A stretch of DNA of 39,143 nucleotides from Lebetimonas sp. JH292 (GTDB lineage Bacteria; Campylobacterota; Campylobacteria; Campylobacterales; Nautiliaceae), in assembly GCF_000523275.1 (NCBI RefSeq), contig NZ_ATHQ01000004.1, forward strand, positions 1 through 39,143. The letters are read 5' to 3'. A program made the translations under genes and the position numbers. The notes under the pieces are model-generated. The model was not told where the DNA came from. It ran no database searches and saw only the letters and a list, made by a program, of their open reading frames with translations. Positions 1 through 39,143 of this stretch are shown here, one piece after another. Each line of letters starts with the position of its first letter. The first letter of the stretch is position 1.

Positions 1-68
1 AGATTAGATGATGCTTTAAAGTTATGATATAATTTCCTCAGCTGACACGGAATTATGAACGGTCTCGT

Positions 69-97
69 AAAAAAAGAATTAAGAAGCTAATTCTTTT
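69..97 (-). terminator. intrinsic terminator of hcp
   Basis: A perfect 10-bp inverted repeat (AAAAGAATTA at 72-81 and TAATTCTTTT at 88-97) with a 6-nt loop spans the last codons and the stop codon of hcp. In the minus-strand transcript it runs into seven U residues (A-run at 69-75). The stem is AT-rich, so its strength is uncertain. Confidence 0.6.
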
Positions 98-1509
98 CCG
101 AAGTCTTTGTGGATGTCTCCTGAAATAACTCCAAGATTGAAGTTTTGAACTAAGAAGTTTACTATATCTTCATTTGCAAATTGAGGAGCGTTTGGTCCGA
201 TATAAATATCTTTTACTCCAAGACTTAAAAGTGCAAGTAAAATAATAATCGCTTTTTGTTCCATCCACATTAGGGCAATTGAAACAGGTAAATCATTTAC
301 ATCCTCAATTCCAAGGGCATTTGCTACAGTTAAAGCAATATGAACCGCACCGTTAGAATCATTACATTGTCCAAGGTCAATATATCTTGGAATGTCAGTT
401 CCAGGGACAGTTCCGAAATCCACATCGTTGAATCTAAATTTACCACAGCTTGATGTAATAATAATATGGTCTTTTGGAACTGCAAGTGCTAATTCTCTAA
501 AATAATTTCTTTTTCTTCCAGGTGCGTCACATCCGGCAATAACCCATACTCTTTTTAATTTTCCTTCTTTTATTGCGTCAAGAACTTTTGCCCCGTAACC
601 TTCAAGCACTGTTTTATAATGATGACCTGTTACAATTTTTTCGTTGCTTTCGAATCCTGAAATATCAGGAAGACTTAAAGTCTGGTCAATCAATGGGTCA
701 AAATTGTCATTTTCTATTTTTTTAGCACCTTCTATACCTGTAATTTTATATGTATAAAGCCTATCTACATAATTTTTGACTTTTGGTGATTTTTCAGGCG
801 GAACTATACAGTTTGTATTTACAACACAAGTTCCTTGCCATTTAGAAAATACATCAGTTTGGTCATACCATGCTTTTCCGATATTTCCTTTTAGGTTTTT
901 GAATTTTTTAAGATGAGGATAACCGTGAGCTGGAAGCATTTCTGAATGGGTATAAACATTTATTTTATCACTGAGTCCTCTTTCTTCAATTCTTTTTAAC
1001 AGTTTTTCAAGCATATCAAGATTATGGCCTGAAACAATAATGCCTTTTCCTTCCGCCTTGTTTTGAGTAACTTCAACAGGTGTTGGAATTCCAAGTGCCT
1101 TTGTGTGCATATCACTTAATAAGTTCATAACTTTAACACCGGCATTTCCAACTTTCATAAGCTGTGCTATGTGCTCATCAAAATTAAAGTTAACATTTGT
1201 AAGTGTGAAATACAATGTTTCACTGTTAACATCATCCACTTCTTTTAATGTTTTTCTTGCTTCTTCATCACCGACTTCCTGAACCAATTCATTAGCGTGT
1301 TCTCTGTATGCGCTAAGTCCTTTTAGACCGTAAATCATCAGGTCTTGTAGTCTTGATTTAGTAGCTGTTTTACCACATACCCCTTTGCTTTCTCCGTGGC
1401 TCCCGCATCCTCCAGGTGCACTCATTTCACATTGCCAACATAAAAATGGTAAATCGCAAGCTTGTTTTTTAGTTTCTTTAGTTTCTTTATTTCCGAATAA
1501 TCCGAACAT
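79..1509 (-). CDS. hcp: hybrid cluster protein / hydroxylamine reductase
   Basis: Hcp carries a [4Fe-4S] cluster and a hybrid Fe-S-O cluster. It reduces hydroxylamine to ammonia or NO to N2O and acts in nitrosative stress; in Nautilia it has been proposed as the last step of a hydroxylamine-based nitrate-to-ammonium route. The 476-aa protein has an N-terminal cysteine set with C-x2-C-x7-C-x8-C spacing (about residues 24-44). Hybrid-cluster motifs follow: NTNC in the middle, then SSCGKFRFN, a GQCNDSNGA block and MWMEQKA near the C-terminus. An ATG 33 nt upstream is in frame, but the ATG at 1507-1509 is preceded by AAGGAG at 1515-1520 and gives the usual start. It is monocistronic, with its own terminator and an FNR-type box upstream. 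No Hcr reductase is adjacent, so the electron donor is unknown. Confidence 0.93.
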   Translation of the reverse strand: MFGLFGNKETKETKKQACDLPFLCWQCEMSAPGGCGSHGESKGVCGKTATKSRLQDLMIYGLKGLSAYREHANELVQEVGDEEARKTLKEVDDVNSETLYFTLTNVNFNFDEHIAQLMKVGNAGVKVMNLLSDMHTKALGIPTPVEVTQNKAEGKGIIVSGHNLDMLEKLLKRIEERGLSDKINVYTHSEMLPAHGYPHLKKFKNLKGNIGKAWYDQTDVFSKWQGTCVVNTNCIVPPEKSPKVKNYVDRLYTYKITGIEGAKKIENDNFDPLIDQTLSLPDISGFESNEKIVTGHHYKTVLEGYGAKVLDAIKEGKLKRVWVIAGCDAPGRKRNYFRELALAVPKDHIIITSSCGKFRFNDVDFGTVPGTDIPRYIDLGQCNDSNGAVHIALTVANALGIEDVNDLPVSIALMWMEQKAIIILLALLSLGVKDIYIGPNAPQFANEDIVNFLVQNFNLGVISGDIHKDFGKELAS

Positions 1510-1540
1510 TTTGACTCCTTGTTTTATTTTTTGTAATCCC

Positions 1541-1584
1541 ATTGTAAAATATTTGTTAAATTAAATCATTGATTATAATCAATG
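1541..1584 (-). promoter_or_regulatory. hcp promoter with FNR-type box
   Basis: An 18-bp perfect palindrome, CATTGATTATAATCAATG, lies at 1567-1584. Its core TTGAT-TATA-ATCAA matches the FNR consensus TTGAT-N4-ATCAA. On the minus strand a -10-like TACAAT sits at 1546-1541, predicting a start of transcription near 1534. That puts the palindrome centre (1575.5) close to -41.5, the class II activator position of CRP/FNR proteins. The transcription start is an estimate. The likely ligand-sensing regulator (FNR, HcpR or NssR type) is not in the window. Confidence 0.72.
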
Positions 1585-3118
1585 GATTTGAAAATTTTAA
1601 GCCGAAGAATCGTAGATGGTGTAAGTGTTTATGAAATTTTGATAGAAGAGAGGGTTTTGATAATTACTGCAAGTATAGGACACGACTTTGATTTGGAAAA
1701 AGAAAAAGGAAAATGGGGGGTGATTGAGAAATATATACCTGTTTTTAAGGTTTTATAATATATTAAAGGCTTTAAATTTAACTTCTTTTGAAGTCAATGA
1801 AGTGATAATTGCTACAGACCCGGATAGGGAAGGGGAAAAAATTGCATTTGATTTAATATTAAACAACAAACCTTATAATTTAAATATAAAAAGGGCCGAA
1901 TTTCACGAAATTACAAAATATGCATTTGTTGAGGCTATGAATAATTTAAGATATTATGATAAAAATTTAGTAGCCGCCCAGTTTGTAAGAAGAATAACTG
2001 ACAGATGGATTGGTTTTAATCTCTCTTTGTATCTTCAAGATTATTTACATAATGTTCATTTATCTGCCGGAAGAGTTCAAACTCCGGTACTTAATTGGAT
2101 TTGTGAAAGGACGCAAAAATTAAAAGAAAAAACAAATGTTGTTATGGTGAAACTGAGCGATTTGACAGTTGAATGGGAATTTGAAGAAGAAAAAAAAGCA
2201 GAGGAATTTTTTGAAAATATTCCTGACGAATTAGAAATTAAGCTGATTAAAAGCAAAAAAGAGAGTCTTTTTGAAAAACCTTTCAATACTTCCACTCTTT
2301 TAAAAGAAGCGTCTTCTAAACTTCATTTTTCACCTCAATATACAATGAAACTGGCTCAGGATCTTTTTGAAAATGGATTTATTACATATCACAGGACGGA
2401 TAGTTTTAGAATTTCTAATATGGGTAAATCAATAGCGAAAGAATATATAAAAGAGAATTTTGGAGAAAATTTTGTTAAATTAAGATGTTTTGAAAGTGCA
2501 GGGGCGCATGAAGCTATAAGGGCTACCACTACTATGGATATGGAAGAGATTAAAAGTTTTTTAGTGTTTAAAAATATAAATTTATCTTATAACCATTTAA
2601 AATTATATGATTTGATTTTTAGAAAATTTATTGCTTCCCAGATGAAAGAAGCCATATTAAAAAAAGATACTTTTAACATCTTGGATAAAGAAATAGAGAT
2701 TATTACAGGAATTTTGGAAGACGGGTTTAATCTTGTTTATCCGGTTAAAATTTATGAATTAAAAGAGGGAAAATACAATATTCAAAAAAGTATTGTGAAA
2801 AAAAGCAAATTTTCTCCTTATACATATGCAGAAATTATTGATGAAATGAAAAATAAAGGAATAGGGAGACCGTCCACATATGCCGTTACAATAGAAAAAC
2901 TGCTTAAAAGAAAATATATAACGGAAAAAAAAGGATTTTTGTTTGCCGCGAAGTTGGGATTTAAGGTTTTGGATTTAATAAAAAAACATCCTTTATATAA
3001 ATTTGTTAATGAAAATTATACAAAAGATCTTGAAAATATTATGGATTTAGTGGAAAACGGCAAAAAAGATTATAAAGATGAATTAATTAAATTATATAAC
3101 GAGTTATTTGTGAGTTAA
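1582..3118 (+). pseudogene. rgy: reverse gyrase, topoisomerase-domain remnant
   Basis: This is the C-terminal, type IA topoisomerase half of a reverse gyrase, the ATP-dependent positive supercoiling enzyme of thermophiles. A first frame (1582-1758) gives the RRIVDGVSVYE and ASIGHDFDL blocks that precede the Toprim acidic motif, then hits a stop. The next frame continues with ATDPDREGEK (Toprim DxD, nt about 1814), AGRVQTPVLNW, the active-site tyrosine in ITYHRTDS (nt 2387) and HEAIRATTTMD. The histidine before RTDS is typical of reverse gyrase rather than bacterial TopA, where it is methionine. The whole helicase half, the first Toprim glutamate segment and any zinc finger are missing, with an in-frame stop at 1576-1578. 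About 511 codons remain of a usual 1,100 or so. The 3' end overlaps the convergent ClC gene by 15 nt. I judge it non-functional. Confidence 0.82.
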
Positions 3119-4426
3119 TGTATTAAAATCTATATTTATAGTATTGAATTTTTTAAGATTAAAATTTAATTTTGTAAGATATGAAATAATGGCAACACTA
3201 AATCCCGTTGCTATAACCACATTATAATCATTTGTTATTTCAAGAGATAAAACTATTGAAGTTAGCGGTAATTTCATAATTACACCCATAAAAACGGCAG
3301 AGCCTATTGCCGCAAAATAAAACGGTTCAAGTCCTATTCCTACATGTAAATACTGTAAAATTAGACCGAACAGATAACCGCTGAGAGCACCTATACTCAT
3401 TAGCGGGACAAACATTCCTCCAATAGCGTTTGAATAGATGGAAAAAGTAGTTGCTATTATTCTTAATAATAAGATTTCTAAAATAAATAAGATATTTAAA
3501 TTTTCATTATTTATTAGAAGTGAAACTATTTTATGACCGGTAAATCCTGCATAAGGGGAAATTATTAAAATAGTTGCAATTACGCTTCCTCCGATAATAG
3601 CAAAAATTAAATCTTTATATTTCCTAAAAATATTGAAAAGCTTTAAATGCATAAAATAGAGTATTTTATCTTGGATAAACAGATAAAAATAAATTAATAA
3701 AGTCATATAAGGTATAAATAATGCGGTAATATATACATATTTAAAATTAATCATTCTACCCGCTGAATATATGAAAGTAAAAGGCTGTAAAAATATTAAA
3801 GCAATGCTGAAAGCACTCAGGCTGCCTACTATAATAAAGGTGATATAACTTTTTATAAAATTATAAGCAATGCTTTCAATGGCAAAAGCAATACCTGTTA
3901 TAGGTGATACGAATATAGCTGCGATTCCGCTGCTTGCACCTATACTTATCATTGGTTTAAGCAGTGTTTCCGGAAATTTAAAAAGTGAATGAATTTTATA
4001 TCCTATCATTGCACCGATTTCCGCAGAAGGGCCTTCTGTTCCCATGGCAAATCCGCTTCCTATTGATAATGCTGAAGCAATTATTTTTAATAAAAGCGTT
4101 TTTATGGTAATCATCTCTTTTTTTTCGGTTACTATTTGCGCTATTTGTTCAACTCCGTATTCTTTAACATTTTTATCTTTATAAATTATGAAATTTACAA
4201 TTAAAATTGATAAAATAGTTATTAGATAAATATACCATTTTGGCCATGTGGAAATAGTAAAAATAGGATTTGAACCGAAAAAGATTTTTGAAATATATTC
4301 CATTATATAATAATAGAAAACAATAAAAAATCCGCTTATAAGCCCTGTAATAATGGAAGCTAATAAAAAATCTCTTATTAAAGAGATTTTATTAGTAATT
4401 TTTTTAAAAAAATCACTAAAAAGCAT
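3104..4426 (-). CDS. ClC-family chloride channel / H+-Cl- antiporter
   Basis: A 440-aa polytopic membrane protein of the voltage-gated chloride channel family, expected to move chloride across the inner membrane, often in exchange for protons. The three anion-selectivity regions are visible: a GSGFA segment followed by GTEGPSAEIG (the gating glutamate, near residue 130), the GIAAIFVSPITG segment, and GGMFVPLMSIG toward the C-terminus. About ten hydrophobic stretches fit the fold. There is no C-terminal CBS pair, as in compact bacterial forms. The start codon overlaps the stop of the upstream hydroxylase-family gene (TAATG), so the two are probably translationally coupled. The 3' end overlaps the reverse gyrase remnant on the other strand. 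Channel versus antiporter cannot be decided here. Confidence 0.9.
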   Translation of the reverse strand: MLFSDFFKKITNKISLIRDFLLASIITGLISGFFIVFYYYIMEYISKIFFGSNPIFTISTWPKWYIYLITILSILIVNFIIYKDKNVKEYGVEQIAQIVTEKKEMITIKTLLLKIIASALSIGSGFAMGTEGPSAEIGAMIGYKIHSLFKFPETLLKPMISIGASSGIAAIFVSPITGIAFAIESIAYNFIKSYITFIIVGSLSAFSIALIFLQPFTFIYSAGRMINFKYVYITALFIPYMTLLIYFYLFIQDKILYFMHLKLFNIFRKYKDLIFAIIGGSVIATILIISPYAGFTGHKIVSLLINNENLNILFILEILLLRIIATTFSIYSNAIGGMFVPLMSIGALSGYLFGLILQYLHVGIGLEPFYFAAIGSAVFMGVIMKLPLTSIVLSLEITNDYNVVIATGFSVAIISYLTKLNFNLKKFNTINIDFNTLTHK

Positions 4427-5031
4427 TAATTTTTTTTCTTAATTCTTTTTAATTTTTCAATTCCTTTTAAATCGTCTTTATTCCATTGATAATACGTCCC
4501 AAAAACCCTGTCCCACAAATCAGTTGTAACACCATGATTCATTTTAGGCTTTTTATGATGGACAAAATGAAATTCCTGCATATATCTCCAATATTTGCTT
4601 GCAAATTCACGTCTGTGCATTATATGATGCATTATTCCGTAATTAAAATATCCAAGAGCAAGTCCCCCAACTATTGCGAAAGCATCTCCTAAAGGCATAA
4701 AAAAGTGAAACAGCCATGCAAAAATAGAGGCAATAACTGCGCTCATAAAAAAAGGCATAGCATCATAACTAAACGGATTTTGATGATGATGTGCATGTCC
4801 TTCAACAAATACTTCTATCGATTTTTTCCCGTGAAACAGCCAGGCATGAACGGCGTATTCCAAAAATGTAAAAAATATAACCCCTACAACAAATAAAGCA
4901 ACACTGCCCCATACATCGTCTGAATAATATATTGCCAATATTAAAAAAACTATACCGGTTAAACAGTCTGTTGCCAGGCTTAAATAATAATTCCATTTGC
5001 TTTGTGTTATTTTTAAAATAAAGTTTTTCAT
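4426..5031 (-). CDS. fatty acid hydroxylase / sterol desaturase family membrane protein
   Basis: A 201-aa integral membrane protein with the histidine clusters of the di-iron fatty acid hydroxylase superfamily: HAWLFHG (about residue 63), HAHHHQNP (about 79), HHIMHRR (about 136) and FHFVHHKKP (about 154). These histidines bind two irons for O2-dependent hydroxylation in characterised members. About four hydrophobic helices surround them. AAGGAG lies 6 nt before the ATG at 5029-5031. It is first in a two-gene minus-strand unit with the ClC transporter. The substrate is unknown. An O2-dependent enzyme is slightly unexpected in an anaerobic or microaerophilic genome. Confidence 0.85.
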   Translation of the reverse strand: MKNFILKITQSKWNYYLSLATDCLTGIVFLILAIYYSDDVWGSVALFVVGVIFFTFLEYAVHAWLFHGKKSIEVFVEGHAHHHQNPFSYDAMPFFMSAVIASIFAWLFHFFMPLGDAFAIVGGLALGYFNYGIMHHIMHRREFASKYWRYMQEFHFVHHKKPKMNHGVTTDLWDRVFGTYYQWNKDDLKGIEKLKRIKKKN

Positions 5032-5140
5032 TTTTTCTCCTTAATATTAATATTAATTAATGATTATTATTAAAATTTATTATAACACAAAATTAAACAA
5101 ATGTTGGCACTAACTAAATAACGAAAAAGTAAAAATATAA

Positions 5141-5270
5141 TAGCGTTGCGGAATTTAGCAAAAATTTTGCGTTAAAAAAATTGCATTCAACCCGTTAGGG
5201 CTGCGTAGCTGTTTGCAATTTTTAGCAAAATTTGAGTGGTGCGTTAGCAAAATGGAGCTCTGAGCTGTAA
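5141..5270. repeat. structured intergenic repeat block
   Basis: This stretch is richer in GC than the surrounding spacer and encodes no protein I can recognise. A near-direct repeat, TTTAGCAAAA followed by GCGTTA, occurs at 5154-5174 and 5221-5246. Between them a perfect 10-bp inverted repeat (AAAAATTGCA at 5176-5185, TGCAATTTTT at 5214-5223) closes a 28-nt loop. A third AGCAAAA occurs at 5246-5252 and AGCTCTGAGCT follows at 5256-5266. It could be a dispersed intergenic repeat, a small RNA or the footprint of a small mobile element. Confidence 0.45.
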
Positions 5271-5303
5271 TATTTTTATCTTTGTAGTTATTTTTAAATG
5301 TTT

Positions 5304-5317
5304 GATATAATTATAAT
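5304..5317 (+). promoter_or_regulatory. -10 region for the phosphoribosyltransferase gene
   Basis: Two overlapping -10-like boxes, ATATAAT at 5305-5311 and TATAAT at 5312-5317, lie just before the ATG at 5331. A start of transcription near 5318-5324 would exclude the longer reading frame beginning at 5298 and give a very short leader. No clear -35 box is seen. Confidence 0.5.
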
Positions 5318-5330
5318 AAAAAGGGCTTTA

Positions 5331-5972
5331 ATGTTTAAAAATAGAGTTGAAGCAGGAAAACTTCTGGCAAAAGAAATTAAAAAATTAAAAGAAGAAGGTT
5401 TAATAACAGATCCGGTAGTGGTAGCGCTTCCAAGAGGAGGAATCCCTGTGGCGGCAGAAATTGCAAAGGAGATAAACGCCCCTCTTGATATTTTATTTGT
5501 AAAAAAAATACCGGCCCCAGGAAATGCGGAATTTGCTATTGGAAGTGTCAGTGAAAACGGATTGGTTTTTATAAATAAAGATGTGGCTGAAAAACTTGGT
5601 ATAAGCGATAGTTATATTCAGCAAATTGCAATGGAAAAAATCCAGGAAATTGCCAAATTAAGAGAAAAATATAAAATCGAGCCGAAACTTCTTGAAGGAA
5701 AAGACGTAATATTGGTGGATGACGGAGTGGCCACGGGGGCCAGTATGTATCTGGCTGCACAAAGTATAGTCAGAGATTATCCTAAAAGTGTAATTATTGC
5801 CGCCCCTGTGGCTCCAAGAGATGAAGAAGTGGAAAATATGTTAAAAAGTGTTTCGCACAAATTAATAATTCTTGAAAAACCGGAACTTTTTATGAGTGTC
5901 GGCAGATGGTATGAAGATTTTCATCAATTGAGCGATGAAGAAGTTATTAATATTCTGTCTCAATTTAAATAA
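5331..5972 (+). CDS. phosphoribosyltransferase family protein
   Basis: A 213-aa type I phosphoribosyltransferase. The PRPP-binding loop is explicit in VILVDDGVATGAS (nt about 5707-5745), with two acidic residues followed by the glycine/threonine loop. An N-terminal ALPRGGIPVAAEIAKE segment and a LFVKKIPAPGNAEFAIG flap match the COG1926-type family, whose members are usually of unknown substrate. I chose the ATG at 5331 because the -10 box sits at 5312-5317; an in-frame ATG at 5298 would fall upstream of transcription. It stands alone, with its stop just before the promoter of the rhodanese-like gene. It is probably a cytosolic nucleobase-salvage or regulatory enzyme, but the base it uses cannot be told from sequence. 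Confidence 0.85.
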   Translation: MFKNRVEAGKLLAKEIKKLKEEGLITDPVVVALPRGGIPVAAEIAKEINAPLDILFVKKIPAPGNAEFAIGSVSENGLVFINKDVAEKLGISDSYIQQIAMEKIQEIAKLREKYKIEPKLLEGKDVILVDDGVATGASMYLAAQSIVRDYPKSVIIAAPVAPRDEEVENMLKSVSHKLIILEKPELFMSVGRWYEDFHQLSDEEVINILSQFK

Positions 5973-5973
5973 C

Positions 5974-6003
5974 TTGACAAATTCAAGATTTTTTAGTTAT
6001 AAT
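5974..6003 (+). promoter_or_regulatory. sigma70 promoter of the rhodanese-like gene
   Basis: Consensus TTGACA at 5974-5979 and TATAAT at 5998-6003 are separated by 18 bp. This is the best-matching promoter in the window and implies strong, constitutive expression. The following gene also has a very strong ribosome binding site, AGGAGG at 6023-6028. Confidence 0.8.
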
Positions 6004-6033
6004 AAATAAAATATATTAAAAAAGGAGGGTAAA

Positions 6034-6447
6034 ATGGCAAAATTAACACCATTTGAACAAGAAGCGGTAGAAAGATTTAAAGAAGCTATTGAACTTAATA
6101 AAGAAAAAATAGGTTTAGGGAATGTAGATATAGAAAAAGCAAGAGATCTTATTAAAGATGCCGGTGCAGTTGTACTTGATGTGACTTTACCTAATTTGGT
6201 AGAGGGTGAAAATGCAGAAGAGGCTGGAATTCCTACAGCATATTACACACCATATACTGAATTTACAGACTATATAGATGAACTGCCTGAAGATAAAACT
6301 CAGCCAATTTTAGTAGTTTGCAGGAAAGCATTTTTTGCAAACAGGGTAAAAGGGCTTTTAGACGTTCTTGGATATAAAAATGTTTATGTATTGGCAGATG
6401 ATGTTAAATATTTAGTTGAAGCTCATAAAGCTCACACCGAAGGTTAA
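6034..6447 (+). CDS. rhodanese-like domain protein
   Basis: A 137-aa cytosolic protein (no signal peptide) with a rhodanese/sulfurtransferase fold: an AGAVVLDVTLP strand near residue 45, the active-site cysteine in ILVVCRKAFFAN near residue 97, and a KGLLDVLGYKNVYVL helix-strand close to the C-terminus. In the family the cysteine carries a persulfide, here with RKAFFAN in the loop instead of the common RSA-type loop. The strong promoter and AGGAGG site suggest an abundant protein, plausibly a sulfur carrier in a sulfur-respiring cell; that role is inference. It is a single-gene unit with a hairpin terminator across its stop codon. Confidence 0.85.
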   Translation: MAKLTPFEQEAVERFKEAIELNKEKIGLGNVDIEKARDLIKDAGAVVLDVTLPNLVEGENAEEAGIPTAYYTPYTEFTDYIDELPEDKTQPILVVCRKAFFANRVKGLLDVLGYKNVYVLADDVKYLVEAHKAHTEG

Positions 6448-6459
6448 TTCCTTCTTTTT
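6439..6459 (+). terminator. intrinsic terminator of the rhodanese-like gene
   Basis: GAAGG (6439-6443) and CCTTC (6450-6454) form a 5-bp stem with a TTAATT loop containing the stop codon, followed by TTTTTC. Short but well formed. Confidence 0.6.
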
Positions 6460-6510
6460 CTTCTAAATTAACTCAAAATATATTATACTTTCTTCAAAAA
6501 ACGGATATTA

Positions 6511-7393
6511 ATGAAAAATCTATCTTTAATGTTATATTTGGCCATGTTTGCATGGGGCAGTAACTGGGTCAGTGCTAAAATTTTAATGGATTATTTCAGT
6601 GCATATGAATTAATTTTTTATAGATTTTTAATTGCTGGCATTTACACTTTTTTTTGTAATTATTTATATGAAAATACCTTTTAAAATAGACAAAAGAGAA
6701 ATTTTTTATTCATTTATTTGTGCAATAGTGCTTTGTTTATATAATTATTTTTTCTTTTTAGGGGACCATTTTGGAAATGCTTCATTAGGCGGAGTTTTAG
6801 TAACTACTTTAAATCCTGTTTTAACATTTTTTGCACTTGCCATGATTGCTAAAAAAGCTTTAAAAAAAAGTGAATTATTAGCTTTAATTTTAGGAGCTTT
6901 TGGTTCGTTTTTAATAATAAAAATCTGGAGATTCAATTTAAATGATAAAGGGATAGTATATTTTTTATTGGCAACAGTTACGTGGGTAATACTCACTATA
7001 GTCAGTTCAAAAATAAAAAAAGAAAATTCATTGGTGTTTAGTTTTTTAATGTTTGTATTTTCTACTGTTTTTATATATTTAACTTTTTTAAAATTAAAAA
7101 TACCAAGACTTGATATTGATTTAAAAGGATGGGTTAACCTGCTTTCTTTATCTGTATTTGGAACAACATTTGCAACTGCGGCTTATTTTTATGCAAGCAG
7201 TGTAATTGGTGGTAAGAGAGCTAGTGCATATATATTTCTGGTTCCGTTTAGTGCTGTGATTTTATCATGGATATTTTTAAAAGAGAAAATTGATATATTT
7301 GTAATAATAGGGGGAATAATCAGTTTAACAGGGGTTTATATTTTAAACGGATACTCTTTAGAGGATGTAAAAGCACTCCTAAAAAGGAGTTAA
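6511..7393 (+). pseudogene. EamA/DMT-family transporter, frameshifted
   Basis: Members of the drug/metabolite transporter superfamily with two EamA repeats and ten helices export amino acids or other metabolites. Translation from the ATG at 6511 gives MLYLAMFAWGSNWVSAKIL and YELIFYRFLIAGIYTFF, a typical EamA start, but ends at 6682-6684. The rest of the protein (KIPFKIDKREIFYSF through the second repeat with SVIGGKRASAYIFLVPF) lies in the next frame to 7393. Removing one T from the run of eight T at 6648-6655 joins the frames as YTFFVIIYMKIPF and gives a normal length of 293 aa. So the gene is one base from intact: a true frameshift, a slippage-switchable gene, or a sequencing error. Confidence 0.82.
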
Positions 7394-7410
7394 TTTATTT
7401 TTTATTTTTT
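7375..7410 (+). terminator. intrinsic terminator between convergent EamA gene and argG
   Basis: ACTCCT (7375-7380) and AGGAGT (7385-7390) pair around an AAAA loop and are followed on the plus strand by a T-rich tract (7394-7410). It contains the end of the transporter gene and overlaps the argG stop codon; the same hairpin may also stop argG transcripts. Confidence 0.7.
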
Positions 7411-8597
7411 ACATAACCTTCGATAATAAATCTTAAGGCATTTAATTTAATAAATCCTGCAGCATCTTTTTGATTATATACGCTATCTTCTTCAAATGTT
7501 GCAAATTCAGGGCTAAACAATGAATATGGTGATTTTCTGCCGACTACGTATACATTTCCTTTATATAGTTTTAGTCTTACAGTTCCGGTTGCATTTTTTT
7601 GGGTTTCATCAATTAGTTTTTGAAGAGCAACTCTCTCAGGTGCAAACCAAAAACCATTATAAATAAGTTCTGCGTATTTTGGCATTATTTCATCTTTTAA
7701 ATGAGCCTCACCCCTGTCAAGTGTAATAGATTCAATAGCTCTGTGTGCTTTAAGCAGGATTGTTCCTCCTGGAGTTTCATAACAGCCTCTACTTTTCATT
7801 CCCACAAATCTGTTTTCCACTATATCAATTCTTCCAATTCCGTGTTTTTTACCAAATTCGTTTAATGTTTCAAGAATTTTTGCCGGTGTCATTTGTTTAC
7901 TATTTATTGCGACAGCGTCACCTTTTTCAAAATCAATTTCAATATATTCAGGTTTATCAGGAGCATTTTCAGGTGAAACAGTCCATCTCCACATATCTTC
8001 TTCAGGTTCAGCCCAAGGGTCTTCCAAAATTCCGCCTTCGTATGAAATATGAAGCATATTTGCATCCATTGAATAAGGAGATTTTTTCCCGTGCCTTTCG
8101 ATAGGAATACCGTGGGTTTTAGCATATGCCAGTAATTTTTCCCGGCTATTTAAATCCCATTCTCTCCAAGGGGCAATAACTTTGATATCAGGTTTTAGGG
8201 CATAATATCCAAGCTCAAATCTTACCTGATCGTTTCCTTTTCCTGTTGCACCGTGGGCAACCGCTTCAGCCCCTACCTGATTTGCTATTTCAATCTGTCT
8301 TTTTGCAATAAGAGGTCTTGCAATCGAGGTTCCTAGCAAATATTCCCCTTCATAAATTGCATTAGCCCTGAACATTGGAAACACATAATCTCTTACAAAT
8401 TCTTCTCTTAAGTCTTCAATAAAAATATTTTCCGGTTTTACCCCTAGTTTAATTGCTTTTTCCCTAGCAATTTCCACTTCTTCACCCTGTCCTATATCGG
8501 CTGTGAATGTTACAACCTCAGCATTATATTTATCTTGCAGCCATTTTAAAATTACGCTTGTATCAAGTCCTCCTGAATATGCTAAAACAACTTTCAT
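7395..8597 (-). CDS. argG: argininosuccinate synthase
   Basis: Joins citrulline and aspartate with ATP to give argininosuccinate, the penultimate step of arginine synthesis, in the cytosol as a tetramer. The 400-aa length is normal. The N-type ATP pyrophosphatase loop AYSGGLDTS is at residues 6-14, followed by the [12 protein letters not shown] substrate-binding block (about 118-129) and the [16 protein letters not shown] block near the C-terminus. The start has AAAAGGATATTT just before it. It is a single-gene unit facing the S4-domain gene, with overlapping divergent promoters. No arginine-pathway neighbour is present. Confidence 0.97.
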
Positions 8598-8617
8598 AAA
8601 TATCCTTTTTTATTGCA

Positions 8618-8630
8618 ATTATAGTATAAT
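8618..8630. promoter_or_regulatory. divergent overlapping promoters of argG and the S4-protein operon
   Basis: TATAAT reads on the minus strand at 8623-8618 (argG) and on the plus strand at 8625-8630 (S4 protein, proS, fxsA). The two -10 boxes are one base apart, so polymerase binding in the two directions should be mutually exclusive. Confidence 0.6.
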
Positions 8631-8650
8631 TTGACTAAAAAAGGGATAGT

Positions 8651-8896
8651 TTGAGAATTGATAAATTTTTGAATTCCGTCAATATTGTAAAAAGACGAAG
8701 CACGGCAGATGAAATGTGCAAAGAGGGAGTTGTTTTTGTTAACGGTAAAAAAGTAAAATCAAGTAAAGATGTGAAAGTAGGTGACAAAATAGAAATTCAC
8801 TATTTAAGCGGAATAAAAAAATATAATGTTTTAAAACTTCCCGAAACCAAAACAATTCCGAAAAGTAAAAAAAATGAATATGTTAAGGAGCTTTAA
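8651..8896 (+). CDS. S4-domain RNA-binding protein (RqcP/Hsp15 type)
   Basis: An 81-aa protein that is essentially a single S4 RNA-binding domain: MRIDKFLNSVNIVKRRS and the EGVVFVNGKKVKSSKDVKVGD segment contain the conserved helix-turn-helix-like and beta-turn residues. Small proteins of this kind (Hsp15, RqcP/YabO) bind the 50S subunit and act in rescue of stalled nascent chains; that role is from family knowledge. The start is a TTG at 8651, with AAAGGG about 8 nt upstream and no usable ATG. Its stop overlaps the proS start (TAATG), giving translational coupling with a translation enzyme, which fits a ribosome-linked role. Confidence 0.85.
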   Translation: MRIDKFLNSVNIVKRRSTADEMCKEGVVFVNGKKVKSSKDVKVGDKIEIHYLSGIKKYNVLKLPETKTIPKSKKNEYVKEL

Positions 8897-10620
8897 TGAG
8901 ATGGAGCAAATTTTTTTTATATACACTTAAAGAAACGCCAAAAGATGCGCTAACCCCAAGTCATATTTATTTAATAAGAGGCGGATATATAAAGCAAGTT
9001 GCGGCAGGAATATATGATTTTACTCCTATTGGAAAAATGGTACTTGATAATATAAGGGCTATTATAAAAGAGGAGATGGACAAAGCCGGGGCTCAGGAAG
9101 TAATGCTGAGTTTTGTAACACCTTATGAACTGTGGGAAGAGACAGGCAGGGCTAAAAAATACGGAGATGAACTGCTAAGGATTGAAGACAGAAAAGGTCA
9201 AAAATTTGTCCTCTCACCTACAAATGAAGAGAGTGTTGTTGATTTGGTAAGAAGTTATGTAAAAAGTTATAAACAGCTTCCTATTAATTTGTATCAGATA
9301 AATTTAAAATTCAGAGATGAGGCAAGACCTAGATTTGGGCTTTTAAGAGGAAGGGAATTTATAATGAAAGATGCTTATTCATTTCATTCAAGCAGGGATG
9401 ATTTGGATAGGGAATTTAATTTAATGCAGGAAACTTATGAAAAAATTTTCAGCAGGTTGGGACTTGATTTTAGGGTGGTTGAGGCAGACAGCGGCGCAAT
9501 TGGAGGTACCGGAAGCCGAGAATTTATGGTTCTTGCAAATACAGGCGAAGATGATATTGTGGTATGCAGCGAGTGTAATTATGCAGCAAATATCGAGGTT
9601 GCCAAAAGAAAACATATTAAAAAAGAGAATCCGATAAAAACTGATGAAATTGAAGAAATCCATACCCCAGATATTAAAACAATTGATGAGGTAAGTGAAT
9701 TTACAGGAATAGATAAAGATTTTATTATAAAAGCGGTTGTTAAAAAAGCAGTCTTTGAAACTAATGAAGAAATAGTGGTGTTTTTCATAAGAGGCAGTGA
9801 CGATCTTGAAGAAACAAAAGCCAAAAATGCACTTGGCGCAATTGATTTAGTTGATGCAAGCGAAGAAGAAATAGAGAGTGCTGGATTGGTTCCAGGTTTT
9901 ATAGGTCCTTTTGGACTTCCAGGTAATATAAAATATGTAATTGATGATGATTTAAGAGGTGCCGAAGAATTGGTATGCGGTGCAAATAAAAAAGATTATC
10001 ACATAAAAGGCGCGGGGCTTCTTGATGCAAATCTGCTTGGTAATTTGACTATTTACAGAGATATAGCAAAAGTTAAAGTTGGAGATTTGTGTCCAAAATG
10101 CGGAGCACCTCTTAAAATTACAAAAGGGATTGAAGTAGGGCATATTTTTAAACTGGGTACTGCTTATAGCGAAAAAATGAACGCAACATTTCTTGATGAA
10201 AACGGAAAAGCAAAACCTTTTGTTATGGGATGCTATGGAATTGGGGTCAGCAGACTTATAGCTGCTGCAATTGAACAAAACCATGATGATAAAGGAATCA
10301 TCTGGCCAAAAGAGATAGCTCCTTTTGTTGTTGATATTCTTGTAGGGGATGTTAAGAAAACAGACCAATTTGAGTTTGCGGAGAGTTTTTATGAAAATTT
10401 GACAAATGCCGGAATTAAAACAATACTTGATGACAGGGCTGAGAGATTTGGTCCAAAAATTGCTGATTTTGAGCTGGTAGGATTACCTGTCGGGGTAATT
10501 GTCGGTAAGAAACTTAAAGATGGCAAAGTAGAGATAAGGGATAGAAAAACAGGTAAAAAATTTGAAGTAAATGCAAATGAAGTATTCGAAAAAATTATGG
10601 AAATTATAAACAAGGGCTGA
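8896..10620 (+). CDS. proS: prolyl-tRNA synthetase, bacterial type
   Basis: Charges tRNA-Pro with proline. The 574-aa protein is the bacterial class II form with an inserted editing domain. Motif 2 is at FRDEARPRFGLLRGREF (about residues 137-153). The editing insertion (about 230-400) includes GSDDLEETKAKNAL. Motif 3 is GCYGIGVSRLIAAAIEQ (about 443-459), and the anticodon-binding domain ends the protein. CSEC and CPKC pairs in the insertion resemble a zinc-ribbon-like site. It is the second gene of the S4-proS-fxsA unit; the start overlaps the preceding stop by one base. Confidence 0.97.
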   Translation: MRWSKFFLYTLKETPKDALTPSHIYLIRGGYIKQVAAGIYDFTPIGKMVLDNIRAIIKEEMDKAGAQEVMLSFVTPYELWEETGRAKKYGDELLRIEDRKGQKFVLSPTNEESVVDLVRSYVKSYKQLPINLYQINLKFRDEARPRFGLLRGREFIMKDAYSFHSSRDDLDREFNLMQETYEKIFSRLGLDFRVVEADSGAIGGTGSREFMVLANTGEDDIVVCSECNYAANIEVAKRKHIKKENPIKTDEIEEIHTPDIKTIDEVSEFTGIDKDFIIKAVVKKAVFETNEEIVVFFIRGSDDLEETKAKNALGAIDLVDASEEEIESAGLVPGFIGPFGLPGNIKYVIDDDLRGAEELVCGANKKDYHIKGAGLLDANLLGNLTIYRDIAKVKVGDLCPKCGAPLKITKGIEVGHIFKLGTAYSEKMNATFLDENGKAKPFVMGCYGIGVSRLIAAAIEQNHDDKGIIWPKEIAPFVVDILVGDVKKTDQFEFAESFYENLTNAGIKTILDDRAERFGPKIADFELVGLPVGVIVGKKLKDGKVEIRDRKTGKKFEVNANEVFEKIMEIINKG

Positions 10621-10621
10621 T

Positions 10622-11041
10622 ATGGGACTCATATATTTTTTAATATATCTTTTTTTAGAAATCCTTTTTTCTTATGAATTTATGAGGGTTTTTACTCCAT
10701 TAGGATTTTTCTTGGAAATTCTGTTAACCGCCGGAGTCGGTGTTTATATATTACAAACTCTTGATTTGTCACTAAGCACCAATATGCATAAATTAATGAA
10801 AAGGGAAATTAGTCAGGAAGAATTTCTTTCAATCGGGCTTTTTAAATTAATCGGGGCTGTTTTACTTATACTACCCGGATTTTTCAGTGATATTATAGGT
10901 ATTCTTTTTTTGTTTGAGCCGTTTGCAAGAATAGTTGCAAAAAAACTTTTTCCTCGAAATAATTTTTATCATAAAACCTATAAAAATGATGATGATATAA
11001 TTGATGTAGAAATAATAGAGGAGATTCCTAAAAAGGACTAA
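10622..11041 (+). CDS. fxsA: FxsA-family membrane protein
   Basis: A 139-aa inner-membrane protein. Two hydrophobic stretches at the N-terminus (LIYFLIYLFLEILFSYEF and PLGFFLEILLTAGVGVYIL) and a third around FKLIGAVLLILPGFFSDIIG match FxsA. The LPGFFSDIIGILFLFEP motif is the family hallmark. The cytosolic tail is short, charged and ends in acidic residues. E. coli FxsA influences F-exclusion by phage T7; the cellular role is not known. It begins 1 nt after the proS stop and is the last gene of this unit. Confidence 0.85.
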   Translation: MGLIYFLIYLFLEILFSYEFMRVFTPLGFFLEILLTAGVGVYILQTLDLSLSTNMHKLMKREISQEEFLSIGLFKLIGAVLLILPGFFSDIIGILFLFEPFARIVAKKLFPRNNFYHKTYKNDDDIIDVEIIEEIPKKD

Positions 11042-11098
11042 TCCACTCTTTTACTCCTTTTGTGTGTAGAAAATAAACACTCATTCATTAATTTTTCT

Positions 11099-11104
11099 TA
11101 TAAT
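11099..11104 (+). promoter_or_regulatory. candidate -10 box of the hydrogenase-fumarate reductase operon
   Basis: TATAAT at 11099-11104 lies in the 132-bp spacer before the thirteen-gene operon. It would leave a leader of about 63 nt that holds a partial palindrome (AATAATTAATCATT, 11149-11162) next to the AAAGGAG ribosome binding site. No -35 box is clear. This is the only gap before the operon able to hold its promoter. Confidence 0.45.
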
Positions 11105-11173
11105 TCTCAAAATATTTAGTAAAAATTAAATTTATGTTTAAAATATGAATAATTAATCATTAAAGGAGCAGGA

Positions 11174-14100
11174 GTGGAAGGCGTAATTTTTTTATTTTTA
11201 CTTATAATTTTCTTACTCAAGGTTTTTGCTTTAATAAACAGGGAAAATGTAAAAAATTCGTTTATTGTTGCAAGCGGTGCTGAAATTTTGTATTTAGGTG
11301 TTGTTCTTCTTGGCAGCGGTGCGTTAAGCGCTGTGATTTTGCATCTTGAATATCAGTTTGTATTCAGGATTTTGGCTTTTTTAATGCTGTTTGAATTTTT
11401 CAGGTATAAAAATTCGTTTAAACTGAGCGATTTGGCAGGTGTGGGATTTAATAAATGGGGTGTAATTTTCGGTTTTTCAATATTTGGAAGTCTCGGAATT
11501 TCATTAATTACATCAAAACAGCTGATTTTAAATTCAATTACAGCTTCTGGAATGTTTGAACTTGGATATTTGATTGTGGCAATCAATATTGTTCAGGCTG
11601 TTTATTTAATTTCTATTTTTGAAACAATTGTATTTAAAAAAGGCGAAAGTTTAAAAAATGTAACTAATAAATTGCTTATTTCAATTTTTACGATTGCCGG
11701 AATTTTGGTGTTTTTACTTCCGCAGATTTATTTAATACTGCCGGGAAAATTCAGTAATATCAATGCTTACCATATATCATTCGGATTTAATTATCACGGA
11801 ATAAATGGTATTTTTGCATTGGTGTTTGCTTTTATAATGGCAATGGTTTTTATTTATTCAATAGATTACATAAAAAAATATAAATCTTTTTATTATACTT
11901 TTTTAGGACTTTTAACGCTTGCTTTGATAGAAATACCTTTAAGCAGCAGTTTTGAGAGTTTTTATCTTTTTTGGGAGAGTATGACAATAACTTCATATTT
12001 ATTAATTATGCACTCAAGAAGTGACGAATCAATAAAAGCTGCAAAACTTTATTTTGTTATGTGTATTGCGGGGGCATATTTCTTGCAGTTAGCGTTTTCG
12101 CATTATTATTCTTTGGGAATAGAAAATTTTATTGAAATAAAAAGTGTTTCATTAACGGTTGCTATATTAATGCTTATAGGATTTGGGGTAAAAGCGGGTA
12201 TTGTACCGATTCATCAATGGCTTCCTGTTGCCCATCCGGCAGCACCAAGCAGTATTTCAGCCCCTCTTTCAGGTATTTTAACAAAAGCGGGTATTTTCGG
12301 AATTATTGTTTTGGTTTATTTTCTCGGATTTCAAAACAAAATTTTTTCTTATTTATTAATAACAATTGGATTAATAACTCTTTTTTACGGAGAAATTAAA
12401 ACACTTTATGAAAAAGATATAAAAAGACTTTTTGCTTATTCTACTATTGGTCAAATAGGGGAAATAGTTACTGTTTTGGGGCTTATGAGCACTGCGGCTT
12501 TAAGCGGGGCAATTTATCATATAATAAACCATGCCGTTGTTAAAGATTTATTGTTTTTAAGTGCGGGATTGTTGATTTTGAGTGCCGGAAGCAGAAATCT
12601 TGAAGATTTAAAAGGGATAGGAAAAAAACTGCCCCTTTTGGCTTTTCCTTTAGGTGTCGGTGTTTTTGCCCTAAGTGCTTTTCCTCCGTTTGGAAATTTT
12701 AATTCAAAATTTTTGGTGATATATGCCGCAATGAAACAAAGTAATTATATTGTTGCATTTTCACTTGTAATCGGGGGGCTAATAGGGTTTATTGCAATGC
12801 TCAGGGTGTTTAGATATATATTTTTAATGAATCCGCAAAGAGAATTTTCAGATGTTAAGGGAATAAAAGTAGCAGCTGTATATATTTTGGCTTTTGTTTC
12901 ATTGCTGCTTGGAATTTTTCCTCAAAGCGTTATTGATTTTATAGTAGCGGCCATAAATTCTACATTAAAAATAAATGTTAATTTGCCACATTTCACATTA
13001 GAGTTTCCAATAAGTGTTTTGATTATGATAATTGGTGCGATAGTTGTTTATCTGTTTGGAAAAACAAGTAAAACAGCAGGAATTACCGCCGCTTCTTTTT
13101 CATTTTTGGCACTTTTAACTGTGTTTGCAGATAAATTCAGTTTTGGCAGCTTTTTTGCAGGTCTTGTTTTGTTTATGGCTGTAATGAATTTTCTTTTTGC
13201 TACGAGGTATATGGATCATTCCCATAAGCCTTACAGATTTTTTGCCAATTTTATGATAATGATAGTCGGGATTTTAGGTGTGGCTCTCAGCAAAAATATT
13301 TATTCAATGTTTTTTTACTGGGAAATAATGGGCGGATGGGCCTTATATATAGCCCTTGTTCATGAGGAAGATTCATTTTCGATTCAGGAAGCCACAAAAT
13401 ATCTGCTTTATAATTTTACTGGTGCTGGTATAATAATGATAGGTTTAAGTGTTATAATGCAGTATGGAAATGTTATTGATATAATAAAACATATTCCTTT
13501 AACAAATGAAGTTATTTTTGCCTTAGTTTTATTAACTATAGGCTTTTTGGCAAAAGCTGCACAACTTCCTCTCAGAATAGATTATCAAATGCACCCAAAA
13601 CCTGCCCCGACTCCTATAAGCGGATATATTTCTTCTGTTATGTTAAAAACAGGTCCGTTTATGTTTGTAATGGTTATCTATTTGGCTGCAGCCGGTATAA
13701 GCGCTTCTAAATTGTTTGTAATAGAAGATATAGGACATTTTGCAGCTGTTGTGGGTGTGATTACCATTATTATGGGGGCAAGCTTCGGACTGCTTACCAA
13801 TTCAATGAAAAGACTTTTAATTTTCTTAACAGTAGGTGAGATAGGTTATATTTTTGCCGGTGTTTCTTTATTGACCTCCCAGGGACTTGCCGGAGGGCTT
13901 TTGCATTTAATAAACCATATGTTTTTTAAAGATTTGCTGTTTTTAAGTGCTGGGGCTATTTTTTATAAGACCGGAATAGATTCGTTAAATGACCTCGGAG
14001 GAATTGCAAGAAAAATGCCTATTACTTTTGCAGTGTTTGTGATTGCTGTGTTTTCGACGGCAGGTGTGCCTATGTTCAGCGGTTTTGTATCAAAATGGAT

Positions 14101-14656
14101 AATATATCACGCCTTAATGTCAAAAGGATATGACTTTTTGGCTGTTTTGACAATTTTAGGAAGTGTGATGATTTTATTGGTGTTTGTAAAATTTATGCAC
14201 AGCGCATATTTTGGAAAAGTAGATAAAAAATTCGAAAATATAAAAGAAGTGGACTGGTATATGAGCCTTCCTATGATAATTCTGGCCGTTTTGAATATTG
14301 TTTTGGGAATATTCCCCTATATTGCATTAAAACCTATAAATTTAATTATCCAAAATTTTGGATACAAACCTGTATGCATCACGCTAAGTTCTGTCTGTAT
14401 GGGCGGAGATGTACTTAATTTATTGACACTTTCCATTTATATATTATTAGCCGTTATAATAGCTTATTTAATGTTTACTTATAATAAAAAAATCAGAAAA
14501 ACACATATATTCCTTTCAGGTGTTAGGGATTTAAGCGACAGGGAACTTCATATCAATGCCAAAAACTTTTATGAAAGTGTCACTGAACTTATAAATGCGA
14601 TTATTTATATCGTTAAAAAAATATTCGGATTGAAAGGAGGCTATGTTGAGCGCTAA
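11174..14656 (+). CDS. cooM: double antiporter-like membrane subunit of group 4 [NiFe] hydrogenase (CooM-like)
   Basis: At 1,160 aa this is a fusion of two complex I NuoL/M/N-like proton-channel modules, as in CooM of CO-oxidising bacteria. Module 1 carries the TM5 glutamate in FYLFWESMTITSY (about residue 265) and the TM7 lysine in GFGVKAGIVPIHQWLP (about 339). Module 2 repeats them in FYWEIMGGWALY (about 714) and GFLAKAAQLPLRID (about 792). Conserved histidines lie in IYHIINHAVVKDLLFLSAG and its second copy LLHLINHMFFKDLLFLSAG. Both modules look complete, so both may translocate ions. The start is GTG at 11174, with AAAGGAG at 11162-11168. It is the first gene of the operon and overlaps the next gene by 14 nt. 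Confidence 0.9.
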   Translation: MEGVIFLFLLIIFLLKVFALINRENVKNSFIVASGAEILYLGVVLLGSGALSAVILHLEYQFVFRILAFLMLFEFFRYKNSFKLSDLAGVGFNKWGVIFGFSIFGSLGISLITSKQLILNSITASGMFELGYLIVAINIVQAVYLISIFETIVFKKGESLKNVTNKLLISIFTIAGILVFLLPQIYLILPGKFSNINAYHISFGFNYHGINGIFALVFAFIMAMVFIYSIDYIKKYKSFYYTFLGLLTLALIEIPLSSSFESFYLFWESMTITSYLLIMHSRSDESIKAAKLYFVMCIAGAYFLQLAFSHYYSLGIENFIEIKSVSLTVAILMLIGFGVKAGIVPIHQWLPVAHPAAPSSISAPLSGILTKAGIFGIIVLVYFLGFQNKIFSYLLITIGLITLFYGEIKTLYEKDIKRLFAYSTIGQIGEIVTVLGLMSTAALSGAIYHIINHAVVKDLLFLSAGLLILSAGSRNLEDLKGIGKKLPLLAFPLGVGVFALSAFPPFGNFNSKFLVIYAAMKQSNYIVAFSLVIGGLIGFIAMLRVFRYIFLMNPQREFSDVKGIKVAAVYILAFVSLLLGIFPQSVIDFIVAAINSTLKINVNLPHFTLEFPISVLIMIIGAIVVYLFGKTSKTAGITAASFSFLALLTVFADKFSFGSFFAGLVLFMAVMNFLFATRYMDHSHKPYRFFANFMIMIVGILGVALSKNIYSMFFYWEIMGGWALYIALVHEEDSFSIQEATKYLLYNFTGAGIIMIGLSVIMQYGNVIDIIKHIPLTNEVIFALVLLTIGFLAKAAQLPLRIDYQMHPKPAPTPISGYISSVMLKTGPFMFVMVIYLAAAGISASKLFVIEDIGHFAAVVGVITIIMGASFGLLTNSMKRLLIFLTVGEIGYIFAGVSLLTSQGLAGGLLHLINHMFFKDLLFLSAGAIFYKTGIDSLNDLGGIARKMPITFAVFVIAVFSTAGVPMFSGFVSKWIIYHALMSKGYDFLAVLTILGSVMILLVFVKFMHSAYFGKVDKKFENIKEVDWYMSLPMIILAVLNIVLGIFPYIALKPINLIIQNFGYKPVCITLSSVCMGGDVLNLLTLSIYILLAVIIAYLMFTYNKKIRKTHIFLSGVRDLSDRELHINAKNFYESVTELINAIIYIVKKIFGLKGGYVER

Positions 14657-15605
14657 TATTATTCATTTTTTAATTTTTCCGGGAGGTTTGTTTGCCCTTT
14701 GTTTAGGTGTTTTTATGCTTTCACTCGAGCGAATTGTGGTTGCAAGGCTTCAGGGAAGAATAGGACCTCCTATTTATCAAAATTTTATTGATGTTATCAA
14801 ACTTTTTAATAAAGAAATTTTGGTTCCAAAAGATTCAAAAGAGGCTGTTTTTATTTATGCTCCTTTAATAGGGTTTGCCGGAATGTTTGCAATGCTTTAT
14901 TTTGTACCTGTTCCGGGTGTATATGAAGGAACAAATGTAAACAGTGATTTAATTGTATTGATATATGTAATGGCGCTTCCGGCCATTGCCCATATATTAG
15001 GAGGCGGTGCATCAAGTTCCCCTTATGCCGCTATAGCGGTAAACAGAGAACTTAAATTGATGCTTGTATATGAAATGGTTTTTGTAATAATTTCTGTCAG
15101 TATTGCCATTTATGTAGGGGGAGGGGATGTTGTTTTTTCACTTAAAAAAATAATGGAATATCAGCAGGTTCACGGAAGTTTTTTGTTTGACTGGAAATTC
15201 TGGCCAGCAGTTATTGCTTTTATAATTTTTGTATTGGCGACCCTTGAGCTGCCTCCTTTTCAGATTGCCCATCATAATGACGCTGATGTAATGGACGGTT
15301 TTCTGATAGAACACAGTTCAATTCCTCTGGCTATTTATGAAATGACTGATGCAATGAAAATAGTGTTGCTCAGCATAGTTTTTCAAATATTTTTCTTTCC
15401 TGTTGCCATAACCGACGATATCGTTATTAATTTAATCTGGTTTGTTTTAAAAACAGTTGTGTTTGTTATGTTTTTTTCTGTTTTGCATGCAACTTTGCCT
15501 AGTTTCAGGATTGATCAGGGATTTAAATTTTTACTTACCGTGCCGACTACACTGGCACTTATTACATTAATATTGGTAATTTTGTCTGTAAAAGGATTAA
15601 TATGA
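14643..15605 (+). CDS. cooK: hydrogenase membrane subunit, NuoH/EchB-like (CooK)
   Basis: A 320-aa polytopic membrane protein homologous to complex I subunit H, which anchors the peripheral redox arm and links the electron path to the ion channels. Visible NuoH-family blocks are ERIVVARLQGRIGPPIYQ (about residues 29-46), the ASSSPYAAIAVNRELKLML segment (about 122-140), and ELPPFQIAHHNDADVMDGF (about 205-223), the acidic loop at the quinone-like site. About eight hydrophobic helices are present. A GGAGG site lies just before the ATG at 14643, inside the end of cooM. The stop overlaps the cooL start. Confidence 0.92.
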   Translation: MLSANIIHFLIFPGGLFALCLGVFMLSLERIVVARLQGRIGPPIYQNFIDVIKLFNKEILVPKDSKEAVFIYAPLIGFAGMFAMLYFVPVPGVYEGTNVNSDLIVLIYVMALPAIAHILGGGASSSPYAAIAVNRELKLMLVYEMVFVIISVSIAIYVGGGDVVFSLKKIMEYQQVHGSFLFDWKFWPAVIAFIIFVLATLELPPFQIAHHNDADVMDGFLIEHSSIPLAIYEMTDAMKIVLLSIVFQIFFFPVAITDDIVINLIWFVLKTVVFVMFFSVLHATLPSFRIDQGFKFLLTVPTTLALITLILVILSVKGLI

Positions 15606-16030
15606 GTATTATTACAAGAAGTCCTTTTTTATTCAGGATAAATACAGGAAGCTGCAATGGATGTGATGTTGAACTTGCTACAACGGCTATGATTCCAAGA
15701 TATGATGTGGAAAGACTTGGATGCAGATATACAGGAAGTCCTAAACATGCGGATATATTGTTGGTTACCGGTCCTATAACCGCAAGAAGTAAACCGTATT
15801 TAATTGAAGTGCTGGACGAACTGCCAAATCCTTTTGTGGTGGTTGCTGTTGGAACGTGTCCTACAAGCTGCGGGATTTTCAGGGATTCTTATTCCATAGA
15901 GGGACCGCTTGATAAATATGTAAAAGTTGATGTAAATGTGCCGGGATGTCCCCCAAGACCTCAGGCTATTATTGACGGTGTTGCAAAAGCTCTTGAAATA
16001 TGGAAAGAAAGAATAAGGAATCAAAAATGA
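15602..16030 (+). CDS. cooL: hydrogenase small subunit, NuoB-like (CooL)
   Basis: A 142-aa iron-sulfur protein of the NuoB/EchC/HycG family carrying the [4Fe-4S] cluster next to the [NiFe] site. The four ligands are visible as the cysteine pair in TGSCNGCDVE (residues 18 and 21), the cysteine in VGTCPTSCG and the one in VPGCPPRPQ. The SNGCD-type CxxC motif is characteristic of group 4 enzymes. It is the short form, without the large flavodoxin-like extension of uptake hydrogenases and with no Tat signal, so it faces the cytoplasm. ATGA overlaps with both the preceding and following genes indicate coupled translation and fixed stoichiometry. Confidence 0.93.
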   Translation: MSIITRSPFLFRINTGSCNGCDVELATTAMIPRYDVERLGCRYTGSPKHADILLVTGPITARSKPYLIEVLDELPNPFVVVAVGTCPTSCGIFRDSYSIEGPLDKYVKVDVNVPGCPPRPQAIIDGVAKALEIWKERIRNQK

Positions 16031-16530
16031 GCGGATTTTTAAAAATTGCAATAAGGAATTTATTAAAAGGCCCTGTAACAGACCCGTATCCTTTCGGAGA
16101 TACATTTATACCGGATAAGTTAAGGGGTAAATTAAAAGTGGATGCCAAGGCCTGTACAGCTTGTGGAACATGTGAAGAAGTATGCCCCTCAGGTGCTATA
16201 CATATCACAAAAAATGAAAACGCATATGTTCATACCACGTGGTATAACACATGCTGTTTTTGTGGAAATTGTGAGTTTTTCTGTCCGACGGGGGCTATAA
16301 AACTTACAAATGATTTTCATACGGCTAATACAGAAGAAGAAAAATACCGTTTTACCACTGTAGCCGTAATCAGTGAAATTAAATGTGAAAGCTGCGGTAG
16401 AATGTTTGTGCCTGCAAGTGAAGCTCTTTTAAAAAGGGCATATCCTAATGTAAATGAAACTATTAAAGAACTCACAAAACTCTGTTCAAAATGCAGACAG
16501 AAAAAAGCGTTTGAAAGGCTTTATAAATGA
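16027..16530 (+). CDS. cooX: two-cluster ferredoxin subunit of hydrogenase (CooX/HyfH/EchF-like)
   Basis: A 167-aa subunit related to NuoI that wires electrons between soluble ferredoxin and the small subunit. It has two [4Fe-4S] motifs, CTACGTCEEVCPSGAI and CCFCGNCEFFCPTGAI (about residues 43-90). A C-terminal pair CESCG ... CSKCR (about 120-157) resembles a rubredoxin/zinc-ribbon site. The in-frame ATG at 16000 lies well inside cooL; the ATG at 16027 forms an ATGA overlap with the cooL stop and matches the family N-terminus. The 3' end overlaps cooU by 4 nt. Confidence 0.92.
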   Translation: MSGFLKIAIRNLLKGPVTDPYPFGDTFIPDKLRGKLKVDAKACTACGTCEEVCPSGAIHITKNENAYVHTTWYNTCCFCGNCEFFCPTGAIKLTNDFHTANTEEEKYRFTTVAVISEIKCESCGRMFVPASEALLKRAYPNVNETIKELTKLCSKCRQKKAFERLYK

Positions 16531-17042
16531 AAGAAACATTGAAACAAAAAGTAATTACCGAATTAAAAGAGAGAATTACGGGTGAATATTCTTTAAGAGA
16601 AGAAACAGATGCAAAAGGAAATATACAAATCTGGCTTAAACTTTTCAACAGAAAGGATATTTTGCATGTTGCACAGGTTATTAAGGATTTCGGCGGAAGA
16701 TGTGTAATTATAAGCGCATATAAAAAAGACGACCATCATGTACTTGTGTATCATCTGGATATTGACGGAATGCTTGTTAATGTAGAGGTTGAACTTTTTG
16801 ATGATACAGTTGATTCAATAACCCCTATTCTAAACAGTGCAAACTGGACGGAAAGGGAATTTAAAGAAATGTTTGGAATAAATCTTGTAGGTCATCCAAA
16901 TCCAAAAAGACTGTTTCTTGATGAAAGTATAGCTGAGGGGATACTCGGGGAATATATGCCTTTGTCTCAGGCGATGAACGGGGCGGCGACTTGTTGTATG
17001 TGGGAAAAAATAGAAAGTGAAAGGGAAAAGCATGAGCACTAA
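16527..17042 (+). CDS. cooU: hydrogenase subunit, NuoC-like (CooU/EchD)
   Basis: A 171-aa homologue of the 30-kDa complex I subunit (NuoC), a structural protein that packs against the large subunit and carries no cofactor. The signature is SANWTEREFKEMFGINLVGH (about residues 106-125), followed by PNPKRLFLDE. In formate hydrogenlyase this domain is fused to the large subunit; here it is separate, as in Coo and Ech enzymes. It overlaps cooX by 4 nt and cooH by 11 nt. Confidence 0.92.
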   Translation: MKETLKQKVITELKERITGEYSLREETDAKGNIQIWLKLFNRKDILHVAQVIKDFGGRCVIISAYKKDDHHVLVYHLDIDGMLVNVEVELFDDTVDSITPILNSANWTEREFKEMFGINLVGHPNPKRLFLDESIAEGILGEYMPLSQAMNGAATCCMWEKIESEREKHEH

Positions 17043-18111
17043 AATACCTATAGGCCCTTTTCACATAGGACTGGAAGAGCCTATTTATTTTAAAATAGAT
17101 TTAGAAGGTGAAACGGTTAAAGATGTAGATATGATAAACGGTTTTGTCCACAGGGGTATAGAATATCTTGCAATGCAGAAAAATTTTTTTCAAAATTTAA
17201 TTCTTACAGAAAGGGTCTGTTCACTTTGTTCTAACAATCATCCTTTTACTTATGTAATGGCGGTGGAAAAAATTGCCGGTATTGAAGTCAGTAAAAGGGC
17301 GAATTATTTAAGGGTTGTGGCGGATGAAGTAAAAAGAATAGCATCGCATATGTTCAATTTAAGTATGCTTGCCCATTTGGTCGGTTTTCATTCTTTAATG
17401 ACACAGACAATGGAAGCCAGGGAAATTATGCAGGATATCAAAGAATCAATCTGGGGTAACAGAATGGATATGAGCGCAAATACACTTGGAGGTGTTAAAT
17501 ATGACCTCGATGAAGGCCAGATTGAATATATTTTAAGAAGACTTGATGAACTTGAACCTCAGGTGGATGAATTAATGGATATTTATTTTAATCATAAAAT
17601 TGTAAAAGCAAGGACTGTGGGAGTCGGTGTTTTACCAAAAGAGGATGCTTTGCGTTTAGGTGTTACAGGACCGACTGCCAGGGGAAGCGGTGTTAATAAT
17701 GACATTAGGGCAAAAGCCCCGTATGCCGCTTATGACGAATTGAAGGTAAATGTTATGTTGGAAGAGAGCGGCGATGTACATGCAAGAACAAAAGTCAGAT
17801 GGAGAGAAATAAAAGAATCAATAAGGCTTGTAAGAGAAGCTGTAACTAATTTACCGGAGGGTCCTTATGTACTTGATAAAAGACCTCATATTCCTGCCGG
17901 CGAAGCAGTAACAAGAACCGAAGCCCCGAGGGGAGAACTTATATATTATCTTAAAGCCGATGGAAGGCAAAAACCCGAAAGGATGAGATGGAGGGTGCCT
18001 ACATATATGAACTGGGAAGCTCTCAGGGTGATGATTCCGGGCAATAAATTAAGTGATGTTGCTGTAATTTTCAACAGTATCGACCCTTGTATTTCATGTA
18101 CAGAAAGATAA
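17032..18111 (+). CDS. cooH: group 4 [NiFe] hydrogenase catalytic large subunit (CooH)
   Basis: The 359-aa catalytic subunit that makes or oxidises H2. Both nickel-binding pairs are intact: ERVCSLCSNNH (cysteines 63 and 66) and DPCISC (cysteines 353 and 356), so it is a true hydrogenase rather than a complex I NuoD. The protein ends three residues after the last cysteine (TER), with no C-terminal extension, so unlike most [NiFe] enzymes it should not need an endopeptidase; R. rubrum CooH is known for the same feature. The ATG at 17032 has AAAGGG upstream; an in-frame ATG at 17017 is less likely. It shares the operon with HypA for nickel insertion. Confidence 0.95.
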   Translation: MSTKIPIGPFHIGLEEPIYFKIDLEGETVKDVDMINGFVHRGIEYLAMQKNFFQNLILTERVCSLCSNNHPFTYVMAVEKIAGIEVSKRANYLRVVADEVKRIASHMFNLSMLAHLVGFHSLMTQTMEAREIMQDIKESIWGNRMDMSANTLGGVKYDLDEGQIEYILRRLDELEPQVDELMDIYFNHKIVKARTVGVGVLPKEDALRLGVTGPTARGSGVNNDIRAKAPYAAYDELKVNVMLEESGDVHARTKVRWREIKESIRLVREAVTNLPEGPYVLDKRPHIPAGEAVTRTEAPRGELIYYLKADGRQKPERMRWRVPTYMNWEALRVMIPGNKLSDVAVIFNSIDPCISCTER

Positions 18112-18131
18112 AATAAAAAGGAGAATTAATA

Positions 18132-18653
18132 ATGGCTAATAAGTTTATTTTTGCTGATCCTAAAAAATGTATAGGATGTTTGAACTGTGAGCTTGCATGT
18201 GCGGCTAAACATATGGGTGTTCCCTTTGAAGAAGCTTATGATAAGGCGTTAAACGGGGGAGTTGAATTGATACACAGAAATACTGTTATTAAAATGAACG
18301 GAATAACTGCCCCGATGCAGTGTATGCAGTGTGAAGATGCGCCGTGTGTTGAGGCATGCCCTATAGACATTATAAGATATGAAAACAATTATGTAAAAAT
18401 TTACGAAGACGACTGTATAGGATGTCGAAGCTGTGCGATGGTGTGCCCTTTCGGTGCTATAAATATGGCAAAAAGCAATTCTACAAACGTCAGCGGACTT
18501 GTTGCGATTAAATGTGATTTGTGCGGCGGAGAGGAAGGAAAGCAGGCATGTGTAAACATCTGCCCTACTGATGCGATTGAGCTTATAGACTATGATGAAT
18601 ATAAAAAAAGAAAACAACAAAACGCATTTGAAAGATTAAATCAGGATGCATGA
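18132..18653 (+). CDS. cooF: polyferredoxin, CooF/HydN-like electron carrier
   Basis: A 173-aa cytosolic iron-sulfur protein with four [4Fe-4S] motifs in the usual DMSO-reductase-B/CooF arrangement: CIGCLNCELACA (residue 13 on), CMQCEDAPCVEACP (about 63), CIGCRSCAMVCP (about 95) and CDLCGGEEGKQACVNICP (about 126). CooF carries electrons from CO dehydrogenase to the Coo hydrogenase. No cooS is present here, so another partner is likely, such as the flavoprotein encoded two genes downstream or a soluble ferredoxin. GGAG precedes the ATG by 8 nt. The stop lies within the hypA start region (overlap of 8 nt). Confidence 0.88.
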   Translation: MANKFIFADPKKCIGCLNCELACAAKHMGVPFEEAYDKALNGGVELIHRNTVIKMNGITAPMQCMQCEDAPCVEACPIDIIRYENNYVKIYEDDCIGCRSCAMVCPFGAINMAKSNSTNVSGLVAIKCDLCGGEEGKQACVNICPTDAIELIDYDEYKKRKQQNAFERLNQDA

Positions 18654-18981
18654 GCTATCAATTGTTCAATCTATGATGAAACTTGTTGAAAAACATGCAA
18701 AAAACAGAGAAGTTGAAAAAATAGTGGTAAAAATAGGGAAAATGAGCGGGATAGAGCCCTATTTTTTAAAAGAGAGTTTTGATTTTTTCAAAGAAAATAC
18801 CGTTTGTAAAAATGCCGAAATGGAAATAATAGAAGTAGGTATTAAAATAAAGTGTTTTGAATGTGGAAGTGAGAGTGAAATAAAAGGTTTTGATTTTCAC
18901 TGTCCTGTATGCGGAAGTGAAAAAACGGAAATAATAAGCGGTGAAGAAATGCATATAGAATATATTGAGTTAAAGGAGTGA
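18646..18981 (+). CDS. hypA: hydrogenase nickel-insertion protein HypA
   Basis: A 111-aa nickel metallochaperone that delivers Ni to the [NiFe] large subunit with HypB. The N-terminal MHELSIVQ contains the nickel-binding His2. The zinc site is the pair KCFECG (about residue 70) and HCPVCG (about 88), at standard spacing. It overlaps the polyferredoxin gene by 8 nt and lies in the operon of its client, while hypB-F must be elsewhere. Confidence 0.95.
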   Translation: MHELSIVQSMMKLVEKHAKNREVEKIVVKIGKMSGIEPYFLKESFDFFKENTVCKNAEMEIIEVGIKIKCFECGSESEIKGFDFHCPVCGSEKTEIISGEEMHIEYIELKE

Positions 18982-18983
18982 TA

Positions 18984-20405
18984 ATGAAAAAAGATTTTAA
19001 AGCGGTTCCTAAAAAAATTCAAAGAAAAAGAGAAGCCAATGAAAGGGTAAAAGATTTTGAACCGGTTTATATTGAGTTTAATGAAGAAGAAGCCGCACAG
19101 CAGGCTAAAAGATGTCTTACCTGTCCTATAGATGTTTTAAGGGGGCTTGAGAGCGAATTTAATTTTTGCAGAACAGGATGCCCTCTTAATAATTATATTC
19201 CAGAGTGGATAAGAGAAGTAAGACGCGGAAATTTGAAAAAAGCATTTGAGCTTAGTAACGAAAAATCCCCTTTTCCTGAAATTATGGGAAGAGTGTGCCC
19301 GCATGACAGTTTGTGTCAGGGAAATTGCGTATTATCCAAAACAGACCATGGAAGCGTGGCAATAGGTGCTATTGAAGTTTTTATCAGCGAAGAAGGATTT
19401 AAAAAAGGATATAAACCATATTACGGAGAAGATAGAAGGAGAAAAAAAAGAGTCGCTGTAATAGGCAGCGGACCTGCCGGGATGAGCTGCGCCACTTTTC
19501 TTTTAAGAGGCGGGGCAAATGTGGAAATTTTTGAAAAATCCGACAGACCGGGTGGACTTTTAACATACGGTATTCCTAATTTCAAACTTGATAAGGAAGT
19601 TGTTTTCAGAAGATTTAAATGGATGCAAGAAGCTGGGCTTAAAATTCATTTGAATTCACCTATTTTAGAAGAAAAAGATTTTGAAAAGATTGTTGAAAAT
19701 TTTGATGCAGTGTTTATAGGTGTCGGTGCTCCAAGCGGCAGGGGGGCGAGAATGGAAAATGAAAATGCTAACGGTGTTTATCATGTAATGGATATTTTAA
19801 CAAACGCTCAAAAAAGAGTTTTTCAGGATTTTGACGATTGTGTTTTAAAAGATAAAAGAATTGTTGTTATAGGCGGTGGTGACAGTGCCATGGATGCAGT
19901 AAGAACCAGTGTAAGGGCAGGGGCCAAGGAAGTTTACTGTGTATATAGAAGAGATGAATCCAATATGCCTGGAAGCAAAAAAGAAGTTGTAAATGCAAAA
20001 GAAGAAGGTGTAAAATTTAAATTTTACACAGCACCAAAAGCTGTAATGGTTGATGAAAATAATAATGTAAAAGGAATTGTGTGTCAGCAGACTGAACTGG
20101 GAGAGCCAGATGAGAGCGGAAGAAAAAGGGTTAGAGTTATAGAAGAGAGTGATTTTGAAATTCCTTGTGATATAATTATATTGGCGTTAGGGTTTGATAC
20201 CGTTAAATTCCCTTGGTATGAGCATGCCGGTATTGAGACTGACAAATGGGGATGTCCTGTTGTAAATAAAAAATATCAGACCACTAATGAAAAAGTTTTT
20301 GTCGGAGGAGATGCAATTAGAGGTGCCGATTTGGTTGTAACAGCTGCAAGAGACGGAAGAGAAGCGGCAGTTGGCATTTTAGAATATTTAGGATTAAAGG
20401 ATTAA
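18984..20405 (+). CDS. NAD(P)H-dependent flavoprotein, GltD/NfnB-like
   Basis: A 473-aa protein of the glutamate synthase small-subunit family. An N-terminal iron-sulfur domain has cysteines in [21 protein letters not shown] and [15 protein letters not shown] (residues about 45-120). An FAD dinucleotide fold follows at [14 protein letters not shown] (about 156), then an NAD(P)H fold at [21 protein letters not shown] (about 294) with the YRRDESNMP block, and a C-terminal [23 protein letters not shown] motif. No glutamate synthase large subunit is nearby. Its place between a hydrogenase ferredoxin and fumarate reductase suggests it connects NAD(P)H, ferredoxin and fumarate reduction; that is inference. 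The ATG at 18984 is chosen for AAAGGAG at 18972-18978; a GTG at 18978 is in frame. Confidence 0.88.
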
Positions 20406-20406
20406 A

Positions 20407-22113
20407 ATGATTCCAATTTATAAAAGCGATGTGGTTATAGTTGGGGCTGGACTGGCTGGACTTGCTGCGGCAAGAGAGCTGAGCAGGGCCGGTAAAAATG
20501 TAACGGTTCTTACAAAACTTCATCCTCTGCGTTCACACTCAGGTGCCGCTCAGGGTGGAATAAATGCGGCTTTGGCTGATGATGACAAGGCTGAATTTCA
20601 TATGTTCGACACTGTTAAAGGAAGTGATTATTTAGCAGATCAGGATGCGGTTGAGCTTATGTGTTCAAAGGCGCCTGAGACAATCAGATGGATTGAAAGA
20701 ATGGGGGCGGTTTTTAGCAGAAGGGAAGATGGCAGAATTGCCCAGAGGCCTTTTGGGGGTCAGAGTAAACCGAGAGCATGTTTTGCAAAAGACAGAACCG
20801 GACTTACGCTCCTTCAGACAATTTACGAACAGTGTGTGAGAGAAAATGTGTTAATGCTTGATGAATGGTATGTAAGTGATATTTTATATGAAAATGGCAA
20901 AGCTTACGGAGTTGCGGCTTTTAATATAAGGGATTTAAGTTTTGCCATTTTTAATGCAAAGGCCGTTATGTTTGCAACAGGAGGATATGCAAGGGCTTTT
21001 AAAATAAATTCAAACGCACATGCAAATACAGGGGACGGTCTTTCTATATTTGCAAGAAAAGGGCTGCCGCTTGAAGATATGGAATTTGTGCAGTTTCACC
21101 CTACGGGACTTGCCGGAAGCGGAATATTAATGAGTGAAGCCGCAAGAGGCGAGGGTGGTAAACTGATAAACGGACTTGGTGAGAGGTTTATGGAAAAATA
21201 TGCACCTGAAAAAATGGAACTGGCTCCTAGAGATGTTGTAAGCAGGGCTATTATGAAAGAAATAATCGAAGGAAGGGGTGCAAAAGAAGACCATTTTGCA
21301 GTTTATCTTGATTTAACTCATTTGGGAGAAAAGAAAATACAAGAAAGACTTCCGGAACTAAGGGATTTGGCTTTGACATTTTTAGGCAGGGATATGGTAA
21401 AAGAGCCTATTTTAATTTCTGCAACCGCCCATTATTCAATGGGAGGAATACCTGTTGATATAAACGGACATGTCAGAAAATCGACTGATGAATTAAGCGA
21501 AGGTCTTTATGCGGCTGGTGAATGCGCCTGTGTTAGTGTTCACGGTGCCAACAGGCTTGGGGCTAATTCACTGCTTGAGGCACTCTTTTTTGGAAGATGG
21601 GTAGGCGGCCAGATTGCTGAAGATTTAAAAGATATTGATTTTAAAGAAGCAAAAACAAGCGACGTAGAAAATGCTTTAAGTGAAGTTGATTTTCTTTTGA
21701 ATAACAACGGAGATGAGAGAACATCCAAAATAAGGGAAGAGCTGCAGGAGCTTATGAGTACAAAAGTAGGTGTTTTCAGGGAGGAAAAAAATCTGCTTGA
21801 GGCAAAAGAAAAAATAAAAGAACTTCGCAATAGATATAAAAATATAAAACTCGATGACAAATCAAAAGTTTATAATACTGATTTGCAAGAAGCAATAGAA
21901 CTTGGTCATATGCTTGATTATGCACTGTTTATTACTGCCGGCGCAGTTGAAAGAAAAGAAAGCAGGGGGGCGCATTTCAGGGAAGATTTTCCAAAAAGAG
22001 ACGATGAAAATTTCTTAAAACATACATTCGGTTATTTGGAAAACGATAACATAAAAATTGAATATGCCCCTGTAAAAATAACAAAATTCGAACCTCAAGA
22101 GAGAAAATATTAA
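20407..22113 (+). CDS. frdA: fumarate reductase / succinate dehydrogenase flavoprotein subunit
   Basis: The 568-aa catalytic subunit interconverting fumarate and succinate. FAD fold [14 protein letters not shown] at residues 9-22; the histidine for covalent FAD is His44 in [10 protein letters not shown]. Active-site segments are [13 protein letters not shown] (about 227), [11 protein letters not shown] with the catalytic arginine (about 279), TAHYSMGGI (about 342) and [13 protein letters not shown] (about 379). There is no Tat or Sec signal, unlike the periplasmic methylmenaquinol:fumarate reductases of Campylobacter and Wolinella, so the active site should be cytoplasmic. It starts 1 nt after the flavoprotein stop. 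Direction cannot be read from sequence; the operon context favours fumarate reduction for a reductive TCA cycle. Confidence 0.93.
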
Positions 22114-22123
22114 AGGGTTGATA

Positions 22124-23092
22124 ATGGAAATTACTTTAAAAGTTTACAGGTTTAATCCCAAAAAGGATGATAAACCTCATTTTGATAAATATAAACTCGA
22201 ATTAAGAGAGGATGCGGTTTTATTGGATGCGCTTAATGAAATAAAATGGAAGTTTGACGGAAGCCTCAGTTACAGAAGAAGCTGCAGGCATGGAATATGC
22301 GGAAGCTGCGCAGTTAAATTAAACGGTAAAAATGTTTTAGCATGCAAAACGCCGTTAAAAGAAGCAATTGAAGATTTTGGCGAAGTGCTTATAGTTGAGC
22401 CGTTAAGCAAAAATAGGGAAAAAATTATAAAAGACTTGGTAATAGATAAAAAAGATTTCTGGGATAAAAATAAAAAAGTAAAACCGTATCTTATAGCAAA
22501 TATAGACGAACATCCCGAAAAAGAAAATTTAGTAAAACCCGAAGAAGTGGAAGCATTGGAAAATGCGGATTACTGTATTGCCTGCGGATGCTGCTTTTAT
22601 GCATGTGAAAGTATCAGGGCTAATAAAGATTTTCTCGGACCTCAGGCTCTTGCTAAAACATACAGATTTAGTGCTGATGGCAGAGATGAAGCTAAAAAAG
22701 AAAGGCTGGAATTTGTTGATAAATTGGGAATTGGTGTGTGGGATTGCGTAAAATGTCAGGCCTGTATAGAGGTTTGCCCTAAGGGAGTGGATCCGTTTAC
22801 TAAAATCACCCATCTTCATAATCAGATTTTTGAAGAAGGTGTCGCCAAGAAAAATGTGGCTGCCAAACATGCAGAAGGATTTGTACATTCTATAAAAAAA
22901 CACGGTATTTTAGACGAAGGAATGCTTGTTTTATATTCTGAGGGTATTAATGTGGCAAGACATTTGCCTGAAGCTATGGAAATGCTTAAAAAAGGCAAAA
23001 TAAAATTTCCATGGAATATGCCTAAATCTGAAGGTGTGGAAGAGATTAAAAAATTAGTTGAAATATCACAAACACACGAATTAAAGGGTTAA
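22124..23092 (+). CDS. frdB: fumarate reductase / succinate dehydrogenase iron-sulfur subunit
   Basis: A 322-aa protein. The N-terminal ferredoxin domain has the [2Fe-2S] ligands in SCRHGICGSCA (about residue 54) plus a later cysteine at LACKTP. The C-terminal domain has CIACGCCFYAC (about 148) and CVKCQACIEVCPKG (about 208), for the [4Fe-4S] and [3Fe-4S] or [4Fe-4S] clusters. About 70 extra C-terminal residues resemble the longer SdhB/MfrB of the non-classical type E enzymes. AAGGG lies about 7 nt before the ATG at 22124; an in-frame TTG at 22118 is less likely. No cytochrome b anchor gene follows; the next gene is a CCG protein. Confidence 0.93.
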   Translation: MEITLKVYRFNPKKDDKPHFDKYKLELREDAVLLDALNEIKWKFDGSLSYRRSCRHGICGSCAVKLNGKNVLACKTPLKEAIEDFGEVLIVEPLSKNREKIIKDLVIDKKDFWDKNKKVKPYLIANIDEHPEKENLVKPEEVEALENADYCIACGCCFYACESIRANKDFLGPQALAKTYRFSADGRDEAKKERLEFVDKLGIGVWDCVKCQACIEVCPKGVDPFTKITHLHNQIFEEGVAKKNVAAKHAEGFVHSIKKHGILDEGMLVLYSEGINVARHLPEAMEMLKKGKIKFPWNMPKSEGVEEIKKLVEISQTHELKG

Positions 23093-23093
23093 T

Positions 23094-23957
23094 ATGAAAT
23101 ATGCACTTTACACCGGTTGTACAGCTAAAGAATCAACACCTGAACTTTTAAAATCTACTTTATTGGTGGCAAAAACACTGGGTATAGAAATAGAAGTTTT
23201 AAATGAGGCCAGCTGCTGCGGGGCCGGACATCTGCAGGATTTTGATGAATTCCTATCACTGGTAATAAATGCAAGAAATATATGCCTTGCTGAAAAAAGA
23301 GGCCTTAAAATGGTAACACTTTGCAATACATGCCAGCTGATGCTTGAAAACACCAAAAGAAAACTGGATGTTGATGAAAAATTAAAAGAAAAAGTTAATC
23401 AGAAACTGGGCGAACTTGGTTATAGATATGTGGGCAATACTAAAATACAGCATTTCTTATATGCTATTTTAGAAGATATAGGATATGAGGAAATTGCAAA
23501 ACATATAAAAAGACCTCTTAATCTAAAAATTGCCCCGTTTTACGGATGTCATATAATAAGACCTTCAAAAACACATGACGGGGATAATTTAAATGAAAAC
23601 CCTTATAAGCCAAATGCAATAGAGAATCTTATAAAAGTATTGATGGGTGAAAGTATTGATTATCCTACAAAACTTAAATGTTGCGGTTTTCATGTTGATT
23701 TACAAAATACTCCTGTTAGTGAAAAATTAACTTCTAATATTTTGGAAGATGCTACAAATGCCGGAGCTGAGGCGATTGTTACGCCGTGTCCTTTGTGTCA
23801 TCTAAACCTTGATGTAAAACAAAGGGCTATTGCAAAAAGGGAAAATAAGGATTTTAATATACCTGTTCTTCATCTGCCTGAAATGCTGGCTTTGGCGTTT
23901 GGATATTCTGCTGAAGAAATAGGGTTAAATCATCATGTAATAGATGTAAAATTTTAA
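23094..23957 (+). CDS. CCG-domain subunit (HdrB / SdhE-like) of fumarate reductase
   Basis: A 287-aa protein with two cysteine-rich CCG domains: YTGCTAKES with ASCCGAGH (about residues 9 and 41), and FYGCHIIRPS, KCCGFHVD and PCPLCHLN (about 149-230). Such domains bind a non-cubane [4Fe-4S] cluster pair in heterodisulfide reductase HdrB, and replace the haem anchor in type E succinate dehydrogenases and methanogen thiol:fumarate reductase. No transmembrane helix is seen, so it would keep the complex soluble or peripheral. It begins 1 nt after frdB and is the last gene of the operon, with a terminator across its stop codon. Confidence 0.9.
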   Translation: MKYALYTGCTAKESTPELLKSTLLVAKTLGIEIEVLNEASCCGAGHLQDFDEFLSLVINARNICLAEKRGLKMVTLCNTCQLMLENTKRKLDVDEKLKEKVNQKLGELGYRYVGNTKIQHFLYAILEDIGYEEIAKHIKRPLNLKIAPFYGCHIIRPSKTHDGDNLNENPYKPNAIENLIKVLMGESIDYPTKLKCCGFHVDLQNTPVSEKLTSNILEDATNAGAEAIVTPCPLCHLNLDVKQRAIAKRENKDFNIPVLHLPEMLALAFGYSAEEIGLNHHVIDVKF

Positions 23958-23976
23958 GGCTTTCGCCTTATTTTTT
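23956..23976 (+). terminator. intrinsic terminator of the hydrogenase-fumarate reductase operon
   Basis: AAGGC (23956-23960) and GCCTT (23965-23969) form a stem around a TTTC loop, followed by ATTTTTTAT. It includes the stop codon of the last operon gene and overlaps the end of the convergent minus-strand gene. Confidence 0.75.
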
Positions 23977-24423
23977 ATCTTTACATAAATTTTTATTTAA
24001 TTTAAAAATTTCTTTTATTTTTTCTAAATCTTTTTCTTTTGAATAAATATGTTTTAGCATAAGCTTTTCACAATTGTTGTTTAAATCAATTCCAAATTTT
24101 TCAAAAAAATCTTTATAATCACTTAATTTCTTTTTAACTCTATAATAATAAACCAAATGAGATAAAGATAATAAAAAAACAGCTAAAAAAAATAATATAA
24201 TCGAAAATATTTTTTTATTTGTTCCATAGGGAATTGCCTGATAAGTAGCAATAATAAGTATTGCTAATGAAAATATTACAGCACCTATATAATAATTTTT
24301 TTCGGAAGTAATAATAAAAAGATAATTATCAAAATTTTTTTCAATTTTGGCTGCTTTATATAAATTATAAAAGCTCATCAATACAATAACTGCACTTGTT
24401 AATATTAATATATCATAAAACAT
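23968..24423 (-). CDS. small membrane protein of unknown function
   Basis: I do not recognise the family. The 151-aa product has three hydrophobic stretches (ILILTSAVIVLMSFYNLY at the N-terminus, YIGAVIFSLAILIIATY and IFSIILFFLAVFLLSLSHLVYYY) and a charged, lysine-rich cytosolic tail of about 50 residues ending in CKDKK. The ATG at 24421-24423 has AAGGAA upstream and overlaps the end of the response regulator gene by 11 nt, so the two are coupled. This pairing suggests a membrane partner or output of that regulator, but there is no sensor-kinase motif. An earlier in-frame ATG at 24456 lies inside the regulator gene. Confidence 0.6.
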   Translation of the reverse strand: MFYDILILTSAVIVLMSFYNLYKAAKIEKNFDNYLFIITSEKNYYIGAVIFSLAILIIATYQAIPYGTNKKIFSIILFFLAVFLLSLSHLVYYYRVKKKLSDYKDFFEKFGIDLNNNCEKLMLKHIYSKEKDLEKIKEIFKLNKNLCKDKK

Positions 24424-25081
24424 GTAATTCCTTAAATTCAATTTTGTAATAATCATTTGGAAAATGAACGCTTTTAATTAAAAATTTTTTATTGTTGATT
24501 TTTTCTGTTTTTTCTTTTTTGAAATCAAATTCAATATTAAATTTATCTTCAAATTCTTCTAAATCGTTAATTTTACCAAAAATATTTTTAAAAGGTTTGT
24601 TACAGATTATGTTTTGATTATTTTTACAGATACAGATTGGATAATTTTTTTCTTCTATTAAATTTTTTAAAATTTCCAAATATTCTTTTGTCTCTTTTCT
24701 TTCATTGATAATTTTTGCAAATTTTTTTAATGTCTTAAACAGAGAATCTTTAAAAATGGGTTTTGTCAAATATCCGTCAATTCCTATATCAATAGCTTTT
24801 TTCATATAATCCATATCTGAAAAAGCGGTAATTACAAGAATTATAATGTTTTTATCTCTGTTTTTGATATATTCGGAAAGTTCCAAACCGGAAATTTCAG
24901 GCATTTTAATATCTGTAATTATTAAATCTAAATTATTGTTGTTAAAAATTTCAATTGCTTTTTTTGCATCTTCCGCAATAAAAAATTTATTGAATAAATC
25001 CTTAACAAGTAACGAAAAAGCTTCTCTTACCATTTCGTCGTCTTCTACAAAAAGAACGTTTAAATTTTTTAATCCCCGCAT
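24413..25081 (-). CDS. orphan response regulator with receiver and PAS-like region
   Basis: A 222-aa protein. Residues about 6-125 form a receiver domain with all key residues: the acidic pair in FVEDDE, the phospho-acceptor aspartate in ITDIKMPEISG, the threonine in VITAFSD and the lysine in LTKPIF. A helical linker follows, and the last 80 residues (ICKNNQNIICNKPFKNIFG onward) look like a degenerate PAS domain rather than a DNA-binding output. No histidine kinase gene is in the window. It overlaps the CinA-like gene upstream by 13 nt and a membrane-protein gene downstream by 11 nt, in the adk unit. The output is unknown. Confidence 0.8.
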   Translation of the reverse strand: MRGLKNLNVLFVEDDEMVREAFSLLVKDLFNKFFIAEDAKKAIEIFNNNNLDLIITDIKMPEISGLELSEYIKNRDKNIIILVITAFSDMDYMKKAIDIGIDGYLTKPIFKDSLFKTLKKFAKIINERKETKEYLEILKNLIEEKNYPICICKNNQNIICNKPFKNIFGKINDLEEFEDKFNIEFDFKKEKTEKINNKKFLIKSVHFPNDYYKIEFKELHVL

Positions 25082-25521
25082 TCTTCAAACTTTATATTTT
25101 TATTGGCTAGCTCATTTTTAAACCATTCATAAACTTTTTTTGCACCATCTCCAGCAAAAGATATTTCACTGGTATAATCCAGCTTTGGCAAAGTGGAAAA
25201 TTCTACACTTTTAGGGATTTTATTCATAATATCAAGCATTTCAGATTCTTTTGCATGTGCTAAAAGAGTGTAGCGTTTCTTTTTATTTTTTAAAGGAAAA
25301 AATTTATCCAGAGCTTCTATAGTCATAGGATGTGCCATTTCAGGAAATCCCGGCATAAAGAAAAATTTGTTATCAATATAAAATCCGGGAAAACCGTTTA
25401 TAGGATTATTCCAAAGAGGCTTTGCATTTTTAGGCCAGTATGCCAGAGGGTATTTTTTTGAATTATCAACACCCGGAAATTTTTTATCTATTTTTTTTAT
25501 AAAATCCTGATTATATTTCAT
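25069..25521 (-). CDS. CinA/MoCF-like protein, C-terminal part (split gene)
   Basis: A 150-aa continuation of the competence/damage-inducible CinA-type molybdopterin-binding domain family. AYWPKNAKPLWNNPINGFPG and the FFMPGFPEMAHPM block correspond to the conserved N-P-x-G-x-x-P-G and P-G-x-P-x-E motifs that normally follow the GGIGATPDD motif in one polypeptide. That first motif is encoded by the gene immediately upstream in a different frame. The ATG here overlaps the upstream TGA as ATGA, so the halves could be made by coupled reinitiation. Alternatively one base is missing near 25521-25526. Family role: nicotinamide-nucleotide or pterin-related hydrolysis in some members; not assignable here. 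Confidence 0.7.
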   Translation of the reverse strand: MKYNQDFIKKIDKKFPGVDNSKKYPLAYWPKNAKPLWNNPINGFPGFYIDNKFFFMPGFPEMAHPMTIEALDKFFPLKNKKKRYTLLAHAKESEMLDIMNKIPKSVEFSTLPKLDYTSEISFAGDGAKKVYEWFKNELANKNIKFEECGD

Positions 25522-25781
25522 TTAAAAACTTCTGCAGCTAAATTTCTTGTATAATCATCCGGAGTTGCCCCGATACCGCCATAACAGAAAAGATAAGAAT
25601 TAGAAGTTTTTTTTATAAAATTAAAAATATTTTTAATTAAAAGGGGGTCGTCTTTTATAATAAAAGAGGCTTTTAGTTCATATCCTCTTTTTATTAATTC
25701 GTCTCTTAAAAATTTAAAATGTTTATCCTCTCTTCTTGCGTTTAGTATTTCCGTTCCTATAATTACCTGAAAAATATTCAT
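25518..25781 (-). CDS. CinA/MoCF-like protein, N-terminal part (split gene)
   Basis: An 87-aa product with the start of a MoaB/MogA-like (MoCF) domain: FQVIIGTEILNARREDKHF at the N-terminus, the FIIKDDPLLIKNIF helix, and FCYGGIGATPDDYTRNLAAE, the GGxGxTxDD signature. In the family this domain runs on for another 70-150 residues without a break, so 87 aa is truncated. The rest is encoded by the overlapping downstream gene in the -1 frame. An extra A in the run at the end (TTT AAA A ATG) would join both into one protein of about 237 aa. It starts inside the adk stop (TAATG). Confidence 0.7.
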   Translation of the reverse strand: MNIFQVIIGTEILNARREDKHFKFLRDELIKRGYELKASFIIKDDPLLIKNIFNFIKKTSNSYLFCYGGIGATPDDYTRNLAAEVFK

Positions 25782-26353
25782 TAAATTTTTTCTTTTATTA
25801 TTTTTTCCATTTCATCAACAATTTCCTCAACTGTTCTCTCACCGTTTATTTTATTAACTTTTTTTTGTTTTGAATAAAATTTTTCTATATCGTTAATAGG
25901 GCCTAAAAACACTTTCATCCTATTGTTAAATACTTCAACATTATCATCAGCACCTCTTGCTCTTCCAAGAACTCTGTCTCTTGCAATTTCTTCACTAACT
26001 TCCACTTCTATTACAGCCACTAAATCAATATCTTTGCTTGTTTTTAGCATTTCGTTAAGGGCAATCATTTGTTCTACACTTCTTGGAAAACCGTCTATTA
26101 AAATTATGTTTTTATCTGCTTTTTCAATAGCGCTTTTGATTGTGTTGATTACTATTTCAAGAGGTACTAAATTTCCGTTATCAATATAGCTTTTAATTTT
26201 TTTGCCAAGCTCGCTTCCGCTTGCAACTTCGGCTCTTAATAAATCACCTGTTGAATAATGCACAATTGTATCTGGATTTCTTTTTGCAATAAGTTCTGCA
26301 TCCGTTGTTTTTCCGCTTCCGGGTGCACCTATAATTAAAAACAGTTTTTTCAT
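25781..26353 (-). CDS. adk: adenylate kinase
   Basis: Interconverts AMP + ATP and 2 ADP. The 190-aa short form has the P-loop [12 protein letters not shown] (residues 9-20), the AMP-binding [11 protein letters not shown] (about 33-43), [12 protein letters not shown] (about 86-97) and the short lid RARGADDN (about 132-139) in place of a zinc-binding lid. AAGGAG precedes the ATG. It lies downstream of aspS-feoA across a heptamer repeat spacer, and overlaps the CinA-like gene by one base. Confidence 0.96.
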
Positions 26354-26382
26354 TTTTTTACTCCTTTTTTTATATTTATTTC

Positions 26383-26456
26383 TTAACTTCTAACTTGGCT
26401 ATTTGGTAACTCATAACTCATAATTCACAACTCATAATTCATAACTCATCACTCAC
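26383..26456. repeat. degenerate heptanucleotide tandem repeat
   Basis: From 26408 to 26456 there are seven consecutive 7-bp units of the type AACTCAT (AACTCAT twice, AATTCAC, AACTCAT, AATTCAT, AACTCAT, CACTCAC). Before them, TTAACTT CTAACTT at 26383-26396 keeps a 7-bp period. The last base of the array is the first base of the feoA stop codon. It fills the spacer between feoA and adk. Confidence 0.8.
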
Positions 26457-26701
26457 TATTTAAACACCGGACATTCAAATTTTTTAACATATATTTTTTT
26501 GCTCATTCCTCTACCAATGGCAATTTTTCTGCCTTCTATGTCAATTTCAACAGGGCCAAAAATTGATTTATTTATAATTTGTCCCATCTGTCCTTTTCTA
26601 ATACCCAAATCCTGCATTCTGTATTTGAAATTCCCGCAGGAACGGTCAAATTCAATTATTTTAAAAACATCTCCGTTTTTAAGATCACTTAATCTAATCA
26701 T
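26456..26701 (-). CDS. feoA: FeoA-domain protein
   Basis: An 81-aa SH3-like protein of the FeoA family, which assists the FeoB ferrous iron transporter or, as a free domain, acts as a small regulator. The first half ([18 protein letters not shown]), [15 protein letters not shown] and [20 protein letters not shown] follow the FeoA pattern. FeoB is not adjacent. It starts 8 nt inside the end of aspS, so it is co-transcribed with it. Confidence 0.85.
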
Positions 26702-28454
26702 TTTTAGGTTTATGTATTCTTATGTGTAATTCTTTTAACTGGGCTGTTTCCACTTCATTAGGTGCTTCTGTCAGAAGACACTGGGCTTTTTGTGTCTTTG
26801 GAAACGCAATTACGTCTCTTATGTTATCAGTATGACGCATTAGCATTATAACCCTGTCAAGTCCAAGTGCGAATCCGCCGTGAGGAGGTGCACCGAATTT
26901 AAGTGCGTCAAGTAAAAATCCAAATTTTTCCCTTGCTTCAATTTCATTGATACCTAAAAGCTTAAACACCTTTTTTTGGATTTCTTCTTTATGTATACGT
27001 ATACTTCCTCCTCCGATTTCATAACCGTTTAAGACTAAATCATAAGCAACTGATTTTATATTTTCAAAATTTTTTTCATCCCAAGTTTGCATATTAGGCA
27101 TGGTAAAAGGATGGTGAAGCGGAGTAGGGTTTCCTTTTTCATCTTTTTCAAACATTGGAAAATCAGTAACCCAGACAAATTTAAAATCTTTTTCATTATA
27201 TAAATTCATCTCTTTTGCTATTTTAGCACGCAGCCTTCCCATATAATCAAGTACCGTTTTTTTATATCCTGCCCCGAAAAATATGATATCTCCCAATTGG
27301 GGATTAAGTTTAGATATTAATTTTTCAAGTGATTTTTCACTTAAAAATTTTAAAATCGGGCCTTTTAAACCGTCTTCTTTTATTTGGATATATGCAAGTC
27401 CCGCTGCTCCGAATTTTCTAACGAAATTTTCAAGCTCTTTTAATTTTTTTCTTGAATAAAAATTATCCCCTCCAGGAATTTTAAGAGCTTTAAATCTGTT
27501 TTTAATTTTATCTTTTGCAATATTGCTGAAAATTTCATTGTTTGAATCAACAAATTCATCTATTACATCAATCATTGCCAAATCGTATCTTAAATCCGGT
27601 TTGTCACTTCCGTATTTTTCCATGGCTTCATGATAAGTTATTCTTTCAATCGGGAGATTAACATCAATCCCGGCTACTGCAAAAGCTTCTTTTGTCATAC
27701 CTTCAATTGTTTTAATTACATCTTCCTGTGTTACAAAACTCATTTCCACATCAACCTGTGTAAATTCCGGCTGTCTGTCGGCTCTGAGGTCTTCATCTCT
27801 GAAGCATTTTGCAATCTGATAATATTTGTCAAATCCAGCTACCATTAAAATTTGTTTAAAAAGCTGAGGTGATTGGGGAAGTGCATAAAATTTCCCGGGG
27901 TGAACCCTGCTCGGTACTAAATAGTCTCTTGCACCTTCCGGAGTGGATTTGGTAAGAATAGGTGTTTCTACATCAATAAAGCCCACACTGTCAAAATAAT
28001 CTCTCACGGCTTTTGTGACTTTGCTTCTTAAAACGAATGTTTCTAAATTGTCAGGGTCCCTTAAATCCAAATATCTGTATTTTAATTTAAGTTCCTCATT
28101 TACATTTTTATCTCCGATTTGAAAAGGCAAAACTTCGCATGTGTTTTCGATTTCCAAAGAATCAGCTACAACTTCGATTTTTCCAGTTTTAAGTTTTGGG
28201 TTTTCAAGGCCTTCACCTCTTAATCTTACTCTACCTTTTGTTTTTATTACATATTCGTCTTTTACTATTTCGGCAATTTTATGAGCTTCAACACTGTCAG
28301 CCGGATCTGCAACAATTTGTATTAGCCCGCTTCTGTCTCTGAGGTCTATAAAAATAACCCCTCCGTGGTCTCTGTGTGAATTTACCCATCCTACCAGTTC
28401 CACCTCTTCTCCAATATTCAATTCATTAAGTTCTGCACAGTAGTGGCTTCTCAT
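26694..28454 (-). CDS. aspS: aspartyl-tRNA synthetase
   Basis: A 586-aa class IIb synthetase charging tRNA-Asp. N-terminal OB-fold anticodon domain ([20 protein letters not shown], about 18-37), class II motif 2 ([21 protein letters not shown], about 212-232), a GAD-type bacterial insertion in the middle, and motif 3 ([20 protein letters not shown], about 535). The C-terminal [15 protein letters not shown] is the bacterial-type end. Relatives in this phylum can be non-discriminating (also charging tRNA-Asn), which the sequence alone does not settle here. It leads the minus-strand unit aspS-feoA-adk; the start has AAAAGGATATT before it, like argG. Confidence 0.97.
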
Positions 28455-28475
28455 TAATATCCTTTTTTAAGCGCA

Positions 28476-28498
28476 ATTATATCAAAATGTGCTATAAT
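28476..28498. promoter_or_regulatory. divergent promoters of aspS and the MscS gene
   Basis: TATAAT reads on the minus strand at 28481-28476 (aspS) and on the plus strand at 28493-28498 (mechanosensitive channel). The two -10 boxes lie within 23 bp in a 55-60-bp intergenic gap, so both genes have very short leaders. Confidence 0.55.
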
Positions 28499-28515
28499 TT
28501 TTTCAAAGGATGCCA

Positions 28516-29610
28516 ATGAACAGCATTTATCTTTTAATTTTTATTGTATTGTTCAATTTATTCTCAATTTTTTTTGTTAAATATATAAAATATTTTATAT
28601 TTAAGCATAGAAGAAATATTTTTTTTAAACTTTTTTATTCAAGAATTTATAAAATTTCAATACCATTATTGTTGTTGATTGACGGAAATTTTGTTTTTTA
28701 TTTATTAAAAAATTATAAAATCAAAGAATGGGTTTTTTATTTTAATGTTTTGTTTATAGGCTGGCTGTTTTATGAAATAATCAAATATATTATTTATGTA
28801 ATAATCGCAATTAATTTATCCCATAAAACCAATGTAAGAAAAGAAGTTTTTAATTTATCTATTCATTTTACAAAACTTTTTATAATTTTAATTATTTTTA
28901 TTTCAATATTAACCCATTTGGGGGTGAATATTGCTGCTATTGTAACATCTTTGGGTGTGGGCGGCGCTATTATAGGTTTGGCGGCCAAAGGTACATTGGA
29001 GAATTTTTTTGATTCCATAAGGGTTATCAGTGAAGACGCCTTTCATCAGGGGGACTGGATAGAAACAAAAGATTTTGAAGGTCTGGTTGCCGATGTAGGC
29101 CTTACTTCCACACAGGTCAGAACATTTGACAATGCTTTAATAACGGTTCCCAATTCTTTTTTGGCCAACAGCTGGATAAAAAATTATTCCAGAAGGTTCA
29201 TAGGAAGAAGAATAAAATTTTGGGTAAAAATTAAATATTCCACCGATATCGAAGAAATTAAAAGGGTTATTAAAGAAATAAAAAAAATGCTCCAAAAGCA
29301 TCCGGGAATTGTAACAGATAAAAAAATAGAAAATAAACTGAGGCAAATTATGTATAAAAATGCACTTTTTTCTATGGAAGACAAATACGGGATAAGAAAA
29401 ACGCTGCTTGTGTACTTGGATGAATTTGATGAATATTCTATGAATATTTTGGTTTATGCCTATTCGATAAGTATAAACTGGGAAGAGTGGCTGAGAGTTA
29501 AACAGGATGTTTATCTTAGAATATTAAATATAATTGAAAATTCTAAATTAGAGTTAGCCTATCCCATTCAGGAAGTTTTTATTGATAAAAGGGATGAATT
29601 ATGGAAATAA
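28516..29610 (+). CDS. MscS-family mechanosensitive channel
   Basis: A 364-aa inner-membrane channel that opens under membrane tension to release solutes. Several N-terminal hydrophobic helices are followed by the pore helix and gate (GVNIAAIVTSLGVGGAIIGLAAK, glycine/alanine-rich), the beta domain (DAFHQGDWIETKDFEGLVADVGLTSTQVRTFDNALITVPNS) and a cytosolic C-terminal domain. The ATG at 28516 is preferred to the ATG at 28510, because AAAGGA (28505-28510) is at proper distance only from the former. Its end overlaps the CHAD gene start by 10 nt. Confidence 0.92.
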   Translation: MNSIYLLIFIVLFNLFSIFFVKYIKYFIFKHRRNIFFKLFYSRIYKISIPLLLLIDGNFVFYLLKNYKIKEWVFYFNVLFIGWLFYEIIKYIIYVIIAINLSHKTNVRKEVFNLSIHFTKLFIILIIFISILTHLGVNIAAIVTSLGVGGAIIGLAAKGTLENFFDSIRVISEDAFHQGDWIETKDFEGLVADVGLTSTQVRTFDNALITVPNSFLANSWIKNYSRRFIGRRIKFWVKIKYSTDIEEIKRVIKEIKKMLQKHPGIVTDKKIENKLRQIMYKNALFSMEDKYGIRKTLLVYLDEFDEYSMNILVYAYSISINWEEWLRVKQDVYLRILNIIENSKLELAYPIQEVFIDKRDELWK

Positions 29611-30175
29611 AAAAATTAATTGAAAAATATAAAAAATCAGACAGCGCTAAGATTTTGCATAAATTAAGAGTTGCTGCAAGAAAAGCTCTTTCTAAATTAC
29701 AAAAAGAAGGTAAAACCCACACAGGTCTTGAAAATCTGCTTAAAAATTCCTCAAAATTCAGGGATACAGAAAAATAAAAAAATTTCTAAAGAAAAAACAT
29801 AAAAAATTAAGGGAAAAATTTTTAGAATTTTTGGATAATTTTAAAAGTGAAATAAAACCTATTGAAAAAGAAAAAGAGATTTCAATTGAAAATTGTTTAA
29901 AAATTTTGAATGAAACTTTTTTAGATAAAGATGACAAAACTCTTCATAAAATAAGAATAGAAATTAAAAAATGCAGATACACTCATCCTGAATATGAAGA
30001 TATTTTAAAATTAATTCAGGATAATTTGGGAAAAGCCCATGATTATTATAATTGCGAAAAATTAAGAAAAAAATTTAACAAAGACACTAAAAAAATAATT
30101 AAAAAGAAAAATAAATATATTAAAAAAGCGGAAAAGATAAGAAGTGTTTTTATAAACGATATTCTCAGCGCTTAG
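29601..30175 (+). pseudogene. CHAD-domain protein, frameshifted
   Basis: CHAD domains are helical, histidine-rich modules that bind polyphosphate. The first frame (29601-29777) encodes KILHKLRVAARKALSKLQ, the first histidine-arginine repeat, then stops at RDTEK. The second frame carries on without an own start as IKKFLKKKHKKLREKFLEF and contains the second repeat LHKIRIEIKKCRYTHPEYED and LIQDNLGKAHDYYNCEKL. Adding one A to the A5 run at 29770-29774 would fuse them into a 191-aa protein. It overlaps the MscS gene by 10 nt. It may be a decayed gene, a slippage product or a base error. Confidence 0.78.
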
Positions 30176-30176
30176 A

Positions 30177-30671
30177 TTATTCTGCCGGCATTCCTTGTTT
30201 TTTACTTCTTTCCATTGCCTGCTGGGCAAGATATCTGTCACCGAATTTTTGAAGGTTTTCAAATTCTGTCTCAAATGTGTCAAAATGTCTTTCTTCATCA
30301 GCTATTATACTTTCAAAAAGCTGTTTTGTTCCAGAATCTTTTGCTTCAGCACAAGCGAGGGCAAAATCGTTATACATATCTATTGCATCTTCTTCGCTTT
30401 TCATAGCCCATTTCAGCATTTCTTTTGGGTCTCTTATATGCTCTACCTCATGGGCCGGTTTCATTTCAATTTCACCGCCTACAAATAAAATTCTCTCGGC
30501 ATATCTTTCAGTATGCAGCATTTCTTCAATTGCAGTTTTTTTAAAAATACCGGCCAGTAAATCATATCCCAAGTCGTCCAGTATAAAATGAAAATACATA
30601 TATTGGTGAATTGCACTGAGCTCTTCCCCCACTGCTTTATTTAATAATTCTATTGATTTGCTTCTGTCCAT
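30177..30671 (-). CDS. bfr: bacterioferritin
   Basis: A 164-aa iron-storage protein that assembles into a 24-mer. The di-iron ferroxidase ligands are in place: Glu17, Glu50 and His53 (in IEEMLHTE), a glutamate in SEEDAIDMY (about 94), and the glutamate and histidine in ADEERHFD (about 126-129). Met51 corresponds to the haem-ligating methionine of E. coli Bfr, so it is a true bacterioferritin rather than a ferritin. AAGGAG precedes the ATG, and a TATAAT on the minus strand at 30700-30695 supplies a short leader. It is a single-gene unit, convergent with the CHAD remnant. Confidence 0.93.
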   Translation of the reverse strand: MDRSKSIELLNKAVGEELSAIHQYMYFHFILDDLGYDLLAGIFKKTAIEEMLHTERYAERILFVGGEIEMKPAHEVEHIRDPKEMLKWAMKSEEDAIDMYNDFALACAEAKDSGTKQLFESIIADEERHFDTFETEFENLQKFGDRYLAQQAMERSKKQGMPAE

Positions 30672-30694
30672 TTTTTCTCCTTTTGGTTTTGGAT

Positions 30695-30774
30695 ATTATA
30701 ACATAAAATTTTAAAAAATAATATTTTTCTGTTAAAATAATTTATTATTATAAATGTTCATAACTTGATATAAT
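30695..30774. promoter_or_regulatory. divergent promoters of bfr and nadK
   Basis: Minus-strand TATAAT at 30700-30695 serves bfr; plus-strand TATAAT at 30769-30774 serves nadK, 19 nt before its TTG start. The AT-only stretch between them (about 30705-30765) shows no clear operator. Confidence 0.55.
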
Positions 30775-30792
30775 TATAAAAAAAGGTTTAAA

Positions 30793-31617
30793 TTGAAAGC
30801 GGGATTTGTACTTAAACCGAAAGCGGATGAAAAAATAAAAAGGGATTTTTTAGAGATAAAAAAAATTTTTGAAAAAAACAATATAGAAGTTTTAATCGAT
30901 GCTGTTTGTGCAAAATTAATAGGACTTTTGGGGATGGATTTTAATAAAATGTGCGAAGAGGCTGATTTTCTTGTCGCACTCGGGGGAGACGGCACTTTAA
31001 TTTCACTTACAAGAAGAAGTTACAGGTATCATAAGCCTATACTTGGTATAAATGCAGGAAAACTCGGGTTTTTAACTGATATAAATCCTGAAAACATTAA
31101 TGAATTTATTGAAAAATTTTTAAAAGGTGAATATAGAATAGATGAAAGAATGGTTATTGAAGTTGAATTTAACAATAATCTTTTATATGCATTTAATGAT
31201 GTGGTTATCAGTAAGGATATTAATTCTTCAATGATACATATAGATATAGATACTAATGAGGCCCATTTAAATACTTATCACGGAGACGGGCTTATAATTT
31301 CCACTCCCACAGGTTCGACCGCATATAATTTAAGCGCCGGCGGCCCTGTTGTGTATCCTTTGACGGAGAGTTTTATATTAACGCCTATTTGTCCGCATTC
31401 TCTTACACAAAGGCCTCTTGTTATTCCAAGTAAATTTAAAATAGAGGCGAAAGTGAAAGAAGATTTTGCAAAAATGATAATAGACGGTCAGGAAATATTT
31501 GATATAAATTCCGACATTAAACTGAGAAAAGCAAAATATCCTGCAAAATTGATACACAGGATGGAGAGAAATTATTTTGATGTGTTAAGGGAAAAACTTC
31601 ATTGGGGAGAAGGGTAG
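30793..31617 (+). CDS. nadK: NAD kinase
   Basis: Phosphorylates NAD to NADP, the only route to NADP in the cell. The 274-aa protein has the catalytic GGDGTLIS motif (about residues 64-71), the NDVVISKD segment (about 136) and the glycine-rich STPTGSTAYNLSAGGP (about 172-187). The start is TTG at 30793, with AAAAGG at 30781-30786; no ATG is available. Its TAG stop overlaps the GTG start of recN. Confidence 0.95.
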   Translation: MKAGFVLKPKADEKIKRDFLEIKKIFEKNNIEVLIDAVCAKLIGLLGMDFNKMCEEADFLVALGGDGTLISLTRRSYRYHKPILGINAGKLGFLTDINPENINEFIEKFLKGEYRIDERMVIEVEFNNNLLYAFNDVVISKDINSSMIHIDIDTNEAHLNTYHGDGLIISTPTGSTAYNLSAGGPVVYPLTESFILTPICPHSLTQRPLVIPSKFKIEAKVKEDFAKMIIDGQEIFDINSDIKLRKAKYPAKLIHRMERNYFDVLREKLHWGEG

Positions 31618-33161
31618 TGATAGAAAGAATCTATATAAAAGATTATGTTACATTTGAAGAAGTCGAGCTTGAATTTCAGAAAGTTGAACTTGAATTTTCA
31701 AAAGGTCTGATTGTTTTTACGGGTCCCAGCGGGGCTGGGAAATCTGTTTTAATGAGGGGAATTTTGTCAATTTTCGGATATTTTGACGTAAATGCCGCTT
31801 TGTCGGAGGCTGTTGTTGATGCAGATATAGATTTGGAAAAATATGGAATCGAAAACGATGAGGTACTTATTTTTAAACAGATTAAAAAAAACAAAAACAG
31901 GTATTTTATAAACAATCAGGCGGTTAGTAAAAAAACAATTAAAGAAATTTCTTCAAAATTTCTGGATTATCTGTCGTTAAGGGAAATAAAAGAGTTTGAA
32001 AATAAAAATATATTAAGTCTGCTTGATAAAATTATTCAAGAGAAAGATTATTATGTTAAATTAAATGAATATAAAAACCTCTACAATAAATATAAAAAAC
32101 TATTAAAAGAACTGGAAATAATAACGAAAAAACAGAAAAAATCTGCTGAAAAAAAAGAATTTCTAAAGTATGAAATAGAAAAAATAGAATCAATTTCCCC
32201 AAAAATAGGGGAGTTTGAAGAACTTATGAAAATAAAAAAAGATTTAAGTAAATTAGAAAAAATCAAAGATAAAATTCAGGAAGTAGAAAGAATATTTGAT
32301 TTAGAACATATTGTATATGAATTTTTGGAAATGATTGACGAAAACGGAGAATTTTTTTCAAATACTATGAATGAACTTAGAATTATGATTGATAAAGCTG
32401 TGGAAAAAGCGTCTTTTTTGGAGAATGTAAATATAGAAGAAGTGTTGGAAAGATTATCCAAACTTCAGGAATTAATCAGAAGGTTTGGAAGTATTGAAGA
32501 AGCACTTAAATATTATGAAGAAAAAAAAGAGGAATTAAACAGGTTTGAAAATATATCTTTTGAAAAAGAAAAACTTATCAATGAAATTCAGGAACTTAAA
32601 AAAATCTTAAATGAAACAGCCCGGTTTATAACTGAAAAAAGAATCATTGCGGCAAAAAAGCTTGAAGAAAAGATTAATTATTTTTTAAAAAAACTTTATA
32701 TGCCTGAGGCTAAAATACATTTTGCCGAAGATGTGTTAAACGAGTCTGGGAAAGATAAAGTCGAAATAGTCATCAATGATATAGATACTAATACACTCTC
32801 TACCGGTGAATTCAACAGACTTAGAGTAGCGCTTTTGGCTAGTAAACTTGAATACGAAGATGAAGAAAAAAGTCTTTTTTTAGATGAGATTGATGCAAAT
32901 TTGAGTGGTGAGGAGAGTATGAGTGTGGCAGAAGTTTTAAAGTATTTATCTACTAAATATCAGATTTTTGCTATTTCGCACCAGCCTCAGCTTGCAAGTG
33001 TAGCCAATAAACATTTTTTGGTTACAAAAAAAAATAATAAAAGTTATGTGAAAGAACTGAGCGTTAATGAAAGAATAAATGAAATTGCCAGAATAATAGG
33101 CGGAAAAGAAAAAAGTAAAAAAGCTTATGAATATGCAAAAGAGCTTTTAAAAGGAAAATAA
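31617..33161 (+). CDS. recN: DNA repair ATPase RecN
   Basis: A 514-aa SMC-like protein for double-strand break repair. Walker A GPSGAGKS lies near residue 34. A long coiled-coil region (about 130-360, rich in K/E with leucine repeats) is followed by the ABC signature LSTGEFNRLRVA (about 390), Walker B SLFLDEIDANLSGEE (about 415) and ISHQPQLAS (about 455). It is a little shorter than the E. coli protein, as usual in this phylum. I chose the GTG at 31617, which overlaps the nadK stop and gives the family's MIERIYIKDY start; an upstream TTG at 31602 is in frame. The stop overlaps the next ATG (TAATG). Confidence 0.94.
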   Translation: MIERIYIKDYVTFEEVELEFQKVELEFSKGLIVFTGPSGAGKSVLMRGILSIFGYFDVNAALSEAVVDADIDLEKYGIENDEVLIFKQIKKNKNRYFINNQAVSKKTIKEISSKFLDYLSLREIKEFENKNILSLLDKIIQEKDYYVKLNEYKNLYNKYKKLLKELEIITKKQKKSAEKKEFLKYEIEKIESISPKIGEFEELMKIKKDLSKLEKIKDKIQEVERIFDLEHIVYEFLEMIDENGEFFSNTMNELRIMIDKAVEKASFLENVNIEEVLERLSKLQELIRRFGSIEEALKYYEEKKEELNRFENISFEKEKLINEIQELKKILNETARFITEKRIIAAKKLEEKINYFLKKLYMPEAKIHFAEDVLNESGKDKVEIVINDIDTNTLSTGEFNRLRVALLASKLEYEDEEKSLFLDEIDANLSGEESMSVAEVLKYLSTKYQIFAISHQPQLASVANKHFLVTKKNNKSYVKELSVNERINEIARIIGGKEKSKKAYEYAKELLKGK

Positions 33162-34861
33162 TGTTTTGCCCATTTGATTGCTGGGATGCCTGCCAGTTAA
33201 AAACTGAAAACGGGAAACGGAAAATTAAAGCAGAGGGAATAACGACTTATCTTTGCTGGAAATTAAACAATTATTTTAATTTTCCGACTGAAAAATCACC
33301 TAAATTTAATGGTAAAAATATTATGTTAAATAAAGTGTTACATAAATTTACAACCATATTAAAATCAACTGAGCCTAAAAAAGTTCTATTTATCAAAGGC
33401 TCAGGAAATATGGGCTTAATGCAAAATGTTACGAAATTATTTTTTGAAAAATACGGTGCTACTTTTGCCGTTGGAAGCACGTGTGACGGAATAGGGGAGA
33501 AGGGTATTAAAAAATCAAGAGGCAAAAGTTTAATTTTACCAATATGGATTATAAAAAATGCTAAGAATATTATTATTTGGGGAAGAAACCCATATGTTAC
33601 TAATATTCATCTTTTGCCTTTAATAAAAAATAAATTCATTGTCACAATTGATGCAATAAATACTAAAACAGCTAAAAATTCTGATTTTTTTATTCAGGTA
33701 AAACCAAATTCTGATTATTATTTAGCTGCATTGCTTTCCCAAATGACAATGGAAAGAAATTTAGTTAAAAAAGATGATGGTTTGGATTTTGAAAAATTTA
33801 AAAAAATAGTTTTTTCTTATTCCAAAAACGAATTAATTGAAAAATCCGGAGTAAATAAAAAACAGGCTGAAAAATTGTTTGAAATAATAACCGAAGGTGC
33901 TGTTGTTTTAACGGGGCTTGGTATTTCTAAATGTAAAGAGTGTTATAAAACCGCATGGGCAGTTGATTCACTTTTTTATATGCTGGATTATTTCGGAAAA
34001 AAAGACAGGGGCGTTGCATATCTCGGAAGCAGCAGTTTTGGGATAAACAACCCTTTTAAAATAAATCATAAAAACAAAGTGGCTCTGTTTGATGTTAATC
34101 TGGATAATTTTGATGTAGTTTTTATTCAGGGGGCAAATCCGCTTGTCAGTTTTGTAAACAGGGATAAATGGAAAAAATTAAAAGAAAAAAAGTTAATTGT
34201 ATTTGGAAAATATTATGATGAAACGGCAAAAATTGCAAATCTTTTTATTCCTACAAAAGATTTTTATGAAAAAAAAGATGTAAGGGGAAGTTATTTTCAT
34301 GAATATGTTTTAACAATGGAAAATGTGAAATGGAAAATGGAAAATGAGCCTTGCTCATCTGGCTGCTTGAAAAACGGCCACGATGAAAGAATTAGTGAGT
34401 ATGAGTTTACAAAATATTTATTTAATGAATTTGGATTTGGAGAATTGAAAAAAGAAGACGAATATATCAGGGAAATTTTAGATTCTAACTTAGAAAAAAT
34501 AAATGACAATGTTTATAAAAAAAAGGTATTTGATAAACCTCCTTACAGCGAAGGTTTTTTTACAAAAGATAAAAAGTTTCATTTTTTAACTGAATTGTTT
34601 GAAAGAAATGAAAAAGAGTTTGAAATTATTACGGCAAAAGAAGCAAAAGCCCTGAATTCACAGTTTAAAAAGGATGAAAATATTTATATAAATCCAGAGA
34701 GTAAAAATATTATGTTAAATTGGGTTAAAAAAAATATCAATAAAAACTCAATAAAATATGATAAAAACATACCCCAAAATATAATTTATACAAAAGGCGG
34801 AACTGTTATAAATGAAATATTAAAAGCAAAAGGGGAAAATGCATATTATGAAATTCAGTAA
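33161..34861 (+). CDS. short molybdopterin oxidoreductase, catalytic-type subunit
   Basis: A 566-aa protein of the bis-MGD (formate dehydrogenase/nitrate reductase-like) family. The [4Fe-4S] cysteines sit at the very N-terminus: C3, C7 and C11 in CPFDCWDAC and C32 in YLCWK. Family blocks include KGSGNMGLMQN, TCDGIGEKGI, IWGRNPYVTNIH, VFIQGANPLVSFVNRD and NLFIPTKDFYEKKDVRG. It lacks the usual C-terminal MGD-binding length and a Tat signal, so it is cytoplasmic and shorter than normal (family usually 650 aa or more). It stands without electron-transfer subunits, coupled to recN. Substrate unknown. A 7-bp tandem repeat lies inside the gene (34317-34344) and looks like an inserted surface segment. 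Confidence 0.78.
   Translation: MFCPFDCWDACQLKTENGKRKIKAEGITTYLCWKLNNYFNFPTEKSPKFNGKNIMLNKVLHKFTTILKSTEPKKVLFIKGSGNMGLMQNVTKLFFEKYGATFAVGSTCDGIGEKGIKKSRGKSLILPIWIIKNAKNIIIWGRNPYVTNIHLLPLIKNKFIVTIDAINTKTAKNSDFFIQVKPNSDYYLAALLSQMTMERNLVKKDDGLDFEKFKKIVFSYSKNELIEKSGVNKKQAEKLFEIITEGAVVLTGLGISKCKECYKTAWAVDSLFYMLDYFGKKDRGVAYLGSSSFGINNPFKINHKNKVALFDVNLDNFDVVFIQGANPLVSFVNRDKWKKLKEKKLIVFGKYYDETAKIANLFIPTKDFYEKKDVRGSYFHEYVLTMENVKWKMENEPCSSGCLKNGHDERISEYEFTKYLFNEFGFGELKKEDEYIREILDSNLEKINDNVYKKKVFDKPPYSEGFFTKDKKFHFLTELFERNEKEFEIITAKEAKALNSQFKKDENIYINPESKNIMLNWVKKNINKNSIKYDKNIPQNIIYTKGGTVINEILKAKGENAYYEIQ
34317..34344 (+). repeat. heptanucleotide tandem repeat inside a coding region
   Basis: Four consecutive 7-bp units TGGAAAA, TGTGAAA, TGGAAAA, TGGAAAA lie in the molybdopterin oxidoreductase gene and encode a MENVKWKMEN segment. 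Seven is not a multiple of three, so gain or loss of one unit would shift the frame. Confidence 0.75.
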
Positions 34862-35246
34862 AAATTCTTTATGTCCATGCGACAGCGGTAAAAAATATAA
34901 AGACTGCTGTTTTAGATGGCATAAATTAAATTCAGCACCCGATGCACTGCTCCTTATGAAAAGCAGATATTCTGCTTATGCTGTGGGCAATGTCGAATAT
35001 ATTATAAAAACCACTCATAAAGATTCCCCTCATTTTGAAAAAGACAAAAAGGCTTGGATTGAATCTATAAAAGATTTTAGTAATAGTTATTTCAAAAAAT
35101 TAGAAATTATTGAATTTATAAATGGAAAAAAAGAGGCGTTTGTTGAATTTAAAGCATATATTGATAATTATATTATGCACGAAAAAAGCCGATTTGTAAA
35201 AGTTGATAAATGGTATTATGTAGACGGAGTACAATATGAAATTTAG
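34848..35246 (+). CDS. YchJ-like SEC-C motif protein
   Basis: A 132-aa protein starting with a zinc-binding SEC-C motif, CPCDSGKKYKDCC (residues 9-21), as found at the SecA C-terminus. A YchJ/NTF2-like domain follows (DALLLMKSRYSAYAVGNVEYIIKTTH, then FVEFKAYI and SRFVKVDKWYYVDG). Role unknown. The start at 34848 gives the usual MxFxxNxxCPC layout; an ATG three codons earlier (34839) has AGGGGA only 2 nt upstream. It overlaps the preceding gene by 14 nt and ends the nadK-recN run. Confidence 0.85.
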   Translation: MKFSKNSLCPCDSGKKYKDCCFRWHKLNSAPDALLLMKSRYSAYAVGNVEYIIKTTHKDSPHFEKDKKAWIESIKDFSNSYFKKLEIIEFINGKKEAFVEFKAYIDNYIMHEKSRFVKVDKWYYVDGVQYEI

Positions 35247-35250
35247 CGGA

Positions 35251-35275
35251 TTTTACAAAATATGGCTTTGTAAAA
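35251..35275. terminator. hairpin between convergent genes
   Basis: TTTTACAAA (35251-35259) and TTTGTAAAA (35267-35275) form a perfect 9-bp stem in the 34-bp gap between the YchJ-like gene and recR. There is no good T-run on either side, so function as a bidirectional terminator is only likely. Confidence 0.4.
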
Positions 35276-35280
35276 AAATT

Positions 35281-35844
35281 TCAAACTTTGTGTCTGAGTT
35301 TTATTGCTTTTGTAAGGGAATTAATATCAACATTTTCAAAATGTACTCCCGTTGGAACACCTTGGGCAATTTGAGAAAATTCAATTTTCAAATCTTTTAA
35401 TTTATCTTCTAAATATAAACTTCTTGCTTCACTTTCAACCGAAGGCGGGAATGCAAAAATAATTTCTTTTATTTTTTTATCTTTTATAAAATTTCTTAGT
35501 TTTTGAATTTTTTCATCATCTAAATAATTTAAAACAAAATAGTACCCGTTGTAACTCCCGCTTTCTTCAATAATCATTATATCTTTTGGGTTTTCCACAA
35601 CTGCGAGTATTTTGTCTCTGTTTGGATTGTCACATATTTCACATATTTCATATTCGCTGAAATTGCCGCAAATTGAACATTCTTTTATATTTGTTACTAC
35701 ATTTTCAATAGCATTAATCAGTTTCATTGCCCTGAATTTATCTTTTGCCAAAAATAAAGCAAGTCTTGTTGCACTTTTTTTGCCAATGCTCGGTAATTCT
35801 TCCAAAGCTTCAATTAATTCATTGATTGAATTTAAATCTTTCAT
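35281..35844 (-). CDS. recR: recombination mediator RecR
   Basis: Part of the RecFOR/RecOR system that loads RecA on gapped DNA. The 187-aa protein has an N-terminal helix-hairpin-helix (EELPSIGKKSATRLALFL, about 15-32), a zinc finger CSICGNFSEYEICEIC (residues about 56-71), the Toprim domain (ILAVVENPKDIMIIEESGSY) and a C-terminal GVPTGVHFENVD segment near the Walker-like end. AGGAG precedes the ATG; TATAAT on the minus strand at 35880-35875 is its likely -10. Single-gene unit. Confidence 0.95.
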   Translation of the reverse strand: MKDLNSINELIEALEELPSIGKKSATRLALFLAKDKFRAMKLINAIENVVTNIKECSICGNFSEYEICEICDNPNRDKILAVVENPKDIMIIEESGSYNGYYFVLNYLDDEKIQKLRNFIKDKKIKEIIFAFPPSVESEARSLYLEDKLKDLKIEFSQIAQGVPTGVHFENVDINSLTKAIKLRHKV

Positions 35845-35895
35845 TTTTCTCCTAATTTTAGTAAAATTTGTGAAATTATAACAAAGGTTGATAAT

Positions 35896-36264
35896 TTGTG
35901 TAACTGTAAAAATAAGTTAAACGATTTTGAAAAATATGTTATTTGCAATAAAGGAACAGAACCGGCTTTTGATAATGAATACTGGGATAATAAAAAAACG
36001 GGTATTTATGCATGTAAATGTTGTGAAAAAGAGCTTTTCAGCTCAGAGCATAAATTTGCCAGCGGCACAGGATGGCCGAGTTTTTATATGCCGGTTGGGA
36101 AAATTCTTGAAGCTCCTGATTTCAGCGGTGGAACGAACAGGGTAGAGGTAATGTGTGCAAACTGTGGATCACATCTTGGGCATTTGTTTGGAGACGGACC
36201 AGCGCCAACTGGACTTAGATATTGTATAAATTCAGTTAGTCTTAAATTTATATCAAAGGTTTAA
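35896..36264 (+). CDS. msrB: peptide methionine-R-sulfoxide reductase MsrB
   Basis: Repairs R-methionine sulfoxide in oxidised proteins. The 122-aa protein has the zinc-binding pairs CKCCEKEL (about 42) and CANCGSHLGH (about 87), the GTGWPSF substrate loop (about 57) and the catalytic cysteine in RYCINS (about 115). It has no signal peptide, so it is cytosolic. The start is TTG at 35896 with AAAGG 8 nt upstream. The following hydrolase gene begins 1 nt after its stop. Confidence 0.93.
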   Translation: MCNCKNKLNDFEKYVICNKGTEPAFDNEYWDNKKTGIYACKCCEKELFSSEHKFASGTGWPSFYMPVGKILEAPDFSGGTNRVEVMCANCGSHLGHLFGDGPAPTGLRYCINSVSLKFISKV

Positions 36265-36265
36265 T

Positions 36266-37003
36266 TTGGCTGTTAGAAATGTAGAAATAGATGATAAAAA
36301 ATTTAAAATTGCTTATGATATTATAAATCCAAATAAAGAAAAAAACATTATTTTTTTGCACGGCTGGGGTAGTAATAAAGAAATAATGAAAGTTTTTAGT
36401 AATAATTTTAATGATTTCAGACATATTTATATTGATATGCCGGGATTTGGAAAAAGCAGTAATGATTATATTTTAACCACTTTTGATTATGCAAAAATAA
36501 TGGATAAATTTTTAAATGAACTAAATATAAAAAAAGATATTATAATAGGACACAGTTTTGGGGGAAAAGTTGCAACCCTTCTTAAACCGGATTTACTTGT
36601 ACTTCTTGCAAGTGCCGGAATAGTTTTGCCAAAACCGATTAACATTAGACTTAAAATAAAATTTTATAAAACATTAAAATTTTTAGGGCTAAGTAAATTT
36701 AGAAAATATTTTGTAAGCAAAGATGCTAAAGGAATGAATGAAAATATGTATGAAACTTTCAAAAAAGTTGTGGATGAAGATTTCAGTGAAATTTTTAGAA
36801 ATTATAAAGGAAAAGTATTAATTTTCGGAGGAGATGAAGACACAGCAGTTCCACCTAAATCAGTTAAAAAACAGGGTGAATTATTAAAAAGTAAAATTAT
36901 TATGTTAAATGGAAATCATTACTTTTTTTTCAACTCACCCAATATGAACAATGCAAAAGAAAACAGAAAAAAAATAGAAAAAAAAATTAAAAAAGTAATA
37001 TGA
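36266..37003 (+). CDS. alpha/beta hydrolase
   Basis: A 245-aa cytosolic alpha/beta-hydrolase-fold protein. The oxyanion-hole HGWGSN (about 32-37), the nucleophile elbow GHSFGG (serine near residue 96), the acid in FGGDEDTAVPP (about 192) and the histidine in NGNHYFF (about 217) complete the triad. The C-terminal lysine-rich tail (KENRKKIEKKIKKV) is unusual. The start is TTG at 36266 with AAAGG 6 nt before it. Substrate unknown. It is coupled to msrB upstream and overlaps a tiny reading frame at its end (ATGA). Confidence 0.85.
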   Translation: MAVRNVEIDDKKFKIAYDIINPNKEKNIIFLHGWGSNKEIMKVFSNNFNDFRHIYIDMPGFGKSSNDYILTTFDYAKIMDKFLNELNIKKDIIIGHSFGGKVATLLKPDLLVLLASAGIVLPKPINIRLKIKFYKTLKFLGLSKFRKYFVSKDAKGMNENMYETFKKVVDEDFSEIFRNYKGKVLIFGGDEDTAVPPKSVKKQGELLKSKIIMLNGNHYFFFNSPNMNNAKENRKKIEKKIKKVI

Positions 37004-37209
37004 AAAAATTAATTTTATTTCTATCTGTCAATGCAAAACTTCAGGCACCTACAAGTAAATACAATCCTTTATACATATTTTTATATGCAGGATAAATGAT
37101 AAAAAAAAAAAAACAGATTCATTCTGATAATAATTTATGTAAGAGACAGCTTTTATTAAAAAAAGAAATTTTAGAAAATCACTTGAAACTACGATAAAAA
37201 GGAGGTCTT
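37004..37209 (+). other. spacer with two tiny coupled reading frames and an A13 run
   Basis: No gene is recognised in these 206 bases. An ATG overlapping the hydrolase stop opens 31 codons (37000-37095; MKKLILFLSVNAKLQAP start). Its TAA is immediately followed by another ATG opening 33 codons (37096-37197), with thirteen A in a row at 37101-37113. The first could resemble the start of a secreted protein. They may be remnants of a deleted gene or chance; no homology is claimed. Confidence 0.35.
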
Positions 37210-37518
37210 ATGAGTGTATTGGTTGAATTTGCTATGTTCCCAACAGATAAAGGAGAGAGTGTTAGTGAATATGTAAGCAGAATTATAAAAATGTTTAAAG
37301 AAAGCGATATCAATTATCAATTAACGCCGATGGGAACAATATATGAAGTAAATACCATTGAAGAAGCCACTGAAATAATAAATAAAGCTTATAAACTTTT
37401 AGAGCCTGACTGCAATAGAGTCTATACAACAATAAAAATGGATATTAGGAAAAATAAAAATAACAGAATGAAGCAAAAAATTGAATCAATTGAAAAGAAA
37501 ATAGGAAAAGTTAATTGA
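37210..37518 (+). CDS. MTH1187/YqgV-type thiamine-binding family protein
   Basis: A 102-aa protein of the UPF0045 family, whose structures are ferredoxin-like dimers or tetramers and whose members have been reported to bind thiamine or its pyrimidine. MSVLVEFAMFPTDKGESVSEYVSRI, YQLTPMGTIYEVNTIEEATEII and CNRVYTTIKMDIRK give the pattern. It has an AAGGAGG site 6 nt before the ATG. The ABC ATPase gene downstream overlaps by 4 nt, which suggests a joint role in small-molecule uptake or handling, although no permease is present. Confidence 0.85.
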   Translation: MSVLVEFAMFPTDKGESVSEYVSRIIKMFKESDINYQLTPMGTIYEVNTIEEATEIINKAYKLLEPDCNRVYTTIKMDIRKNKNNRMKQKIESIEKKIGKVN

Positions 37519-38141
37519 TAAAACTAAAAGGTGTAAAACATCATATTTTGGATATTGACAGTTTGGAAATAAACGACAATACAGTAATTTTAGGGCCAAA
37601 CGGAAGTGGCAAAAGCTTACTTTTAAAAGTTATTACGCATGAACTGTATCCGATGAAATTAACAGAAAGGCTTGTTTTTGGTAAAAAAATAACTTTAAAA
37701 GAGGCTAGGGAAATTTTTGGGATTGTAAATTCTGATTTGGAATATTTTTATAAAAACGAACATATTAGCGTATTTGATTCTATTATTTCATCTTTTAGAG
37801 AAGCTTTGGTTGTTTATAATTTTTTTGAATTCAATGAAAAAGAAAAAGAAAAAACTTATGAAATTTGTAAAAAATTTAATCTTAACCCGAATCAGGATAT
37901 AACTACTCTGTCGCTTGGTGAAATAAAAAAAGTATTGATTGCAAGGGCAGTGATACATAATCCAAAAATTTTATGTTTAGATGAACCTACAAATGGACTT
38001 GACATTAAAGCAAAATATGAATTTTGGGATTTTATAAAAACACTTAATAAAAAACTTATTTTAATCACCCATGATTTTTATGAAATAAATAATTTATTTA
38101 GGAATATTATTATGTTAAATAATGGTAAAATATTTAAATAA
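37515..38141 (+). CDS. ABC transporter ATP-binding protein
   Basis: A 208-aa single nucleotide-binding domain. Walker A LGPNGSGKS (about residues 28-36), a Q-loop-region segment around GIVNSDLEYF (about 74), signature LSLGEIKK (about 131), Walker B ILCLDEPTNGLD (about 152) and switch histidine ITHDF (about 183) are all present. The core resembles YlmA/ModF-type orphan ATPases. The start is TTG at 37515, overlapping the stop of the preceding gene. No membrane permease is encoded here, so it may serve a distant permease or have a non-transport role. Confidence 0.9.
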   Translation: MIKLKGVKHHILDIDSLEINDNTVILGPNGSGKSLLLKVITHELYPMKLTERLVFGKKITLKEAREIFGIVNSDLEYFYKNEHISVFDSIISSFREALVVYNFFEFNEKEKEKTYEICKKFNLNPNQDITTLSLGEIKKVLIARAVIHNPKILCLDEPTNGLDIKAKYEFWDFIKTLNKKLILITHDFYEINNLFRNIIMLNNGKIFK

Positions 38142-38220
38142 GGAAATTTAAATATATTAAACAAAAAAAATATAAATAAATTATTTAATTTAAATGAAAA
38201 ACATTTAAAAAGATTTTTTA

Positions 38221-38703
38221 ATGGATAGACTTTATGCTCCCTGGAGAAGAGAATACCATACTAAAAAACAAAAAGAATGCGTATTTTGTAATATTGCAAA
38301 ATCTCCAGAATATGATGATGAAAATGAGGTATTTTACAGAGATGAAATATGCTTCTTTGTAATGAACAGGTTTCCTTATAATCCGGGGCATTTTATGATA
38401 ATTCCAAACAGACATGTTGGAGAATATGAAAATTTAAATGAATTAGAAGTAACATACATTGCGAAAATGGCTCAAATTGGATGTAAAATTCTAAAAGATT
38501 TTGGAGCGGATGGAATAAATATGGGATGGAATTTGGGATTTGACGCAGGGGCCGGAATTCCAGGGCATATACATCTGCATTTGGTCCCAAGGTTTAAAAG
38601 AGATACAAATATGATGACAACTGTTTTTGAAACCAGGGTTTACAGTGCAGATTTTGATAAAATATACAAAGAAATTAAAAAAATTTCTAAAAAATACCTT
38701 TAA
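38221..38703 (+). CDS. HIT-family protein (Ap4A phosphorylase-like)
   Basis: A 160-aa nucleotide hydrolase/transferase of the histidine-triad superfamily. The catalytic motif is GHIHLHLVPR (about 117-126). The N-terminal MDRLYAPWRREY and CVFCNI (about 19-24) are typical of the diadenosine polyphosphate phosphorylase-like branch, and GFDAGAGIPGH precedes the triad. No good ribosome binding site is seen; the preceding 80 bp is nearly all A/T. A DUF59 gene starts 9 nt after its stop. Confidence 0.92.
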   Translation: MDRLYAPWRREYHTKKQKECVFCNIAKSPEYDDENEVFYRDEICFFVMNRFPYNPGHFMIIPNRHVGEYENLNELEVTYIAKMAQIGCKILKDFGADGINMGWNLGFDAGAGIPGHIHLHLVPRFKRDTNMMTTVFETRVYSADFDKIYKEIKKISKKYL

Positions 38704-38712
38704 GGAGAAAAA

Positions 38713-39021
38713 ATGGATTTTTTTAAAATAGTTCAGACAATAGAAAGCATCCAACATCCGGCAATTGCCACAAGTCTGGTAAATCTTGGTATGCTGGAAA
38801 ATATTGATTTTGAAGGAAACACAGTTAAAGCCACATTTGTATGGCCGTTCGAAGGAATTCCTATAAAAGAGCAAATTATTAATTCTGTAAAAACACCCCT
38901 TGAAAATATGGGGTTAAAACTGGAATATAATGAAAGAATAATGAGCGAAGTTGAAAAACAGAAATTTTTAGAATTGGAAAAAAAATACTGGAGAGGAGGA
39001 AATTCTGGTTGCGGAGTTTAA
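38713..39021 (+). CDS. DUF59/MIP18-type iron-sulfur assembly protein
   Basis: A 102-aa protein. ESIQHPAIATSLVNLGMLENI corresponds to the DP-E-P-x-SIVDLGL-type start of DUF59 domains (as in the N-terminus of Mrp/ApbC, SufT and PaaD), and VKATFVWPFEGIPIKEQII to the second strand and helix. Such proteins help mature Fe-S clusters. The extended C-terminus ends in GNSGCGV with a cysteine. AAGGAG lies 5 nt before the ATG; it is in the same unit as the HIT gene. Confidence 0.8.
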   Translation: MDFFKIVQTIESIQHPAIATSLVNLGMLENIDFEGNTVKATFVWPFEGIPIKEQIINSVKTPLENMGLKLEYNERIMSEVEKQKFLELEKKYWRGGNSGCGV

Positions 39022-39038
39022 ACTTTTCTTAAAAACTC

Positions 39039-39143
39039 GGCCCCATCAAAAAAACTGTGTAAATCCTAATATAGATGTTGAGGATAAAAGAAAGAAAAAA
39101 GTAAAGGATTTACACATGAGTATTTTAAACATTGAAGAATATA
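39039..39143 (+). mobile_element. left end of an insertion sequence (IS256-like?), cut by window edge
   Basis: After the DUF59 gene the sequence GGCCCCATCAAAAAAACTG followed by TGTAAAT (39039-39064) resembles an IS terminal repeat; the ACTGTGTAAA block is reminiscent of IS256-family ends. A perfect 11-bp inverted repeat, GTGTAAATCCT (39057-39067) and AGGATTTACAC (39105-39115), follows and leads to a start codon. Only one end lies in the window, so neither target duplication nor family can be confirmed. Confidence 0.45.
39116..39143 (+). CDS. start of a putative transposase gene, partial
   Basis: An ATG at 39116-39118 with AAAGGA 7 nt upstream (39103-39108) opens MSILNIEEY and runs off the window. 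Nine codons are too few to identify the family; the call as a transposase rests on the inverted repeats just upstream. The ribosome binding site lies in one arm of the 11-bp inverted repeat, so readthrough transcripts could hide it. Confidence 0.4.

Follow-up and report, generated by a model that had tools for sequence, protein, structure and literature searches.

The window analysed here, which is the entire 39,143-base contig C4 of the 1.641-Mb Lebetimonas sp. JH292 assembly (G000; 99.68% complete), carries the topoisomerase half of a Nautiliaceae reverse gyrase at positions 1600-3118. We think it fairly likely that this fragment is what remains of the reverse gyrase gene (rgy) that the family inherits vertically, and that the gene was recently lost when one deletion removed about 1.72 kb in place. 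That a deletion of this size is real, taking all readings that accept it together, appears quite probable from the sequence of this one assembly. We give a slightly better than even chance to the broader proposition that a vent bacterium from a thermophilic family has recently, and naturally, become a reverse gyrase knockout while its sister species retains the gene.

The identity of the fragment is well defined. Its frame at 1724-3118 (464 codons) matches the reverse gyrase profile NCBIfam TIGR01054 with 495.5 bits against a cut-off of 471.7 and covers only positions 708-1168 of the 1172 in the model, while a profile search aligned a short piece at 1603-1818, which lies in a different frame, to model positions 622-696. 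Pfam recognized Topoisom_bac (PF01131) and a partial Toprim domain in the window fragment, and no helicase domain. The fragment is 78% identical to the gene of another species of the same genus (G033), 60-78% identical to the reverse gyrases across the Nautiliaceae, and about 38% identical to TopA; it contains the motif ITYHRTDS that is found in all reverse gyrases checked, whereas all TopA proteins checked read ITYMRTDS. The preliminary description had recognized a topoisomerase half with a reverse-gyrase-specific ITYHRTDS in a vent-type member of the Campylobacterota. These assignments hold, and the alignment with Nautiliaceae reverse gyrases that it had proposed as a check points to no other topoisomerase family. 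The C-terminal type IA half of a reverse gyrase is consequently present; the zf_Rg and DEAD domains of the other half, both found in G033, are absent from the window and the genome, and a complete Toprim domain with VVESPTKAK is lacking, as the deletion ends past the ESPTKAK...GRP segment of the G033 protein.

The chromosomal setting is that of the intact orthologue. In G033, rgy (1070 aa; L068:7823-11035) is flanked by hcp and a gene for a ClC-type chloride channel, and collinearity with the window extends from hcp through proS. The divergently oriented hcp gene (hybrid cluster protein; 79-1542, minus strand) of the window is 95% identical to its G033 counterpart, and the ClC gene (3104-4426, minus strand) located downstream of the fragment is 88% identical. 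Several MAGs and G015 (Caminibacter) likewise have hcp next to rgy; the ClC gene separates the two in Nautilia and G075. Compared with G033, the window is about 1.72 kb shorter (L068 about 7780-9509), and alignment places the junction at 1583-1600, with 0-4 bases of microhomology: the missing stretch starts just past the palindrome TTGATTATAATCAA at 1569-1582 and the gene resumes at codon 563. What has been removed are residues 1-562, i.e., the start codon, the zinc finger, the whole helicase and the first Toprim strand with VVESPTKAK, which aligns with IIVESPTKA in the Thermotoga maritima structure 4ddt. One gap leading from intergenic DNA to codon 563 is what the preliminary description had envisaged in attributing the missing 5' half to a single deletion at the hcp promoter.

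The retained sequence falls into two pieces, both on the plus strand. The first (1600-1755) corresponds to G033 residues 563-613 inside the Toprim domain, past the lost ESPTKAK (tblastn, 75% over 52 aa), and happens to be preceded in frame by an ATG at 1582; from this ATG the frame runs for 58 codons and ends at TAA 1756-1758. The second (1760-3118) is 78% identical to G033 over 452 aa, and comprises the last part of Toprim, which contains DPDREGE, and the entire topoisomerase domain (PF01131) with the catalytic ITYHRTDS, in a frame shifted by one base that stays open up to the natural stop. The best start candidates for the 464-codon frame, TTG 1724 and GTG 1802, both lie inside Toprim. Between the two pieces, at 1753-1758, 11 bases are missing relative to G033. 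The frame change within Toprim that had been described earlier is thus there, at about position 1755, although it may be an assembly error. A programmed frameshift at this point would mend the frame, yet the product would still have neither the helicase half nor ESPTKAK.

No helicase half was found when the missing 562 residues were used as a query against the whole genome. The same query served as a control and detected a helicase half in 15 of the 21 genomes of the family; among those at least 90% complete it did so in 11 of 12, the JH292 assembly being the sole exception. The only other type IA topoisomerase in the genome that matched the reverse gyrase profile is TopA (729 aa). A second intact rgy copy or a separate helicase gene was therefore rejected, as neither turned up in the profile search or in the 562-residue search of the genome. 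That the enzyme has been replaced, which had been offered as one possibility, is not supported; only the usual TopA was found. The suggestion that the lineage is losing reverse gyrase is likewise too wide, since the gene is kept by the sister species and by every other genome of the family with a completeness of 90% or more. Neither half of a reverse gyrase was found in G113 and G107, which are 83% and 89% complete, respectively, and this incompleteness leaves further losses in the family possible.

The weight that can be placed on the 11-base break depends on the quality of the assembly. When proteins of G033, N. profundicola and G015 were searched against about 1.2 Mb of the JH292 genome, 12 of 158, 13 of 188 and 13 of 173 located genes (about 7%) lay in more than one frame; the corresponding values for control genomes of the same family were 0/58, 0/63, 0/59, 0/75 and 1/75 (0-1 of about 330). 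Among the broken genes are dxr (C1:858435-859513), hemC (C1:323849-324725), glmS (C1:780445-782147), porB (C1:865229-866145) and leuS (C1:909914-912366), some with indels of 22-34 bases. As dxr, hemC and leuS are single-copy in the assembly and a living cell is not expected to do without them, most of these breaks are probably assembly errors, and pseudogene calls based on this assembly need checking. The 42 unique break sites mostly change the net length by 1-38 bases, and besides rgy three further sites show a net loss of 11 or 10 bases. The break in rgy is hence ordinary for this assembly and provides no evidence for the decay that had been read into it. The large deletion stands apart: no other located gene has a loss comparable to 1.72 kb, the largest net loss between aligned pieces being 226 bases in a degraded LPS cluster to which the larger losses mainly belong, and more than one fifth of the length was missing in only 0-1 of about 500 gene comparisons.

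The retained half shows no erosion other than the two length changes. Codon models gave an omega of 0.049 on the JH292 branch against 0.050 on the other branches and, with separate classes, 0.051 for JH292 and 0.043 for G033; on the JH292 branch a value of 0.10 was rejected (2dlnL 5.2) and one of 1.0 strongly so (32.4). Relative-rate tests on the retained half were not significant, and at the 165 columns invariant in 12 relatives JH292 and G033 each depart four times. The gene had been called decaying, a term that these data do not bear out: there is no excess of substitutions, omega equals that of the intact relatives, and inactivation is either recent or unreal. The 450 codons that are left still have the look of sequence under selection, so that a real loss would be recent relative to the split of the sister species. 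If the fragment has been neutral since its loss, the bounds on omega place this event within about the last 5% of the branch, a rough estimate since it assumes a mixture of constrained and neutral time and synonymous sites are near saturation. Relaxed selection, as might be looked for in a pseudogene, is not apparent in the remnant, and neutrality over the whole branch is rejected; this fits a very recent loss, and the absence of substitutional decay is also expected if the deletion is unreal.

An assembly artefact is the alternative that has to be taken most seriously, although we consider it unlikely. The rgy gene of the organism would be intact, and the assembler would have skipped an unassembled piece of 1.7 kb and fused the intergenic DNA beside hcp directly to the topoisomerase half, the 11-base loss having the same origin. 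The frame-breaking indels found throughout the assembly, the recurrence of 10- and 11-base losses and the missing substitutional decay are all compatible with this; moreover, the contig starts with a repeat, 1.6 kb away from the deletion, so that doubt about the latter persists. However, 1.7 kb is at least 40 times the size of the errors seen in housekeeping genes, and a genome that is 99.68% complete leaves little room for dropped pieces of kilobase size. As losses in the other located genes reach about 0.2 kb at most and are thus not comparable, the deletion is probably real.

Two further readings accept the deletion and assign the fragment a function. The topoisomerase half might survive as an independent protein with a different task, such as DNA binding, and a stop-free frame of 464 codons with an omega of 0.05 would agree with such selection; yet the catalytic ESPTKAK region is gone, the best starts fall inside Toprim, no comparable short form occurs elsewhere in the family, and a recent loss suffices to explain the low omega. 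We regard this as improbable. Less probable still is that the enzyme is naturally split, like that of Nanoarchaeum, and that another locus encodes the helicase half. Such split enzymes do exist (PMC6878951), but the helicase-half search of a nearly complete genome, with its positive control in the family, largely refutes this reading for JH292, where no separate gene was found and Toprim is cut through with its first strand missing.

On the reading that we prefer, a recently truncated vertical copy, one deletion that starts between hcp and rgy and reaches codon 563 would have taken the start codon, the zinc finger, the helicase-like half and the first Toprim strand, and the 11-base frame break would be either a second lesion or an assembly error. 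The product, if made, would be a topoisomerase piece without the ATP-driven motor and without the Toprim glutamate. As positive supercoiling would be precluded in this way, and cleavage and rejoining of DNA most likely as well, the fragment is not a reverse gyrase; judged from the known type IA mechanism, topoisomerase activity is most likely absent.

Truncated reverse gyrase genes as such are already known. Thermus thermophilus HB27 has a truncated reverse gyrase pseudogene, and the gene is intact in strain HB8 (PMC1274311). This case resembles ours in the truncation itself, in the intact gene of a close relative, and in the loss within a thermophilic species or genus; it differs in that the HB27 gene resides on a megaplasmid and was judged horizontally acquired (PMC1274311), whereas the gene in the window is vertically inherited and sits in a conserved neighborhood. 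From the intact Nautiliaceae genes, such as those of Nautilia profundicola and G033, to which it is orthologous, the fragment is set apart by the lack of residues 1-562 and by the frame break; with TopA, encoded by a separate gene, it has the type IA topoisomerase domain in common. Within the genus, Lebetimonas natsushimae was reported to possess reverse gyrase (PMC6878951), and L. acidiphila was rgy-positive by PCR (PMC2628731). A survey met partial or broken reverse gyrase sequences (PMC6878951). Our literature search for a loss of this kind in the Nautiliales found none besides the negative rgy PCR of Nautilia lithotrophica (PMC2628731). Two primers printed in one study (PMC2628731) could be placed by eye in the retained half: AmHrgy2022F coincides with DPDREGE, and a forward primer of Epsilon-like type reads WIGFG. 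As the rgy primers that could be placed sit in the retained half, PCR surveys would score JH292 as positive and miss the deletion; surveys that target the topoisomerase half hence risk counting broken genes as present.

Lower growth temperature was considered as a cause of the loss. Unpaired amino-acid composition (the IVYWREL rule) gave an optimum of 45.6 °C for JH292 compared with 53.8 °C for G033. Across 66 paired orthologues, the IVYWREL index is the same in the two species (0.4174 and 0.4168), and the G+C content of their tRNAs is equal; these data do not support such a cause.

Reverse gyrase is the protein tied most closely to life at high temperature, and the reason why moderate vent thermophiles keep it is unsettled. 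If the loss proposed here is true, a family member freshly without rgy beside a sister species with it would provide a natural test of this question, and a matched pair in which the contribution of reverse gyrase to heat tolerance can be measured.

Several features of the assembly were noted in passing. The contig opens (window 1-80) with a repeat 66-80 bases long, which occurs at least five more times in the assembly (C1:1410824, 1410941, 1415319, 1415413 and 644382), the copies being 89-97% identical. Compared with N. profundicola, the MoCF_biosynth (molybdopterin-binding) gene at 25081-25781 of the window (minus strand) is split between two frames and lacks 10 bases in a clean gap. An AT-rich insert of about 2 kb (C1:730991-732938) that has no long frames and contains apparent remains of an adenine methyltransferase (DPTCGSG) interrupts yifB, which encodes a ComM-like ATPase. 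In the LPS cluster at C1:738800-748200, genes for a heptosyltransferase, a lauroyl acyltransferase and others show losses of 26-226 bases compared with G033; this locus is either decaying or badly assembled, and its breaks, together with the degraded yifB insert, may represent real decay. Finally, the palindrome between hcp and rgy (TTGAT-N4-ATCAA), which we take to be a candidate of the FNR type, is found in both species, at window positions 1569-1582 and, as TTGATTGCAATCAA, at about 7759-7772 of L068 in G033, and it may control hcp, rgy or both.
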